Below, in pieces: positions 1 to 64,000 of a stretch of DNA of 64,000 nucleotides (within the stretch, counting starts at the first letter, position 1; each line of letters starts with the position of its first letter). The notes under the pieces were generated by a model. It was not told the DNA's origin, searched no databases, and saw only the letters and a list, made by a program, of their open reading frames with translations. Location of the stretch: NCBI RefSeq assembly GCF_004785795.1, contig NZ_SRRO01000001.1:3968001-4032000 (forward strand). The letters run 5' to 3'. The translations under genes were made by a program, and so were the position numbers. Source of the DNA: Nocardioides eburneiflavus (GTDB lineage: Bacteria; Actinomycetota; Actinomycetes; Propionibacteriales; Nocardioidaceae).

Positions 1-934
1 GATCTGGGGAGCAATAGGCTGCCTCGGCATCGCCGTCGGCGTTGCGCTGGGCGGCGTCCTCACCACGTGGACCAGCTGGGAGGCCATCTTCTGGATCAAC
101 GTGCCGATCGGCGTTCTGGTCATCGCCGCCACCCTCCAAGTCGTCGCGAAGGACCACAAGGGACCCGCCAGCCTGGCCCAGTTCGACGTTCCCGGGGCCT
201 GGTCGGCGTCGGATCACTCGCCACCTTGATGTTCACCCTGGCGCGTGTGGAGTCCCAGGACTGGGCCTCCCTCCAGACCGCTCAGCAGCCCTTGGTGCAC
301 CCGCACACCTGGAGGATCTCGAGCCTGGTGTCGAGCACCACGGTGATGCTCGCCATCACCGGACTCCTCATGGCAGTGGTGTTCCTGACCTCCATCCTCG
401 GACAGACGGCCCTCGGCTACTCCCCCTGGAGTCCGGACTCGCGTTCCTTCCGCTCGCCGCGACCCTCGTCGTCGGCACCCACCTCGCCGCTCACGGCAGT
501 GCCCACCTCCCGGTCCGCACCATTGCCGCCTTCGGCCTCGCCGTCGTCGCAACCGGTGGCGTCCTCCTCTCCCGGGCCGACGACGCGTCCTCCTACGTCG
601 GCGGACTGCTCCCCGGACTGTGCCTCATCGGGGTCGGTGCGGGCCTGGTGTTCGCTGCCGTCGCCGGCACTGCCATGAGCGGCGTTCGCGCCGAGCACGC
701 CCGCATGGCATCGGGATTCCTGATGACGGGACACGAAGTCGGCGCAGCCGTCGGAGTGGCCGTCATGTCAGCTATCGCGGGCACGGCGGGCAACCTCGCG
801 GCGGCATCAGGCGTGGCCGAGGCGTACGGTCGCGGCGCCCAGACCATCACCGTCGCGGCCGTGGTTTCGCGGTCCTGGCCGCCGCATGGATGCTCAGCGG
901 CAAGGCCTACGCCGCTCACATGCACATGCACTGA
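1..934 (+). pseudogene. MFS drug-efflux transporter, C-terminal part, frameshifted
   Basis: This is the C-terminal two thirds of a DHA2 (EmrB/QacA-like) 14-helix efflux protein; the N-terminus lies before the window. Reading starts in frame at base 2 with the typical WEAIFWINVPIG motif, but the frame breaks near 200, 420 and 865. Each break continues coherent hydrophobic transporter sequence in the next frame, for example GFLMTGHEVGAAVGVA near 715-760 and a His-rich end AHMHMH at 934. Three single-base shifts in 0.9 kb make a functional product unlikely. Real decay fits the neighbouring insertion sequences; clustered sequencing errors are the alternative. Confidence 0.8.
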
Positions 935-2001
935 CTGAGGCCGCAGTCGAGGCGTCCGTCCTGGACACGTCTGGTGGTCTCGTGGATGCCGATGAGCCGA
1001 GATGACGAACCGACAGTGTGCTGGTTCAGGACATCCCGGACACATGTCTCACGACATCCCGGACAGATGTCTCAAGACATCCGCGACACCGCGCTGATGC
1101 TCAGCCATGTCAAAGGCACGCTTGGTCATCACCGCCGTTGTCGTGGAGGGGCGACCCGTCGCCGAGGTCGTCGCGACCTACGGCGTGTCCCGCTCGAGGC
1201 TCTACGAGCTCCTCGCCCGCTACCGAGACGAGGGCGAAGCCGCCTTCGAACCCCGCTCCAAGGCCCCGAAGACCTCGCCGAGAGCAACCCCGCCCGCGAC
1301 CGTCGACCCGGTCCTCACGCTGCGCAAGCAACTCCTCGAAGCCGGCCACGATGCTGGCGCGGAAACGATCTGCTGGCACCTGCTCCAGCACCACGAGGTG
1401 AGGCTGGCGCGGGCCACGATCCACCGGATCCTGACCCGCCACGGCGCCGTCACCCCCGAGCCGCGGAAGCGACCCAAGTCGTCCTACATCCGGTTCGAAG
1501 CAGCAATGCCGAACGAGTGCTGGCAGTCCGACTTCACCCACTACCCCCTCACCGACACAGCAACCTTCCCCAAGGGCGTGGAGATCATCACCTGGCTCGA
1601 CGACTGCACCCGCTACGCCCTGCACATCTCCGCACACCGGGCGATCACACCCCGATCGTGAAGGCCACCTTCCGCGAAGCCGCAGGTCAGCACGGCATCC
1701 CCGCCTCGACATTGACCGACAACGGGATGGTCTACACCGTCCGCCTGGCCGGCATCGGTCGCCGCGGCGGCCGCAACGGCTTCGAGCAACAACTCCGCGA
1801 CTGGCACGTCGTGCAGAAGAACAGCCGGCCCAACCACCCCACCACCTGCGGGAAGGTCGAACGCTTCCAGCAGACCATGAAGAACTGGCTACGCGCCCAG
1901 CCCACCCAGCCCGCCACCATCGCAGCACTACAGACGCTGCTGGACCGGTTTGAACCGCCCCGGGATGTCCGGAGAGCTGATTCGTTGGAAGGATCACTCT
2001 C

Positions 2002-2325
2002 ATGGCACGTCCCTCGAAGTACCCGCCCGAGTTGCGTGAGCGCGCGGTGCGGATGGTGTTGGAGTCGCGTGTGGACTATCCGCACGAGGCGGCTGCGATC
2101 AGGTCGATCGCGGCGAAGCTCGGGATCACCTCGACCGAGTCGGTGCGCAAGTGGGTCAGGCAGGCCGAGATCGATGGTGGTGTCCGGGCCGGGAAGACCA
2201 GCGAGGAGCTGGCTGAGATCAAGGCGCTGAAGCGGGAGAACGCCGAGCTGCGGCGGGCGAACGAGATCTTGAAGAGCGCCTCGGCTTTCTTCGCGGCGGA
2301 GCTCGACCGCCCCAACAGGTATTGA
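2002..2325 (+). CDS. IS3-family transposase OrfA (partial element)
   Basis: A 107-residue DNA-binding subunit with an N-terminal helix-turn-helix (residues about 8-55, motif ESVRKWVRQAE) and a leucine-zipper-like coiled coil (LAEIKALKRENAELRRANEILK, about 70-95). It has the same sequence as the downstream copy at 2624-2947. It could be expressed, but its orfB partner in this copy is truncated. The ATG follows GGAAGGATC, a good ribosome binding site. Confidence 0.85.
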   Translation: MARPSKYPPELRERAVRMVLESRVDYPHEAAAIRSIAAKLGITSTESVRKWVRQAEIDGGVRAGKTSEELAEIKALKRENAELRRANEILKSASAFFAAELDRPNRY

Positions 2326-2572
2326 TCGACTTCATCGACACCCACAGGGCCGACTACGGGATCGAGCCGATCTGTCGTGTGCTCGCCGAGCACGGGATCA
2401 AGATCGCCCCGTCGACCTACTACGACGCCAGGGTTAGACGGCCCTCGCGACGTGCTCGGCGTGACGCCGAGATCGTCGCGGTGATCGCGGCCGAGAGGGG
2501 CCGGCAACGGCTGCTGGCGCGGTTCGGGTCACGCAAGATGTGGCTCCACCTACGCCGGCAGGGTCACGACGT
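2322..2572 (+). pseudogene. IS3-family transposase OrfB, truncated
   Basis: The first 83 codons match OrfB of the complete copy up to GHDV. The sequence then runs straight into the left end of the second IS copy, losing the whole DDE catalytic domain. The open frame reads on into the next copy to 2852, but that extension is not transposase. It starts with TTG overlapping the end of orfA. Confidence 0.85.
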
Positions 2573-2623
2573 TGAACCGCCCCGGGATGTCCGGAGAGCT
2601 GATTCGTTGGAAGGATCACTCTC

Positions 2624-2947
2624 ATGGCACGTCCCTCGAAGTACCCGCCCGAGTTGCGTGAGCGCGCGGTGCGGATGGTGTTGGAGTCGCGTGTGGACTA
2701 TCCGCACGAGGCGGCTGCGATCAGGTCGATCGCGGCGAAGCTCGGGATCACCTCGACCGAGTCGGTGCGCAAGTGGGTCAGGCAGGCCGAGATCGATGGT
2801 GGTGTCCGGGCCGGGAAGACCAGCGAGGAGCTGGCTGAGATCAAGGCGCTGAAGCGGGAGAACGCCGAGCTGCGGCGGGCGAACGAGATCTTGAAGAGCG
2901 CCTCGGCTTTCTTCGCGGCGGAGCTCGACCGCCCCAACAGGTATTGA
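2624..2947 (+). CDS. IS3-family transposase OrfA
   Basis: A 107-residue helix-turn-helix subunit of the complete element, identical to the upstream copy. It has the HTH in the first half and a coiled coil in the second. Its stop overlaps the OrfB start by four bases (TATTGATC). In IS3 elements this arrangement yields either separate proteins or an OrfAB fusion by -1 frameshifting. I do not see a classic A-rich slippery heptamer at the end of orfA, so re-initiation at TTG is also possible. Confidence 0.9.
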   Translation: MARPSKYPPELRERAVRMVLESRVDYPHEAAAIRSIAAKLGITSTESVRKWVRQAEIDGGVRAGKTSEELAEIKALKRENAELRRANEILKSASAFFAAELDRPNRY

Positions 2948-3864
2948 TCGACTTCATCGACACCCACAGGGCCGACTACGGGATCGAGCCGATCTGTCGT
3001 GTGCTCGCCGAGCACGGGATCAAGATCGCCCCGTCGACCTACTACGACGCCAGGGTTAGACGGCCCTCGCGACGTGCTCGGCGTGACGCCGAGATCGTCG
3101 CGGTGATCGCGGCCGAGAGGGGCCGGCAACGGCTGCTGGCGCGGTTCGGGTCACGCAAGATGTGGCTCCACCTACGCCGGCAGGGTCACGACGTGGCCAG
3201 GTGCACGATCGAGCGGCTGTACCGCCAGCAGGGCTGGGAGGGCGCACGACGGTTGAAGAAGGTCCGCACCACCATCGCCGATCCCGCGGCCGACCGTCCC
3301 CTGGATCGTGTGGACCGGCAGTTCTGGGCTGCGCGTCCGAACCAGCTGTGGGTTGCTGACTTCACCTACGTCGCGACCTGGTCCGGCACCGTCTACGTCG
3401 CATTCATCTTCGACGTGTTCTCCCGCCGCATCGTGGGCTGGCGGGCAGCGACGAGGATGACGACCGACCTGGTCCTCGACACTCTCGAGCACGCGATCTG
3501 GACTCGCCAGCAGGCCGGCATCACCGACCTGTCGGGGTTGGTCCATCACACCGATGCCGGGTCGCAGTACGTCAGTTTCGCGTTCACCGAACGGCTCGTT
3601 GACGAGGGCGTCGACCCTTCTGTCGGATCGGTCGGCGATGCCTACGATAACGCGCTCGCCGAGTCTCAGATCGGGCTCTACAAGGCTGAGCTGATCCGTC
3701 CCGAAGGACCTTGGCGCGGTGTCGAGCACGTCGAGCTCGAGACCCTCAACTGGGTCGACTTCTTCAACAACGAGCGCCCGCACGAGGCCATCGACGACCT
3801 GACCCCGGTCGAGGCCGAAGAACTTCACTACGCTGCAAGAAACCAGCTCACGCCGACCGGCTGA
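2944..3864 (+). CDS. IS3-family transposase OrfB, DDE catalytic subunit
   Basis: A 306-residue rve-type integrase core that cuts and joins the element ends. The catalytic triad is visible: Asp in WVADFTYV, Asp in HHTDAGSQY and Glu in DNALAESQIG, the last two separated by the usual 35-residue spacing. The N-terminal HTH_21 region (about 1-90) precedes it, and the FFNNERPHEAI motif closes the core. The full reading frame and intact triad suggest it could still mobilise both copies here. The start is TTG, overlapping orfA. Confidence 0.92.
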   Translation: MIDFIDTHRADYGIEPICRVLAEHGIKIAPSTYYDARVRRPSRRARRDAEIVAVIAAERGRQRLLARFGSRKMWLHLRRQGHDVARCTIERLYRQQGWEGARRLKKVRTTIADPAADRPLDRVDRQFWAARPNQLWVADFTYVATWSGTVYVAFIFDVFSRRIVGWRAATRMTTDLVLDTLEHAIWTRQQAGITDLSGLVHHTDAGSQYVSFAFTERLVDEGVDPSVGSVGDAYDNALAESQIGLYKAELIRPEGPWRGVEHVELETLNWVDFFNNERPHEAIDDLTPVEAEELHYAARNQLTPTG

Positions 3865-4252
3865 GCCACCAAACCCAGCCTCCGGAAACTCCGGGGCGGT
3901 TCAGTTCCAGCGCGAATACAACCAGCAGCGACCACACCGATCCCTGCCGCACCGCGCCACCCCGGCCGCGCTCTACGACACCATGCCAAAGGCCCTACCC
4001 GGCCCCAGCCGCGAACCCGACACCCACGACCGAATCCGGCACGACCGCGTCGACAAGTCCGGCAGCGTCACGCTGCGCATCGCCGACAAACTCCGCCACA
4101 TCGGCGTCGGACGAACCCACGCCCGAACCCACATCATCCTGCTCGTCCACGACCTCGACGTCCGCATCGTCAACGCCATCACCGGCGAACTCCTCCGCGA
4201 GCTCACCATCGACACCAGCAAGGACTACCAACCACGCAACCCCAAATGAAGA

Positions 4253-4286
4253 ACACCCGAACCTACGTTTCCGTAGGTCCGGGTGT
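4253..4286 (+). terminator. Strong stem-loop after the IS481 transposase
   Basis: Two nested perfect stems: ACACCCG pairs with CGGGTGT, and ACCTACG pairs with CGTAGGT around a TTTC loop, separated by single unpaired bases. It starts three bases after the transposase stop and lies inside the element's right end. It probably terminates transposase mRNA or blocks transcription across the end. Confidence 0.6.
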
Positions 4287-4311
4287 CCGCGATGTCCTGC
4301 GACATCACACA

Positions 4312-4349
4312 GTCGGGCTGACAGGATTTGAACCTGCGACCCCTTGACC
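4312..4349 (-). other. tRNA-Pro 3' half (attachment-site remnant)
   Basis: On the minus strand this reads as the 3' half of a proline tRNA. It has the anticodon-stem strand TCAAG, variable loop GGGTC, T arm GCAGG-TTCAAAT-CCTGT, acceptor strand CAGCCCG and discriminator A. The match ends in the anticodon loop, and bases to the right are not tRNA. A break in the anticodon loop is the usual crossover position of tyrosine recombinases that use tRNA genes. No encoded CCA is present. The IS481 element abuts its 3' end. Confidence 0.65.
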
Positions 4350-4671
4350 TTGAACAGGCTGAGAAGCGCGTTTGGTCCTACTTGCTCCCACCGGCTCTGA
4401 CCTGCAAAGACCCCGACTCGAGGCCTTGCTGGACTTTGTGCGAACGAGTCCGCATTGGCCGGAATCTGACGAGGTTTTCGACCAGTAGACGTCCATCGCT
4501 TTGCGCTGGGGTGCGGTGGCCGTCAATGCCGCAGCCTCCGGCTAGGTTCAGCGACACGCGCCCCGGAAGCACAGCGCGGTCCCGCAGTTCCGCGTGACCC
4601 CAATCCGCTTGGGCATGCCGGCAGGTGTTGCACACGTCGGGCTGGGGGGCGACTGCGATCGCAACGCCACC
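4350..4671. other. 322 bp without recognisable gene
   Basis: The open frames here are short, lack conserved motifs and overlap on both strands. I recognise no protein fragment, RNA or repeat. It probably belongs to the former element attached at the tRNA-Pro remnant. Confidence 0.4.
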
Positions 4672-4914
4672 TCACATCTGGCCTTGAGGCATTCTGGCCC
4701 GGTAGCTCGCCGTCGCGACGTCGGCGCCCGCCTCGAAGTACGCGCGGTGCATGGCCGCGATCTCAGCGACGCCGCCGCGGAGCAGCCGGGCGGTCCACAG
4801 GTCATCGGACAGGTCGTGACCTCGGTCCTCCAGAGCATTGGACATCTCGCAGTCGAGGATCACCATGCTGCGCTTGAACACGTCGTCGAATCGCGGCACC
4901 GATGCAGTCTGCAT
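4672..4914 (-). pseudogene. Homocysteine S-methyltransferase, N-terminal stub
   Basis: An 80-residue reading frame matches only the beginning of the roughly 300-residue homocysteine S-methyltransferase family. It keeps VPRFDDVF, then VILDCEMSNALEDRGHDLSD, then YFEAGADVATASY. The glycine pair normally found in VLDGG is replaced (DCEM). The zinc-binding cysteines near the C-terminus are absent because the frame ends after about 75 family residues. It is a truncated remnant, probably non-functional, and faces away from the response regulator gene. Confidence 0.7.
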
Positions 4915-5029
4915 CCTCACGCCCGTGGGTAGACGGGAGACCGTGCCGAAGGCGAGATGACACGGTCCGAAGGGACGTGACCGCTCCTCCGGGCTTGCCC
5001 TGATGACGGCGACGCACGGCACGACGAGA

Positions 5030-5410
5030 ATGCGGGGTATGCCGCCCGCGCGCGTGTTGGTCGTGGACGACCACGAAGGGTTTCGGGTGGTGGCGCGCGC
5101 GCTCCTGGAGGCTGACGGGCTCCAGGTGGTGGCGGAGGCGATCGACGGCGTGACGGCGGTGGAGGCCGCCGAGCGGCACGAACCCGACCTGGTGCTGCTC
5201 GACGTCCACCTGCCGGATCTCGACGGCTTCGAGGTGAGTCGGCTGCTGGCCCGGCTGCCAACGCCGCCGATCGTGGTGCTCACCTCGAGTCGACCGATCG
5301 GGGACCTGCACCGACGTGTGGCGGAGAGCCCTGCGGCGGGCTTCATCGCGAAGGACGGCCTGTCGGGCGCCGCGCTCTCGGCGCTGATCGCAGGCGGGCG
5401 GCCGTGCTGA
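5030..5410 (+). CDS. Single-domain response regulator (receiver only)
   Basis: A CheY-like receiver of about 126 residues with no output domain. The acidic pocket is VVDDHE, the phosphorylated aspartate is D58 in LLDVHLP, and the conserved lysine is in AKDGLSG. The family is closest to NarL-type receivers, whose HTH is missing here: the gene stops right after the fifth beta/alpha unit. Its end overlaps the GTG of the next kinase gene by seven bases, so they are co-translated. The start could be ATG 5030, 5039 or 5003; 5030 follows ACGACGAG. It may act as a phosphate sink or a carrier between the kinases and the second regulator. Confidence 0.85.
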   Translation: MRGMPPARVLVVDDHEGFRVVARALLEADGLQVVAEAIDGVTAVEAAERHEPDLVLLDVHLPDLDGFEVSRLLARLPTPPIVVLTSSRPIGDLHRRVAESPAAGFIAKDGLSGAALSALIAGGRPC

Positions 5411-6687
5411 TCCTCCTGGACGCGGCGGCGGGGCTCGCGCTGCTGGCCGTGGGGCTGATGGGCTGGACGAGGGCTCGCACGAGCGCGGCGTTCGCGACGG
5501 CGGCCGGTATGGCGTGGTTCGCGGCGTCGGCGTGGCCGGAGACGGCCCTGCTGCACCGCCCGCTGCTGCTCCACGCCGTCGTCGCGCTGGCGGGCACGTG
5601 GGGCCGACCCGTCGTGCCGCGGGCGCTGATCGTGGCCGCGTGGGTGGGCATCGCGCTGCCCGCTGCCGTGCAGTCATGGGTGTCGGTGATCCTGGCGGCG
5701 CTGTGCCTCGCGTCGGCGTTCGAGCTCCGGGCGAGCACGCGACAACTATGGCGAGCGACGGCGTCGCGGCAGGCGCTGGTGGTGCTGGCGGCGGGGCTCG
5801 CGCTCCCGTGGCTGGAGCGGCTGGTCTGGCCGCGCTACGCCGACGCGGGGCTACCGCTCGGCACCTACCTCGCCGCCGTCATCCTCTGCGCCGGCGCGCT
5901 CCTGCGCGGGATCGCTGCCCCGGGACTCCACGACACCGACGCGGTCGTCGAGCTGTCCGGGCGGACGCCGGCGGAGGCGGCGGTCGAGCTCGCGCGGCTC
6001 GCGCAGGACGAGTCGGACCCCAGGCTCCGCGAGGCGATTCGCCAGGCGGTCGCGCTCCTCGATGACAACGCGCGGCTGCAACTCGAGCTCGCGCAGCGCA
6101 TCGACGACGTACGTGCGTCGCGCCTACGACTGAGCGACGCGGCCGTCCAGGAACGCCGACGCCTCGAAGGCGTCCTGGCGCACGGCGCGATGCGCTACCT
6201 CGACGAGCTCGAGGAGTGCCTCGGTTCGGCGGGCGATAGCGAGCCGGTCCGCGCCTGCCTCGACGAGATCACCCGCACCCGCGAGGACCTCGAGCAGCTC
6301 GGCCGCGGCCTCCATCCGCGCTCCCTCACCGAGCACGGCCTCGCAGCCGCGCTCTCCGACCTCAGCCGGCGCAGCACCCTCCCGATCGAGGTGACCGCAC
6401 CCGTGGGCAGGTGGCCGGAGCGCATCGAGTGCGCGGTCTGGTATGCCCTGGCGGAGTCCCTCGCCAACGTCTCGAAGCACGCCCAGGCGACCCGGGCCTC
6501 GGTGACCGTGGAGTGCTCGGACGACGAGCTGCGCGCGATCGTCACCGACGACGGGGTCGGCGGAGCGGTGCTCATCGGCGGCGGCGGGCTGGCCGGACTC
6601 GTCGACCGGCTCGCCGTCGTGGATGGCACGGTCGACGTGGTGAGCACCCCCGCGGGCACCACCGTGACGCTGGCGGTGCCGCTGTGA
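5404..6687 (+). CDS. NarL-type histidine kinase lacking the canonical phospho-acceptor His
   Basis: A 427-residue membrane sensor with several hydrophobic helices in residues 1-185, then a coiled linker, a HisKA_3-like dimerisation helix and an HATPase domain. The dimerisation motif reads ERRRLEGVLAHGAM where the family has ERRRLExxLHDGAQ. The acceptor position is therefore A259, and a histidine appears only at the next residue (H260). The ATPase half looks intact: N355 in ESLANVSKHA, D382-D383 in TDDGVGGA, and the GGGLAGLVDRL lid. It starts GTG at 5404 and ends TGATG, overlapping the next kinase. It may be a catalytic partner for that kinase rather than a self-phosphorylating enzyme. Confidence 0.88.
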   Translation: MLILLDAAAGLALLAVGLMGWTRARTSAAFATAAGMAWFAASAWPETALLHRPLLLHAVVALAGTWGRPVVPRALIVAAWVGIALPAAVQSWVSVILAALCLASAFELRASTRQLWRATASRQALVVLAAGLALPWLERLVWPRYADAGLPLGTYLAAVILCAGALLRGIAAPGLHDTDAVVELSGRTPAEAAVELARLAQDESDPRLREAIRQAVALLDDNARLQLELAQRIDDVRASRLRLSDAAVQERRRLEGVLAHGAMRYLDELEECLGSAGDSEPVRACLDEITRTREDLEQLGRGLHPRSLTEHGLAAALSDLSRRSTLPIEVTAPVGRWPERIECAVWYALAESLANVSKHAQATRASVTVECSDDELRAIVTDDGVGGAVLIGGGGLAGLVDRLAVVDGTVDVVSTPAGTTVTLAVPL

Positions 6688-8363
6688 TGCGGGTCCTGCG
6701 GGTCGTCGTCATCGTGGCGGGCCTGGCCGGCCTGGTCGCCGTCGTCCCTGTCGTCCACAGCTCCCCCGACGCGACGTATGGCGGCGCGGACGTCCGGCTC
6801 CTTGTGCTCGAGGTCGCGGCCGCGCTTGCCCTGCTGGGCTTGTCGGCGGCGGGGCCCGCCCGCGCCTCGTCCCTGCTCGTCGGCATGGCCGGAGCCATGT
6901 GGATCGTTCCCGAGCTCGCCGGCGGCGTGGACGTCCCGCTGACCGCGCGGACCGCGGCCGACGCGCTCCCGCCACTGCTCGTCGCCACGCTCCTCGTCGC
7001 CGCACTGCTGCGCGACGCCGCACCGGGAAGCGTGGCCGTCTGGACGCTCGCCGGCGCGGGTGTGGCCGCGGGTGCCCGACTCCTGTTCGTCGATCCCTTC
7101 GACCGCCTCGACTGCTGGCGCGCCTGCGAGCACAACCCGCTCCTACTCGGTGACGGCCTTCCCGTCCTCGAGACGCTGGGCCGAGCGGGCGTGGTGGTCG
7201 GCGTCGGCTGGGCCGCCGTCATCTGGTGGCGGCGCCGACTGAGCCCGTCAGGGGCCGACCTCGCGAGGTGGGCGGTCGTCGCTGCCGCGGGCGTGTGGCT
7301 GGTGGTCCCGCCGAGCGGTATCACCTCGGCCACCGACGACGTGGCGGCCGTGACGGCGTTCGTGGTCACCCAGGTCGCCGTCCTGACCTGGCTGGCGCTC
7401 GAGGTCAGAGACGTCGTGCTCCGGTGGCGATTGGAAGCCAGGCTCGCCCGCCAGGTGAGCCTCATCCCGGCCGGCCGCGATCCCGAGGAGCTGGTCCACA
7501 GCATCCGCGCGGCGGTGCGGGAGCCCTTGCTGCGCCTGGCCTTCTGGGCTCCCGAGCGCAACGCGTTCGTCGACTCGCGTGGTCGCCTCACCGACCCGGC
7601 GCCAGGGCCGAACGAGCGGACGACGACCTTCACCCGAGAGGGCAAGGTCGTCGCGGCGTTCACCCACCCGGCGCGGCTGGACTCCCAGCGCCTGGAACGT
7701 GCCCTCGGTCCCGCCCTCCTGCTCGCGCTCGAGAACGGCCAGCTGAGGGCAGCCGCCCTTGCCGAGCTCGGCGAGCTGGAGCGGTCGCGCGCCCGTGTCG
7801 TGGAGCGGGCAGCGCTGGAGCGACGACGACTGGAGCGCAACCTGCACGACGACGCCCAGCAGCGCGCAATGTCGCTGTCGCTCCTGGTGCGGATGCTTGA
7901 GGGACGCTCCCCGGTCGCCCCCGTCGTCGTGCACCGCGCCGCCCTACTAACTCGCGCCCTCACCGAGGAGCTGCGGCGCGTGGCGCGCGGCATCTATCCC
8001 GCCGTCCTGGCCGACACCGGCCTCGCCGGCGCCGTGCTCGACCTCGCCGAACGCTCCACCGATGTGCCCGTCCTAGTGGGCGACCTCCCCGACGTGCGCT
8101 GCCCCGGGATGGTCGAGACCACGGCCTACCTTGTGGTCAGCACGGGCGTCGAGGACGCCCGACGAGGCGGCGCGAGCGAGGTCAGGGTGCACGGCGCACG
8201 GGTCGCCGACGGGCTCCGCGTCCTCGTCGAGGACGACGCCACGGCACCCGCCAGTGGAGCCGAAGAGTTGACCGACCAGGTGGGCGCCCTCGGCGGCACA
8301 CTGGTGATCGACGGAATCCCAGGACGCCGACGGATCGAGGTGGTGCTGCCGTGCGAGTCGTGA
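6687..8363 (+). CDS. NarL-type histidine kinase with degenerate ATPase domain
   Basis: A 558-residue membrane sensor: hydrophobic helices over about residues 5-240, a GAF-like linker (250-340), a coiled coil, and a textbook HisKA_3 motif ERRRLERNLHDDAQQR with the acceptor at H387. The C-terminal domain aligns to HATPase_c but has lost the working parts. The N-box Asn is gone (TGVEDARRGGA). The G1 box reads VEDDATAPA without its glycines. The G2 lid reads SGAEELTDQV instead of GLxGLxxR. It probably cannot bind ATP. The ATG overlaps the previous stop (TGATG), so the two kinases should be made in equal amounts. The start at 6687 was chosen for that coupling. Confidence 0.88.
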   Translation: MRVLRVVVIVAGLAGLVAVVPVVHSSPDATYGGADVRLLVLEVAAALALLGLSAAGPARASSLLVGMAGAMWIVPELAGGVDVPLTARTAADALPPLLVATLLVAALLRDAAPGSVAVWTLAGAGVAAGARLLFVDPFDRLDCWRACEHNPLLLGDGLPVLETLGRAGVVVGVGWAAVIWWRRRLSPSGADLARWAVVAAAGVWLVVPPSGITSATDDVAAVTAFVVTQVAVLTWLALEVRDVVLRWRLEARLARQVSLIPAGRDPEELVHSIRAAVREPLLRLAFWAPERNAFVDSRGRLTDPAPGPNERTTTFTREGKVVAAFTHPARLDSQRLERALGPALLLALENGQLRAAALAELGELERSRARVVERAALERRRLERNLHDDAQQRAMSLSLLVRMLEGRSPVAPVVVHRAALLTRALTEELRRVARGIYPAVLADTGLAGAVLDLAERSTDVPVLVGDLPDVRCPGMVETTAYLVVSTGVEDARRGGASEVRVHGARVADGLRVLVEDDATAPASGAEELTDQVGALGGTLVIDGIPGRRRIEVVLPCES

Positions 8364-9004
8364 TCGCCGATGACGCCGCGCTCGTGCGCTCCGGCCTGGC
8401 CACCCTCCTGGCGGAGCAGGACGTCGAGGTCGTCGGCGAGGCGGCCGACGCGCCGTCCTTGCTGGCGCTCGTCGCCCAGGTGCGGCCAGACGCCGCCGTG
8501 ATCGACGTCCGCATGCCACCGACGCACACCACCGAGGGCATCGCGGCCGCCCGCGAGATCCGAGCGCGCCACCCCGAGGTGGCCGTGCTCGTGCTCTCCC
8601 AGTACGCCGAGTCGGCCTATGCCGCGGACCTCATCGAGGAGGACCCCTCGGGACTGGGCTACCTGCTGAAGGACGGCGTCGCCTCCGGCGCCACCCTCGT
8701 CGACGCCCTGCACCGACTGACGGCAGGCGAGTGCGTCGTCGACCCGGTCCTCGTCCGCCGTCTCCTAACCCGCGCGCGGCGGCCCGACCCGCTCGCCCAC
8801 CTCACCCCCCGCGAGCAGGAGGTGCTCGGCCTCATGGCCGAAGGCCGCTCCAACGCCGCCATCTGCGACGCGCTCGGGCTCGGCGCCAAGACCCTGGAGA
8901 CCCACATCAACCGGGTCTTCTCCAAGCTTGGCCTCACCGAGGGCGCCACCGGGCACCGACGCGTCCTCGCCGTGCTCGCGTTCCTGCGTCGGGGCAGGCC
9001 CTGA
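8351..9004 (+). CDS. NarL/FixJ-type response regulator with LuxR DNA-binding domain
   Basis: A 217-residue regulator with a receiver at residues 1-120 (acidic IADD, phosphorylation site D52 in VIDVRMP, lysine in LLKDG) and a LuxR helix-turn-helix at about 148-212 (LTPREQEVLGLMAEGRSNAAICDALGL). It is the DNA-binding output of the module. The GTG start at 8351 lies inside the end of the kinase gene (13-base overlap). Targets are unknown; the binding protein and propeller genes directly downstream are the obvious candidates. Confidence 0.92.
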   Translation: MRVVIADDAALVRSGLATLLAEQDVEVVGEAADAPSLLALVAQVRPDAAVIDVRMPPTHTTEGIAAAREIRARHPEVAVLVLSQYAESAYAADLIEEDPSGLGYLLKDGVASGATLVDALHRLTAGECVVDPVLVRRLLTRARRPDPLAHLTPREQEVLGLMAEGRSNAAICDALGLGAKTLETHINRVFSKLGLTEGATGHRRVLAVLAFLRRGRP

Positions 9005-9061
9005 TGGGCGGTCAGGGTCCGCGCCGACGACGCGGACGCCGGATCGCCGGACAGTGACGTC

Positions 9062-10570
9062 ATGAAGACGACGACCCTGCCCCTGTTGGTCGCGAGCACT
9101 CTCCTCGCCTGCGCGGCCTGCACCGATGCCCCCGACAAGTCCGGTGGCGGCGCACCCGTCACGACGCTCGTGATGGCCAGCAACGACGGAGCCGGTCTGG
9201 AGAACGCGCCCGCCGTCGGCCGCTTCGTGGACCTGGTGTCCGAGCTCTCCGACGGCCGGCTCGAGGTCGAGGTCACCGGGAAGTGGTACATCGCCGGTGA
9301 GCAGAAGGTGCTCAACTCCGTCGCGACGGGCGAGGCCGACCTCGCCTGGAGCGGCACCCGCGCCCTCGACACAATCGGCGTGGACAGCTTCCGCCCGTTG
9401 CATGCACCGTTCCTCGTCGACTCCTACGCGGCCCAGGCTGCCGTGCTGGGCGATGACCTGGCCGACGAGATGCTCGCCGGCTTCGAGGGCACGGGGCTCA
9501 CCGGCCTCGCCGTGCTCGCCGACGAGCTCCGCTTCGTGGCCAGCGCGGAGGGACCGATCCGGAGCGCGGACGACCTCGCCGGTCTCGAGTTCGGCACCTT
9601 CCCCTCCAACACCCAGACGGCCGCCCTTAAGGCTCTCGGAACCCACGTCAAGGCCCTCCGTACCCCGCACCCCCCGGACACCGACGGCCTGCACGCGCTC
9701 GAGACGAGCTGGCCGACCTACCTCGCCAACCGGCAGGTCGAGTTCATGCCCTTCGCGAGCCCCGAGGCGGTGCTCTGGCCACGCAGCACGGTGCTGGTCG
9801 CCAACGCCGACCTGTGGTCAGGACTGCCGGAGGAGGACCAGGAGGTCCTGTCGGAGGCCGCGGCCGAGGCGGCCGCCTGGTCGCTCGAGCATGCGGACGA
9901 CCGCGTCAGCGGCGAAGTAGGCCGCGCGTGCCGCGCCGGCGCGCGCATCGTCTCGACCTCCGACGAGCAGCTCCAGACCCTGCGCGCCGCCGCCGCTCCG
10001 GCGTACGACGACCTGCGGTCCGACCCCGACCAGGCAGCGACCCTGAGCGCCATCGAGGCGCTCGTGGACAAGAGCGGCCCCGAGACCGTCGAGGTCCCCG
10101 AGGGCTGCGCCTACCGACGCGGCGACGAGGATCACGTCGCGGTGTCCGTCCTGCCCGCCGTGCTCGACGGCCCCGGCCGGACCGGCGACCTGCCCCAGGG
10201 CACCTACCGCTACGAGCTCGGGCACCAGGAGATCCTGGACGGCGGCGAGTTCAGCGAGGAGTTCGCCACGGCCAACGCCGGCGTCTGGACCTGGACCCTG
10301 CGTGACGGGCGCTGGGACTACGAGATGAAACTCATCGCTCAGGAGCTCCCGGCCGGCTACGCCGGCACCACCTGTGAGGGCTACTACGACGTCGTCGGGG
10401 ACGAGATGCGCTTCACCACCGTGACGGTCTATGCCACTGGTGATTGCGCGTCGGAGACGTGGAAGGCCACGTGGCGGGAGACCGCCGACGGGCTCGCCAT
10501 GGACGTGACCACGGACGGGGACGACCTCGACTTCCTCTTCGGCAGCAAGCCCTGGGAACGCATCGGCTGA
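9062..10570 (+). CDS. TRAP-type (DctP-like) solute-binding lipoprotein with extra C-terminal domain
   Basis: A 502-residue lipoprotein. The signal peptide ends in a lipobox LLAC/CAAC (lipidated Cys 17 or 20). Residues about 30-345 resemble DctP substrate-binding proteins (NSVATGEADLAWSG, then FGTFPSNTQ, then EFMPFASPEAVLW). Normal DctP proteins end near 340. Here about 150 more residues form a beta-rich, lipocalin-like tail with three cysteines and repeated W/Y/G motifs (GTYRYELG, WTWTLRDG, CEGYYDV). No TRAP membrane subunits are next to it, so it may be a sensor-linked binding protein rather than a transporter part. It follows the response regulator by 57 bases. Confidence 0.75.
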   Translation: MKTTTLPLLVASTLLACAACTDAPDKSGGGAPVTTLVMASNDGAGLENAPAVGRFVDLVSELSDGRLEVEVTGKWYIAGEQKVLNSVATGEADLAWSGTRALDTIGVDSFRPLHAPFLVDSYAAQAAVLGDDLADEMLAGFEGTGLTGLAVLADELRFVASAEGPIRSADDLAGLEFGTFPSNTQTAALKALGTHVKALRTPHPPDTDGLHALETSWPTYLANRQVEFMPFASPEAVLWPRSTVLVANADLWSGLPEEDQEVLSEAAAEAAAWSLEHADDRVSGEVGRACRAGARIVSTSDEQLQTLRAAAAPAYDDLRSDPDQAATLSAIEALVDKSGPETVEVPEGCAYRRGDEDHVAVSVLPAVLDGPGRTGDLPQGTYRYELGHQEILDGGEFSEEFATANAGVWTWTLRDGRWDYEMKLIAQELPAGYAGTTCEGYYDVVGDEMRFTTVTVYATGDCASETWKATWRETADGLAMDVTTDGDDLDFLFGSKPWERIG

Positions 10571-10667
10571 CCCGGCACCACCCCTCTCCGGCACGTACGT
10601 CGCGTGCCCAGGGCCGCAGTCGCGCGCGCCCACCACCCACCTCTCGGGACCATCGGAAGGAATGCAC

Positions 10668-11735
10668 ATGTCCAGACGCACAACCAGGACCGCCGCTCTC
10701 GTGGCGGTCACGACCGGGATCCTCCTCGCCACCACGCTGGCGCCGGCGGAAGCCACCCACCCTGGATCAAACGGCCGGATCGCGTTCCTCCGCTGGGACG
10801 GCAATGGGATCGCCCAGGTCTTCACGGCCAACCCCGACCTCACCGCCGAGCAGCAGCTCACCTTCGGTGAGGCAGGCAGCGGATGGCCGGCGTGGTCGCC
10901 GGACGGGACGCGGATCGCGTTCGACAGCGACCGCGCCGATCCCGACCGCTCCGACGACGTCCTCGTCAACGACGTCTTCACGATGCGAGCCGACGGCACC
11001 GACGTCCGCAAAGTCACCGACTCGGCCGGCTTCAGCGGCGACCCGGCTTACTCACCGGACGGGTCCCTCATCGCCTTCGACGCCGACCGTGGCGTGCCGA
11101 GCACCGACCCGGAGCCACCCTCGGCGTTGCCGGGCCTCAGTGTCTGGGTGATCCGGCCGGACGGGACCGGCCTACGGCGGATCACCACGCCGCCGGCGGG
11201 CAGGACCGACACCGAGCCGCGCTTCTCCCCCGACGGCACCCGCCTGCTCTTCACCCGCTTCCGCACCGGGCACACCCTCAGGAACGGCGGCCTGCAAGGA
11301 GACCAGTCGGCCATCTTCACGGTCCGGCTCGACGGCACCGGTGTGCAGCGGGTCACCGCGTGGGGCTACAACACCGGCCAGGGCGACTGGTCGCCCGACG
11401 GGACGAAGATCGCGTTCGAGACGGCCTGCTGCCGCCTTGCCGCGGCGGGCATCTACACCGTGCGCGCCAATGGGAGCGGCCTCAAGGCGGTCGTCAACGG
11501 CCACGGCGTGACCGGCATCGGCAACGAGCAGGCGCTCCAGGTCGACGGCTACTACGACCCGATCTGGTCGCCCGACGGGGCTCACCTGCTCGCGGGTCGC
11601 GAGTTCCTCGAGGATGACGGCACCTTCCGGGAAGGGCTCGTCATGGTGAACGCCGACGGGAGCGACCTGCACTGGGTCGCCGACGGACTCGGCGCGGAGC
11701 ACCAGCCCGACTGGGGCACGGCTCCTCTCCAGTAG
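10668..11735 (+). CDS. Secreted TolB/PD40-type beta-propeller protein
   Basis: A 355-residue exported protein with a Sec signal peptide (RRTTRTAALVAVTTGILLATTLAPAEA). At least six WD40-like PD40 repeats follow, each marked by the short motif WSPDGTxIAF or FSPDGTRLLF. Such propellers bind proteins or glycans in the envelope; the partner here is unknown. The ATG at 10668 is preferred over 10662 because GGAAGG ends seven bases before it. It lies in the same direction as the two-component module and lipoprotein, and a strong terminator follows. Confidence 0.82.
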   Translation: MSRRTTRTAALVAVTTGILLATTLAPAEATHPGSNGRIAFLRWDGNGIAQVFTANPDLTAEQQLTFGEAGSGWPAWSPDGTRIAFDSDRADPDRSDDVLVNDVFTMRADGTDVRKVTDSAGFSGDPAYSPDGSLIAFDADRGVPSTDPEPPSALPGLSVWVIRPDGTGLRRITTPPAGRTDTEPRFSPDGTRLLFTRFRTGHTLRNGGLQGDQSAIFTVRLDGTGVQRVTAWGYNTGQGDWSPDGTKIAFETACCRLAAAGIYTVRANGSGLKAVVNGHGVTGIGNEQALQVDGYYDPIWSPDGAHLLAGREFLEDDGTFREGLVMVNADGSDLHWVADGLGAEHQPDWGTAPLQ

Positions 11736-11756
11736 GCACAACGAGCACAAGACAGG

Positions 11757-11790
11757 CTCTGGCCGGTCGGGTCGTCCCGGCCGGCCAGAG
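11757..11790 (+). terminator. Rho-independent-type stem-loop
   Basis: CTCTGGCCGG pairs perfectly with CCGGCCAGAG across a 14-base loop, 21 bases after the beta-propeller stop. The T run is weak, as usual in high-GC actinobacteria. It closes the module that starts at 5.0 kb and also faces the remnant coming from the other side. Confidence 0.7.
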
Positions 11791-11801
11791 TCAGGGATGG
11801 G

Positions 11802-12040
11802 TCAGTCCGGCACCCCGAAGGAGTAAACCTCGTTGTTCGGGGTGCCGGACCACGTGTGGCCCGACCCCCAGTACAACCGGCCCTCGCAGATCGCCGCCCC
11901 GGCGAGGCAGGAGCCACCGCTGGCGAAGGTCCAGAGGATCTCGCCGGTCGCGCCGTTCATCGCCTACATGTGGCCGCCGAGGGCGAGCGCACAGGCGAAG
12001 ACCGCGCCGTTCGCCGTCGTCAGTCCCGGAAGAGCCGCCC
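11802..12040 (-). pseudogene. PQQ-type beta-propeller dehydrogenase, C-terminal remnant
   Basis: The minus strand reads NGAVFACALALGGHM-stop-AMNGATGEILWTFASGG, then GAAICEGRLYWGSG and GTPNNEVYSFGVPD. This is the end of a polyvinyl-alcohol-dehydrogenase-like or related PQQ propeller protein, with its AMNGATGEILW repeat signature. An in-frame TAG at 11964-11966 replaces the expected TAC, and there is no upstream part. It is a dead fragment at the border of the tRNA-like site at 12118. Confidence 0.7.
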
Positions 12041-12117
12041 GCTAGTTCCTCCCGGGAAGGGGACGGCGTGCGGGCCGACGCAGTACTCCCCCGCCGCAAA
12101 CCATCACGCTCGGCCAG

Positions 12118-12151
12118 ACCGGCGCCAGGATTTGAACCGAAAACCTCTGGG
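12118..12151 (-). other. Degenerate tRNA-fMet-like 3' sequence (candidate attachment site)
   Basis: The minus strand reads CCCAGAGGTTTTCGG, then TTCAAATCCTGG. This matches the 3' half of initiator tRNA at 19791-19828 except in part of the T stem and the acceptor. Bases to its right also resemble those right of the 19.8-kb copy: CTCTGGGnnAGATCGG, then GGAGAA, then CTCGGGTTnTACGnnGAG. It could be the other end of an element integrated at that tRNA. The region 12152-12338 has no recognisable gene. Confidence 0.4.
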
Positions 12152-12338
12152 CAAGATCGGAGGCCTGTCCCGAACTACCTGAGACTTCGGGTCCCGCTGG
12201 AGAACCTCGGGTTCTTACGGAGATTCTCCATCGGACACTTTCAACTGTATCGGAACGTCTCGGGACAGTTGCCCATCGTTTCCGATGACCTTGTGATGAC
12301 GTGTTTAATCCGACTCCCCTGATGCCTGAGCACCCCGC

Positions 12339-13190
12339 TCACCATCCCGGGGTAGCGGCCGGCGCGCCCAGCAACGGAAGTTCGGCCGTTGCCTCGGGAA
12401 CCTGAGCAGTGAAACCGACACAGTCGATCTCGGCCCGAAGCGGCAGTCCTTCGCGGACGCGCTGAATCGCCAACTCCACGCAATAGCGGTGGAACTCCTC
12501 CTCACCAACGGCCTGGATCGCCTCGTACGCCGGGCCGGTCGAGGCCAGCATGCGGGCATAGGTCTCCGGGTCGGGGAACTCCCATGCGAACGGCACCGCG
12601 TGGCGTCGCACGCCGACGAAGCCGGCCTCAGCGAGCAGCTCCTCGCCCACACCGGGGCGGCCGATGGAAACCATCCGGGCTTGGGCGTCGACCTTCTCCT
12701 CGGGCGCCAGCACGAAAGGAGCGAGCGCCCACGCGCCCGGTGAGACCTTGAGATGTCCCCAGCTCGTAACCGAGATCCGGCCGCTCGGACGCAACACTCG
12801 GGAAGCCTCAGCCAAGGCCTCCCGAGTGGTCCCCCACATCCCCCGGAAGCTGGTCACCACATCGAACGAGTCGTCGTCCCACGGCAGCGCGGCCATGTCG
12901 CCCACCCGCACGTCAGCGTCCGGCACCCGGTCCCGGGCGATCGCGATCAACCGTGGGGATGCGTCGATCCCGGTGACCACGGCCCCCCGGGCCGCGGCAA
13001 GTTCCATCGCCAAGCCCGACCCGCAGGCGATGTCGAGCAACCGGTCACCCTCGCGGACCTCGAGGTGGTGGTGCATCGCGACGTACTCGCGACAGGCGGC
13101 GGGTTCGAGAAGTGAGGCGAAGTCGATGGCCCGCCGCCCCCAGCCCTCGTCGACGGTGAGCCACTGCGGCGCCTGTTTGTCGACGGTCAT
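12339..13190 (-). CDS. Class I SAM-dependent methyltransferase
   Basis: A 283-residue Rossmann methyltransferase of the UbiE/Methyltransf_11 type. Motif I is LLDIACGSG (about residues 50-58), the acidic residue binding the ribose is in TGIDAS, and VGDMAALPW and FDVVTSFRGMWGT are motifs II-III. The substrate cannot be read from the sequence; the C-terminal half is family-specific. It is the last gene of a leftward operon (cupin, FAD oxidase, methyltransferase), four bases after the oxidase stop. The start MTVDKQ at 13190 was chosen by that spacing; a longer upstream frame overlaps the oxidase. Confidence 0.85.
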   Translation of the reverse strand: MTVDKQAPQWLTVDEGWGRRAIDFASLLEPAACREYVAMHHHLEVREGDRLLDIACGSGLAMELAAARGAVVTGIDASPRLIAIARDRVPDADVRVGDMAALPWDDDSFDVVTSFRGMWGTTREALAEASRVLRPSGRISVTSWGHLKVSPGAWALAPFVLAPEEKVDAQARMVSIGRPGVGEELLAEAGFVGVRRHAVPFAWEFPDPETYARMLASTGPAYEAIQAVGEEEFHRYCVELAIQRVREGLPLRAEIDCVGFTAQVPEATAELPLLGAPAATPGW

Positions 13191-13194
13191 CGAC

Positions 13195-14571
13195 CTACTC
13201 CGCTGGAGCGATGTTCTGGTTGATCCGGAACTGGTTGCCGGGGTCATAGGTCTTCTTGACCTGCCCCAGCCGGTCGTAGTTGGGGCCGTAGTTGGCGCGG
13301 ATCCGGCCCTGGTCGTCATCGGCCATGAAGTTGATGTAGCCGCCATCGCTGGTGTGCGGCTCGAGGGCCGCGTGGTAGTCGCGCACCCAGGCGATGTTGG
13401 CCTCGTTGTCGGCCGGGTCAGGCCACATGCCGGCGACCACCGGCGAGAAGTTGACGTTGCGGTGGGCGAACGCGGTTGCGTCCACCGCCACGTCGTGGAC
13501 AGCGCCATCGATCGAGTAGAGGTGCATCGTCGACTCCATCGCCGGCACCCTGGGTCCGTGGGTGAGGTGAGCGGCGATCGCGCCGTCGGTGAGCTCGGGC
13601 AGGAAGGCGGCCTTCCAGTAGTGCTGGAGCCCGGCGGGGAGGAGTCCGTCGAACGCACTGTTGAGGGCCGGGTAGGGCATCCGGCCGACATGCTCGGCCA
13701 CGGGAGTGCTGACCGCGCGGAGCTGACCGAGCAGCGCTTCAGCGTCCTCATCGCTTCCGTTGAAGCAGGTGACGATCAGCAGGAACGGCTCACCGACCCG
13801 GTCCTCGGGGATGAAGGGCAGCGGCGGGGCGATCTGAAACCCCGGGAAGGCACCCATTGCGCGGGGTGCTGCGGCGATCCAGTCGCGGTAAGTGGTGAGG
13901 AGCGCCTCGGCGTCGTCGAGCTCGAAGAACATCGGGCCGCCGTAGATGGTGTCGACCGGGTGCAGGTCGAACTCCATCTCGGTCACCACACCGAAGTTGC
14001 CGCCACCGCCGCGCAGCGCCCAGAACAGGTCCGGGTGCGAGGTCTCGGAGGCGGTCACGAAACTGCCGTCGGCGAGCACCACGTCGGCGGAGCGCAGGTT
14101 GTCGATGGAGAGACCGTGAGCGCGGGACAGGTAGCCGATGCCGCCGCCCAGGGTCAGGCCGGCAACGCCGGTGGTGGAGATGATCCCGCCGGTGGTGGCC
14201 AACCCGAAGCCGTGCGCGGCGTGGTCGAAGTCGCCCCAGTCGCAGCCCCCCTGGACCCGACCGACCCGTTTCCCCGGATCGATCCGGATGCCCTTCATCC
14301 GGCACAGATCCAGCACGATCCCGTCATCGACGGTGCCGAAGCCGGGCACACTGTGGGCGCCGTCCCTGATCGCGAGCGGCAGCCCACTCTCCCGGGCCGC
14401 GTTGACCGCGATGCGGACGTCGGTGACGTCGACCGCCCGCACGATTGCCAGGGGGCGCCGGTCGATCATGCCGTTGTAGACGGCCCGCGCCTCGTCGTAC
14501 TCGGGCGTGTCGGCCGTGATCACCTGACCGCGGGCTGCTTCGAGGATGCTCAGTGCTGGTGTGCCGTTCAT
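13195..14571 (-). CDS. FAD-linked oxidoreductase of the berberine-bridge type
   Basis: A 458-residue FAD_binding_4 plus BBE protein. The N-terminal half has the FAD fold with GAHSVPGFG, whose His is the usual covalent 8-alpha flavin attachment site, and GLTLGGGIGYLSR. The second attachment Cys seen in bicovalent members is not obvious. The C-terminal BBE segment ends NYDRLGQVKKTYDPGNQFRINQNI. Relatives oxidise sugars, alkaloids or polyketide alcohols. Together with the methyltransferase and cupin it suggests oxidation and methylation of a small molecule; which one is unknown. Confidence 0.9.
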   Translation of the reverse strand: MNGTPALSILEAARGQVITADTPEYDEARAVYNGMIDRRPLAIVRAVDVTDVRIAVNAARESGLPLAIRDGAHSVPGFGTVDDGIVLDLCRMKGIRIDPGKRVGRVQGGCDWGDFDHAAHGFGLATTGGIISTTGVAGLTLGGGIGYLSRAHGLSIDNLRSADVVLADGSFVTASETSHPDLFWALRGGGGNFGVVTEMEFDLHPVDTIYGGPMFFELDDAEALLTTYRDWIAAAPRAMGAFPGFQIAPPLPFIPEDRVGEPFLLIVTCFNGSDEDAEALLGQLRAVSTPVAEHVGRMPYPALNSAFDGLLPAGLQHYWKAAFLPELTDGAIAAHLTHGPRVPAMESTMHLYSIDGAVHDVAVDATAFAHRNVNFSPVVAGMWPDPADNEANIAWVRDYHAALEPHTSDGGYINFMADDDQGRIRANYGPNYDRLGQVKKTYDPGNQFRINQNIAPAE

Positions 14572-14613
14572 AGCTTCTCCTGAATGAGGTGTGGGGCGAG
14601 ACAGAACGAGGGG

Positions 14614-14976
14614 TCAGCCGAAGACGCGCAGGGCGTGCTCATGGAACTCGCGCATCGGAGCGACCGGGCCGATCTCGATGAAGACCGCGCCTTCGGTCGA
14701 GGTGGCGGTGTGACCGGCGGGCCAGTAGTAGACCTCGCCGGCAGACGCGGTCTCGGATGATCCGTCCGCGTGCTCGAGCCGGAGAGAGCCTTCGAGCACG
14801 ACTCCCCAGTGCGGGCTGGGGCAGCGATCGTCGGGCAGCCCCTTCAAGACCGGGGTGAAGTCGGTGCCGGCCGGGACCCGTGCGTGGCGGATCGCCATGT
14901 CACCGAGCTCGACGTACCTGGTCTCCAGGTCGCCCTGGGCGACTTCGACGGGCAGATCCTTGATCGGTGTTGCCAT
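14614..14976 (-). CDS. Small cupin-domain protein
   Basis: A 120-residue single cupin barrel. The first motif region is PHWGVVLEGSLRLEHADG and the second is GEVYYWPAGHTATSTEGAVFIEI. Only some of the metal-binding His/Glu set is kept. It leads the leftward operon, 42 bases ahead of the FAD oxidase, and is transcribed divergently from the large LuxR regulator across a 155-bp promoter region. It may bind or isomerise the pathway substrate. Confidence 0.8.
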   Translation of the reverse strand: MATPIKDLPVEVAQGDLETRYVELGDMAIRHARVPAGTDFTPVLKGLPDDRCPSPHWGVVLEGSLRLEHADGSSETASAGEVYYWPAGHTATSTEGAVFIEIGPVAPMREFHEHALRVFG

Positions 14977-15131
14977 GACGGACTCCTCGCATCGGGGTGG
15001 TTACCTGCGACGCTACGGAGAACCACCGGGCCGACACCTGACCTGATCTGGTCGAAGCTGCGCCCAGTTTCGTGACGAGGGGTTCAGATCTGACTATCTC
15101 CGCGGGGCCCGGACCGGGCTAGTGTCGAGAG

Positions 15132-18056
15132 GTGGTCGAACCTGCTCCCAAGAGCCCCCCTACGGTGCCCGGTCGCAGCGGTACTCCGTTTGTTGGGCGG
15201 CGCCCGGAGATCGAGCGCCTCGAGGCGGTCTGGTCAGCGGTGGAGGACAACAGGCGACAGATCGTCTTCATCGGCGGGGAGCCGGGCGTCGGCAAGACCC
15301 GCCTGGTGGCTGAGGCCGCGGCCGCGCTGCGCCGGTACGGCGTCACCGTGCTTTCTGGTGCATGCCGAGAAGATCTCGACATCCCCTACAGGCCATTTGT
15401 CGCCATCCTCGAACAAGCCCTCGACCAGGTGGATCCGGAGGTCCTGCGCAGCATTCCGTCCGAGGCGGCAGCCCCGCTCGTGCGCTTGAGTGCCAAGGCG
15501 GCGTTGCATTGGCCAGGCACCGCGAGCCCGACCTCTGGCGAGAGCCAGTCTCGGCCAGCGCTGTTCGACGCGGTGTTGCGCGTCCTGGTCGCCGCGGCCG
15601 AGCAGCGACCGCTCGCACTGGTACTGGAGGATCTCCACTGGGCCCCGGAACCGACCTTGGCAATGCTCGCACACCTGGTCGAGTCCACCGCCGGGGAGCA
15701 GTTGCTGGTGTTGGCCACCCGACGGACCACCGCCCCTGACCGCACCGACGCGGTCACCTTCGCGCTGGCAGACCTGCATCGGCTCGACGGTGTGGCGCGC
15801 ATCGACCTAGTCGGACTCGAGACCGAGGATGTGGCGGAGTACCTCGTTCGTGCGGCCGGGGTCCCACGCGTCTCGGCCCGGTCAGCGGCACCCCTGTTGC
15901 GGGACCAGACCGGCGGCAACCCGTTCTTCCTCCAGGAGTATTGGCACGACCTGGCAGGCCACGGAGGGCTCGAGGCGATGCGGTGCGCCACAGCCCAGGC
16001 GCCGCAGTCGGTGCAGGATGCGCTCCGTCGTCGGCTGGCCGGGTTCCCTCCCGACCACGCCCAGGTCATCGAGATTGCAGCCGTCGCCGGCGACATCGTC
16101 GACCCCTCGGTCCTCACCGAGGCCTGCGACCTCGAGGCGAGCGTCGTTCTCGAGGGGATCGACTTCTGCGAAGGCGCGGGTCTCCTGGTCGCGGACGCCG
16201 ATGATGGCCGCTTCCGGTTCGCGCACGCGCTAGCCCGGCAGGCCGTGCTCGATCGGATGTCCTCCACCTGCCGCGCGGCGGCACACGCGCGAGTCGCCAA
16301 GGCACTGGAGTTGCACGCCGGGGAGGACGACCCGGCGCTAGTGGCCCAACTGGCCCACCACTACGGGCAGGCGCGTGCGCTCGGGCACGCGGACAAGGCG
16401 ATCCACTATCTCGTCCTCGCCGCTCAGCAGGCCGAGCGCGGCATTGCTCACCGCGAGGCCGCGGCGCTGTACGAGCGGGCAACGCAGCTCCATTTGCACC
16501 AGGGCCCGACCAGGGTCGGGCTGCTCTTGGCCGCTGCGAGGTGCCACATGCACGGTGGTGACTTTCCGGCAGCCCGTCGCATCTACGAAGAGCTTTGCAC
16601 CGACGAGGACGCCCGGGTCAGGTTGCTGGCCGCCATTGGCCACGAGGATGCCTCGTGGCGTCCCTCGCACAGCGGAGAGCGTTCGCTGGCGCTGCTCGCC
16701 GAGGCCTTGGCTGCCGCCGGGCTGGACGACGACGACTCGCTGCGCATACGAGCCCGCGCCAGCATGGGCCGGGCGGCGGCGTTCACCGGTGAACTCCGAC
16801 GGTCCCGCACGATCGGTGAGGAGGCATTGCTGCGGGCTCGCAGGACGGGAGATGAAGCGCTGGTCGCCCATGCGCTCGGCGCGACCTTGTGGCAGGGCCT
16901 GACCCCGGATCTCGCTCCCGAACTGCTGGCCCGTGCCCTGGAGCTCCAGGAGATCGGGGCGCGGATCGGCGACGGTGGTTTCGCCGGGATGGCCGCCTTC
17001 CACCGCGGCGGCTTCGCCTACACCGTGGGCAACCAGCCTGTGTGGAGCAGTGCCCAGCGCGACCTGACCGAGCTCGCGCTCTCCGGCGGCCAGCCCTTCT
17101 TCCGCTACGTCGCCGGGTGCTCTCGCTACGCCCACAGGTTCGCGGCCGGCGACTTCGCGGGAGCGGGACGCATCGTCGACTGGCTGGACGACCAGTTCCG
17201 CGACGAGTTCGACGGCGGGACCGAAGGCGCCTGGGGAGTGCAGCAGTTCATGCTGCGGCGGGTAGCCGACGGTCTGGACGAGGTCCGGCCGCTCGTGACG
17301 GGAGACGAGAGCCTTGCCGAGCACTGGCTTCCGGGCCTGCTGGCGCTCTACACCGAACTCGAGTTGTGGCAGCCGGCTGCCCGACTGCTCACCCACTTGC
17401 GCGAACACTTCGACGAGTACCGCGCCGGCGCCCAGTGGGCGGGCGTGCTGGCCTTCGCGACGGAGGCCGCCGTCGGCCTGGACGACACGGCCGCGGCCGC
17501 GCAGCTGCGACCCCTGCTGGCCGAGTACGCCGGCGCCAACCTGCTGGCCGGCGCGAACGCCGCAGTCTTCGGAAGCGCCGACCGGTATCTGGCCATGCTC
17601 GACTCACTGCTGGGCGCTCCCGACGCCGACCAGCACTTCGAGCGTGCCCTCGCCATGGACCGGCAGATGGGCGCCGTCACCCACCAGGCAGAGACCCTCG
17701 CCGCCTGGAGTTGGCACCGGACCAGACACCCGGAGACGACCGGCCCGCCAGCCATACGGCTCGTCGAAGAAGCGCGAGCCTTGGCCCGGCGAATCGGCCA
17801 CCGCCGCGTCCTTAGCAGACTTGACGCCGACGCTGCACCGCAGGAAGTGCCGCCGACGCTGCCCAGCGGCCTGACCGAGCGGGAAGTCGACGTACTCCGC
17901 CTGGTCGCCGAGGGCCTGTCCAATCGGGAGATCGGCGAACGCCTATTCATAAGTGCCAATACGGCGGCCAACCACGTGCGCAGCATCCTGATCAAGACCG
18001 ACGCATCCAATCGCACCAAGGCAGCGGTCTTCGCCACTGAGCACGGATTGCTGTAG
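15132..18056 (+). CDS. Large ATP-binding LuxR-family regulator (LAL/MalT-like)
   Basis: A 974-residue STAND-type transcription activator. The AAA ATPase part has Walker A GEPGVGKTR (about residues 49-57) and Walker B LALVLEDLHW (about 160). A long TPR-like helical middle (about 380-880) follows, then a LuxR helix-turn-helix at the end (GLTEREVDVLRLVAEGLSNREIGERLF). Proteins of this class couple ligand binding in the helical part to activation of nearby operons. It is divergent from the cupin-oxidase-methyltransferase operon, its likely target. The GTG start at 15132 is used; the frame has no better start upstream. Confidence 0.92.
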   Translation: MVEPAPKSPPTVPGRSGTPFVGRRPEIERLEAVWSAVEDNRRQIVFIGGEPGVGKTRLVAEAAAALRRYGVTVLSGACREDLDIPYRPFVAILEQALDQVDPEVLRSIPSEAAAPLVRLSAKAALHWPGTASPTSGESQSRPALFDAVLRVLVAAAEQRPLALVLEDLHWAPEPTLAMLAHLVESTAGEQLLVLATRRTTAPDRTDAVTFALADLHRLDGVARIDLVGLETEDVAEYLVRAAGVPRVSARSAAPLLRDQTGGNPFFLQEYWHDLAGHGGLEAMRCATAQAPQSVQDALRRRLAGFPPDHAQVIEIAAVAGDIVDPSVLTEACDLEASVVLEGIDFCEGAGLLVADADDGRFRFAHALARQAVLDRMSSTCRAAAHARVAKALELHAGEDDPALVAQLAHHYGQARALGHADKAIHYLVLAAQQAERGIAHREAAALYERATQLHLHQGPTRVGLLLAAARCHMHGGDFPAARRIYEELCTDEDARVRLLAAIGHEDASWRPSHSGERSLALLAEALAAAGLDDDDSLRIRARASMGRAAAFTGELRRSRTIGEEALLRARRTGDEALVAHALGATLWQGLTPDLAPELLARALELQEIGARIGDGGFAGMAAFHRGGFAYTVGNQPVWSSAQRDLTELALSGGQPFFRYVAGCSRYAHRFAAGDFAGAGRIVDWLDDQFRDEFDGGTEGAWGVQQFMLRRVADGLDEVRPLVTGDESLAEHWLPGLLALYTELELWQPAARLLTHLREHFDEYRAGAQWAGVLAFATEAAVGLDDTAAAAQLRPLLAEYAGANLLAGANAAVFGSADRYLAMLDSLLGAPDADQHFERALAMDRQMGAVTHQAETLAAWSWHRTRHPETTGPPAIRLVEEARALARRIGHRRVLSRLDADAAPQEVPPTLPSGLTEREVDVLRLVAEGLSNREIGERLFISANTAANHVRSILIKTDASNRTKAAVFATEHGLL

Positions 18057-18072
18057 CCCAGATCGGGGAGCG

Positions 18073-18342
18073 CTACAGCGGCGCGAAAGTGCCGTCCGGC
18101 GCGATGGTGCCGGACAGCTCCACGATCGCGTCGGCCGGGATGCCGGCGCGCACCGCCGCGGTCCGGATCGCCTCGACGTCGTCGGCCTCGTAGAGGCAGA
18201 ACGTCTTGCGCTTGTCCGCGGACAGGAACGAGCTGAGCCAGCGCACACCGGAGTCGTCGTTGACTCGGTTGATCCCGTCGAAGGCGCCGGGTGCTGCCTC
18301 CAGTTGGTCCGCGAACTGACGCTCCACCATGAAGACCGGCAT
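18073..18342 (-). CDS. DUF4242 small protein (SCO4226-type nickel-binding fold)
   Basis: An 89-residue protein beginning MPVFMVERQF, with the family features WLSSFLSADKRKTFCLYEAD and GIPADAIVELS. The Streptomyces relative SCO4226 binds nickel; the role in cells is unclear. It converges on the LuxR gene, ending 17 bases from its stop. Bases 18343-18617 upstream hold no recognisable gene. Confidence 0.85.
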   Translation of the reverse strand: MPVFMVERQFADQLEAAPGAFDGINRVNDDSGVRWLSSFLSADKRKTFCLYEADDVEAIRTAAVRAGIPADAIVELSGTIAPDGTFAPL

Positions 18343-18617
18343 CGGTTTCCCTTTCCGTCGTCATCGGGAGCGACAGGCGAAGCCACCGATCGGAACAGTC
18401 GCTCCGGTCCTTTCACCGTAGGCGAAACGGATGCCCGGCGCAGGCGAACCCGAAGCGCTCCGCGGTGACCTGCTCGTTTCAGGCGTGGATTGCTGTGATC
18501 CCAGCCCACCAGTGCAGGCTCCCTCTCACCTTGCACACTAGGGCCGACGACCCCGCCGATACGGCTCCTCCGACGGGCTCAGCGCCAGCCGTTGGTACCG
18601 CCATCAGCGCCAGGAAA

Positions 18618-19631
18618 TCAGAGGCCGAGGTCCTTGCTGGACGTGGCCGCGAGCGCTTCGAGAGGCCGGATGTATCGGTTGACGAGGACGCCGATGTCCT
18701 TGTGCCGGGTCTGCGCAGCGATCCGGTCGAGTGGAACGCCGGCGAGTGCGGCGGTGGTGGCGTGGCCGGCGCGCATCGAGTGGGCGGTGATCCGGGTCCC
18801 GTCGAGTCCGGCGGCTTCGGCTCGGGCGCGGAGCATTCGGGCGGGGACGTGTCCGGTGAGTGCCTGGAGGCTGATGGTGCTCCCCCAGATGCGGGTGAAC
18901 ACCGGACCGGGGGCTGCGCCTCGAATGCCGCGCCAGGCGTTGAGGGCTGCGACGGGGTCGGTGGCGGCGCGCTGTCCGTGGGCGACGCCGACCACCGCGC
19001 CGTGGCCGTCGGGATCGGTCTTGGACCGTCGGATGTGGAGCAACAGGCCGGCGGGCTTGTCCTCGATGTCACCGAGGGTGAGCGCGACGAGCTCGGAGCG
19101 GCGCAGCGCGGAGGCGTACCCGAGCAGGATCATCGCGGCGTCGCGGATGCCGATCGGGGTGGCGCGGTCGATGCCGTCGACGATCTGGTGGATCTCCTCG
19201 ACCGACAAGGGTCGGGCCAGGCGCCGGGGCGCCGAGCCGTAGGTGCGGCGCAGGCCGCGGCGTACCTGGTGGACGGCAAGGGCGTCGGTGGGGTTGTGCA
19301 GGTCGCACATGCGGTGGACATGGCGGATCACCGTGCAGATGAGATCGAGGGTGCCCATCGCGCGGCCGTCGGCGGCCTGCTCGGTGAGGTAGGCGCAGAC
19401 CGCGAGCGGGTCACTCGGGAGGACCGCGACGCCGCGGCTGGCACACCAGCGCTCCCAGCGGCTCCAGACCCCGGCGTAGACACGGCGGGTCGACTCGGTG
19501 CGCGCCGCAGCGATGGCGGCAGCGATGCGTTCGCCGTCGGTGTCGGTCAACCCCTGCGGCATGACACCGACTGTGTCGATGGGACGGACAAGGGCGGTGG
19601 CCGGCAAGGCGGAGCTCATCATCGTGGTCAT
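18618..19631 (-). CDS. Tyrosine recombinase (phage-type integrase)
   Basis: A 337-residue site-specific recombinase. The N-terminal SAM-like core-binding domain covers about residues 25-120 (TRRVYAGVWSRWERWC). The catalytic domain shows Arg in SALRRSELVAL, the HSMRAGH box and the C-terminal RHKDIGVLVNRYIR with nucleophile Tyr. The start ATG at 19631 (MTTMMSSAL) fits family length; 19685 is a longer alternative. Its 5' end lies 160 bases from a tRNA-fMet 3' half at 19791, a typical int-att arrangement, so it probably integrated the segment to its left. Confidence 0.9.
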   Translation of the reverse strand: MTTMMSSALPATALVRPIDTVGVMPQGLTDTDGERIAAAIAAARTESTRRVYAGVWSRWERWCASRGVAVLPSDPLAVCAYLTEQAADGRAMGTLDLICTVIRHVHRMCDLHNPTDALAVHQVRRGLRRTYGSAPRRLARPLSVEEIHQIVDGIDRATPIGIRDAAMILLGYASALRRSELVALTLGDIEDKPAGLLLHIRRSKTDPDGHGAVVGVAHGQRAATDPVAALNAWRGIRGAAPGPVFTRIWGSTISLQALTGHVPARMLRARAEAAGLDGTRITAHSMRAGHATTAALAGVPLDRIAAQTRHKDIGVLVNRYIRPLEALAATSSKDLGL

Positions 19632-19752
19632 GGCCTTGTCGTAGCGGCGACCTCGCCAGCCGTGCCCACCGGCGGGACGCCTCACCGAGGCTCACCGCGA
19701 GGATTGGTCAGAAAAGACTGACTTTGTGATGACCGAGTCAAGTTAGAAAGCT

Positions 19753-19788
19753 TTCAGGCTCGGTTCCCCAGAGGGAACCGAGCCTGAA
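19753..19788 (-). terminator. Perfect 16-bp stem terminator after the tRNA-fMet 3' half
   Basis: TTCAGGCTCGGTTCCC pairs without mismatch to its complement around a CAGA loop. It lies three bases beyond the encoded CCA of the tRNA remnant, so it is most likely the native terminator of that tRNA gene carried along with the att site. Confidence 0.75.
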
Positions 19789-19790
19789 TT

Positions 19791-19828
19791 TGGTAGCGGG
19801 GGCAGGATTTGAACCTGCGACCTCTGGG
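19791..19828 (-). other. Initiator tRNA (fMet) 3' half, attachment-site remnant
   Basis: The minus strand gives anticodon-stem strand CCCAG, variable loop AGGTC, T arm GCAGG-TTCAAAT-CCTGC, acceptor CCCCGCT, discriminator A and an encoded CCA. This matches actinobacterial initiator tRNA. The 5' half is missing: sequence right of 19828 is unrelated to tRNA. A stop at the anticodon stem is the normal crossover of tRNA-directed tyrosine recombinases, and such a gene sits just left. Confidence 0.7.
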
Positions 19829-20688
19829 AGAGATCGGGCGCTACGGATGGACCGGAGAAATCGCGGAAATCCTCGGGTTTACGCGGAGGATGGTGCGGAT
19901 GCACATCGGAGTCTAGCGGGGACGAACGGGATCGCGGCCGGTTGTAAGTGTCTAGTTTGTGACAGCGAGTCGGGAACCAAAGAGCAGCCCGGTCGGCCCG
20001 CTCCATCCCCCCGCGAGGGGCCAACCCCCTGACCTTCTCTTTGCGAGAGAGGCGGCGCCACGTGTCGCCGAATCTCGGAGAAGTTCGATGGAACCCGCTC
20101 TGACCTGGGCCAACACCCGACATCGGTGTCGTTGACGAGCACGACGCTACCTGAACCGCAGGGACTATCGCGGAGTCTCTCGCCCCCAATCCGCGGAGTA
20201 AGCGCGGAGCAGGCAACCGGCGGAAAGGTCGGCAATGAAGAGATTCCGATCGCTGCCTGCAGATACCACTCCGGCTGGCGAGCGATCACGACACCGCACC
20301 TGCACACGGCGTAAGCCTGCATCGGCTCCGCGCCCCGCCCTGGCCGACCGCGGCCGCGGCGCTCAGCTGATCGACTCGGTCACCATGACCAAAATCGTCT
20401 GACGAGAATCGCTGGTGGGGTAGACGGTTGGCGGCGAGGCGCCGTCAAGCGGGTAGTCGCGTCGCCAGTGCGGGTTGCATCCTTCCAACTCACGAGGATG
20501 CGGCGGGAAACCGGGGGGCTCTTCAGTCCATCAATGTTCATTCGTCTGTCGGGCATTGCGCGCAGCGCGATTTCAGGCTGGTTGGCGCAGTTCACTGGGG
20601 CAGCGGCTGGGGCGGCCGCTGCTACGTCATGGCGCGGCAGGCGTCGGCCGGCAGTGTCGGAGCGGGCCCGGCGTCGAGCCGGCTGTGG
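19829..20688. other. 860 bp without recognisable gene
   Basis: The open frames here are composition artefacts without family motifs; some read through the tRNA remnant. I see no clear RNA, repeat array or protein fragment. It probably represents eroded element DNA between the att site and the transporter operon. Confidence 0.45.
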
Positions 20689-21408
20689 TCAGCCAGTCCC
20701 GGAGGTCGTCCTGGCGCTGGACTGCAGTGACTCGAGCATCATCTCGAGTGCGGTCTCGAAGTTCTGTGGGTCGTCGAGGGCGGGCAGTGCGTGGGCGACG
20801 GCGTGGATGTTCGGGTACTCCTCGCGCGGCAGCGTCCGGTAGTCAACAGTCCAGGCGCGCATGTCGGTGTTCTTGGTATCGGTGTCGAGCGCTGCCAGGC
20901 TGGCGTCTTGTGCGGAGTAGGCGAGCACGAAGTCGCTGAACACGCGGTAGTTGCGTGCCGCGTCCTCGGGCGAGAAGCCGGCCCGCAGCATGCAGCCGAT
21001 GACGCGGTCCACCTTCGCGAACTCGTGCTGCCGGCGGGCAGTACGTGCGCCGGAGAACTGCGCGACGTGAGGGTGCCGCATGAAGGCGGCGTGGGTGGCT
21101 CGGGCCAGCTCTCGCAACTCCTGGACCCAGTCCCCGCCGGGTTGTGGGGTCGCTTCGAGCGCCTCGGCGTGCAGCGCGTCGAGAAGGGCGAGCATCAGGT
21201 CGTCCTTCGTGCGGAAGTGACGGTAGATGGCGGTGGGGTGCGCCTCGAGCTCATCGCCGATGGCTTGGAACGTGATGCCTTGCGCACCTGCCTGTTCGGA
21301 GACTCGGAAGGCCGCCGCGACGATGCGCTCCTGGCTGAGCCACGCCTTGGGCCCGGGCCGACGCGGACTCTTGGCGGTGGGCTGGCGGCCTGCGTGCGAG
21401 GCTGTCAC
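20689..21408 (-). CDS. TetR-family transcriptional regulator
   Basis: A 239-residue regulator. The TetR_N helix-turn-helix covers about residues 25-70 (IVAAAFRVSEQAGAQGITFQAIGDELEAHPTAIYRHF, YRHF being the family signature). A TetR_C ligand domain follows. It is the seventh and last gene of the leftward operon headed by the amidohydrolase, 51 bases after the binding-protein gene. It is a good candidate to bind the 37-bp inverted repeat at 28685-28721 upstream of that operon. Confidence 0.9.
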   Translation of the reverse strand: MTASHAGRQPTAKSPRRPGPKAWLSQERIVAAAFRVSEQAGAQGITFQAIGDELEAHPTAIYRHFRTKDDLMLALLDALHAEALEATPQPGGDWVQELRELARATHAAFMRHPHVAQFSGARTARRQHEFAKVDRVIGCMLRAGFSPEDAARNYRVFSDFVLAYSAQDASLAALDTDTKNTDMRAWTVDYRTLPREEYPNIHAVAHALPALDDPQNFETALEMMLESLQSSARTTSGTG

Positions 21409-21459
21409 GGCGGCTCTCCGGTCATCGAGGTGAGTGGGGACTGGACGGGGTCGTTCAGG

Positions 21460-23121
21460 TCATTCTGTTCCACCGACGTGGGCGGCCCACGGGTAGTACA
21501 GGAAGTTGAACGCAGCCGGTGCTCCGGTGATGCGGTTGTTCATCCACACGGTGTTGTGGATCTCGAGGCCGGGAACCATCGGCAGGAGGTCTTCGCGGAG
21601 CTTCTCCTCCATCTGCAGGATCAGCTCGGCCTGCTTGGCCGGGTCCTTGGTGCCCTGGGCTTCGGCGAAGAGGTCGTCGATGCCGGTGTAGCCGTACTGG
21701 TTGAACAGGCCTCCCGTGACGGCGGTCAGGCTGAGCCAGTCAAGCGGGTTGGGGATGTTGGACCAGAAGGTGGTGTAGAAGATGTCGATGTCGCCGCGGG
21801 TGGCAGGGTCGTACAGGTAGTTCGAGTAGCCGGTTTCGGGGACGACCTTGAGCTTGAAGTTCAGCCCGATCCGGGTGGCCGCGTCCTTCACGGCGAGGGC
21901 GAACTGCTGGGTCTCGGCGACTGCGGGCAGGACCATGGAGATCTCTTCGGACCGGACGGAGGCGGGAAGCGCGTCGACGATCTTCTTGGCTTCCTCGTAT
22001 TTGGCTGACGGTGGTTCGGGCAGGGTGTCGACGTACTCCTGGAGATCGTCGTTGGCTGCTCCGAACGCGTACCGGGGTGTCTGGATCTTCAGCGGCTCGG
22101 CGGTGTCCTTGTACACCGACTCCGCGATGCCCTTCCAGTCGATCGCCATCTGCAGCGCCTTGCGCACCTCTGGGTTCGCGGCGGCGCCGTCGGAGTTGGC
22201 GTAGACGAAGGTGAGGTTCAGCGGCGCGGGCCCCGCGGTGACGGTGCCCCGACCGCTGTTGCGCAGCTGGTCGATGCCGGCCTCGGGGACGAAGTAGGTG
22301 CCGTCGATTTCGCCGGAGAGCAAGGCGGAGGTGATGGCGGCGGAGTCGACGAGGAAGGTGAACTCGAAGGTGCGGACCTTGGGCTGGAGCTCGTCGTTCC
22401 AGTAGTCGTCGTTGCGGGCGAGCGTGATGGACTCGCCCTTCGTCCACTTCTCGTACATGTACGGGCCGGTGCACATCACTCCGGTGGCCGGCGAGCCGTA
22501 GGTGTCCTCGTTGGCTTCGTAGTGCTTCTTCTGCACGACGACGCCAGCGAAGCTGGCGAGCTCGTCGTTGAACAGGTAGTCGGGGCGCTTGAGGGTGACG
22601 GTGACCTCGTGCTCGCCGGTGACGTCGACGGACTCGACGTTGGAGTAGAGGTAGTTGTAGAACGTCGCTGGGTCGGTCCTGTTGTGTTCGAGGCTCCAGG
22701 CGACGTCCTCGGCGGTCATCGGAGTGCCGTCCCAGAAGGTCACGTCGTCGCGCAGCGTGTACACCCAGTGCAGGGGGTCGGGGTTTTCGAACGACTCTGC
22801 GAGGTTGGGGGCGATATCAAACTCGTTGGTCTGCGACAGCAACGTCTCGCACATGTTCGAGTTGATCATGTTGGGCGTGTAGTCCGCAGACCGGAACGGG
22901 TCCACGGTGGACGGCTCGCCCTGGAAGACGTTCCACTTCACCGAGTCGACCTCCGAGGTCGCCTCCTCGGTGAGGACCTGCAGGTCGCCCAGGCGGGACT
23001 CCCCGTCGCCGCCGGAGGACGACGCCTTGGTGCCGGCGGTGCACCCAGTGACGAGCGCGAGGCCCAGGGCGCCGCAGGTGGCCAGCGCTAGGCGTGATCG
23101 GAGTATGCGGGTCGTTGTCAT
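21460..23121 (-). CDS. Family 5 (DppA/OppA-type) solute-binding lipoprotein
   Basis: A 553-residue lipoprotein with lipobox LVTGC (C27) and the SBP_bac_5 fold: APNLAESFEN, WVYTLRDDVTFWDGTPMTAEDV, ITSALLSGEIDGTYFVPEAG. It delivers peptides or related compounds to the permeases encoded upstream. Its ATG overlaps the ATPase stop (four bases). It is roughly 60% identical by eye over long stretches to the second binding protein at 38297-39949, including an unusual shared motif SADYxPNMINSNMCETLL, so both probably bind related ligands. Confidence 0.92.
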   Translation of the reverse strand: MTTTRILRSRLALATCGALGLALVTGCTAGTKASSSGGDGESRLGDLQVLTEEATSEVDSVKWNVFQGEPSTVDPFRSADYTPNMINSNMCETLLSQTNEFDIAPNLAESFENPDPLHWVYTLRDDVTFWDGTPMTAEDVAWSLEHNRTDPATFYNYLYSNVESVDVTGEHEVTVTLKRPDYLFNDELASFAGVVVQKKHYEANEDTYGSPATGVMCTGPYMYEKWTKGESITLARNDDYWNDELQPKVRTFEFTFLVDSAAITSALLSGEIDGTYFVPEAGIDQLRNSGRGTVTAGPAPLNLTFVYANSDGAAANPEVRKALQMAIDWKGIAESVYKDTAEPLKIQTPRYAFGAANDDLQEYVDTLPEPPSAKYEEAKKIVDALPASVRSEEISMVLPAVAETQQFALAVKDAATRIGLNFKLKVVPETGYSNYLYDPATRGDIDIFYTTFWSNIPNPLDWLSLTAVTGGLFNQYGYTGIDDLFAEAQGTKDPAKQAELILQMEEKLREDLLPMVPGLEIHNTVWMNNRITGAPAAFNFLYYPWAAHVGGTE

Positions 23122-24023
23122 GAAGTCGGTTCCTCACTGGGGGTAGGGGCGGCCTCGGATGAGGTGGCGCCAACGAGTTCGGGCTGCCGCGTCGCGGGCG
23201 GACGCCACCCCGGTCGGGGGACGCTGTCGCGCAAGAGCTGGGTGTAGGCGTGAGTCGGCCTGTCGAGGACGTCGGCGGTGGTGCCCCGCTCGACGACCAG
23301 CCCGTCGCGCATGACGATCGTGTCGTCGGTGAGCTGGCGGATCACAGCCAGGTCGTGGCTGATGAACAGGTAGCTGACGCCGGTCTGTTCGCGGATGTCG
23401 GCGAGCAGGTTCAGGATCTGTGCCTGGATGGACACATCGAGCGCGGAGACGGCTTCGTCGAGGATGACGATGCGCGGTTCCGCCGCGAGCGCGCGGGCGA
23501 TCGCGACCCTTTGGCGTTGTCCTCCGGACAGTGCGCGGGGCATGGCGCGCAGCTGCCGCTGGTCGAGTCCGACCATCTCGGCGAGCTCGTCAACGCGGGC
23601 GCGAGCGTTGCCGCTGTCGCTGCCGTGGATGCGCACGACTTCGAGAAGGCAGTCGCGGACGCGTTGGCGTCGGTCCAGCGAGGTGAACGGGTCCTGGAAG
23701 ACCATCTGGATCTGTCGGCCGCGTGAGCGCCAGTCCCGCACTCGCTTGGGCGGGTCGGTGTGGTCGACGCCGTTGAGGAGGATGCGGCCGGAGGTTGGCT
23801 TCTCGAGTCCGATGAGCATTTTGGCGGTAGTGGTCTTGCCGGAGCCCGACTCTCCCACGATGCCCAGCGAACCTCCGCTGCGCAGCTCGAACGACACCTC
23901 GGAGGCTGCCACGACGGGCTCGCGGCCCCGGGACTGGTAGGCCTTGGTGAGGCCTTCGACGACGAGGACCGGAGCTTCGGAGCCGTTCACAGGGTGGTTG
24001 GCGTCATGCTTGGTCGTAGTCAC
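23118..24023 (-). CDS. Dipeptide/oligopeptide ABC transporter ATPase (DppF-like)
   Basis: A 301-residue ATP-binding subunit. Walker A is GESGSGKTTTAK (about residues 56-67), the signature is LSGGQRQRVAIARAL, Walker B is RIVILDEAVSALDVS, and the H-loop is ISHD. The C-terminal oligo_HPY region is only a short piece (THAYTQLLRDSVPRP). It pairs with the ATPase at 24020-25129 to power the importer; the genes overlap by four bases. Confidence 0.93.
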   Translation of the reverse strand: MTTTKHDANHPVNGSEAPVLVVEGLTKAYQSRGREPVVAASEVSFELRSGGSLGIVGESGSGKTTTAKMLIGLEKPTSGRILLNGVDHTDPPKRVRDWRSRGRQIQMVFQDPFTSLDRRQRVRDCLLEVVRIHGSDSGNARARVDELAEMVGLDQRQLRAMPRALSGGQRQRVAIARALAAEPRIVILDEAVSALDVSIQAQILNLLADIREQTGVSYLFISHDLAVIRQLTDDTIVMRDGLVVERGTTADVLDRPTHAYTQLLRDSVPRPGWRPPATRQPELVGATSSEAAPTPSEEPTS

Positions 24024-25129
24024 AGGACCACCGTCCGCTCCGTCGTGGGGCCACTTGTCGGGTCAGACGTCGGGCCAGTCGTCGTGCCTGTTGTCGTGCC
24101 CGTTGTCGCGTCGGTCTGCGGGGATGTGGGGGCCGTGACTGGCGTGACCGGCTCCAGCAGCCGGCCGCGCAGCTCGGTGCTGCGCCGGCACCGGGTGTGA
24201 CCGCCGTCGAGGACCTCAAGCGCGGGCTCTGCTTCACGGCACTTCGGTTGGACGTACTCACAGCGCGGCGCGAACGAGCATCCCGTTGGGGCCTCGTAGG
24301 CGCTGGTGGGGTGACCCTGGATGGCTGGCAGACGCTCGACGGCGTGGTCGATGTCGGGCCTGGCCCGCATGAGCGCGGCGGTGTACGGGTGGAGGGGGTC
24401 GACATGCAGGATGTCCGACTGCCGTCGTTCCACGACGGTTCCGGCGTACATCACGACGGTTTCGTCGCACACAGCCGCGGCGAGCTCGAGGTCGTGGGTG
24501 ATGAACAGCATCGCCATGCCATGCTCTCGTTGGAGGTTCGCGAGGATCCCCATGACCTCGGCCTGGGTCGTGACGTCCAGTGCCGTGGTCGGTTCGTCGG
24601 CCAGGATGAGCCGGGGCTTGGCGGCGAGGTTGGCAGCGATCATGACCCGTTGCAGCAGACCGCCGGACAGCTCGTGCGGGTACTGCTCCAGGCGCCTTTC
24701 GCCGTCGCCGATGCCGACCGCGGCGAGGAGACGGACCGCTTCTGCTCGGGCTGCCTTCTTGGCGGTTCCGCGGTTGTAGCGCAGCGCCTCGGTGAGGAAG
24801 TCGCCGATGGTGCGCACCGGGTTGGTGTGGGCGCGGGGATCTTGGAAGATCATGGACACGTCGTTGCTGCGGTACTTGCGCAGTGCGGAGCCGCGCAGGT
24901 CGAGCACGGACGTGCCGTCGAAGGTGACGCGCCCGCCTACCTTGGCTCCTGGTGGCAGAAGTCGGTCGATGGTGCGCGCGGTCATGGACTTGCCGGACCC
25001 GGATTCTCCGACCAGGCCGAGCGTCTTGCCGGCTTCAACTTCAAAGGACACTTCGCGCAGCACTGTGCGCATGGTTCCGTCGACGGGCAACTGCACGGAG
25101 AGCCGGTCGACTTGGAGGAGGGCGGTCAT
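24020..25129 (-). CDS. Dipeptide/oligopeptide ABC transporter ATPase (DppD-like)
   Basis: A 369-residue ATP-binding subunit with Walker A GESGSGKSMTAR, signature LSGGLLQRVMIAANL, Walker B RLILADEPTTALDVT, and an oligo_HPY tail with the metal-site cysteines (GCSFAPRCEYVQPKC). The last 40 residues are a low-complexity Thr/Pro/Gly tail (PTSPQTDATTGTTTGTTTGP) absent from typical DppD and of unknown use. It overlaps its neighbours by four bases on both sides. Confidence 0.93.
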   Translation of the reverse strand: MTALLQVDRLSVQLPVDGTMRTVLREVSFEVEAGKTLGLVGESGSGKSMTARTIDRLLPPGAKVGGRVTFDGTSVLDLRGSALRKYRSNDVSMIFQDPRAHTNPVRTIGDFLTEALRYNRGTAKKAARAEAVRLLAAVGIGDGERRLEQYPHELSGGLLQRVMIAANLAAKPRLILADEPTTALDVTTQAEVMGILANLQREHGMAMLFITHDLELAAAVCDETVVMYAGTVVERRQSDILHVDPLHPYTAALMRARPDIDHAVERLPAIQGHPTSAYEAPTGCSFAPRCEYVQPKCREAEPALEVLDGGHTRCRRSTELRGRLLEPVTPVTAPTSPQTDATTGTTTGTTTGPTSDPTSGPTTERTVVL

Positions 25130-25995
25130 GACTTCTCCTGGGCTGCGCGGGTGAGTCGCTCACCCAGCAAGTTCGCGGCACCCACCGTGATGACGATCAG
25201 CGCGCTGGGGTAGATGGCGGTCTGCGGGTAGTTGAGCAGGATTCCCGGGACGCCTTCGGCGACCATGACGCCCCAGTCGGCGGTGGGCGGCTGTACGCCG
25301 AGGCCGAGGAACGACAGGCCGGCCAGGTCGATGAGCGCGAAGCCGAACGCGAGGGCGGAGTTGGCGATGATGAGGGTGAACACGTTGGGCAGGATGTGGC
25401 GCCCGCAGATGCGCAGCCCCGACACGCCCTGGATGCGCAGGGCCGCCACGTAGGGCAGGTTCCGTTCCCGCAGTGCCGCACTTCGCACGATCCGGGCGAT
25501 GTAGGGGGTGTAGGCGATAGTCAGCGCGGCGACCGCGGCGGTGAGGCCGGCGCCGAAGAGGGCCGCGGCCAGAATGGCGAGCAGCAGGCCGGGGAACGCG
25601 AACAGGGCATCGACGACCCGAGCCACCATCGTGTCGAACCAGCCGCCGAACCACACCGCGGTCAGGGCGATGGTGGTGCCGAGCACAGCCGAGGCGATGA
25701 CGACGAGCAGGGGCCCCACGAGCGCCGTGCGGGAGCCGTGCACGAGCCGGGCGAGGAGGTCGCGTCCGTTTGCGTCCTGCCCGAGCGGGTGCCCGGCGCC
25801 AGGGGCCGCGTACGCGTCGCCGAGGTTGACCTCGTTCGGGTCGGCGGTGACCAAGGTGGGGCCAAGCAGGGCAATGAGGAACACCAGGGCCAGCACGGCC
25901 ACGGCCAACCAGCCGGTGAACCCCAGCAGGGGAAGGCGGCGGGTGCTGGCCTTCGGTCGCGCAGCGACGGGGATGTTGATGTCGAGGGTGCTCAT
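25126..25995 (-). CDS. Dipeptide-type ABC permease (DppC-like)
   Basis: A 289-residue inner-membrane subunit with about six transmembrane helices. The N-terminal helix is WLAVAVLALVFLIALLGP, followed by the OppC-type motif HPLGQDANGRDLLARLVHG. The EAA loop is near ALRIQGVSGLRICGRHILPN. It forms the channel with the DppB-like subunit; start and stop overlap both neighbours. Confidence 0.92.
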   Translation of the reverse strand: MSTLDINIPVAARPKASTRRLPLLGFTGWLAVAVLALVFLIALLGPTLVTADPNEVNLGDAYAAPGAGHPLGQDANGRDLLARLVHGSRTALVGPLLVVIASAVLGTTIALTAVWFGGWFDTMVARVVDALFAFPGLLLAILAAALFGAGLTAAVAALTIAYTPYIARIVRSAALRERNLPYVAALRIQGVSGLRICGRHILPNVFTLIIANSALAFGFALIDLAGLSFLGLGVQPPTADWGVMVAEGVPGILLNYPQTAIYPSALIVITVGAANLLGERLTRAAQEKS

Positions 25996-27014
25996 GGGCG
26001 TCCACCGTTCATGGCAATGCGCGGATCAAGCAGGGAGTAGGCCACGTCGATGAGGGTGTTCAACACGATGAACGCCGCGACGTAGAGAAGGCAGATCGCC
26101 TGCACGACCGGGAAGTCCTTCTGCTGCACTGCAGTGACCAGGAAGCTGCCGAGGCCGTTGAGCTGGAACGCCTGTTCCACGATCACGCTGGCGGCGATGA
26201 GCCCGGCCACGGTCAGGCCGGCGACCGTCAGGATGGGGATGGCTGCGTTCCGCAGTACGTGGCGTCCGATGACGGTGCGTCGCGGGAGCCCGCGGCTGGT
26301 TGCGGTCTGCACGTGCTCGGAGGTGAGCTCTTCGCGCACGGCGGTCTGGGTGAGCCGGGCGACGAAGGCCACCGACGACAAGGCGAGCGCGACCGCGGGC
26401 AGGATCATGTGCTCGATGCGGCCCCGAAAGCCGTCGCCCGGACCGAACGCGGGCAGCCAGCCGAGCTGTACGGCGAACACGAGAGTGAGCACGACGGCGG
26501 CGACGAAGGCGGGCACGGCCATGGCACCGGTGGCCACGACCATCGCCAAGCTGGACAGGCGTCCGGGGCGCAGGCCGGTGATGACGCCAAGGACGAGTCC
26601 AACGACGATGATGAGCACTGCCGCGCACGCAACCAGGACCACGGTGTTCATCGCCCGCTCCGCGACGAGGGAGGCCACGCTGTCCTTGTAGAGGATGGAG
26701 TTGCCGAAGTCGCCTTGCACGACGCCGCTGAGCCAGTGCCAGTACTGGGCGGGGATCGACTCGTCGAGGTGGTACTGCTTCTCGAGCGCAGCGATGGCCT
26801 CGGGAGAGGTGGACCGACCCTGGGTCAGGAACGTCAGCGGAGAGCCGGGGGCGATGAGCAAGGCGCCGAACACGACCATGCTGGAGAGAAGCAGGGTGAT
26901 GAAGAGGCCGAGCACGCGACTGCCGATGACGCGCAGGACACCGATGCTGTGGCTCAGTCGGGCAGAACACTTCTTCTTCTGCACCGGTGGCGTCGTGGCC
27001 ATGAGGGCGCTCAT
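25992..27014 (-). CDS. Dipeptide-type ABC permease (DppB-like)
   Basis: A 340-residue inner-membrane subunit. After a basic N-terminus it has the first helix VLGLFITLLLSSMVVFGALL, the DppB-typical PGSPLTFLTQGRSTSPEAIAALEKQYHLD, and an EAA loop (TSRGLPRRTVIGRHVLRNAAIP). The ATG at 27014 is chosen because it overlaps the amidohydrolase stop (ATGA), like every other junction in this operon; the longer upstream frame is inside that gene. Confidence 0.92.
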   Translation of the reverse strand: MSALMATTPPVQKKKCSARLSHSIGVLRVIGSRVLGLFITLLLSSMVVFGALLIAPGSPLTFLTQGRSTSPEAIAALEKQYHLDESIPAQYWHWLSGVVQGDFGNSILYKDSVASLVAERAMNTVVLVACAAVLIIVVGLVLGVITGLRPGRLSSLAMVVATGAMAVPAFVAAVVLTLVFAVQLGWLPAFGPGDGFRGRIEHMILPAVALALSSVAFVARLTQTAVREELTSEHVQTATSRGLPRRTVIGRHVLRNAAIPILTVAGLTVAGLIAASVIVEQAFQLNGLGSFLVTAVQQKDFPVVQAICLLYVAAFIVLNTLIDVAYSLLDPRIAMNGGRP

Positions 27015-28630
27015 GCGCTCCGCACCTCCTCTCCGCCGACGACGGTGCTGACTACCCCGGCTTCGAGCAAGCTCTCGGGGGCCTCCTCGAACACGTCGCG
27101 GTCCACGACGACGAAGTCGGCTAGCCGGCCCGGTGCGAGCGCCCCGAACTGGTCCTCGGCGCGGCACGCCCAGGCGGCGTCGCGGGTGGCATGCCCAATC
27201 GCGTCGGCCAGCGGGAGCGCGAACTTCTCAACGTTGGGCGTCAAGGTGGGGTCGAACGCCGAGCGGCGAGTGGCGGCGATGAACATGTTCCGCAGCGGCG
27301 GGTAGGGCGCTGTCGGAGAGTCGGTGCCGAACGCGAGCGGCGCGCCGGCGTCGGTCATCTCGGACCAAGGGAAGCCGCGGTCAACGCGGTCGTCGCCCAG
27401 CATCGCGCGCCAGTTCTCCTGGATCGCGGGGTCTGCGTGCACCGGCTGCATGCTCGCGGTCAGGCCGAGTGCGGCGAGGCGCTGGATGTCGGCGTTCTCG
27501 ACGACCTCGAGGTGCTCGATGCGGTGGCGCCGGTCCAAAGGTCCATTGGCCTCGACAGCGGACTCCACCGCGGTGATCGCCTGACGAATCGCCTCGTCGC
27601 CGATGGCGTGCATCGCGACCTGTAGTCCGGCCGCGTCGGCGGCAGTGACCACGGCACACAGTGCGGCGGTGTCCCAGATCGGGTCGGCGTTGGTGCCGTC
27701 GACGTACGGCACGCCGAGCGCGGCGGTGCACCCGTCGACCGTCCCGTCGAGCATCAACTTGATGCCCGTCACCCGGAGCCGGTCGGTGTGGTGACGAGAC
27801 GCCAGCTCGGCTGCGTGTGCAACCTCCGCGAGGTCCTCGCCGGTGCGGCCGCTCGGTGCGATGCGCCAGTGGGCGACGATGCGAGCCGTGAGCTCCCCTG
27901 CCTGCTCGGCGCGAGCCATGGCGGCCAGGTCGCGCTCGTGCAGTCCCATGTCCACGGCGGCGGTGACGCCGACGTTGCGGTAGCCCCGCAGCGCGGACGC
28001 CAGGTGGCGGTCGAGATCGGCGTCGGTCTGGAGGTCTTCGAGGAATGGCCACACGTAGGCATGCATGGCGGTCTCGTCGACGTACCCGGTGGGCAGCCCG
28101 TTCTCGTCGCGCCACACCTTGCCGCCGACGGTGTCAGTGGTGTCGGAGTTCAGGCCAACCTCGGCGATGGCTGCGGAGTTCAACCAGATCGAGTGGAAGT
28201 CGTACGTCTGCACGTACACGGGCCGGTCGGCAACAACCGCGTCGAGCATCTGGCGCGTGGGACGCTCGCCCAGGATGGAGGCCGGTTCCCAACTGTGGGC
28301 GCGGATGCGGGGCTCACCGGGATGGGCATCGGCCCACACCTTGATGCGGCGGTGCACCTCGGCGAGGTCGGCGGCGCGGCTGAGATCGATCTGCTCGCTC
28401 ACCTCGCCGGTGCTGACTATGTGGGCGTGGGCGTCCACGAAGCCGGGCAGGACGAGCTTCCCTTCGACGCGGTGCTCTTGCGCCGTGGCGCCGGCGATGC
28501 GGCGAGCGGTGCGATCGTCGCCGACGTAGAGCAGCCGGCCCGCGGCCACCACCATTGCCTCGGCCCACGGGCGCTGCTGTGCGGTGAAGATCCGAGCCCC
28601 GGTGAAGAGCTTGGGTGCCTCAGTGGTCAT
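27011..28630 (-). CDS. YtcJ-like metal-dependent amidohydrolase
   Basis: A 539-residue amidohydrolase of the YtcJ/N-substituted formamide deformylase type. The metal site is VDAHAH (HxH, about residue 65), further His residues are in MHAIGDEA and RRHRIEHLE, and the Asp is in FGTDSP. Relatives hydrolyse amide or formamide bonds of varied small molecules; the substrate is not predictable. It is the first gene of the transporter operon, suggesting the imported compound is cleaved by it in the cytoplasm. A paralogous family member sits at 56375-57952. Confidence 0.88.
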   Translation of the reverse strand: MTTEAPKLFTGARIFTAQQRPWAEAMVVAAGRLLYVGDDRTARRIAGATAQEHRVEGKLVLPGFVDAHAHIVSTGEVSEQIDLSRAADLAEVHRRIKVWADAHPGEPRIRAHSWEPASILGERPTRQMLDAVVADRPVYVQTYDFHSIWLNSAAIAEVGLNSDTTDTVGGKVWRDENGLPTGYVDETAMHAYVWPFLEDLQTDADLDRHLASALRGYRNVGVTAAVDMGLHERDLAAMARAEQAGELTARIVAHWRIAPSGRTGEDLAEVAHAAELASRHHTDRLRVTGIKLMLDGTVDGCTAALGVPYVDGTNADPIWDTAALCAVVTAADAAGLQVAMHAIGDEAIRQAITAVESAVEANGPLDRRHRIEHLEVVENADIQRLAALGLTASMQPVHADPAIQENWRAMLGDDRVDRGFPWSEMTDAGAPLAFGTDSPTAPYPPLRNMFIAATRRSAFDPTLTPNVEKFALPLADAIGHATRDAAWACRAEDQFGALAPGRLADFVVVDRDVFEEAPESLLEAGVVSTVVGGEEVRSA

Positions 28631-28684
28631 GGTGACCCTTCTACTGGTCTAAGCGTGTGACGGCGGTCATAGCGAACCATCGCG

Positions 28685-28721
28685 TCACGACATCTGTCAA
28701 CGGTCCTGACAGATGTCGTGA
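28685..28721 (+). promoter_or_regulatory. Perfect 15-bp inverted repeat, operator candidate
   Basis: TCACGACATCTGTCA (28685-28699) and its exact complement (28707-28721) are separated by seven bases, 55 bp upstream of the amidohydrolase start. Size and symmetry fit a TetR-family operator. The TetR gene at the end of this operon is the natural candidate, giving autoregulation. Confidence 0.7.
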
Positions 28722-28913
28722 CAGAAAAGCTGACGGAGGCTTCTCGCCGTTCAGGCGAGTCCGACACGGCAGCTGGGGTGGCGGCAGCCGCCCGCGGGCG
28801 GATGGTGTCCGATGCCCGCCGGCGAATCGGTCTAGCGGGTGCGCCGGCCGGAGGTGGCCAAGCCGGACTCTTCCTGCAGGCACTGCAGGGTGGAGCCGAG
28901 GGTTGTCCTCACA

Positions 28914-29066
28914 TCACCACCCGCGCTCGGACAAACGGCTCGGCTGCAGGATCTCGTCGGGCGAGAGCCATGTCTCTACGTGGTCGCAGCCGGGCAGGCC
29001 GCGTGTAGTCGTCGATGTGGCGTCGCGGCGGCGGAAGTCGTCGTCGTAGGTGCCGGGCTCGAACAT
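28914..29066 (-). pseudogene. Possible monooxygenase-like (ABM) fragment
   Basis: A 50-codon frame reads FEPGTYDDDFRRRDA, then GLPGCDHVETWLSPDE, which recalls part of a small ABM-fold protein (typical EYDxEFHxLDA and PGFxGxETWxSPDG). It lacks the rest of the domain. The remainder of 28722-29126 shows no other gene. This is a weak call based on motif memory. Confidence 0.25.
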
Positions 29067-29126
29067 GAACCGACAGCAGATCAAGGGGCTCCTCGAGCGG
29101 GCCGGATTGTCGGCGCTTCGGCGGGG

Positions 29127-30782
29127 TCAGAGGAAGTAGGTTCGGGACAACGCGATGCGTTCGGCCGGCTCGCTGGTGAGGAGCTCGCCATCGAGGGACA
29201 CCTGCGCGGACGTCACGTCGACATGGACTTCCCCGAGACGTCCGTGTCGCACCATGGTGGTCAGGTCGACGGACCGGACGCCGTTGACCGCGACCCGCAG
29301 CCGCCGGGTGGGGGTCCGGTCGCCTCCGTTGGCGACCGCTGCTGCTGAGACGTAGGCGACCGACAATTCGACCGCGGCTGCGCCGTGGGCGCCGAACAGG
29401 GGGCCCATGACGAGCGGTTCTGCGTGTGTGATGGAGGCGTTGGGGTCACCGGTGACGCCCCATGCGGGGAACCCGGACTTGAGGACCATCTCGGGGGTGG
29501 TGCCGAATCGGCTCGCCGACCACAGGACAAGGTCGGCGCGCTTGCCCACCGCGACGGTGCCGATGTCGTGGCCGAGTCCGTGCGCGAGCGCCGGGTTCAC
29601 GGTCAGCTTGGCCAGGTAGCGCAGCACCCGCTCGTTGTCGTGCCGTTCGTGCTCGGGGCCACGTTCTCCCTTCATCTTGCCGGCGAGCGCAAAGGTGCGG
29701 CGCACCGTCTCCCCGGCGCGGCCCATGCCGAGGGCGTCAGAGGAGGTGATCGGGATGACGCCTAGGTCGTGCAGGACGTCTTCGGCTGCCATGGTGCCTG
29801 CCCGGACACGTTCGGCTGCCCGTTGCTCGTCTGCTGCGTGGTCCATGCTGTGGCCGTGAACCGCCAAGATCATCGGGAGGTGCTCGGCGATGGCGTCGCG
29901 TCCGTAAGGCAGCGTGGGGTTGGTCGAGGACCCGATCACGTTCTGCACCCCGGCCATCTGCAGCACGTCGGGCACGTGTCCGCCGCCGCACCCTTCGATG
30001 TGGAACGCGTGCACGGTCCGTCCGCCGATGACGGCAAGCGTGTCGGCCACCGACCCGGACTCGTTGAGGCCGTCGGTGTGCAGCGCCACCTGCACGTCGT
30101 ACTCGTCGGCGACAGTCAGCGCGGTGTCCAGGGCGCGGGGGTGAGCGCCGAGGTCCTCGTGCACCTTGAACCCGCAGGCGCCTCCCTCGACGAGGGCTTC
30201 GGTGAGCGCGCCGGGGGTGGAGGAAGAGCCGCGCCCCAGGAAGCCGATGTTGACCGGCCAGGCGTCGAAGGCTGCGGTCGCGGTCCTCAATGCCCACGGG
30301 GAGTTCACCCCGACTCCCCACACCGGCCCGAACTCCTGCCCGATGACGGTGGTCACGCCGCTGGAGATGGCTTCCTCCATCACGCGCGGCGTCAGCAGAT
30401 GCACGTGGGTGTCGATGACGCCGGCGGTGAGCAACAGCCCGTCCGCGTCGATGATGCTCGTGCCAGTGCCGACCACCACCTCGACACCGTCCATGGTGTC
30501 GGGGTTCCCGGCGCGGCCGATGCTGCTGATGCGGCCCTCGCGAATGCCGATAGACGTACGAACGATGCCCAGAAGCGGGTCGAGCACCAGCGCGTTGACC
30601 ACCACGACGTCGCACGTCTGTGTGGCGGCTGCGGCCTTGAGGTGCAGTCCGTCGCGGGCCGTCTGGGCGAACCCGACGCTGAACTCATCGCCAGGGTTCT
30701 CGGCGTCCGACTCGACCTCGATGACCAGGCCGGTGTCGCCCAGGACGATCCGGTCGCCGACGGAGAACCGTGACGCGCTCAT
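29127..30782 (-). CDS. ureC: Urease alpha subunit, divergent
   Basis: A 551-residue catalytic subunit that hydrolyses urea. Every metal ligand of the Klebsiella enzyme is present at matching spacing: H126 and H128 (DTHVH), carbamylated K206 (GFKVHED), H235, H261 and D349 ([10 protein letters not shown]). Substrate-site H208 and H309 are also kept. The mobile-flap cysteine is replaced by V308. The N-terminal GPTTGD motif is altered, and [12 protein letters not shown] replaces HTEGAGGGHAPD. The gene overlaps the gamma-beta subunit by four bases. No ureD, E, F or G lies in the window. It could be a true urease served by distant accessory genes, or a variant maturing differently. Confidence 0.88.
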
Positions 30783-31648
30783 CTGTTCTCCTCCTGGTCG
30801 TTGGCGTCCTGGTCGTGGTCGCCCTGCGTCTGGTCGCCCTGCTTGTGGTCACCCTGCTGGTGGTCGTGCCTGCGTACTGCGTCGCGGGCGCGCTGGAGCG
30901 CGGCCGCTTTCACTTGTGGGTCGTCGAGCGGACCATCGACATAGCCGGAGAACCCGTAGGCGATGCGGGCCCCGCCGATGTCGACCAGCTCCACCGTCAC
31001 GTCCTCGCCCGGCGCGAACCGCACCGTCTCACCTCCCGGGAGCGCGAGTCGGCGCCCGTAGGCCGCCTCGCGGTCGAACCGCAGCCGTGGATTCACCTCG
31101 AAGAAGTGGAAATGTGAGGTGACCGTGATCGGCACCTCGCCGGTGTTGCGCACCTCGACGGTGACCCGCCCTTCGCGTTCGCGTGCGGCGCGGCGCGCCT
31201 GAGCGAGGTGGTCCCCGGCGGGAATGATCGTCCCGGGCGGCAATGCGCCGGCAGCCACCGAGTCGAGCGGCGAGTCGCCCGAGCGGCCTGAGGCGTGCAC
31301 CGCGTCGGGTACCTCGCCGGCGCGCGTCGTGTCGGTGTGGCTCCCGGTCCCGAACGGGTCGGGCACGACGACCAGCCGGGTGCCGTCCTCGAAGGTCGCT
31401 TCGACGTTGACCGTTCCGACGACCTCGGGGACGCCTGGGAGCACCTCGTCTCGCGTGAGTACCTGCTGACCGGTCGCGACCGCTTCCGCCTGTCGGCGCC
31501 CCTCGCGGGCAGCCTCCGCCACAGCGTCGGCGATCAGCGCGGTGGCTTCGGGAGCGTTGAGCAGGAGTCCGCGCGAGCGGCGAGCACGCGCCAATTCAGC
31601 GGCCAGGAACAGCAGCAGTCGGTCACGTTCAGTGGGGGTGAGATGCAT
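30779..31648 (-). CDS. Urease gamma-beta fusion subunit with His/Asp-rich tail
   Basis: A 289-residue fusion of urease gamma (residues 1-100, [23 protein letters not shown]) and beta (about 150-258, [42 protein letters not shown]). Gamma-beta fusions are known. Unusual here is the last roughly 30 residues, a repetitive His/Gln/Asp tail ([12 protein letters not shown] and similar), like the nickel-binding tail of some UreE chaperones. It probably forms the urease with the alpha subunit. It lies downstream of a C45-family gene in the same direction (108-base gap). Confidence 0.88.
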
Positions 31649-31756
31649 CGGTCAGCCCCTCCCGGGTCCCGGCCACACTCTTGCGCGCCCCGCCCGGCGT
31701 ACGTCCAGCGTCTCGGCTCGTTGGCTGGAGGTGCCTGCTCGCTGATCCATGCCGGC

Positions 31757-32848
31757 TCACGCCACCAGGTCGCGCCAGCCAGCGGCGCGTGCGGTGATGG
31801 GGGTGCCGGCAGCAATACGTGCGCTGCGGGTGCTGGGCTCCATGACGACGGTCGCGAGGGTTCCCCACCGCTCCCCCAGGCTCAGCGTCATGTCTGGGAT
31901 GTGACACAGGGCTGGCTGGCCAGGGTCCGAGTAGAGGTAGGTGGGCAGGTCGTCGGACTGCCTGGGGGCCGGGTAGTAGCCGAGTCGTGAGCGGACAAGT
32001 TCGTACCGGTCGGTCGAGTCGGGCTGGTAGAGCTCGCCTCGTTCGCCGTCTCGGGGCTGAGGGTGGAGGAAGTGGTTGGTCCGCACCACGGTGCCGTTGA
32101 CCGGTTCGATGGGCCACACGCCGAAGCCGGCGATCTCCACCGACGTCACCGAGTCCTCGTCCAGCAGCGTCAACGCGCTGGATGCGGACACCGGGGCGCT
32201 GCGGATGATCTCCACCGCCTCGGCGACCGACCCCGCCTCCTCGAGCACGGTCGCGGCCAGCACGTGGACCGGCACGCCGCCGACAGTGTCGGTGTGGTGG
32301 CCGAGGATGTTGAAGTGGGTGGCCAGGCCGGCGCTGTTCATGCCGATCTTGCCGAGCATGCCGTGCTCAGCCAGCCCGACCACGTCGTGGGCGCCGCCGC
32401 GGGTCTCGTGGGTGTGCCAGTACTGGTCCAACTCGACGTGCCAGTCCCAGGTCTGGACCGAGAACGTCTGCACACCATCCCCTTCGGTGCGCCGGTGCGC
32501 GATCGTGGAGCACTCGCCAGGTAGCGCGCGAGAGCTGGTGGCAAGGATTTCGGTGCGCGCGTTCAGGGCGTAGACCTGCCACGGATCGACGCCCGCACCG
32601 GCCGCGACCCCGCCCATCTCGTCGATACAGCCGTGCCGCCACTCCCCCACAGCGTCCGCGGACCGCAATGCGTGGTCGCGGGCCTCGGACTCAGTGATCC
32701 CCACCTGAGCGAACAACTGCAGGTAGGTGTCGAACGCGGCCGCGAAGTCCTCGCGCAACTGTTCGCCGCGCAGGCGCCCGCGCTCGAAGCGGTCGGAATG
32801 AGTGGCTTCGACGTGAAGCCGGGCGCGGGCGGGCGCGATGGTGTCCAT
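31757..32848 (-). CDS. C45-family acyltransferase / amidohydrolase
   Basis: A 363-residue Ntn-hydrolase related to acyl-CoA:6-aminopenicillanate acyltransferase. The expected self-cleavage site with the nucleophile is LPGECST; cleavage before the Cys would expose it. The downstream motifs TWDWHVELD, GMLGKIGMNSAGLATHFNIL and NHFLHP are family marks. Such enzymes make or break amide bonds between fatty or aromatic acids and amines. It is divergent from a LacI gene and followed by urease genes, so its product may feed nitrogen release. ATG 32848 (MDTIAP) is preferred because GAGGGGAC precedes it; 32893 is an alternative. Confidence 0.82.
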   Translation of the reverse strand: MDTIAPARARLHVEATHSDRFERGRLRGEQLREDFAAAFDTYLQLFAQVGITESEARDHALRSADAVGEWRHGCIDEMGGVAAGAGVDPWQVYALNARTEILATSSRALPGECSTIAHRRTEGDGVQTFSVQTWDWHVELDQYWHTHETRGGAHDVVGLAEHGMLGKIGMNSAGLATHFNILGHHTDTVGGVPVHVLAATVLEEAGSVAEAVEIIRSAPVSASSALTLLDEDSVTSVEIAGFGVWPIEPVNGTVVRTNHFLHPQPRDGERGELYQPDSTDRYELVRSRLGYYPAPRQSDDLPTYLYSDPGQPALCHIPDMTLSLGERWGTLATVVMEPSTRSARIAAGTPITARAAGWRDLVA

Positions 32849-32886
32849 CAACAACTGTCCCCTCGTGACGATCGGTTCCGCTGACC

Positions 32887-32946
32887 GTACCAAATCGATT
32901 TGTGCAAGCGGTCCGATCTCCAGTCAGAGCCCAGCTGGTTTGGTAC
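32887..32946 (+). promoter_or_regulatory. LacI-type operator candidates in a divergent promoter
   Basis: CAAATCGATTTG at 32891-32902 is a perfect 12-bp palindrome with the central CG typical of LacI/GalR operators. Flanking it, GTACCAAA (32887-32894) has an exact inverted partner TTTGGTAC (32939-32946). The sites lie between the C45 gene and the divergent LacI gene, which is the likely regulator. Confidence 0.65.
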
Positions 32947-32955
32947 TGTCAGCCG

Positions 32956-34008
32956 GTGTCAGCAGGGGCCGGACGGGCGACCATCACCGATGTCGCGCTC
33001 CGGGCGGGTGTGTCGCGCACCACCGTCTCGCACGCGATGAACGGCAAAGGCACCGTCAGTCCGGCGACCTCGGAGCGGGTGCGGGCCGTCGCTGCCGAGC
33101 TCGGCTACGAACCGAATGCCGTCGCTCGGGGGTTGCGGCAATCCCGACTGGGAGTCATCGCGCTGATCATCCGGCCTCTCGACAGCCTCGACACCGCCAA
33201 CCCCGAGGGCGTTGACTACTTCCTGCGCTTCGCCGGCTCAGCAGCGTTGAGCGCGGTCGACCGTGGCTACGGTCTGCTGCTCGCCTCGGACCCCACCCGC
33301 GACGACGCACCGGCGCCTGGACCCGCTGCGGACGGGTTCATCGTGGACTCACCCGTCGAGGACGACCCGCTCATTGCGCTGCTACGCCGCCGCGGGACCC
33401 CGTACGTGGCCGTCGGCGTCGCTCCAGACTCATCCGACGACACGCCCGCGGTGACCCACGACGCGGAAGCGGATACCGATCGGATCTTGGCGCACCTCAC
33501 CGCGGGCGGAGCCCGACGGATTGCGCTGGTCACTGGTACTGACCGCAACGACTGGAACCGTGTCGCCCATGCCGCGTACGTGGCGTGGGTCCAGCGCCAC
33601 GGCCACCTTGTGGACGTCCACGCGCTGGACGAGAGCAGCGGCGTGGCCGGCGGTCGCGCACTCGGTCTCGACCTGCTCAGCGGGAAGCTCGACGGTCAGT
33701 CGGGCCGGGGTGGGCGGCCGGACGCGGTGTACTGCCTCACCGGCCGGCACGCCGCCGGCGTCGCCGACGCCGCGAAGGAGCTGTCTCTGCGCATCCCGGA
33801 TGACGTGCAGGTCGTTGCGGGCTCCGACGCCGTGATGTGCCGTACCTCGGAGCCGCCTATCACCGCCCTGGACCTCAACCCGGAGCAGAACGCGCGCACG
33901 GCCGTGAACGCACTGGTCGCCGCCTTGTCCGGTCAACCTCCGCGATGGCCGCTGAGGGGAGCCGAGAACCACCTCATCGTGCGCGAGTCCACGTCGGCTC
34001 GGCGCTAG
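32956..34008 (+). CDS. LacI-family transcriptional regulator
   Basis: A 350-residue repressor. The LacI helix-turn-helix covers residues about 7-55 (TITDVALRAGVSRTTVSHAMNGKG) with the hinge helix PNAVARGLRQSR, then a periplasmic-binding-like ligand domain. GTG at 32956 was chosen because it leaves the usual short N-terminus. It probably controls the divergent C45-urease operon. It is a close paralogue of the LacI protein at 55241-56269 (shared RGLRQSRLGVIAL, EGVDYFLRFAG, ITGTDRNDWN-like stretch). Confidence 0.92.
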   Translation: MSAGAGRATITDVALRAGVSRTTVSHAMNGKGTVSPATSERVRAVAAELGYEPNAVARGLRQSRLGVIALIIRPLDSLDTANPEGVDYFLRFAGSAALSAVDRGYGLLLASDPTRDDAPAPGPAADGFIVDSPVEDDPLIALLRRRGTPYVAVGVAPDSSDDTPAVTHDAEADTDRILAHLTAGGARRIALVTGTDRNDWNRVAHAAYVAWVQRHGHLVDVHALDESSGVAGGRALGLDLLSGKLDGQSGRGGRPDAVYCLTGRHAAGVADAAKELSLRIPDDVQVVAGSDAVMCRTSEPPITALDLNPEQNARTAVNALVAALSGQPPRWPLRGAENHLIVRESTSARR

Positions 34009-34059
34009 GCGCGTCGTTTGTACGGCCCTGTCGGCAGGGGCGGCAGCGAGCGCACGTGC

Positions 34060-34215
34060 CTAGCTTGGCCAGTGCGCGCCCTGAAGGTTGAGGATCACGA
34101 CTCCGACGGCCACACTCAGTAGGGCCAGCATCTTCGGTGCGCCCCAGCAGTCGCCCAGCCCCGCGGCGACCTCGGCGGCGACCGCGAGCCGCAGGAGGGG
34201 CAGCGCGGTGGACAT
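34060..34215 (-). pseudogene. Small multidrug-resistance (SMR) transporter remnant
   Basis: A 51-codon frame. The start LLRLAVAAEVAAG resembles the first SMR helix with its conserved AEV. The end LALLSVAVGVVILNLQGAH resembles the last helix of SugE/EmrE proteins. The middle two helices are missing. An internally deleted SMR gene is the best reading, but a chance hydrophobic frame cannot be excluded. Confidence 0.4.
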
Positions 34216-34321
34216 GGGATTCCGTTCTGGGTGGCGGCCGGATGACGGTTCAGCGACCGTTCCAGTGGCCGTCATGGGAAGCTCGCAGCGACCCCGCAGG
34301 CTGGGCTCGCGAGTCGAGGAT

Positions 34322-35389
34322 TCAGATTTCGAGCCAGTCGTCTGCGGTGGTGTCGCACAGGTTTCCGTCCCGATACCGCAGTTGCGACCGCTCGAGGTCG
34401 AGCGAGATGGTGACGAGGGTGCGCCACCGCTGGCTCGGGTCGTCGGGGCGGCCAGGGTGTCGGCAGATAGCCGCGCCGTCGCTGGTATGGCTCAGCATGG
34501 CGGCTGTCCTGGCGCGGAGGTCCTCGCTTGTGAGCTCTGGGGCTTTGGCGGCGAGGCGGATCAGGCGGGCCCGGCTGTCGGGCTCGAGGGGACTGGGGCG
34601 CCGACCTTGAGAGAGGCTGGTGTCGATGAAGTGGTTGGTGTGACGCAGGAATCCATCAGGGTTCGCGTCCATCCGGCTCACTCCCGTCGGCGCAACCTCG
34701 AAGCATGCGCCCGTGGCGCGGCGGCCGTCGAAGGCGATCACGGTCAGCGCGACAGACGACGACACAGGGGCCGACCCGATGATGGCCTCCGCTGAGTCCA
34801 CGTCGACGGCCTCGTCGAGGACTCGTCTCGCCAGCACGTGGACCGGGACCCCCGGGTCACCCGAGTCCGATCCGTGACGAAGCAGGTTGAAGTGAACGCC
34901 AAGGCCTGCCCTCGAGACACCGATCTTCCCGACGATGCCGCACTCCGTCAGTGTCTTGACGGTCGCGCCGGACGACGACCGAAGCTGCCACGCGACGGTC
35001 AGGTCGGCGAGCGCTTCGTGCCAGTCCCACGTCTGGATGGTCCGCGGTGCACCCGAGCTGGGCAGGAAGACGGCCGTGGAGCATTCACCCGGCAGCCGGG
35101 TGACGGCGTGGGCCAGGATTTCGCTGCGCGCGTTGAGAGCAGCGATGTTCCACGGGAGCAGGCCGCTGCCCTCGGCGATGCCGAGCATCTCCTCGGCCAG
35201 GTCGGGGGCCCAGTCCTGCACGCGGTCGAACGACGCCTCGGCGACGTCGTGGGCGAGGTGGGTCACGCCGTTCTCGGCGAAGATGGCCTTGTAGGTGTCC
35301 CACACGCGACCGACCGGCGAAGTCGCGCCCAGCTCGTAGCCCCGTGTGCGCGGGTCCGCCGCGTCGGTGCGGACGACTGCGGTGCCCAT
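34322..35389 (-). CDS. C45-family acyltransferase / amidohydrolase, second paralogue
   Basis: A 355-residue Ntn-hydrolase clearly related to the protein at 31757-32848. It shares LNARSEILA, LPGECSTA with the putative nucleophile Cys, IQTWDWHEAL, GIVGKIGVSRAGLGVHFNLL and APVSSSVALT. It starts at the last base of the agmatine deiminase gene (TGATG), so the two are co-translated. That coupling suggests it acts on the same compound, for instance releasing agmatine or putrescine from an N-acyl conjugate; this is inference. Confidence 0.82.
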   Translation of the reverse strand: MGTAVVRTDAADPRTRGYELGATSPVGRVWDTYKAIFAENGVTHLAHDVAEASFDRVQDWAPDLAEEMLGIAEGSGLLPWNIAALNARSEILAHAVTRLPGECSTAVFLPSSGAPRTIQTWDWHEALADLTVAWQLRSSSGATVKTLTECGIVGKIGVSRAGLGVHFNLLRHGSDSGDPGVPVHVLARRVLDEAVDVDSAEAIIGSAPVSSSVALTVIAFDGRRATGACFEVAPTGVSRMDANPDGFLRHTNHFIDTSLSQGRRPSPLEPDSRARLIRLAAKAPELTSEDLRARTAAMLSHTSDGAAICRHPGRPDDPSQRWRTLVTISLDLERSQLRYRDGNLCDTTADDWLEI

Positions 35390-36477
35390 CAGCGAGGAGA
35401 CACAGCTGGGGCGGCCGGCTGCTGCTGGGTGATGCAGTGGATCCCGCCTCCGCGCTCGAACAGGGGTCGTGCGTCGAGCTGCACGACGTTCCGGCCGGGG
35501 TAAGCGGCGGCCAGGACTTCACGAGAGACGTCATCGCCGGGGTCGCCGAACGCGCAAGCCACCACGACACCGTTGGCGACGTAGTGGTTGACGTAGCTGT
35601 AGTCGACGAACCCGTGGTGGTCGCGGAGCACGGTTGGTGCTGGCAGCGCCACCAGGTCCATCGGGTTGCCGTCCGCGTCCGTGGCTGCGGAAAGCACCGC
35701 GAACAGCTGCTGGGACACGGCGTGGTCGGGGTGTTCCGCGTTTGTTTGGTGATGCACCAACACACGGCCCGTGGCGTCGAAGGTGGCGAGCAGGTCGACG
35801 TGGCCCTTCGTGCCGAACCGTTCGCTGTCGCGGGTCAGGCCGCGCGGCAACCAGATCACCGACCGGGCGCCGAGGGTGCGGTTCAGCTCGTCCTCCACCT
35901 GCTGCTTGGTCCAGCCGGAGTTGCGCAGCTGATCGAGCTGCACCGTCTCGGTCACGAGGAACGTTCCGCGGCCGTCGGTGTGGATGCCGCCGCCCTCGTT
36001 GACCATGGGAGAGTCGATCCGTGTCGCGCCACTGACGTCGGTCGCCACGCCACTTGCGAGGGCGTCGTGATCCCAGGTGGCCCAGTCCTGCTGGCCCCAC
36101 CCGTTGAAGACCCAGTTCACCGCCCCCAGGGGACTGAAGCCACCAGAGGCGCCCGAACCTCCTGACGCGGCGCGGCCGTGGACGAACGTAGGTCCGATGT
36201 CGCGATACCAGGCATCATCGAGCTGCACCTCGTGGACGTCGATGTCATCGGCGAGCAGCCGCCGGGCCTTCTCACGCTCGCGGGGCGGCACGAGCATGCG
36301 CAGCGGCTCGTACTCCGCGATGGTGTTGGCGACCGACGCCCACATCGCACGAGCCACGTCCGCTTCATGAGCGGTGTCGCCGAGGGTGTAGCCGCCGCCC
36401 GGCCACGCCATCCACGTGCACTCGTGCGGATCGGTCTCCGAAGGCATGGACCACTCGCCGATGCTCCTGCCACTCAC
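35389..36477 (-). CDS. aguA: Agmatine deiminase (peptidyl-arginine-deiminase family)
   Basis: A 362-residue guanidino-group deiminase that converts agmatine to N-carbamoylputrescine plus ammonia. Visible family motifs are MPSETDPHECTWMAWP, DDAWYRDIGPTFV, VNEGGGIHTDG, the catalytic His in KGHVDLLATF and the nucleophile Cys in RGGGIHCITQQQP. The GTG start at 36477 follows GGAGAG by seven bases; the ATG of MPSE is ten codons further in. Deimination would feed the carbamoylputrescine-amidase-like protein at 41095-42090. A near-palindrome lies 35-51 bases upstream of the start. Confidence 0.9.
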   Translation of the reverse strand: MSGRSIGEWSMPSETDPHECTWMAWPGGGYTLGDTAHEADVARAMWASVANTIAEYEPLRMLVPPREREKARRLLADDIDVHEVQLDDAWYRDIGPTFVHGRAASGGSGASGGFSPLGAVNWVFNGWGQQDWATWDHDALASGVATDVSGATRIDSPMVNEGGGIHTDGRGTFLVTETVQLDQLRNSGWTKQQVEDELNRTLGARSVIWLPRGLTRDSERFGTKGHVDLLATFDATGRVLVHHQTNAEHPDHAVSQQLFAVLSAATDADGNPMDLVALPAPTVLRDHHGFVDYSYVNHYVANGVVVACAFGDPGDDVSREVLAAAYPGRNVVQLDARPLFERGGGIHCITQQQPAAPAVSPR

Positions 36478-36511
36478 GTGCTTCTCTCCATCCTGACCGA
36501 CTGCTGCTTGA

Positions 36512-36528
36512 TTTGAACGGCGCTCAAA
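36512..36528 (-). promoter_or_regulatory. Near-palindrome upstream of agmatine deiminase
   Basis: TTTGAACGGCGCTCAAA is a 17-mer with five-base perfect arms (TTTGA/TCAAA) and a mostly symmetric core. It lies between the TetR gene at 36636 and the aguA start, where a TetR-type repressor could block the aguA promoter. Confidence 0.45.
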
Positions 36529-36635
36529 CTTGCGCCCAAGATAGGCCCCGGCCCCCAACGCCGCAAGTGGCGACCGGATCGCGAAACCCGAATCAAGGGT
36601 CGCCGCGGGCGTGATGGCCCCATGGGCCGCGCTGG

Positions 36636-37223
36636 TCAGTGCGTGGGGGCGAGCTCGGGCACGAGGGCGGCGACGTGGCGCCACACGAGTGAGACGTCGA
36701 TGGCGTCCTCGCCAGTCATGATCGCGACGCTGAGCCCGTCCAGCAGGGCGACGATGCGACGCATCACGAGCTCTGGCTCGTGCACGCCGGCTTCGTCAAG
36801 CAGTGCCGTGAAGTCTGGGCGCCACTCGTGGTCCAAGGCTGCCTGCGATCTGGCGAGTCCTTCGACGCGCAGGGCCCGGGGCCACATCTCGATCCACAGC
36901 AGCCACCGCGGGTCGGCCGGACCGGTGGGGACGTAGAGGTTCACGAGCCCCTCGAGCTTGTCGGACACCGAGTTCTCCGACGCCATCACCGCGGCCCGCT
37001 CTACGGCGAGCTGGCTCTCGCTCCACCGCAGCACGTCGAGGAGCAGCTCGTCCTTGGACCCGAAGTAGTAGAGCAGGTGACTGGCGCTGGTCTCCACGCG
37101 CCGGCCCAGCTCGGCCAGGGTCAGCTCAGCGAGGCCTCGTTCGATCACCAGCTCCCACGCAGCCTCCAGTACCCGCTCGCGCGGCCGGTCCAGCCGGCGG
37201 TTACGACGCGAAGGCGTACTCAC
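36636..37223 (-). CDS. TetR-family transcriptional regulator
   Basis: A 195-residue regulator with the TetR_N domain at about residues 12-60 (RVLEAAWELVIERGLAELTLAELGRRVETSASHLLYYF) and a C-terminal ligand domain (TetR_C-like, WLLWIEMWPRALR). The GTG start at 37223 gives the usual short N-terminus. It lies directly upstream of aguA in the same direction and is divergent from another TetR gene, with tandem operators between them. Confidence 0.9.
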   Translation of the reverse strand: MSTPSRRNRRLDRPRERVLEAAWELVIERGLAELTLAELGRRVETSASHLLYYFGSKDELLLDVLRWSESQLAVERAAVMASENSVSDKLEGLVNLYVPTGPADPRWLLWIEMWPRALRVEGLARSQAALDHEWRPDFTALLDEAGVHEPELVMRRIVALLDGLSVAIMTGEDAIDVSLVWRHVAALVPELAPTH

Positions 37224-37335
37224 CGGCCTGAGCCTAGGGCAGCGTGCCCACAACGCCGGGCGCGTGTAGTGATTGGCGGCACGCGTCGGGCCCATCGGGA
37301 CGCCTGTCCCCTCACCGGTCGGCTGCCGAGATTTG

Positions 37336-37374
37336 TTGGCCCTCTGACCAACAACCTATTGGCCAAACGACCAA
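37336..37374 (+). promoter_or_regulatory. Two tandem operator-like palindromes
   Basis: TTGGCCCTCTGACCAA (37336-37351) and TTGGCCAAACGACCAA (37359-37374) share the form TTGGCC-N4-GACCAA with centres 23 bp apart, about two helical turns. They lie between the divergent TetR genes, the second ending 19 bp before the GTG at 37394. They probably bind one of the two repressors as paired dimers. Confidence 0.7.
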
Positions 37375-37393
37375 AAGCGGCTAAGTTCCCTCC

Positions 37394-38065
37394 GTGACGA
37401 CAGCAACGGGCCGACCGCGGACACGGCTTTCGCCTGAGCACCGGCGAGCCGAGATCGTCACCGCAGCGGCCGAGGTCGCCCTTCGTGAGGGCCTGGAGTG
37501 CATCACGCTGCGTCGCGTCGCGGCCGCCGTGCACGTGCGCCCTGGGCTCATCAGCCACTACTTCTCGGAAGTTGACGCTCTCGTGGCGGCCGCCTTCGCC
37601 CACGCGACGAACGGCGAGAGCCAGATCTTGTTCCCCGCGGACGACACCCGGTCCGTGGACCGCCGCGTTGTCACGCTGCTCGACGGGGTTCTCTCCCCCG
37701 ATGCCGCTGACTTCAGCCGACTGTGGATGAGCGCCAGAATCGTGAGCCGCCACAACGCGGCCCTGCGGGCCGTGGTGACCGCGCAGGAGGAGACGAACCG
37801 ACACCAACTGATCCAGCTGATCCGAGCTGGAGTGGAGGGCGGCACATTCGCCTGCACGACCATCGAGCGGTCTGCGCTGCTCATCTTCATCCTGCTCGAC
37901 GCGACCACGACTTACGTCAACAAGGACGTCACCGAGGTGACCGACCTCGTCGGCACCTTGCTGTTCGACACCACCGAACGCGAGCTCGGCGTGCCGGCCG
38001 GCACCCTGCGTTCGCTGTCCGCCCAGCTGGCCCCCGCGGGGCTGGCGGCGACCACCTCACCATGA
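37394..38065 (+). CDS. TetR-family regulator, BetI-like
   Basis: A 223-residue regulator. The DNA-binding domain (AEIVTAAAEVALREGLECITLRRVAAAVHVRPGLISHYF) is followed by a BetI-type C-terminal domain (FSRLWMSARIVSRHNAALRAVV). BetI and relatives respond to choline or other amines. It precedes the second binding-protein gene (38297) in the same direction with a 231-bp gap that shows no gene, so it may control that gene. It starts with GTG. Confidence 0.9.
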   Translation: MTTATGRPRTRLSPEHRRAEIVTAAAEVALREGLECITLRRVAAAVHVRPGLISHYFSEVDALVAAAFAHATNGESQILFPADDTRSVDRRVVTLLDGVLSPDAADFSRLWMSARIVSRHNAALRAVVTAQEETNRHQLIQLIRAGVEGGTFACTTIERSALLIFILLDATTTYVNKDVTEVTDLVGTLLFDTTERELGVPAGTLRSLSAQLAPAGLAATTSP

Positions 38066-38296
38066 GCTTCCCTCCGGTACCCCAGTCTGGCCGCCGCGCG
38101 GGTAACCCCCGACGGCACGGCCGTGGTGGGTAGCGCCGACATTGCCGAGCAGCGGCCGATCGCCAGCTGCTCGACCACAAGGGCCACCCCGCCGCTTCAC
38201 GGGCCATGACAAGGCCCGCTCGCGGCGATCCCGCCTGCACACACCTAACACTGAGCCGCCGCGCCGACGCCGAGCTCTGACCCAACGGAGAACCGT

Positions 38297-39949
38297 ATGA
38301 CACACAGCACCCAACGACGACTGGCCGCGCTGGCCGGAGTTGCCATCTTGGCGAGTGGCACGCTCGCTGCCTGCGCGAGCAGCCCGGAACGCGATCAGTC
38401 GGACAAGGAGTCGTCCTACGAGCTCACGACCATGACCCCGGAACCGACGACGGAAGTCGACTCCGTGAGCTGGAACGTGTTTCAGGGCGAGCCCTGGACG
38501 CTGAACCCGTTCAACTCGGCCGATTACGCGCCCAACATGATCAACTCGAACATGTGCGAGACGCTGCTGCAGCAGACGCCAGACTTCGAGATCAAGCCCA
38601 ACCTGGCGCAGTCGTACAAGAACATCGACCCCCTCACCTGGGTCTATGCCCTACGCGAGGGGGTCACATTCTGGGACGGCTCCCCGATGACCGCCGCCGA
38701 TGTGGCGGCGTCGATGAACTACAGCCTCGAGAATCCCACCTCGTTCCAGCACTACCTGTACGCCGGCGTGGACTCCGTGACCGAGACCGGACCCATGCAG
38801 GTCACCGTGAAGCTGAAGAAGCCCAACTACCTGTTCAACGACCAGCTCGCCAGCTACGCGGGCGTCGTGGTGCAGAAGAAGTACCTCGAGGCGCACCCTG
38901 ACGACCTCGGGACCGCCGAAGGCGGCCTGATGTGCACGGGGCCGTTCCAGTTCGACTCCTGGAAGCGCGGAGACTCCATCACCCTCAGCCGATACGACGG
39001 GTACTGGAACGACGCGCTCAAGCCGAAGACCGAGCAGCTGAAGTTCACGTTCCTCACTGACGACAACGCCATCACCTCCGCGCTGCTGACCGGCGAGATC
39101 GACGGCACCTACGCCCCGCCGGCGGCCGCCACCAAGCGGCTGATGGGCAGCGAGGTCGGTGAGCTGGCGTTCGGGCCGGCGCCGCTGGTCGTCACGCTGT
39201 TCTTCCCCAACCCCAAGGGCGCGATGGCCGACTCCGCCATCCGCAAGGCCCTCCAGGCCAACATCGACTGGGCCGGGATCGCAACCGAGGCCTTCGGGGG
39301 CATCGGCGGCCCGGCACCGCTGCAGACAGCACCCGCCTCCTACGGCTCCGCCGAGGAACAGCTCACTGCGCTGGCCGATGAGTACGAGACGACTGGCGAA
39401 CCGAACCTCGAGGCCGCCAAGTCGGCCCTCGAGGCCGCCTCGAAGGAGGCACTGGCCAAGACCATCACGATGGTGGTGCCCGAGCAGGCGGAGACCCAGC
39501 AGCTCGGCGTCGCAGTGAAGGCCGCCGCGGACCAGCTGGGGCTGAACTTCGAGCTGCAGGTTGTCCCCGCGACGCAGTACACCAACTACCTGTACGACCC
39601 GAAGACCCGCGGCACCACCGACATCCTCTACACCACCTTCTGGCCGAACATCCCCAACCCCCTGGACTGGATGCAGATCACGGCCGTCACCGGCGGCTCG
39701 TTCAACCCCTATGGCTACGACGGCATCGACGACATGTGGGCAGAGGCCGTCGCCACCAAGGACATCAACGAGCGGGCCAGTCTCACCGCCGACATCGAGC
39801 GGAAACTGCGTGAGGACCTGCTGCCCATGACCCCGGGCATCTACCAGGACAACGCCGTGTGGCAGCACAACCGAATCACCGGCGCACCGGCCGCGTTCAA
39901 CTACACCTTCTACCCGTGGGCCGCGCACATCGGCGGGACAGGCGAGTAG
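38297..39949 (+). CDS. Family 5 solute-binding lipoprotein, stand-alone paralogue
   Basis: A 550-residue lipoprotein with lipobox LAAC (C26) and the SBP_bac_5 fold (WVYALREGVTFWDGSPMTAADV, ITSALLTGEIDGTYAPP). It closely resembles the binding protein at 21460-23121, including the NMCETLL motif and the C-terminal ITGAPAAFNYTFYPWAAHIGG. No permease genes accompany it, so it may share the transporter encoded at 23.1-27.0 kb and widen its range. GGAGAACC precedes the ATG. Confidence 0.92.
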   Translation: MTHSTQRRLAALAGVAILASGTLAACASSPERDQSDKESSYELTTMTPEPTTEVDSVSWNVFQGEPWTLNPFNSADYAPNMINSNMCETLLQQTPDFEIKPNLAQSYKNIDPLTWVYALREGVTFWDGSPMTAADVAASMNYSLENPTSFQHYLYAGVDSVTETGPMQVTVKLKKPNYLFNDQLASYAGVVVQKKYLEAHPDDLGTAEGGLMCTGPFQFDSWKRGDSITLSRYDGYWNDALKPKTEQLKFTFLTDDNAITSALLTGEIDGTYAPPAAATKRLMGSEVGELAFGPAPLVVTLFFPNPKGAMADSAIRKALQANIDWAGIATEAFGGIGGPAPLQTAPASYGSAEEQLTALADEYETTGEPNLEAAKSALEAASKEALAKTITMVVPEQAETQQLGVAVKAAADQLGLNFELQVVPATQYTNYLYDPKTRGTTDILYTTFWPNIPNPLDWMQITAVTGGSFNPYGYDGIDDMWAEAVATKDINERASLTADIERKLREDLLPMTPGIYQDNAVWQHNRITGAPAAFNYTFYPWAAHIGGTGE

Positions 39950-39964
39950 CAGCGACACGCCGCA

Positions 39965-40001
39965 CGAGGGCCGTGTTCGGAGACCCCGGGCACGGCCCTC
40001 G
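39965..40001 (+). terminator. Bidirectional terminator stem-loop
   Basis: CGAGGGCCGTG pairs perfectly with CACGGCCCTCG over a 15-base loop. It lies between the binding-protein gene (rightward, stop 39949) and the ureohydrolase gene (leftward, stop 40142), so it can end both transcripts. Confidence 0.75.
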
Positions 40002-40141
40002 TTGCCCAAGACGGGGCAGTCGCCGCGGGTCTGATGGAGGCTCTGACCTGCACCACCATTCGTGCAGCAGTCCCGAATGGACAAGGAGCTGCCTCGCTGC
40101 ACCCCTTCTGCCGGGCGGTCTAGATTCCTCGGGACCCTGGG

Positions 40142-41098
40142 TCACGGCTGCGACGTCGAGTTCCGTCCCAGAACTGCCAAGAGCTCGTACGCCACGTGGG
40201 CTGCCGCGATTCCTGTGATCTCGGCATGGTCGTATGCAGGCGCTACTTCGACGATGTCGGCTCCGACAACTTGGCAGCCGACCAAGGTGCGCAGGGTATG
40301 CAACAGCTCGCGGCTCGTGAGCCCGCCAGCCTCGGGGGTCCCGGTCCCGGGAGCGAACGCCGGATCGAGTACGTCGATGTCGATCGAGACGTAGACGGGC
40401 CGGTCCCCGAGCCGCTCCTTCATGCGATCCGTCACCGCGCTCAACCCGTGGGTCTGATAGTCGTCCGCTGACACCACCTGGAATCCGAGTGCTCGGTCGT
40501 CCGCCAAGTCCTGGGCGCCGTACAAAGGGCCGCGGATCCCCACGTGAAGGCATCCCTCTGGATCGAGGAGGCCTTCCTCGGAGGCTCGGCGGAAAGGCGT
40601 CCCGTGCGTGTAAGGAGCGCCGAAGTAGGTGTCCCAGGTGTCGAGGTGGGCGTCGAAGTGGAGCACGGAGATGGGTCCGTGCCGACGGTGCAGGGAGCGA
40701 AGCAGAGGCAACGCGATGGTGTGGTCGCCACCGATAGTCAACAGAGAGCGCGAGCGCTCGGCGAGTCCGTCGGCTCCTCGCTCGATCGTGTCGATCGCTT
40801 CGACGAGATCGAACGGGTTCACGGCGAGGTCTCCGGCGTCGGCGACCTGCTGAACTCCGAACGGGTGCACGTCCAGAGCGGGGTGGTAGGGCCGCATCAG
40901 CTTGGAGGCAGCACGGACATGGCTCGGGCCGAATCGCGCTCCAGGACGGTAGGACACACCGGAGTCGAATGGCACACCCACGATGGCTACGTCAGCCTCG
41001 GCGACAGCGTCCAGCTCGGGCAATTTGGCGAACGTTGCTGGACCCGCGAAGCGCGGGACTCGGGAAGCGTCCACAGGACCCGCTGGCGGCTTCATCAT
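40142..41098 (-). CDS. Ureohydrolase (agmatinase / guanidinobutyrase type)
   Basis: A 318-residue Mn-dependent arginase-family enzyme that cleaves a guanidino compound to an amine plus urea. Metal ligands are in [13 protein letters not shown] and [24 protein letters not shown] and the GITSRE-like GGLTSREL match agmatinase or guanidinobutyrase more than arginase. If agmatine is the substrate it yields putrescine and urea, and urease is encoded nearby. It is the last gene of a nine-gene leftward operon starting at 48626 and overlaps the amidase gene by four bases. Confidence 0.88.
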
Positions 41099-42090
41099 GA
41101 CGACCTTTCGGTGTGCGCGGCGTGGTGGTCTCCGACGAGGGACCCGCTGATCGCGCCCTGCGGCGCCACGAGGGTCCCGTAGGTGTCAGGCCGCCGTGTG
41201 GTGAGGAACGGGAACAGTTCCAGCCAGTCGGTGCGCTGGTCCAGGTCGAGCGTGGCCACCAGCACCACGTCGCCCGCCCTGGGCGCTTCCACGAGCACGC
41301 GACCGTAGGGGTCGCTGATGAACGAGGAACCGTAGAACGTGATGAGGCCTTCATCGCCCCACCGGTTCGGAACCACCATGAAGAGTCCGCTGGTGATCCC
41401 GTGCCCGACGATGACGTGACGCCACAGGGGCTGGGTATCGAAGTCGTCGTGGTCAGGTTCAGACCCGATGGCCGTGGGGTAGGCGAGCACCTCCGCGCCC
41501 GCCAAGGAGTAGGCCCGAGCCACCTCCGGGAACCATTCGTCCCAGCAGGTCGGGAGGCCGACCTTGGGCGCAGACGGGAGCGGCAACTCGTACACCGGGT
41601 AGGGCGTCTCCGCAGGGCCCGGGCGGAAGTAGGTGTCCTCGTAGTAGCCCGCCGTCACCGGGATGTGCAACTTGCGTGTGCGTCCGACGAGCCGACCATC
41701 GGGGGCGACCATGATGGCGGTGTTGTAGCCGCGTCCGTCGTCACCGGGGGCGGCCCGTTCGTAGAGCGAGGCGTGGACGAACACGCCGTGGGCATTCGCC
41801 AGCCTGGAGGCGAGGCCGAATGTGGGGCCGTGTTCGAGGTCCTCAGCGCCGTCGACGGGACGGTCGCCAGCGGGGACATCAGCGGGATAGCGCATGAGGG
41901 TGAGCTCGGGCAGGAAGACGACTTCGGCGCCGGCGTCGGCCGCTGATCGGACCCCGTCTTCGATCACGGCAGCATGTTCGTCCGCGTCCTCGTGCCACTG
42001 GGTTTGGACGGCTGCCACGGTGAGCGCGGCACGGTCCCTTGCCCCGACGCGTGCCAAGGACGGCAGGGTTTCGGCTCGCAAGATGTTCAT
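41095..42090 (-). CDS. Nitrilase-family amidase, N-carbamoylputrescine amidase-like
   Basis: A 331-residue C-N hydrolase. The catalytic triad is Glu in FLPELTL, Lys in TRKLHIPV and Cys in [12 protein letters not shown]; the CWDxWFPE form and [16 protein letters not shown] are typical of N-carbamoylputrescine amidases (AguB). It would hydrolyse the product of agmatine deiminase to putrescine, CO2 and ammonia. It has about 25 extra N-terminal residues compared with usual AguB. GGAGAACG precedes the ATG at 42090. Confidence 0.85.
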
Positions 42091-42186
42091 GATCGTTCTC
42101 CATTCGAGGCATCAGAAGGCCTGTGGATCCGCGGCAGTGTGGACTGCTGCTGGGCTGGGTGTCGCGGGACGCTGGGAGGCTCTCCT

Positions 42187-43359
42187 CTAGCGGAAGGCTG
42201 GGATGCCAGTCATGGCTTGGCCCACAACGAGGGTGTGCATCTCGACGGTTCCCTCATAAGTCAGGACGGACTCGAGGTTGTTCGCATGCCGAATGACTGG
42301 GAACTCCAACGAGATGCCGCTGGCGCCGAGCACCGTTCGGGCGGTTCGGCAGATCTCCAGTGCTTCTCGCACGTTGTTGAGCTTCCCGAGGCTCACTTGT
42401 TCGGGTCGCAGGGTTCCGAGATCCTTGCGTCGGCCGAGGTGAAGCGCGAGCAAGGTGCCCTTGGTGTACTCGAGTTCCATCTCGACCAGCTTCTGCTGGG
42501 TGAGCTGGAAGGAAGCGATGGGCTTGCCGAACTGTTCGCGCTCGCCGGCATATTTCACGGCCACTCTCACTGCGGACCTGGCCGCCCCCATGACACCCCA
42601 CACGATTCCGAAACGGGCCTCGTTCAGGCAGGAGAGCGGGCCCTTGAGACCACGAACGTGGGGAAGCGCGGAGGTCGCCGGCAGTCGCACCGAGTCCATG
42701 ACGAGCTCGCTGGTGACCGAGGCACGTAGGGACATCTTGTGTGTGATGGCAGACGCCTCGAAGCCCTGGGTGTCGGTCGGTACCACGAAGCCGCGGACGC
42801 CTTCGGAAGTGTTGGCCCAGACGACTGCGACATCGGCGATCGATCCGTTGGTGATCCACATCTTGCGTCCGTCGAGGATCCAGTCTCCCGACGGTTCTTG
42901 GCGTGCACGAGTGCGCATGCTTGCCGGATCGGACCCAGCGTCGGGTTCGGTGAGTCCGAAGCACCCGATCGCATCACCCGTCGCCATCCTGGGCAGCCAG
43001 TTCTGCTTGTGCTCCTCCGAACCCCATTTCCAGATCGCGTACATGGCGAGGGAGCCCTGGACGGACACCATGGAGCGCACGCCGGAGTCAGAGGCTTCGA
43101 GCTCTAGGCAGGCGAGGCCGTACTCCACGGCGGACATGCCGGCGCATCCGTAGCCTTCGAGGTGCATGCCAAGCAGACCAAGTCCTCCCAGGTCCTTGGC
43201 CAGGCCGCGTGGGTCGTCGATCTCGCCGCGTTCGAACCAGTCGGCCACGAAGGGGTCCAGTCGTTCGGCGCACAGTTGCCGTACCGACGATCGCACATCC
43301 TTCTCCTGGGGGCTCAGAAGGTCGTCGATTCCGGCGACGTCGAGTGTCGTGGTGGTCAA
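42187..43359 (-). CDS. gcdH: Glutaryl-CoA dehydrogenase
   Basis: A 390-residue acyl-CoA dehydrogenase that oxidises and decarboxylates glutaryl-CoA to crotonyl-CoA. FAD and substrate motifs are GCFGLTEPDAGSDP, MWITNGSIADV and REQFGKPIASFQLTQ. The catalytic Glu is in LTYEGTVEMH, and the end TGIPAF is characteristic of GcdH. The start is TTG at 43359, placed by GAGGAG six bases upstream, and it overlaps the CoA-transferase stop. The pairing with a type III CoA-transferase marks a glutarate utilisation step. Confidence 0.87.
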   Translation of the reverse strand: MTTTTLDVAGIDDLLSPQEKDVRSSVRQLCAERLDPFVADWFERGEIDDPRGLAKDLGGLGLLGMHLEGYGCAGMSAVEYGLACLELEASDSGVRSMVSVQGSLAMYAIWKWGSEEHKQNWLPRMATGDAIGCFGLTEPDAGSDPASMRTRARQEPSGDWILDGRKMWITNGSIADVAVVWANTSEGVRGFVVPTDTQGFEASAITHKMSLRASVTSELVMDSVRLPATSALPHVRGLKGPLSCLNEARFGIVWGVMGAARSAVRVAVKYAGEREQFGKPIASFQLTQQKLVEMELEYTKGTLLALHLGRRKDLGTLRPEQVSLGKLNNVREALEICRTARTVLGASGISLEFPVIRHANNLESVLTYEGTVEMHTLVVGQAMTGIPAFR

Positions 43360-44501
43360 GGAGTCTCCTCTTGAAGCCAGCGGCGGATGTCGTCGCCGTT
43401 CTGGTCGAGTTGCGGCGGTGCCTGGTATTCGGTGACGGGGGTGCGGCTGTAGGTGATCGGGTGGCGTACCTGCGGTGTGGCGTCCGCGATGGGAACAAGG
43501 GGGTTGAGCTCGAGCGCGGTGGCCAGGTCGAATGCCTCCGCGATCGTGTTCACGCGACCAGCCGATACGCGGGCGGAGGTGAGCTTGGCGGTCCACGCCT
43601 CCGCGGTGTCCCGAGCCAGCGCCTGTTCAAGGAGCAGCACCAAGTCGTCGCGATGGGCGACGCGCGAGTGGTTGGTGCCGAACCGTTGATCATGGATGAG
43701 TTCGGGTCGTCCGAGGACGTCGCACAGGCGATGGAACTGAGCGTCGTTTCCGCAGCAGACAACGAGTACGTCGTCCTGGCACTGCAGCGTCTCGTACGGC
43801 GCGATGGAGGGATGCTGATTCCCCGCACGCTCCGGTGACGTGCCAGTGGCGAGGAACGAGGCCCCCTGGTTGGCCAGTGAGCCCAGGAGACTGGACAGGA
43901 GGTTCACCTCGACCCGCTGCCCTCGTCCCGAGATGGACCGTTCAGCGATCGCGGCGAGGATCCCGATGACCGCGTCCTTCCCGGTGAGGACGTCGACCAG
44001 CGCGACCCCGACCTTGGTGGGACTCTCCCCCGGCTCGCCGGTGATGCTCATGAGGCCGCCGACTGCCTGGACGAGGAAGTCGTAGCCCGGTAGGGCCGCA
44101 CCCTGCCCACTTCCGAAGCCGGTCACAGAGCAGAAGACGAGGCCGGGGTTGGTTGCACTCAACGTGGCGTAGTCGAGTCCTCGTTGGGTCATGACCCCGT
44201 CACGGAAGTTCTCGACGACGATGTCGGCGCGCTGCGCGAGCCGACGCGCCAGCGCAATATCGCTGGCGTCGTCCAGGTCGAGGACGACGGACTCCTTGGA
44301 ACGGTTCGCGCACTCGAAGTAGGAACTCGAGCTGATGGTCCACGGCGGCCCCCACGTGCGAGTGTCGTCCCCCGATCCGGGGCGCTCGACCTTGACCACG
44401 CGGGCACCGAGGTCAGCCAGGGTGGAGGTGGCCAGCGGACCCGCCAGGACGCGGCTGAAGTCGGCGACCAGGTAACCCTGGAGCGGAAGATTGCTGGTCA
44501 T
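43356..44501 (-). CDS. Type III (CaiB/BaiF) CoA-transferase
   Basis: A 381-residue transferase. It has the family start LPLQGYLVADFSRVLAGPLATSTLADLGARVVKVE and the catalytic Asp in VGVALVDVLTGKDA. Next to glutaryl-CoA dehydrogenase the likely role is succinyl-CoA:glutarate CoA-transferase, activating glutarate; other dicarboxylates are possible. Translation is coupled to gcdH (TTGA overlap). Confidence 0.87.
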   Translation of the reverse strand: MTSNLPLQGYLVADFSRVLAGPLATSTLADLGARVVKVERPGSGDDTRTWGPPWTISSSSYFECANRSKESVVLDLDDASDIALARRLAQRADIVVENFRDGVMTQRGLDYATLSATNPGLVFCSVTGFGSGQGAALPGYDFLVQAVGGLMSITGEPGESPTKVGVALVDVLTGKDAVIGILAAIAERSISGRGQRVEVNLLSSLLGSLANQGASFLATGTSPERAGNQHPSIAPYETLQCQDDVLVVCCGNDAQFHRLCDVLGRPELIHDQRFGTNHSRVAHRDDLVLLLEQALARDTAEAWTAKLTSARVSAGRVNTIAEAFDLATALELNPLVPIADATPQVRHPITYSRTPVTEYQAPPQLDQNGDDIRRWLQEETP

Positions 44502-44549
44502 GGCCGCGTGAGGAATGGATGTCGGTCAGCGAACGTGTCGTGTCGCACG

Positions 44550-44777
44550 TCAGACCCGGAGTGCCGACTCGAACGCGAATGGGCGCTGGGTTTGCCTCAA
44601 CTTGGCCCGGAGGCTGTGGACGTCGATGTCCACGACCGCTTCGCTTTCCATCAAGCACTGCAAGGTCACGACGGACAGGCCACAAGCCGTCGCGAAAGTC
44701 CGGTCGTCAAGGCCACACTCCTCGCGAAGTTGTTGCAAGGTCAAACCCAGGACTGCGCGCTTCACGACCGTTACCAT
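44550..44777 (-). CDS. Small HTH (XRE-like) protein coupled to pdxS
   Basis: A 75-residue frame. [33 protein letters not shown] has the spacing of a Cro/C1-type helix-turn-helix: helix 1, a turn, the FATACGLS recognition turn, then a third helix. Its ATG overlaps the pdxS stop (ATGGTAA), and the CoA-transferase follows after 48 bases. No family could be named with certainty. It might be an operon-internal regulator or a non-functional frame; the coupling and composition favour a gene. Confidence 0.5.
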
Positions 44778-45682
44778 CCGCGCTCGGCCAGGCGGTGCAG
44801 CTGCGGGATCTCGTCGACGTTGATGCCGACCATGGCCTCGCCCAGTCCGCGGGAGACCTTGGCGACCACGTCGGGGTCGTCGAAGAAGGTGGTGGCCTTG
44901 ACGATCGCCTCGGCGCGCTCGGCCGGGTTGCCGGACTTGAAGATGCCCGAGCCGACGAAGACGCCCTCGGCGCCGAGCTGCATCATCATCGCGGCGTCGG
45001 CCGGGGTGGCGATGCCGCCGGCGGTGAACAGCACGACCGGCAGCTTGCCCGCGGCCGCGACCTCCTTGACGAGCTCGTAGGGGGCCTGCAGCTCCTTGGC
45101 CGCGACGTAGAGCTCGTCCTCGGACATGGAGTGCAGGCGGCGCAGCTCGCCGCCGATGGTGCGCATGTGCATGACGGCGTTGGAGACGTCGCCGGTGCCG
45201 GCCTCGCCCTTGGAGCGGATCATCGCCGCGCCCTCGGTGATGCGGCGCAGCGCCTCACCGAGGTTGGTCGCACCGCACACGAACGGGACGGTGAAGTTCC
45301 ACTTGTCGATGTGGTTGGCGTAGTCGGCCGGGGTGAGCACCTCGGACTCGTCGATGTAGTCGACACCGAGGGACTGCAGGACCTGCGCCTCGGCGAAGTG
45401 GCCGATGCGGGCCTTGGCCATCACCGGGATCGAGACGGCCTCGATGATCGAGTCGATCATGTCGGGGTCGCTCATCCGCGACACTCCGCCCTGGGCCCGG
45501 ATGTCGGCCGGGACGCGCTCGAGGGCCATCACGGCCACGGCGCCGGCGTCCTCGGCGATCTTCGCCTGCTCGGCGGTGACGACGTCCATGATCACGCCGC
45601 CCTTGAGCATCTCGGCCATGCCGCGCTTGACGCGGCTCGTGCCGAGCTGACTCGTCGCCGCGGCTTCTGCGTTGGTGAACAT
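44771..45682 (-). CDS. pdxS: Pyridoxal 5'-phosphate synthase lyase subunit
   Basis: A 303-residue TIM-barrel PdxS (SNZ) protein that builds PLP from ribose 5-phosphate, glyceraldehyde 3-phosphate and ammonia. [51 protein letters not shown] and [20 protein letters not shown] are diagnostic. It normally partners with the glutaminase PdxT, which is not in this operon. PdxS can use free ammonium, which this pathway releases. It supplies the cofactor of the two aminotransferases. ATG 45682 gives standard length. Confidence 0.95.
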
Positions 45683-45743
45683 CTCTATCCTTGGTGCTTG
45701 CTTCGTGGACGGCGCGCCGTCGCGTCGACTGGTCTGGGTGGCC

Positions 45744-47108
45744 TCATCCGGCGCGCCGGATGAGCTTCTTGTTGACGAACTCATCGATGCCGAACCGGCC
45801 GAGCTCGCGCCCGAACCCAGATCGCTTCACGCCTCCGAACGGCAGCTCGGCACCTTCTGCGCCGACGCAGTTGACGAACACCATGCCGGCGTCCAGCTGG
45901 TCGGCCACGCGGGCGGCCTGTTCGGCGTCATCGGTGAAGATGTAGGAGCCGAGCCCATAGGCTGTGTCGTTCGCGACCTCGATGGCTTCGGACTCGTCGT
46001 GGACCTTGAACACCATGGCCACGGGCCCGAACAGTTCCTCACGGTAGGCCGCGCTGTCACGCGTGACCCCGGTCAGCACGCCAGCGGGATAGTGAGCACC
46101 GTGGCGTTCCCCCGCCGTGGCGAGCTTTGCGCCTGCGGCAACGGCTCCGCGGACCTGCGCTTCCAGCCTGTCGGCGGCGGCCGCCGAGGACAGGGGCGCC
46201 GGTGCCGAGGCGAGGATCTTGTCGGTGAACTTTGCGACGAAGTCGTCGTAGAGGTCCTCGTGGACAATCATCCGTTTGGCGGCGTTGCATGCCTGGCCGG
46301 TGTTCTCCAGACGAGCAGCGACTGCGGCATCAACGGTGGCGTCGAGGTTCTCGGACCCCAGCACCACGAAGGGGTCCGAGCCGCCAAGCTCGAGCACGAC
46401 CTTCTTCAAGTGCCGGCCAGCGATCTCAGCGACGGCTGCTCCGGCTCGTTCCGAACCAGTCAGGGAAACGCCCTGCACACGCGGATCCGCAATGACCTGT
46501 TCGACCTGCTCGTTGCTGGCGTAGACGTTGACGTACGCCCCCTTGGGGAATCCCGCGTCAAGGAAGATCTGTTCGAGTGCTGCAGCGGACTCGGGGCACT
46601 GCGGGGCGTGCTTGAGCACGATGGTGTTGCCCAATGCCAGGTTGGGCGCGGCGAACCGGGCGACCTGGTAGGCCGGGTAGTTCCACGGCATGATCCCGAG
46701 CAGAACACCGAGAGGTCGGCGGCGGATCAACGCGTCTCCGTCACCGTCAAGCAGGGTGATGGACTCGTCTGCAAGGAACTTCTCGGCGTTGTCTGCGTAG
46801 TATGTGTAGATCGCGGCGCTGAAGTCGACTTCGCCGAGCGCATCGTCGATGGGCTTGCCCATCTCGCGGTGCATCGTGGCCGCAAGGTCATCGCGTCGCT
46901 CGGTGTGCAGGTCAGCTACGCGACGCACCAGTGCGGCTCGCTCTGAGACATCGCTGGTGCGTCCCCACGTTCCGAACGCTTCATGTGCGGCCGCAACCGC
47001 ACCGGTGACCTGTTCGTCAGTGGCTGTCGAGAAGGTCTTGACCAGTTCCCCGGTGCTGGGGTTCGTGACTGCGTACTGCGGGGTGGGGCTGACATTGGTG
47101 GCGCTCAT
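45744..47108 (-). CDS. NAD(P)-dependent aldehyde dehydrogenase, succinate-semialdehyde type
   Basis: A 454-residue ALDH. The Rossmann part includes [14 protein letters not shown] and [14 protein letters not shown], the catalytic Glu is in [10 protein letters not shown] and the nucleophile Cys in [11 protein letters not shown]. Its closest feel is GabD/YneI-type semialdehyde dehydrogenases. In this operon it may oxidise the aminoaldehyde formed from putrescine or cadaverine, or the following semialdehyde. It lies between a cupin gene and pdxS. Confidence 0.9.
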
Positions 47109-47136
47109 TGTCGGTGTCCTTTCGTCGGGGCTCGGC

Positions 47137-47511
47137 TCAACGGCCGGCGATCGTAAGGGCGCGCAGGGGCGTCCGTAGGGTCCACTCGGTTCGGTCTCCG
47201 GCGCGCAGCCGGACACACACTCCGGACTTGAGGGTGATCTCCTCGCCGTTCTCGAACCGGAGCACCCCCGCGCCGGCCAGGACGATGAGGCACTCATCGT
47301 TCTCGATGTCGGCAACGACGCCTTCGGTCACTTCCCACACCGACGTGTTCGTCTCCCCCAGCTGGGCAAGGAGCTCGATGCGGGCGGTCGGCCAGCCACC
47401 GTCAATCCAGGTGCCTGGCTGGCTCTCTCCACGCAGGGTCATGGTGAACACGTTGGCCGCGAGGAGTCGCGGTCCGTCCTGCTCGCGTGGCTGTAGTGCA
47501 TCCATGGACAT
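47137..47511 (-). CDS. Cupin-domain protein
   Basis: A 124-residue single cupin (TSVWEVTEGVVADIENDECLIVLAGAGVLRFENGEEITLKSG, then RLRAGDRTEWTLRTPLRAL) of the DUF861/EutQ-like kind, whose biochemical role is unclear. The ATG overlaps the alanine dehydrogenase stop (TGATG). A much longer frame in this phase is only the antisense-like shadow of alanine dehydrogenase and was not used. Confidence 0.8.
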   Translation of the reverse strand: MSMDALQPREQDGPRLLAANVFTMTLRGESQPGTWIDGGWPTARIELLAQLGETNTSVWEVTEGVVADIENDECLIVLAGAGVLRFENGEEITLKSGVCVRLRAGDRTEWTLRTPLRALTIAGR

Positions 47512-48626
47512 CAACCGAGAACCTCTGCGACGGCCGCGAACTCGATGCCCACGGCCGCACCGACGGGGGCGTTGGTGAGCTGGCCGGCGTGGGTGTTGAG
47601 GCCGAGCGCGAGGCTGCGGTCGTCGCGCAGCGCCTGCTGCCAGCCCTTGTCGGCCAGCGCGACCGCGTAGGGCAGCGTCGCGTTGGTCAGGGCGTACGTC
47701 GAGGTGTTGGGCACCGCACCGGGCATGTTGGCCACGCAGTAGAAGACCGAGTCGTGGACCGCGTAGGTCGGGTCGTCGTGCGTGGTGGCGTGGGAGTCCT
47801 CGAAGCAGCCGCCCTGGTCGATGGCGATGTCGACCAGCACCGAGCCGGGCTTCATCCGGGACACCAGGTCGTTGCTGACCAGCTTGGGGGCTGCCGCGCC
47901 GGGGATCAGGACCGCGCCGATGACCATGTCGGCCTCCATCACCTGCTGCTCGATGGCGAGCTTGGACGAGGCGAGGCCGTGGACGCGGTTGTTGTAGCGC
48001 CAGAACGACATCCGCAGCTTGTCGAGGTCGGTGTCGAGCAGGGTCACGTCGGCACCCATGCCGAGCGCGATGTTGGCGGCGTTCTGCCCCGAGACGCCGG
48101 CGCCGATGATGACGACCTTCGCGTTGGCCACACCGCCGACACCACCCATGAGGACGCCGCGGCCGCCGTTGGCCTTCATCAGGGAGTAGGCACCGACCTG
48201 CGGCGCGAGGCAGCCGGCGACCTCGGACATCGGGTAGAGCAGCGGGAGCCCGCCGGAGGGCAGCTGCACCGTCTCGTAGGCGATCGCGGTGACCTTGCGG
48301 TTCATCAGCTCCTCGGTCAGCGGCTTGTCGGCGGCGAGGTGGAGGTAGGTGAAGAGGGTCTGCCCCTCTCGCATCCGCTCGTACTCCTCGGCGATCGGCT
48401 CCTTGACCTTGAGGACCATGTCGGCGCTGCCCCACACGTCGTCGGCGGTGTCCAGCATCGTGGCGCCCGCGGCGACGAACTCCTCGTCCGGGATCTGCGA
48501 GCCCTCGCCCGCGGACTTCTCGACGACGACCTCGTGGCCGCGCTGGACCAGCTCGTGCACGCCGATCGGGGTCAGGGCCACCCGATACTCGCGGTTCTTG
48601 ACTTCCTTGGGTACGCCGACCTTCAT
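47511..48626 (-). CDS. ald: Alanine dehydrogenase
   Basis: A 371-residue NAD-dependent enzyme converting L-alanine to pyruvate and ammonium. It shows MKVGVPKEVKNREYRVALTP, the catalytic Lys and His regions (KVKEP, LFTYLHLA), the dinucleotide fold VVIIGAGVSGQNAA and AIDQGGCFEDSHATTHDDP. It opens the nine-gene leftward operon and is divergent from a pyruvate-type aminotransferase, so it can recycle the alanine that enzyme makes. Confidence 0.95.
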   Translation of the reverse strand: MKVGVPKEVKNREYRVALTPIGVHELVQRGHEVVVEKSAGEGSQIPDEEFVAAGATMLDTADDVWGSADMVLKVKEPIAEEYERMREGQTLFTYLHLAADKPLTEELMNRKVTAIAYETVQLPSGGLPLLYPMSEVAGCLAPQVGAYSLMKANGGRGVLMGGVGGVANAKVVIIGAGVSGQNAANIALGMGADVTLLDTDLDKLRMSFWRYNNRVHGLASSKLAIEQQVMEADMVIGAVLIPGAAAPKLVSNDLVSRMKPGSVLVDIAIDQGGCFEDSHATTHDDPTYAVHDSVFYCVANMPGAVPNTSTYALTNATLPYAVALADKGWQQALRDDRSLALGLNTHAGQLTNAPVGAAVGIEFAAVAEVLG

Positions 48627-48806
48627 GACCTGTCCTTGGGTAGGTGGTGTGGAGCGCCACCGGATGCGGCGCACGTTCTCAACGCTATATCGAGAGTACG
48701 GAAAACGCGGCACGGATCGCAATTTGAGATGGAAACCACGGCAGGAGTCATCTATCACAAGTGATTCCGTTTGCAAAATCGATCCTCTATCGCGCACCAT
48801 GGAACC
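48627..48806. promoter_or_regulatory. Divergent promoter region with LacI-like half operator
   Basis: This 180-bp spacer separates alanine dehydrogenase from the aminotransferase. TTTGCAAAATCGAT (48770-48783) resembles, on the opposite strand, the sequence around the CAAATCGATTTG palindrome at 32.9 kb (shared TTGCA and AAATCGAT). It may be a weak site for one of the two paralogous LacI proteins. No clear -10/-35 pair stands out. Confidence 0.35.
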
Positions 48807-50183
48807 ATGAACTTCGACCACGATCACGATCACTTGCAGCGGGCCGCCAAGGACCACCTGTGGATGCACTTCACCCGTCACTCGTCCTACGCAGAGGCGG
48901 AGGTGCCGATCATCGTGCGCGGTGAGGGCGCCTACATCTACGACGCCAAGGGGAAGCGCTACCTCGACGCCCTCGGTGGCCTCTTCGTCTCCCAGCTCGG
49001 CCACGGTCGCAAGGACCTCGTGGACGCGGCTGCCGCACAGGCCAGCGAGCTCGCCTTCCACCCGCTGTGGTCCTACGCCCACCCGACCGCGATCATGCTC
49101 GCGGAGAAGATCGCGGGCTACGCACCCGGCAGCCTGAACCGCGTCTTCTTCACCAGCGGTGGCGGCGAAGCGGTCGAGACTGCCTGGAAGCTGGCGAAGA
49201 ACTACTACAAGCTCGTCGGGAAGCCGATGAAGCACAAGGTGATCAGCCGTGCGATCGCCTACCACGGCACCACCCAGGGAGCGCTGTCCATCACCGGACT
49301 GCCCACGCTCAAGCAGCAGTTCGAGCCGTTGGTTCCTTCGACGTTCCGGGTGCCCAACACCAACATCTACCGCGCCCCGATCCACGGTGATGACCCCGAG
49401 GCATTCGGTCGGTGGGCAGCCGACCAGATCGCGGTCGCGATCGAGAACGAAGGACCCGACACCGTCGCCGCCGTGTTCCTCGAACCCGTCCAGAACGCCG
49501 GAGGATGCTTCCCTCCCCCGCCCGGTTACTTCCAGCGCGTCCGCGAGATCTGCGACGAGTACGACGTCCTGCTGGTCTCCGACGAGGTCATCTGTGCCTT
49601 CGGTCGTCTGGGCTACATGTTCGGGGCTGAGCGCTACGGCTACGAGCCGGACATGATCACCTGCGCCAAGGGCATCACCTCGGGATACGCCCCACTCGGT
49701 GCCATGATCGCCTCCGACAAGCTCATGGAGCCCTTCCTGGCCGAGGGCCAGATGTTCGCTCACGGCTACACGTTCGGCGGACACCCGGTTTCGACGGCGG
49801 TCGCGCTCAAGAACCTGGAGATCTTCGAGGAGGAGAACATCCTTGACCACGTCCGCTCCAACGAGCACGCGTTCCGTTCCACGCTGGAGCGGCTCACCGA
49901 CCTTCCGATCGTGGGCAACGTCCGTGGGGACGGGTACTTCTACGGCATCGAACTGGTCAAGGACAAGGAGACCCGAGAGTCGTTCACCGATGAGGAGTGT
50001 GAGCGCCTGCTGTACGGCTTCGTGTCCAAGCAGCTCTTCGCGGAGGGCCTGTACTGCCGAGCCGACGACCGGGGCGACCCGGTCATCCAGTTGGCGCCGC
50101 CCCTGATCTGCGACCAGCTGCACTTCGACGAGATGGAGCAGGTGCTTCGGACCGTGCTCGACAAGGCCGGCTCCTTGCTCTGA
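48807..50183 (+). CDS. Class III aminotransferase, putrescine/diamine-pyruvate type
   Basis: A 458-residue PLP enzyme of the SpuC-like omega-aminotransferase group. Motifs are HLWMHFTRHSSY, FTSGGGEAVETAWKLAKNYY, LLVSDEVICAFGRLG and the Schiff-base Lys in TCAKGITSGYAPLGA. It would transfer an amino group from a diamine to pyruvate, giving an aminoaldehyde and alanine; the adjacent alanine dehydrogenase fits this acceptor. ATG 48807 is the first usable start. Confidence 0.87.
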   Translation: MNFDHDHDHLQRAAKDHLWMHFTRHSSYAEAEVPIIVRGEGAYIYDAKGKRYLDALGGLFVSQLGHGRKDLVDAAAAQASELAFHPLWSYAHPTAIMLAEKIAGYAPGSLNRVFFTSGGGEAVETAWKLAKNYYKLVGKPMKHKVISRAIAYHGTTQGALSITGLPTLKQQFEPLVPSTFRVPNTNIYRAPIHGDDPEAFGRWAADQIAVAIENEGPDTVAAVFLEPVQNAGGCFPPPPGYFQRVREICDEYDVLLVSDEVICAFGRLGYMFGAERYGYEPDMITCAKGITSGYAPLGAMIASDKLMEPFLAEGQMFAHGYTFGGHPVSTAVALKNLEIFEEENILDHVRSNEHAFRSTLERLTDLPIVGNVRGDGYFYGIELVKDKETRESFTDEECERLLYGFVSKQLFAEGLYCRADDRGDPVIQLAPPLICDQLHFDEMEQVLRTVLDKAGSLL

Positions 50184-50199
50184 GCCTGAGCCCCCGCGA

Positions 50200-50238
50200 C
50201 GAGACCCTTCCTGCGCCTCCGGGCTGGGGAGGGTCTCG
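50200..50238. terminator. Bidirectional terminator between convergent genes
   Basis: CGAGACCCTTCC pairs with GGGAGGGTCTCG (one G offset) around a roughly 14-base loop. It lies 17 bases after the aminotransferase stop and just before the LysR stop on the other strand. Confidence 0.7.
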
Positions 50239-50242
50239 ACGT

Positions 50243-51118
50243 CTAATGGCCGTAGTGCTCAGTGATCCAACCTCCGAGCCTGCCGATGAGGTCATGGACC
50301 GTGTTGGCCGCTACGGCGCGAGGGTCCCACACGGCGACCAGACGAATGGTCAAGAACTCGCCACCGCGGTCGATCGCCAACGGGACCAACCCGAATCGGG
50401 GGTCGTCCGAGACGACGGCGACACCACGCCCGGATGCCGCCAGCGCCTGGGCGATGGTGCCGTTGGCCGCCTCGACGAATGCGGCGTACGAGGTGCCGTG
50501 AGCCACCGCAGCAGCATCCAGGGCCTCGCGTGCGGTGAAGGTGGAGGGCAATCCGATCAGCGGACGTGTCATCAGTTCCTCGAGCGTGACATGCTCACGC
50601 CCCGCCCACTCATCGTCTGGCCGCACGTAGGCCCACACCGGCAGGATCGCCAGTTCATCGCCCGCGTAGGGCGCGGGGGCGAGCTGCGTACCGATCGCGA
50701 GGTCCGCGCCTGCGCGCAACATCTCTGCCGGCGCCAGCCCGTCTGCGCCTCGAACATCCACGACGGGATCGTCAGGAGACATCGTGGCCACGAACGGGGA
50801 CACCACGTCGGTGAGCGTCACGGCAGGCGCAGCAATCGTGAGGCGTTCGACGCGGCCACTGCCGTGGAAGTGTGCTGATGCCTGCAGCGCGTCCGCGGCG
50901 TCGAGGAGGCGGCGAGCCGCGGGTAGCAGCGCCCGTCCGGTGCGGTTCACGGTGAGACGTCCGGCTCCGCGGTCGAACAGGTCAACCCCCAAGTCGGATT
51001 CGAGTTGACGCAGCTGGCGCGACAAAGCCGGCTGGGTCACGTGCACGCGGGCAGCGGCACCGCTGACGCTGCCTGTCTCGGCAGTCGCGACGAAGTAGGC
51101 GACATGACGGAGCTGCAT
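50243..51118 (-). CDS. LysR-family transcriptional regulator
   Basis: A 291-residue regulator with an N-terminal winged helix (HVAYFVATAETGSVSGAAARVHVTQPALSRQLRQLE, residues 5-60) and a LysR substrate-binding domain. It is divergent from gabT across only 72 bp, which contains TGGACAGCATACGCCA (TGG-N10-CCA), a possible LysR box. It probably activates the gabT-gdh-aldehyde dehydrogenase operon in response to a pathway intermediate. Confidence 0.92.
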   Translation of the reverse strand: MQLRHVAYFVATAETGSVSGAAARVHVTQPALSRQLRQLESDLGVDLFDRGAGRLTVNRTGRALLPAARRLLDAADALQASAHFHGSGRVERLTIAAPAVTLTDVVSPFVATMSPDDPVVDVRGADGLAPAEMLRAGADLAIGTQLAPAPYAGDELAILPVWAYVRPDDEWAGREHVTLEELMTRPLIGLPSTFTAREALDAAAVAHGTSYAAFVEAANGTIAQALAASGRGVAVVSDDPRFGLVPLAIDRGGEFLTIRLVAVWDPRAVAANTVHDLIGRLGGWITEHYGH

Positions 51119-51190
51119 ATGCCTCCTAGACATGAGCTTGGAGCAAAACAAGTATTGGACAGCATACGCCAGGTGATTCAGGCTCATCCC

Positions 51191-52534
51191 ATGAGCGCCA
51201 CGACCTTCGAGCAGTCCGTGGACCAGGAGCGCCTGCTGGTCACCCGGATCCCCGGCCCCCGGTCCATCGAGCTGATGACTCGCAAGACAGGCGCGGTCGC
51301 CGCCGGGGTTGCGACCACCTTGCCTGTGTTCGCCGTCCGAGCCGGAGGTGGCATCGTCGTCGACGTCGACGGCAACCACCTCATCGACCTCGGCTCCGGC
51401 ATCGCCGTCACGACGGTGGGCAACAGCTCGCCCCGCGTGGTCGAAGCGGTGACCGAGCAGGTGGCCGCGTTCACCCACACGTGCTTCATGGTGACCCCGT
51501 ACGAGGGATACGTCGCCGTAGCCGAAGCCCTCAACCGTCTCACCCCGGGAAGCCACCGCAAGCGCACCGCGCTTTTCAACTCCGGCGCGGAGGCAGTCGA
51601 GAACTCCGTGAAGATTGCTCGCTCATACACCGACCGCCGGGCGGTCGTCGCCTTTGATCACGCCTACCACGGACGCACCAACCTCACCATGGCGATGACG
51701 GCGAAGAACATGCCGTACAAGCACGGATTCGGTCCGTTCGCCAGTGAGGTCTACCGCGCTCCCCTGTCCTATCCGTTCCGTGACCACGGCGTTGATGGCC
51801 ATGCGGCCGCCGCTCGCGCGATCGATGTGATCGAGAAGCAGGTGGGCGCGAGCAACCTGGCTGCCGTCGTCATCGAGCCCATCCAGGGTGAAGGCGGATT
51901 CATCGAGCCCGCCCTCGGGTTCCTGCCTGCCCTCGCCGACTGGTGCCGCGCCAACGGCGTCGTGTTTGTCGCCGACGAGGTGCAGACCGGCTTCGCACGC
52001 ACCGGCGACATGTTTGCGTGTGAGCGCGAGGGCGTCGTGCCGGACCTGATCGTCACCGCCAAGGGCATCGCCGGCGGACTTCCGCTGTCTGCCGTGACTG
52101 GCCGCGCCGAGATCATGGATGCCACCCACGCCGGGGGGCTGGGCGGCACCTACGGCGGCAACCCCCTTGCCTGTGCAGCCGCCCTCGCAACGATCGCGCA
52201 GATCGAGGACGACGGCCTGGTCCAGCGCGCCCGGGACATCGAGGCTCTGATGCTGGAGCGTCTGACCGCGCTGCAGGCGGCCGACAACCGTGTCGGCGAA
52301 GTCCGCGGCCGCGGAGCGATGATCGCCGTCGAGCTGGTCGAGCCGGGAAGCAACACCCCCAACCCCGAACTCGCAAAGTCTGTTGCGGCCGCCGCCCACG
52401 AGCAGGGCGTCATCGTCCTCACCTGCGGCACCCACGGCAACGTGCTGCGCTTCCTTCCGCCCCTGAGCATCAGCGACGACCTCCTGAACGAGGGCCTCGA
52501 CGTGCTCGACGTCGCATTCAGGAACCTCGGATGA
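51191..52534 (+). CDS. gabT: 4-aminobutyrate / 5-aminovalerate aminotransferase
   Basis: A 447-residue class III aminotransferase of the GabT/DavT type. It has FNSGAEAVENSVKIAR, YHGRTNLTMAMTAK, VIEPIQGEGGF, FVADEVQTGFARTG and the PLP Lys in VTAKGIAGGLPLSA. It transfers the amino group of GABA or 5-aminovalerate to 2-oxoglutarate. The next gene, glutamate dehydrogenase, overlaps by four bases and would return 2-oxoglutarate. ATG 51191 gives family length; an upstream frame extends into the LysR gene. Confidence 0.9.
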   Translation: MSATTFEQSVDQERLLVTRIPGPRSIELMTRKTGAVAAGVATTLPVFAVRAGGGIVVDVDGNHLIDLGSGIAVTTVGNSSPRVVEAVTEQVAAFTHTCFMVTPYEGYVAVAEALNRLTPGSHRKRTALFNSGAEAVENSVKIARSYTDRRAVVAFDHAYHGRTNLTMAMTAKNMPYKHGFGPFASEVYRAPLSYPFRDHGVDGHAAAARAIDVIEKQVGASNLAAVVIEPIQGEGGFIEPALGFLPALADWCRANGVVFVADEVQTGFARTGDMFACEREGVVPDLIVTAKGIAGGLPLSAVTGRAEIMDATHAGGLGGTYGGNPLACAAALATIAQIEDDGLVQRARDIEALMLERLTALQAADNRVGEVRGRGAMIAVELVEPGSNTPNPELAKSVAAAAHEQGVIVLTCGTHGNVLRFLPPLSISDDLLNEGLDVLDVAFRNLG

Positions 52535-53802
52535 CATTGACCACCCAAACCCAGCCGACGACGCGCGGGCCGCTCGACGACGCCATCGAACAACTCACCG
52601 AGGCGTGCCACCTCCTCGGGTACGACCACGGAACCCTGGCCATGTTGGCGGCGCCCCGCCGAGAGGTCACCGTCAGCATCCCCCTGCACCGCGACGACGG
52701 CTCGATCGAGGTGCTGACAGGCCACCGAGTCCAGCACAACCTGTCCCGCGGACCTGCCAAGGGAGGGCTGCGCTACAGCCCGCACGTGGACCTCGACGAG
52801 GTGCGCGCCCTGGCCATGTGGATGACCTGGAAGTGCGCCCTGATGGAACTGCCCTATGGCGGTGCCAAGGGCGGGGTCACGATCGACCCGAGCCGCTACT
52901 CCGCACCTGAGCTGGAGCGAGTCACGCGGCGCTACACCACGGAGATCTTGCCGGTCATCGGACCGACGCGAGACATCCCGGCGCCCGACATCGGTACCGA
53001 TGAGCAAACGATGGCTTGGATGATGGACACCTACTCCGTTGCCAAGGGTCACACCGTGCTCGGGACAGTCACCGGGAAGCCAGTGAGCTTGGGTGGGTCC
53101 TTGGGCCGTGCCCTTGCCACGTCACTGGGAGTCGTGCACGTGGCGTTGGCCGCCTTGCGTCACCTGCGGATGGAACCCAAGCATTCGACCGCGGCCGTCC
53201 AGGGTTTCGGCAAGGTCGGACGCGGCGCCACTCGCTTCCTCGCTGACGCCGGCGTCCAGGTGCTTGGTGTGAGCGACGAGCACGGAGCCGTATGGAATCC
53301 CGACGGTCTCGACGTGCAAGCTCTTGAGAAGCATGTAGACCTCACGGGCAGCGTGACCGGCTTCCCCACGGCAACCGCCATCGACAACGACACGCTCCTC
53401 ACTCTCGACGTCGACGTGCTCGTCCCCGCCGCCGTGGAGGGTGTCCTGCATGCCGGCAACGCGGGATCAGTGCGCGCCCGAATAGTCGTCGAGGGCGCCA
53501 ACGGACCCACCACCACCGACGCGGACCGCATCTTCGCGGACCGAGACATCCTCGTCATCCCCGACATCCTCGCCAACGCTGGCGGAGTCGTCGTGTCGTA
53601 CTTCGAATGGGTGCAAGCCAACCAGGCCTACTGGTGGAGTCAGGCTGAGGTCGAGTCGCGACTGGCCGACCGGATGGCTGCCGCATGGCAACAAGTACTC
53701 GCCGAGGCAGCCGAACGCCGACTCCCCTTGCGTACCGCAGCTACCTGCCTCGCTGTCCGTCGTGTCGCCGAGGCCCACCGACAGAGAGGGCTGTACCCGT
53801 GA
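52531..53802 (+). CDS. Glutamate dehydrogenase (Glu/Leu/Phe/Val family)
   Basis: A 423-residue dehydrogenase. The substrate domain shows VQHNLSRGPAKGGLRYSP and the catalytic Lys region MELPYGGAKGGV; the nucleotide domain shows VQGFGKVGRGATRF. ANAGGVVVSYFEWVQ matches glutamate dehydrogenases. It deaminates glutamate produced by the preceding aminotransferase. Both junctions overlap (ATGA upstream, GTGA downstream), indicating a tight operon. Confidence 0.93.
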   Translation: MTLTTQTQPTTRGPLDDAIEQLTEACHLLGYDHGTLAMLAAPRREVTVSIPLHRDDGSIEVLTGHRVQHNLSRGPAKGGLRYSPHVDLDEVRALAMWMTWKCALMELPYGGAKGGVTIDPSRYSAPELERVTRRYTTEILPVIGPTRDIPAPDIGTDEQTMAWMMDTYSVAKGHTVLGTVTGKPVSLGGSLGRALATSLGVVHVALAALRHLRMEPKHSTAAVQGFGKVGRGATRFLADAGVQVLGVSDEHGAVWNPDGLDVQALEKHVDLTGSVTGFPTATAIDNDTLLTLDVDVLVPAAVEGVLHAGNAGSVRARIVVEGANGPTTTDADRIFADRDILVIPDILANAGGVVVSYFEWVQANQAYWWSQAEVESRLADRMAAAWQQVLAEAAERRLPLRTAATCLAVRRVAEAHRQRGLYP

Positions 53803-55202
53803 CCAACCCCACCCCTTCCGCGCCTACCTTCACGGTGGAGGATCCCGCCACGCTGGAAGTCATCGAAACCGTGCCAGACAACGGCATCGAGGAGGCTGCT
53901 GCTGCAGTCGACCGGGCCGACGCAGCCTTCACCGGTTGGTCCCGAACCTCCCCGCGCCACCGTTCCGACGTGCTCCGCCGGGCGTTTGAGCTGATGCTTC
54001 GCGACAGGGACGAGCTCGCGGCGTTGATCGCCCGCGAGAACGGGAAGTCCCTTGCAGACTCCGCCGCAGAGGTCGTCTACGCAGCAGAGTTCTTCCGATG
54101 GTTCTCCGAGGAAGCCGTCCGCCCCGGAGGTGACTACGGCCAGGCGCCGGCGGGTGGCTCGCGGACCTTGGTGTCACACCGACCCGTGGGCGTGGCGGCA
54201 CTCGTCACGCCATGGAACTTCCCGGCTGCGATGGCTACTCGCAAGATCGCACCAGCGCTGGCCGCAGGGTGCACCGTCGTCCTCAAGCCCGCGGCAGAGA
54301 CTCCCTTGACTGCTCTCGCGGTCGCGCGGCTGCTCATCGAGGCGGGCGTCCCGGACGGGGTCGTCGAGGTTGTCACCACGACCGACGCTCCCGCGGTGGT
54401 GACCACTTGGTTGCTGGACCCTCGGGTGCGCAAGGTCTCATTCACCGGCTCGACCGGCGTGGGCCGCGCGTTGCTGCACCAAGCAGCTGACCGCGTACTG
54501 AACGCGTCCATGGAACTGGGAGGAAACGCACCAGTGGTCATCACCGCAGATGCTGACATCGAGGCGGCAGTGGCCGGGACGATGGTCGCCAAGTTCCGCA
54601 ACGGAGGGCAGGCCTGCACCGCAGCCAACCGCATCTACGTGCACGATGATGTTGCCGACGAGTTCATCGCCAGGTTTGGAGCCGAGGTGGAGAAGCTCGC
54701 GGTTGGCCCAGCTGTCGACGGGGGCACCATCGGCCCGCTGATCACCTCGGCGGCCTTGGAGCGGATCACCCGCTCGGTTGACCAAGCCGTCGCTGAGGGT
54801 GCCCGGATCTCTCACCGCGCCGAGACACCCGACGCCGCCGGCTACTTCTACGCGCCCACCGTTCTCACCGACGTGAACCCCGACGCCGCGATCCTGCGCG
54901 ACGAGATCTTCGGACCGGTCGCGCCTGTTGTGCTGTGGCACGACGAGGACGAACTGCTCCGCCAGGTCAATGACACCGACTACGGCCTGGCCGCATACGT
55001 CTTCTCTGGCGACGTGGCCCAGGCGATGCGTCTCGGTGAGCGCATCGAGGCGGGCATGGTCGGAATCAACCGCGGCATCGTCTCGGACCCATCTGCCCCC
55101 TTCGGTGGCATGAAGCAGAGTGGCCTGGGACGCGAAGGGGCGCGCGAAGGACTCCGCGAGTTCCAAGAAACGCAGTACCTCACCGTTGACTGGACTTCGT
55201 AG
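53799..55202 (+). CDS. Succinate/glutarate-semialdehyde dehydrogenase
   Basis: A 467-residue ALDH of the GabD/DavD group. Motifs are ALVTPWNFPAAMATRKIAPALAAGCTVVLKPA, FTGSTGVGRALL, catalytic Glu in MELGGNAPVV, Cys in NGGQACTAANR and the end SGLGREGAREGLREF. It oxidises succinate or glutarate semialdehyde from the GabT-type reaction. The GTG start at 53799 overlaps the glutamate dehydrogenase stop. Confidence 0.92.
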   Translation: MTNPTPSAPTFTVEDPATLEVIETVPDNGIEEAAAAVDRADAAFTGWSRTSPRHRSDVLRRAFELMLRDRDELAALIARENGKSLADSAAEVVYAAEFFRWFSEEAVRPGGDYGQAPAGGSRTLVSHRPVGVAALVTPWNFPAAMATRKIAPALAAGCTVVLKPAAETPLTALAVARLLIEAGVPDGVVEVVTTTDAPAVVTTWLLDPRVRKVSFTGSTGVGRALLHQAADRVLNASMELGGNAPVVITADADIEAAVAGTMVAKFRNGGQACTAANRIYVHDDVADEFIARFGAEVEKLAVGPAVDGGTIGPLITSAALERITRSVDQAVAEGARISHRAETPDAAGYFYAPTVLTDVNPDAAILRDEIFGPVAPVVLWHDEDELLRQVNDTDYGLAAYVFSGDVAQAMRLGERIEAGMVGINRGIVSDPSAPFGGMKQSGLGREGAREGLREFQETQYLTVDWTS

Positions 55203-55240
55203 GGGCGCATCGTCTACCGACTTGGGAGTACCTTCGCCAC

Positions 55241-56269
55241 GTGTCGGCAACCGGGAGACGGGCAACGATCAAGGACGTTGCGGCACGTGCGGGGGTCTCT
55301 CGCACCACCGTCTCGGCTGCACTGAACGGCAAGGGCAACCTCAACGCAGGCACGGTCGCTCGAGTGCGAGAAGTCGCTGCGGAACTTGGGTATGAACCGA
55401 ACGCCCTTGCGCGGGGCCTGCGCCAATCACGCCTAGGCGTCATCGCGCTCGTCATTCGTCCGCTTGACGATGTCGACACCCGCACTCTCGAAGGCGTCGA
55501 CTACTTCCTCCGCTTCGCGGGCGCAGCAGCGCTCAGCGCACTGGAGCATGGATATGCCCTGCTGCTGGTGTCCGACCCGACCAGAGGGGACGCACCCTCA
55601 TCGTCCCTGGCCGCCGACGGATACATCGTTGACACGCCCCTCGACGGCGACATCCTTGTCGACCTGCTCCGTCGTCGTGGAACCCCCTTCGTCGCCGTGG
55701 GCGTCGCGCCCGAGCGAACACCACCGTTCCCCGCGGTCACGCATGATGTCGCCTCAGACACCGAGCTGGTGCTCTCGCATCTTGCCGACTGCGGCGCAAG
55801 ACGGATCACGTTGATCACCGGGACCGACAGGAATGACTGGAACGCGGTCGCGGCAGCCAGCTATCGTGCCTGGACGAAACAGCACGACTTCCCGGTGGAC
55901 GTCGTTGCCCTCAACGAAGCAACTGGTGTCATCGGTGGTCACGAGGCTGGTTTGACGCTCCTCGAGAGCGACGCGAGGCCAGACGCGGTCTACTGTCTGA
56001 CAGCACACCACGCCGCAGGTCTGGCTCAAGCAGCACAAGAACGAGGGCTGAACGTTCCTCGAGACTTGCAAATCGTCGCGGGATCAGACGCAGAGGTGTG
56101 TCGCACCTTCAATCCCACCATTAGCGCACTGAATCTCCACCCAGAAGCCAGCGCCCGCCTCGCAGCCGACCTCCTGGTCGGCTTGCTGACCGACCACCCA
56201 CCTTCTTGGCCGGTGGCGGGGCCGCCGAACACGTTGGAGGTGCGGGGGTCTTCACGCGTGCGCACGTAG
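55241..56269 (+). CDS. LacI-family transcriptional regulator, paralogue of the 32.9-kb protein
   Basis: A 342-residue repressor with HTH RATIKDVAARAGVSRTTVSAALNGKG, hinge PNALARGLRQSR and a ligand domain. By eye more than half of all positions match the LacI protein at 32956-34008, so they arose by duplication and may sense related amines. It follows the semialdehyde dehydrogenase by 38 bases and is probably co-transcribed. The start is GTG. Confidence 0.92.
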   Translation: MSATGRRATIKDVAARAGVSRTTVSAALNGKGNLNAGTVARVREVAAELGYEPNALARGLRQSRLGVIALVIRPLDDVDTRTLEGVDYFLRFAGAAALSALEHGYALLLVSDPTRGDAPSSSLAADGYIVDTPLDGDILVDLLRRRGTPFVAVGVAPERTPPFPAVTHDVASDTELVLSHLADCGARRITLITGTDRNDWNAVAAASYRAWTKQHDFPVDVVALNEATGVIGGHEAGLTLLESDARPDAVYCLTAHHAAGLAQAAQERGLNVPRDLQIVAGSDAEVCRTFNPTISALNLHPEASARLAADLLVGLLTDHPPSWPVAGPPNTLEVRGSSRVRT

Positions 56270-56292
56270 CCGTTTGGGCGGCTGCCCAACGG
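56270..56292 (+). terminator. Stem-loop after the LacI gene
   Basis: CCGTTTGGGC pairs with GCCCAACGG (one bulged T) around a short loop, directly after the stop codon. It likely ends the gabT operon; the converging amidohydrolase gene stops at 56375. Confidence 0.6.
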
Positions 56293-56374
56293 GGCCTGCG
56301 CGGCCGGGAGCGCGGCCGATAGTGACATCGCGCGAGCGAAGCCTGAGGGGGCTGACGGCGGCGCTCGCAGGCAT

Positions 56375-57952
56375 TCAGTCGCCTCGGTGGGTCACCAGTC
56401 CGGCGCTGACGGTGAGTCGGACAGGTGCCTCGGCCAGTTCGTCGGCAGGGGCCTCGACTGGGTCGACGTTGAACGCCGTCAGATCGGCACGGCATCCCAC
56501 GGCGATCCGGCCAGCGTCGCGTGACCCGTCGGCGTATGCCGCGTGGCTGGTCATGCCCTCGAGCGCCATCAGGCCGGTCAATGCTTGCGCAGGCGCGACA
56601 GGCTCGTCGGTGGTGCCCGGCGGACGACGTAGCCGAGCCTGGGCGAGGACCGTGCGCGCGTCGTACGTAGCTATCGGCCAGTCGGAGCCGAGCACGAGGT
56701 AGCCGCCGGCGTCGCGGATGTCGCGGCATGCCCACGCGCGCCGGGCCCGTTCCACACCAAGCCGCGTCGACCACTCGTCGCTGTGGTCGGCCTTCGTGAA
56801 CCCGGCGTGCACCGGTTGCATGGACGAGACCAGCCCGGAGCGAACCAGACGCGGCACCAGCTCCCTTGGCAGGGTCTCCAGGTGTTCGATGCGGTGTCGG
56901 ATCCCGCTCGTCTCCACGTGCTCGAGCGCCTCGATCACGTGCCGCACCGCGGCGTCCCCGATCGCGTGAGTGACCGTTTGCACGCGGGCGTCCGCAAGGT
57001 GCTGCACAGTCTTCGTGTATGCGGCGGGGTCACGCCAGAAGGCCTCGGTCCCGGCGCCGTGACAGTCTGGGTGCTCCAGCCAGGCCGTGCCGCCCTCGAC
57101 GGTGCCGTCGATGAAGAACTTCACTGCCTCGACAACCCAACGGCGACCGCGGCGACCCTGCACCGCGAGCACGGACTCGACGTCGTCGCCGGGCATGCAC
57201 CAAGGGGCGACGCGTAGTCGCAGCGGCAGCTCGGCCGACTCCTCATAACCCGCAAAGAGCTCGAGCGCCCCCGCCTCCGCGTCCATGACGCAGCCGCCGG
57301 TCAGGCCGGTCGCCGCCATGGCATCGAGTGATGCGCCGAGGCGATCGCGCAGCAGCGAGTCCGGCAGCGCCGGCATGACATCCTGGACCAGCGCCATCGC
57401 GGCGTGCTCGAGCAGCATGCCGGTCGGCGCACCCGTCACGTCGCAGATGACCTCGGAGCGCTGCTCAAAGGCTCTCGGACCGCTGACGCCGGCCACGCGA
57501 AGCGCCTCCGCGCTCGCCAGGGCTGAGTGGCCGTCGTACAGGCGGACGAAGACGGGTCGGCCCGGCAGCACCTCTTCCAAGACAGCGTTGGTGGGTGGTG
57601 CGCCAGCGAACACATTGTGGTCCAGCCCCCAGCCGACCACCCAACCGTCGGTGTCCGGCGCCGCCTTCGCGAGCGATCGGCGTAGGTCGCCGAGGTCCCG
57701 GCAGCCGGTCAGGTCGGCGCCGTAGAAGGTCGCTGCCCCGAAGAGCGGGTGCATGTGCCCATCCACGAGCCCCGGCGTGGTGACCGCGCCACCGAGGTCG
57801 ATGACCTCCGTGCCCGCGCCACGCAGCTCGAGCGCCTCGTCGTCGAGGGCGACGATCCGGTCGCCCGACACGGCGACGGCGTGTGCCGTCGGCCGCGCAG
57901 GGTCGAGCGTCCGGACGGTGGTGTCGACGACCAGTAGGTCAGCGACGCTCAT
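56375..57952 (-). CDS. YtcJ-like amidohydrolase
   Basis: A 525-residue metal-dependent hydrolase of the same family as 27011-28630. The metal motif is VDGHMHPLFG, later His residues are in THAIGDAA and RHRIEHLETLP, and the Asp is in LGSDWPI. It may split an amide from a compound imported by the co-transcribed APC permease. ATG 57952 overlaps the permease stop; the longer frame upstream is inside the permease gene and was rejected. Confidence 0.88.
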   Translation of the reverse strand: MSVADLLVVDTTVRTLDPARPTAHAVAVSGDRIVALDDEALELRGAGTEVIDLGGAVTTPGLVDGHMHPLFGAATFYGADLTGCRDLGDLRRSLAKAAPDTDGWVVGWGLDHNVFAGAPPTNAVLEEVLPGRPVFVRLYDGHSALASAEALRVAGVSGPRAFEQRSEVICDVTGAPTGMLLEHAAMALVQDVMPALPDSLLRDRLGASLDAMAATGLTGGCVMDAEAGALELFAGYEESAELPLRLRVAPWCMPGDDVESVLAVQGRRGRRWVVEAVKFFIDGTVEGGTAWLEHPDCHGAGTEAFWRDPAAYTKTVQHLADARVQTVTHAIGDAAVRHVIEALEHVETSGIRHRIEHLETLPRELVPRLVRSGLVSSMQPVHAGFTKADHSDEWSTRLGVERARRAWACRDIRDAGGYLVLGSDWPIATYDARTVLAQARLRRPPGTTDEPVAPAQALTGLMALEGMTSHAAYADGSRDAGRIAVGCRADLTAFNVDPVEAPADELAEAPVRLTVSAGLVTHRGD

Positions 57953-59415
57953 GACACCTGCGCCGTCTCGCAGGCGGCGGCAACGGAGTCGAAGACGTCC
58001 CGCCGGTTGCGACGCAGCCAGAGCGCCCAAGCGAAGCCGATCACACAGGTGACCGGGATGGTCAGCAGGAGAACCTGGTTGACCAGACCGGTGGTGCCGG
58101 TGAGGAACGAGATGTTCCTGGCGGCCAGAACACAGGCGACGATCATCAGGACGGCCGACATGATCGGAGCAACGACCGTGCTCCACACCTTTTCCGAAGT
58201 CCCGCGCCGGCGGAAGAAGACCACCACCGAGATCGCGGCGGCGACCTGCAGGAGCAGGATGCCGAAGATGCCGGGGGTGTTCACCCAGATCAGGAGCTGC
58301 GAGTAGGGGTCCGCCTTCGCCACCGCGAATCCGGCGACGATGACCAAGGCCAGCATCGTCTGCGCCGCGCCGGCGACGTACGGCGAGCGGGTGCGCGAGT
58401 GGGTGTTGGCAAGCGCCCTGGGCAGCAAGCCCTCCTCGGAGATGGCCACGGCGTAGCGGGTCACCGCATTGTGGAACGCGACCAGGCTGGCAACGACGCT
58501 GGTCGCGATGAGCAGGTGCATCGCGGTGGTGAACCAGCTGCCGACATAGGTCTCGCCTGCGACGAAGAACATGCCGACGCCCGTCTCCGTGGCCGCGCCG
58601 ACGGCGCCGCTGGCGCCGAAAGCCTGGACGATCGCCCAGACGATGAAGGCGTAGGTGCCAGCGAGCACGGCTACGGCGACGTACGTCGCGCGCGGGATCG
58701 TGCGACGGGGGTTGCGCGTCTCGGAGCGGTAGATCACGGTGGCCTCGAACCCCATGAAGGCCGCGAAGGCGGTCGGAAGGATGACCGTCATCGGCGAGAC
58801 GAACATGTTCGACGGCGCGAAGGAGTCCAAGCCGAGGCCCTCGCTCGAACCGCCCTGGACCACGACCGCCACGGCAAGGATGAGGAGCAAGGCGGTCTCC
58901 GCGGTGAGCAGGATGGCAAGGAACTTCGCTCCGAAGTCCACCGTGCGGAACCCGACGTACCAGACGATCAGAATGCAGCCGATGGCGTAGACCCACCACG
59001 GTGCGTCGATGCCGAAGACCTCGGCGAACGTGCCCTGGATGGCGACGCCCGCGAGTCCATACACGCCGATCTGCAGGGCGTTGTAGGAGACGAGTGCGAC
59101 CAGCGCCGCGATGACGCCGGCCGTCCGGCCCAGTCCGACCGCGATGTAGGAGTAGAACGCGCCCGCGTTGTCGAGGTGCCGCGACATGGTGGTGAAGCCG
59201 ACTGCGAAGATCGCGAGCGTGACGCCTGCGAAGACGTATGCCGCAGGGGCGCCGATGCCGCCGATCATGATCGCGAGGGGCGCGACGCCCACCATCACCA
59301 TGAGAGGCGCCGCAGCCGCGACGACGATGAAGACGAGATCGCTGGTGCCGAGTGCGTTGGGCTTCAAGCCCCGCGCGGGCGCACCTTCCGCGGTCGACGG
59401 CGTGGTGGTTGACAT
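57949..59415 (-). CDS. APC-superfamily amino acid/amine permease
   Basis: A 488-residue membrane protein with about 12 hydrophobic helices. The first helices (DLVFIVVAAAAPLMVMVGVAPLA, then GAPAAYVFAGVTLAIFAVGF) and FAAFMGFEATVIYRSETRNPRRTIPRATY are typical of AA_permease_2 transporters. It imports an amino acid or amine by proton exchange. ATG 59415 is placed five bases after AGGAG. It is divergent from the TetR gene at 59499. Confidence 0.9.
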   Translation of the reverse strand: MSTTTPSTAEGAPARGLKPNALGTSDLVFIVVAAAAPLMVMVGVAPLAIMIGGIGAPAAYVFAGVTLAIFAVGFTTMSRHLDNAGAFYSYIAVGLGRTAGVIAALVALVSYNALQIGVYGLAGVAIQGTFAEVFGIDAPWWVYAIGCILIVWYVGFRTVDFGAKFLAILLTAETALLLILAVAVVVQGGSSEGLGLDSFAPSNMFVSPMTVILPTAFAAFMGFEATVIYRSETRNPRRTIPRATYVAVAVLAGTYAFIVWAIVQAFGASGAVGAATETGVGMFFVAGETYVGSWFTTAMHLLIATSVVASLVAFHNAVTRYAVAISEEGLLPRALANTHSRTRSPYVAGAAQTMLALVIVAGFAVAKADPYSQLLIWVNTPGIFGILLLQVAAAISVVVFFRRRGTSEKVWSTVVAPIMSAVLMIVACVLAARNISFLTGTTGLVNQVLLLTIPVTCVIGFAWALWLRRNRRDVFDSVAAACETAQVS

Positions 59416-59428
59416 CACTGCTCCTTTA

Positions 59429-59454
59429 TCGAAACCGATTAGATTTAGGTTCGA
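59429..59454. promoter_or_regulatory. Imperfect inverted repeat in divergent promoter
   Basis: TCGAAACC (59429-59436) and GGTTCGA (59448-59454) face each other across 11 A/T-rich bases, between the permease and TetR starts. It is a plausible TetR operator but has a one-base asymmetry. Confidence 0.4.
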
Positions 59455-59498
59455 CGGTTAGGGTAGTCACAGATCACATCCAAAGGGAAGAGGTTCTC

Positions 59499-60140
59499 GT
59501 GACCCAGATCACCCAGCGACGGGCTGGGCGCCCGCGAAAGGCCGTGCTCGATCGCGCCCGGATCGGCCAAGCAGCGCTCGACCTCGTCGATGAGACGGGA
59601 GACTTCACCCTGCCGGCACTGGCCCGCAGCCTCGGCGTACAACCTGCGTCTCTCTACCACCACGTCGACGGTCGGTCCGGTGTCGTCGAACTACTGCGTG
59701 AACAGGTTGCGGAGGCGATGGACCCGACTGCTCTCGATGACGAGCCCTGGGATGTGGCACTCGCAGGCTTCTTCCGTTCATACCGCGCGGTGTTCGCGGC
59801 CCATCCCCGCGTCGTCCCGCTGTTGACCACCGCGACAGTGCGCTCCGCCCGCGTCATAGAGGCTTATGACCGAATGGTCGCCCGGCTCGGGGACGCGGGT
59901 ATCCCGGCCACCAAGGCGATGCGGATCCTGACTGCGCTCGACAACTTCGTGATCGGGGCCGCACTCGACCTGGCCGCGCCGGAGGTCATGTGGGAAGTAC
60001 CCGAGGGCGTCGAGGCACCCGCTCTTTCCGCAGCCCTCGCGGCGCAGCCGTCGAACCGCCGGCGCGCGGACGAGGCATTCGAGGAGGGACTCACACGCCT
60101 CCTCGACTCAGTTGCCCACGAATTCGGCGTATCGCAGTGA
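59499..60140 (+). CDS. TetR-family transcriptional regulator
   Basis: A 213-residue regulator. The HTH domain (ARIGQAALDLVDETGDFTLPALARSLGVQPASLYHHV) is followed by a TetR_C_1-like domain (AVFAAHPRVVPLLT), as in Tn10 TetR-like repressors. GTG 59499 follows GGGAAGAGG. It is divergent from the APC permease-amidohydrolase operon and overlaps the serine hydrolase gene by four bases (GTGA). Confidence 0.9.
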   Translation: MTQITQRRAGRPRKAVLDRARIGQAALDLVDETGDFTLPALARSLGVQPASLYHHVDGRSGVVELLREQVAEAMDPTALDDEPWDVALAGFFRSYRAVFAAHPRVVPLLTTATVRSARVIEAYDRMVARLGDAGIPATKAMRILTALDNFVIGAALDLAAPEVMWEVPEGVEAPALSAALAAQPSNRRRADEAFEEGLTRLLDSVAHEFGVSQ

Positions 60141-61300
60141 CCGCACCCTCCACCACGGCGAACTGGCGCGAACCTGGTCGCATTCGGCAGTCCTTCGCTG
60201 CGATCGAGACCCTGTTCCCCACGGCCACCATCGCGCGAGGCGCACCCACTGCCGGGCCTCTCGTCCGTGCGCGCGCTGACCTGGAGGGACTGCGTGTCTC
60301 CAACGAGCACGGCACCGTAGCCGACGTGCTGGCGACGACGGAGACCGATGCCTGGCTCGTCGTGCACAGCGGACGGTTGCTCGCGGAGGGCTACACAGCG
60401 CCGATGGACGCCGCGACCCGCCACCTGCTGATGTCGGTGAGCAAGTCGATGGTCGGCGTGATCGTCGGCGCACTGACCCAGCGCGGCGTCCTCGACCCCA
60501 CGCGTCCCGTGGCTGCCTACGTCCCCGAACTCGCGGAAAGCGGGTACGCCGGGGCGACGCTGCGCGACGTACTCGACATGCGCACGGGAGTGCACTTCTC
60601 CGAGGATTACCTCGACGCCGACGCCGAGGTCTCCTTGCTCGACGAGGCGGTGGGGTGGACCCCCCCACGCCCAAGCAGCCCGGCGACGCTCAAGAAGTTC
60701 CTCCAGGGTCTGTCCTCAGCTCGCCCACATGGCGGCTACTTCCAGTACCGGAGCTGCGAGACGGACGTGCTCGGCTGGGTCATCGAGGCCGCGACCGGGC
60801 AGCCGTTTGCCGAGGTCGCCACGGACCTCCTGTGGGGCCGGCTCGGCACCGAGGTCGACGCAATGATCACCGTCGACGCCGAGGGCACCGGCATGTTCGA
60901 CGGGGGCGTCTGCGCTACCTTGCGCGACGTGGCCCGGTTCGGCCAGATGCTCTTGCAACGTGGCGAATCGTTCACCGGCGAGAGCATCGTCAGCCCGGAG
61001 TGGGTCGAGGACCTCTTCGTCGGCAACTCAGACCTCACCGCAGCCTTCGCCGCCGGCCCGCATGCGCACCTGCTGCCCGGCGGCCACTACCGGAACCAGT
61101 TCTGGGTTCCGGCCGGCGGCGAGGTCATCCTCAGCGTCGGCATCCACGGCCAACTGGTATACGTCGACCGGTCCACCGGGATGGTTGGAGTCAAGCTCTC
61201 CAGCTGGCCGATGCCGACCGACGACGACCGGATGGATCGGACCCTCGCCATGTTCACGTCCATCGCCCAGCACCTGTTGGCCACGCGGCCGACGACGTGA
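60137..61300 (+). CDS. Beta-lactamase-fold serine hydrolase, NylB-like
   Basis: A 387-residue serine hydrolase of the class C beta-lactamase/6-aminohexanoate-dimer hydrolase family. The nucleophile motif SxxK is in LLMSVSKSMVG. The second motif is in GGYFQYRSCETDVLGWVIEAATG, where the general-base Tyr is expected. The GGHYRNQFWV region and the small C-terminal sheet also agree. It may cleave a linear amide or ester. The signal peptide is absent, so it is probably cytoplasmic. It is coupled to the TetR gene. Confidence 0.82.
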   Translation: MTAPSTTANWREPGRIRQSFAAIETLFPTATIARGAPTAGPLVRARADLEGLRVSNEHGTVADVLATTETDAWLVVHSGRLLAEGYTAPMDAATRHLLMSVSKSMVGVIVGALTQRGVLDPTRPVAAYVPELAESGYAGATLRDVLDMRTGVHFSEDYLDADAEVSLLDEAVGWTPPRPSSPATLKKFLQGLSSARPHGGYFQYRSCETDVLGWVIEAATGQPFAEVATDLLWGRLGTEVDAMITVDAEGTGMFDGGVCATLRDVARFGQMLLQRGESFTGESIVSPEWVEDLFVGNSDLTAAFAAGPHAHLLPGGHYRNQFWVPAGGEVILSVGIHGQLVYVDRSTGMVGVKLSSWPMPTDDDRMDRTLAMFTSIAQHLLATRPTT

Positions 61301-61329
61301 CGGGCAGGCGGACTGTTGCACCGTAGGCG

Positions 61330-61524
61330 CGGGCGCGGCGCCCAACTTCCGTCGAGCGCGTCGTGCGGGTCGTAGAGGCGCAGCGACCCGTTGTCGTTGC
61401 GATTCATGTCCGGGGTTGACGCTGTTGATCGCAGAGCGGTCGACCGGATGGTCGACGAGCATGGCGACTGGGCGCGCGTCGTACATCGTCACGGACCAGA
61501 AGGCGGCAGAGACGTAGTGGACGC
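61330..61524 (-). pseudogene. DUF1254/DUF1214 protein, C-terminal remnant
   Basis: The minus strand reads AAFWSVTMYDARPVAMLVDHPVDRSAINS in one frame, then NDNGSLRLYDPHDALDGSW in another. This is the conserved end of DUF1214 (FWSVTMYDA, DNPIDRYAI, then ADGSL and LYxPxxxxLDGxW). A frameshift and loss of the middle make it non-functional. It abuts the livF stop. Confidence 0.65.
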
Positions 61525-62227
<703 letters not shown>

Positions 62228-62235
<8 letters not shown>

Positions 62236-63010
62236 CGTCAGCTCCAAGGTAGGCCTCGAGGACCCGCGGGTCCTTGCGGATTTCTTCCGGTGTCCCGCTC
62301 ATCAGGTGTTTGCCGAAGTTGATGACGGTGACGACCTCGCAGGTACGGCTCACGAACGGCATGTTGTGCTCGATCAGCAGGACGCTCAGACCCCGTTCGC
62401 TGAGGTCGCGGATCAGATCGGCGACCTTCATCGTCTCGTCGTCATTCATGCCCGCAGCTGGCTCGTCCAGCAGCAGGAGCCGCGGCTGGAGCGCCAGCGC
62501 CCGGGCGATCTCGAGGCGGCGCTGGGCGCCGTAGGAGAGCTCGGTGGCGATCCGGTCGCGGTCCTCCCAGAGGCCGAGCGCGGTCAGGGTCGCGGGAATG
62601 GTCCCGAGCACCGTCGTGCCGTCTGCCCCGGCGCCCCGGCGGAAGGAGGTGAGGCTCCGCCATGCGGGCTCCCGGCTCTCCAGGGCCACGTGCACGTGCT
62701 CGAGGACGGTCATGCCCTTGAAGAGCCTGATGTTCTGGAAGGTGCGGGCAATCCCGTCCCTGGCTCGCTGGTACGGCGCGGTGCCGTCGACCCGCTTGCC
62801 GGCGAAGGCGACCTCTCCCCGACTCGGGGTGTAGACGCCGGTGATCAGGTTCAGCAAGGTGGTCTTGCCGGCGCCGTTCGGGCCGATGAGCCCCACAACC
62901 TGTCCGGGCTCGACAACCAGGTCGACACCGTCGACAGCGTGGATGCCGCCGAACTCGATGGCCAGGTCGCGGGTCTCCAGGACTGCGGTCCGGCCAGTGG
63001 TCGCGTTCAT
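62228..63010 (-). CDS. livG: Branched-chain amino acid type ABC transporter ATPase
   Basis: A 260-residue ATP-binding subunit with Walker A GPNGAGKTTLLN, signature LSYGAQRRLEIARAL, Walker B RLLLLDEPAAGMND and the LivG-type C-terminal BCA_ABC region (DPRVLEAYLGADDE). It overlaps both neighbours by a few bases. Confidence 0.93.
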
Positions 63011-63849
63011 GCTGCCACCTCCTTCTTGGTGCGGGTGAACTTCGGCAGCACCGAGCGCTCACCCAGGATGCCGGAGGGTCGGACCACGAGGATGACGAGG
63101 AGCACGGCGCCGACGAAGGCCGGGCGCCACTCGTCCAAGCCGCGGGTGAACTCGGGAAGCAGGGTCAGCACCGTGGCGCCGATGACAGCGCCCCACATGC
63201 TCCGCCGACCACCGAAGATCACGTAGAGGACCGCGAAGATCGACACGTTGAACGAGAACGCTCCGGGTTCGATGTAGACGAACCAGTGCGAGTAGAGACC
63301 ACCGGCCAGCCCGGCCAGGGCACCACCGAGGGTGAACATGCCGACCTTGACCGTCGTGGTGTTCAGACCCGCCATCGACGCAGCGAACTCATCGTCGTGG
63401 ATGCTGCGCACGCGGAGCCAGAACTTGGAGAGCGTCACGGCAAGCAGCACCAGCACGGCGACGGCGGTGAAGCCGTAGAGCACACCCGGGATGACCTGCG
63501 GGATGCCGATCAAGCCCCGCGCCTGACCGGTCCACGGGAGGACCAGGCACAACGACTGCACCACGACGCCGAACGCGAAGGTCGCCATGGCCAGGTAGAT
63601 TCCGCGCACCCGCAGGGCGGGCAGACCGAGGAGCAGCCCAGCAACTGACGCCGCGACGACGCCGAGCACCATGGCGATGGCGATGGATACGCCGTGGATG
63701 CTGGCCAGCGCCGAGGTGTAGGCCCCGACCGCCATGAAGCCGGCGCTGCCCAGGTTGAGCTGTCCCGTCGCCAGGACGGTGTAGACGCTGAGCCCCATGA
63801 GGACGTTGATGCACACCTGGGCGATGAGCCCGAGTTCGTAAACGGACAT
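63007..63849 (-). CDS. livM: Branched-chain amino acid type ABC permease
   Basis: A 280-residue inner-membrane permease with many helices. It has LNLGSAGFMAVGAYTSA near the N-terminus and the LivM loop RSIHDDEFAASMAGLNTTTVK. It is short compared with LivM proteins of 320-400 residues, a length also seen in some actinobacterial systems. Confidence 0.9.
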   Translation of the reverse strand: MSVYELGLIAQVCINVLMGLSVYTVLATGQLNLGSAGFMAVGAYTSALASIHGVSIAIAMVLGVVAASVAGLLLGLPALRVRGIYLAMATFAFGVVVQSLCLVLPWTGQARGLIGIPQVIPGVLYGFTAVAVLVLLAVTLSKFWLRVRSIHDDEFAASMAGLNTTTVKVGMFTLGGALAGLAGGLYSHWFVYIEPGAFSFNVSIFAVLYVIFGGRRSMWGAVIGATVLTLLPEFTRGLDEWRPAFVGAVLLVILVVRPSGILGERSVLPKFTRTKKEVAA

Positions 63850-63850
63850 C

Positions 63851-64000
63851 TCACACCCTCCTGCTCAGGTCCGAAGCCCGTCCCAGGAGTCCCTGAGGCC
63901 GGAAGGTCAACGTCAGCGCGAGCAGGCCGAACACCAGCAGGTTGCTGTAGCTGGCGTTGAGATAGGTGGTGGCCATGACCGAGGTGAGGCCGAGCAGTGG
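63851..64000 (-). CDS. livH: Branched-chain amino acid type ABC permease, C-terminal end (partial)
   Basis: The last 49 codons run off the right edge of the window. The sequence ends LLVFGLLALTLTFRPQGLLGR, the standard C-terminus of LivH permeases, and stops just before the livM ATG. The rest of the gene and probably a binding-protein gene lie beyond 64000. Confidence 0.85.
   Translation of the reverse strand, partial: PLLGLTSVMATTYLNASYSNLLVFGLLALTLTFRPQGLLGRASDLSRRV

Follow-up and report, generated by a model that had tools for sequence, protein, structure and literature searches.

Adjacent NarL-type sensor kinases with complementary motif losses in Nocardioides eburneiflavus and other Actinomycetota: likely halves of one heteromeric kinase

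The window analysed here is a stretch of 64,000 nucleotides from Nocardioides eburneiflavus, and it contains genes for a receiver-only protein (RR0), two membrane sensor kinases (K1 and K2), a response regulator (RR) and a solute-binding protein (SBP) (Table 1). RR0 overlaps K1 by 7 bases and K2 overlaps the regulator by 13 bases, and in RR0 the phospho-acceptor Asp (LLDVHLP), DD, T/S and K are all there. An earlier note on this DNA had placed the kinases between a receiver-only protein and a NarL-type regulator and joined them by a TGATG overlap, and its coordinates, overlaps and residues for both agree with the sequence. The extent that it gave (5404..8363) covers both kinases, but the system is larger and the DctP-type gene at 9062-10570 had been omitted. 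Near the pair in the window are a truncated gene for homocysteine methyltransferase and one of transposase type with an integrase core.

Table 1. Genes and sites of the two-kinase locus, in window positions
Feature	Positions	Strand	Basis
RR0, receiver-only protein, 135 aa	5003..5410	+	Pfam Response_reg 73.6 bits
K1, membrane sensor kinase, 427 aa, ATPase domain intact, phospho-acceptor His lost (Ala259)	5404..6687	+	
Ala259-His260, lost acceptor and non-conserved adjoining His	6178..6183	+	sequence; column without His in 32/32 rows
K1 N-box Asn355	6466..6468	+	invariant in alignment A2
TGATG, overlap of K1 stop and K2 start	6685..6689	+	sequence
K2, membrane sensor kinase, 558 aa, HDxxxQ acceptor complete, ATPase domain degenerate	6687..8363	+	
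His387 of K2, proposed phospho-acceptor for the pair	7845..7847	+	invariant in alignment A1, 50 sequences
RR, NarL/LuxR-type response regulator, 217 aa	8351..9004	+	Pfam Response_reg and GerE above cut-off
SBP, DctP-family (TRAP-type) solute-binding protein, 502 aa	9062..10570	+	Pfam DctP 106 bits

The acceptor region of K1 reads ERRRLEGVLAHGAMRYL, with Ala259 (codon 6178-6180) where the acceptor would be and His260 adjoining it, and the ATPase motifs are kept, namely the N-box ESLANVSKH (N355), DDGVGG (D382) and GGGLAGL. The loss of the acceptor beside a complete ATPase domain, which the earlier note had claimed, is conserved among close relatives: the acceptor His is absent in 32/32 alignment rows (with the window's protein counted twice), and N, D and both G1 glycines are kept in 31/31 rows with a readable ATPase domain, P0030 appearing frameshifted after the DHp. 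The Asn is also retained in all 39 rows of the K1 tree. Pfam found only HATPase-type matches in K1, with HATPase_c at 24.5 bits against a cut-off of 26.4 and no HisKA_3. Searched against PDB sequences, the K1 profile matched DesK, DosS/DosT, VraS and a blue-light kinase.

The losses in K2 are complementary. Its acceptor region, ERRRLERNLHDDAQQR, is perfect, as had been claimed, and Asp490 stands at the Asn position of the would-be N-box (STGVEDARRGG); neither a DxGxG motif nor a GxGL lid is present in the sequence. Among K2 relatives H, D, Q and Q are kept in 71/71 and the N-box Asn in 1/71, the HD..QQ motif is invariant across the 50 sequences of alignment A1, and the His is retained in 34/34 tree rows. 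The Asn is kept in P0150 and in the K2 of L019, which is without the glycine boxes. By Pfam, K2 matches HisKA_3 only (22.8 bits against a cut-off of 24; 26.6 bits in the genome search), and HATPase_c was undetected in it.

The motif sets of NarL/DesK-type kinases (HisKA_3 and HATPase_c) are thus complete in neither member alone and complete in the pair. Structure models predict that K1 and K2 each keep the DHp helices and the CA fold, the pseudo-ATPase fold of K2 included, which suggests that the split is one of motif loss and not of domain loss. The closest solved folds of both modelled CA domains are those of DesK/VraS-type (HisKA_3) kinases. The K2 profile gave no match at 0.001 against PDB sequences, a result that does not argue against the fold.

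Twelve distinct K1-K2 loci were found, the window included (L017, L018, L019, L041, L052, L129, L136, L137, L141, L162 and L164); L132, on a contig of equal length to that of L018 (a Kribbella isolate), was treated as a duplicate of it, and L133 lies within L141, so that each was counted once. Both defects are readable together in 9/12, so that their co-occurrence extends to other genomes, and two complete kinases, the finding that the earlier note had set as its refutation, occur in 0/12. Among other kinases in the fetched loci, 118/119 distinct proteins keep both His and Asn, these being the best-scoring with the complete-kinase model and hence relatives and not a random sample; rows gapped at either column were skipped, and 14 K2-like rows, sorted as complete by having the Asn, were left out. 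The loss pattern is the same in several Actinomycetota families, and the pair is absent from most relatives searched. Since the large genome searches scored 3-4 candidates per genome, and the exact-word scan needed words partly absent from the window's own K2, further pairs probably exist.

A receiver precedes K1 in 11/12 pair loci, and in the twelfth, L164, only a short piece lacking the Asp region remains and K2 runs off the contig. In the 10 RR0 sequences compared, all readable catalytic residues are kept, that of L017 ending at the contig edge. The frame of K2 is broken in L162. Two cases count against a strict pairing: in genome G995 (89% complete and partly masked) K2 lies at L140 on a 12-kb contig without K1, and no K1-type match at E <= 1e-45 was found beyond that contig; L050 carries a lone kinase that has lost its N-box, with no partner within 12.9 kb.

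K1 and K2 are co-inherited. K1 forms a single clade (SH-aLRT 99 in both trees), as does K2 after a misplaced partial row is dropped (SH-aLRT 92, trait columns removed); the L164 K2, with only its N-terminal part on the contig, was omitted from the second tree. The same loci group in three matching subgroups in the two clades. Distance matrices of K1 and K2 correlate over 10 pairs (r 0.835, Mantel p 1e-4), a measure that ignores species history, and within two sets of 5 pairs (0.91 and 0.86). For metagenomic K1 and K2 the longest contigs were equal-sized in 8 cases against 0.24 expected, an indirect measure of linkage. At least 8 changes of the acceptor His are placed on the tree, and non-His states are confined to K1. 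Judged by these motifs, every pair retains one engine and one acceptor.

The proposal of an obligate pair is upheld by inference for the subgroup of the window and does not extend to all pairs. K1 retains a His at the acceptor position in 2/12 pair loci (L141 and L162) and in 10/39 tree rows, none of them within the window's subgroup, so that some K1 could still autophosphorylate. The +5 Gln is missing in 9/10 of the tree rows that retain the His.

The pair is also linked to the binding protein gene, a DctP-type gene accompanying it in 11/12 distinct loci versus 0/76 complete-kinase loci. SBP, with its DctP match (PF03480, cut-off 23.4), is the single such match of the genome, and carries a lipobox-like LLAC and an additional C-terminal region; it is probably lipid-anchored at the cell surface. 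A search of the genome for DctM found no cognate permease, its sole match (23.5 bits, or 24.7 with neighbours, against a cut-off of 23.8) being a GntP permease (163.6 bits), and a TRAP transport operon was rejected for this reason. In L041, L133, L136 and L137 K1 and K2 stand 1.5 kb apart, and this interval was searched for a third kinase; it contains instead the DctP-type gene on the opposite strand.

Taken together, the most plausible reading is that K1 and K2 are halves of one heteromeric sensor kinase that works by trans-phosphorylation, serves two receivers and is probably gated by SBP, and we regard this as likely. The motif losses, their conservation, the joint inheritance of K1 and K2 and the link to SBP are observed, and from them we infer that the two chains join in a heteromer, that phosphorylation occurs in trans, how the phosphate is routed and that a ligand gates the kinase. 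K1 would bring the sole working ATPase domain and phosphorylate His387 of K2 in trans, and K2 would bring the phosphate-carrying histidine, the docking helix for the response regulator and the phosphatase glutamine, its own ATPase domain being left as a folded pseudo-domain only. From K2 the phosphate would pass to the LuxR-type regulator as output and to the receiver-only protein as a sink or second output. SBP probably gates the kinase by relaying a ligand signal to K1, K2 or both.

Other explanations were weighed against the same data. The earlier note had named His260 as a shifted acceptor, by which K1 would be self-sufficient and K2 a decaying paralogue. This histidine directly follows the lost acceptor in the window's K1 and in P0006, and the sister-group K1 of L164 has it too. 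Only 3/32 K1 rows carry it, however, and the window's own protein accounts for two of these; the remaining 29 show A, D, Q, E, R, N or S. The shifted acceptor was rejected since the position is not conserved. Nor is K2 decaying: the HD..QQ residues do not vary, and models predict that the pseudo-ATPase fold persists. The explanation as a whole is very improbable. That the pair is a functionless, decaying remnant of a duplicated kinase is scarcely credible: the transposase-type gene and truncated methyltransferase nearby, the absence from most relatives searched and the broken K2 of L162 would fit it, but the frames in the window are full-length and open with coupled overlaps, both proteins have invariant residues, the same losses recur in several families and a fifth gene is conserved; a pseudogene was rejected on the family-wide conservation.

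Alternatively, one member may be a pseudokinase regulator, K2 being an acceptor and phosphatase hub fed by another kinase or K1 an allosteric modulator that transfers no phosphate. Such regulatory pseudo-histidine kinases are known, for example RetS, acting on GacS (PMC12675982), and DivL, acting on CckA. A pure modulator, however, would need no full ATP-binding set, and this set is kept throughout the readable K1 rows; K1 has lost the acceptor side only, and the losses in the two proteins are complementary and co-inherited, which makes a regulator of this kind rather unlikely.

Beyond the proposed heteromeric kinase itself, one may speculate on a distinct five-component actinobacterial class in which the NarL-type K1/K2 kinase is obligately heteromeric, serves two receivers and is gated by an orphan lipoprotein receptor of the TRAP type. 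This wider proposal is quite possible and is put forward tentatively. Its origin would have been stepwise, the K2 ATPase being lost early and the phosphatase Gln and acceptor His of K1 later and repeatedly. Heteromers of K1 and K2 would make the phosphate and K2 homodimers would remove it. Split-kinase theory ties such a separate build of kinase heteromer and phosphatase homodimer to switch-like output.

DesK/VraS-type kinases are homodimers with both functions in a single chain. In the three-protein system Rv0600c/Rv0601c/TcrA of Mycobacterium tuberculosis, also an actinobacterium, ATPase and acceptor are divided between two kinases; these are short split proteins of a different kinase class. 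FasB and FasC of group A Streptococcus belong to the AgrC-like class and not to the HisKA_3/NarL-type. Like K1/K2, the FasB/FasC/FasA system has two kinase-like proteins at one locus, a proposed heterodimer and one response regulator, and one protein supplies the kinase domain and the other, a proposed pseudokinase, the phosphorylated His; the putative acceptor His of FasB is still considered there, and the excerpted text describes no receiver-only protein or binding protein, unlike the present locus (PMC12675982). Split CheA proteins, the precedent offered in the earlier note, do apply, although FasB/FasC makes the precedents wider. In CheA3/CheA4 of Rhodobacter sphaeroides neither protein autophosphorylates alone, the His of one is phosphorylated through the ATPase of its partner, and the acceptor subunit carries phosphatase activity as proposed for K2 (PMC3591291). 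These proteins belong to the chemotaxis CheA family and have domains missing rather than inactivated in place, whereas K1 and K2 both keep the membrane part and, as modelled, the DHp helices and CA fold. AbrC1/AbrC2/AbrC3 of Streptomyces coelicolor is likewise an actinomycete system of two histidine kinases and one response regulator, but each AbrC kinase autophosphorylates its own His in vitro (PMC4428217). Among the listed results of open-access literature searches, nothing on this K1-K2 system was found.

If the proposed heteromer is true, complementary losses would have turned a homodimeric enzyme into an obligate heteromer in nature, a change sampled repeatedly in this family, and its intermediate stages would still be living in those K1 that have the His but are without the phosphatase Gln. 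It would then become possible to test directly the geometry of trans-phosphorylation, the sequence in which functions degenerated and the benefit of keeping kinase and phosphatase apart. Domain-by-domain annotation can make such kinases look incomplete. Furthermore, a likely sensing role would be given to an orphan TRAP-type binding protein.

The five operon genes encode a receiver-only protein (RR0), two sensor histidine kinases (K1 and K2), a LuxR-type regulator (RR) and an orphan DctP-type (TRAP-type) solute-binding protein with a lipobox (SBP). They form one tight run in which the first four overlap and 57 bases separate RR from SBP. Ala259 of K1 occupies the phospho-acceptor His position of NarL-type kinases; in K2, His387 sits in a complete HDxxxQ motif, whereas the N-box Asn and the glycines of both G1 and the lid are missing. 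Pfam matched ATPase-type domains alone in K1 and HisKA_3 alone in K2, both slightly below cut-off, and in the genome search K2 passed the HisKA_3 cut-off (26.6 bits). The receivers of RR and RR0 in the window are intact. The membrane part of K2 carries a CWRxCxHN motif, perhaps an outside disulfide or a binding site, in which Cys143 and Cys147 are invariant in an alignment of 50 K2-type sequences.

Features of the window and of three loci in other genomes
Sequence	Feature	Positions	Strand	Remark
Window	Weaker integrase-core match	974-2230		Upstream of operon
Window	Transposase-type gene (rve, HTH_21), presumably IS3-like	2944-3864		Upstream of operon
Window	N-terminal homocysteine S-methyltransferase stub	4672-4870	-	57/283 profile positions; directly 5' of RR0; seemingly a gene remnant
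Window	RR0	5003-5410	+	
Window	K1	5404-6687	+	
Window	K2	6687-8363	+	
Window	CWRxCxHN motif of K2	7113-7136		Residues 143-150
Window	RR	8351-9004	+	
Window	SBP	9062-10570	+	
Window	Large AAA_16 and LuxR regulator	15132-18056		Downstream of operon
L050	Short single kinase	5926-6897		N-box Asn replaced by Ser; flanked by receiver and LuxR regulator
L140 (genome G995)	About four tandem DctP-type genes near K2	6182-11761		Partly masked; no K1 on contig
L164 (Kribbella relative G046)	107-residue frame ahead of K1	7131-7454		Start of receiver only

The complementary defects from which the earlier note had proposed an obligate heteromeric kinase are real, and the case for them is stronger than at first stated. 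Motif columns were taken from an alignment to 55 complete kinases, and rows were counted as far as a fall in score. Among the best 120 of 541 K1 relatives, the score-selected set (P0002 and P0005-P0035; 32 rows, with the window's protein twice and P0030 apparently frameshifted) has the acceptor His in 0/32 rows, and keeps the N-box Asn, the D and both G1 glycines in 31/31 readable rows. The corresponding K2 set from the best 120 of 192 relatives (P0003 and P0125-P0194; 71 rows, the window's protein twice, a few broken or partial) keeps His, Asp, Gln and Gln in every row and the N-box Asn in only one. As background, both His and Asn are present in 118 of 119 other distinct kinase sequences of the loci retrieved, namely those whose top score came from the complete-kinase model; these are relatives rather than a random sample. 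The exception, in L050, is a different type of degenerate kinase, with neither K1 nor the binding protein within 12.9 kb of sequence.

The two defects also occur together in other genomes. The K2 alignment was scanned against 84,980 species genomes, with a reach restricted by exact words, and five of the best 80 of 265 loci held both genes: those of a Frankiaceae MAG (L017), Kribbella (L018), Pseudonocardia nigra (L019), Nocardioides guangzhouensis (L041) and an Ornithinibacter MAG (L052). Searches of 1,250 genomes, some more than once and with scoring confined to 3-4 candidates from each genome in the large searches, added six (L129, L136, L137, L141, L162 and L164), giving 12 distinct pair loci with the window. 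G1022, whose K1 and K2 lie at two contig ends (L161, L163), was left out of this count, and in G995 K2 is present while searches of that genome found no K1. A K1 without His accompanies a K2 with broken ATPase motifs in 9/12 pair loci, including L019, where K2 retains the Asn and has lost the glycine boxes. At L164 the His is absent from K1 and the contig ends before the kinase part of K2. K1 of L141 and L162 retains the His and has lost the +5 Gln; as for K2, the N-box is gone from L141, and the broken frame of L162 leaves it unreadable. Two complete kinases with full motifs, set in advance as the contrary finding, were encountered at none of the 12.

A receiver precedes K1 in 11/12 pair loci. 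At L164 RR0 appears to have been lost, since a receiver remnant is all that is left there, and RR0 may therefore be dispensable in some loci. The binding protein was found by profile in 11/12 pair loci (L132 being counted as one with L018), and is missing from L129, a contig of 5,071 bases; the same profile matched none of 76 complete-kinase loci, 50 of which offered at least 12.5 kb of sequence. Its gene follows RR in subgroup A (defined below), in the order RR0-K1-K2-RR-SBP. In L041, L136, L137, L141 and L162 it occupies the antisense strand of the K1-K2 interval, and in L164 it is antisense ahead of K1. Metagenomic proteins with longest contigs of identical length linked K1 to K2 in 8 cases, K1 to SBP in 3 and K2 to SBP in 6, where the near-miss rate would predict 0.24, 0.31 and 0.53. 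SBP is the sole DctP-family match in the window's genome, and the DctM profile gave a single, weak match there, to a GntP permease. Most simply, SBP would act in sensing.

Most likely, the ATPase of K1 would phosphorylate His387 of K2 across a heteromer. K2 still has its acceptor and phosphatase Gln, as well as the conserved helix that comes next, and is therefore the likely phosphate donor to RR and RR0. Nearest in logic are CheA3/CheA4 and FasB/FasC. For the former, the free acceptor subunit is described as the better phosphatase, with modelling that connects this activity to ultrasensitivity and bistability (PMC3591291), and by analogy free K2 could likewise be the better phosphatase. For the latter, a heterodimer has been proposed in which FasB contributes the kinase domain and FasC contributes His246 (PMC12675982). 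AbrC1 and AbrC2, in contrast, each autophosphorylate separately (PMC4428217). Literature searches limited to open-access papers turned up no account of the actinobacterial K1-K2 pair or its binding protein.

K1 is monophyletic (SH-aLRT 99) in a tree built from 142 kinase domains, as is K2 except for one misplaced partial row; with that row and the trait columns removed, support is 99 for K1 and 92 for K2. Three matching subgroups recur in the two kinases: A (window, L017, L018, L019 and L052; support 100 in each), B1 (L129 and L137, plus L162 for K1; 82 in K1, 95 in K2) and B2 (L041, L136, L141 and G1022; 89 and 99). K1 and K2 distances over 10 pairs correlate at 0.835 (p 1e-4), a value in which pair coupling and shared species history are not separated. 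The membrane parts of the two kinases give weak, inconsistent matches to each other's models. The next-ranked relatives in the K2 search are complete single kinases, often within receiver-kinase-regulator operons, and such an operon is a plausible ancestral layout. With a transposase-type gene upstream and full-length K1 found in just one other genome among the same-order genomes searched, horizontal gain is possible.

The K1 rows of the tree hold the His in 10/39 (none in subgroup A), the +5 Gln in 1/39 and the Asn in 39/39, and the K2 rows hold His and Gln in 34/34 and the Asn in 2/34, with minimum changes on the tree of 8 for His and 3 for Asn. We infer an early loss of the K2 ATPase, followed by later, repeated loss of the K1 phosphatase Gln and then of the K1 His. 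The proposal of an obligate pair would hold for the window's subgroup A and not for every member of the family, as some K1 of the sister groups retain the His.
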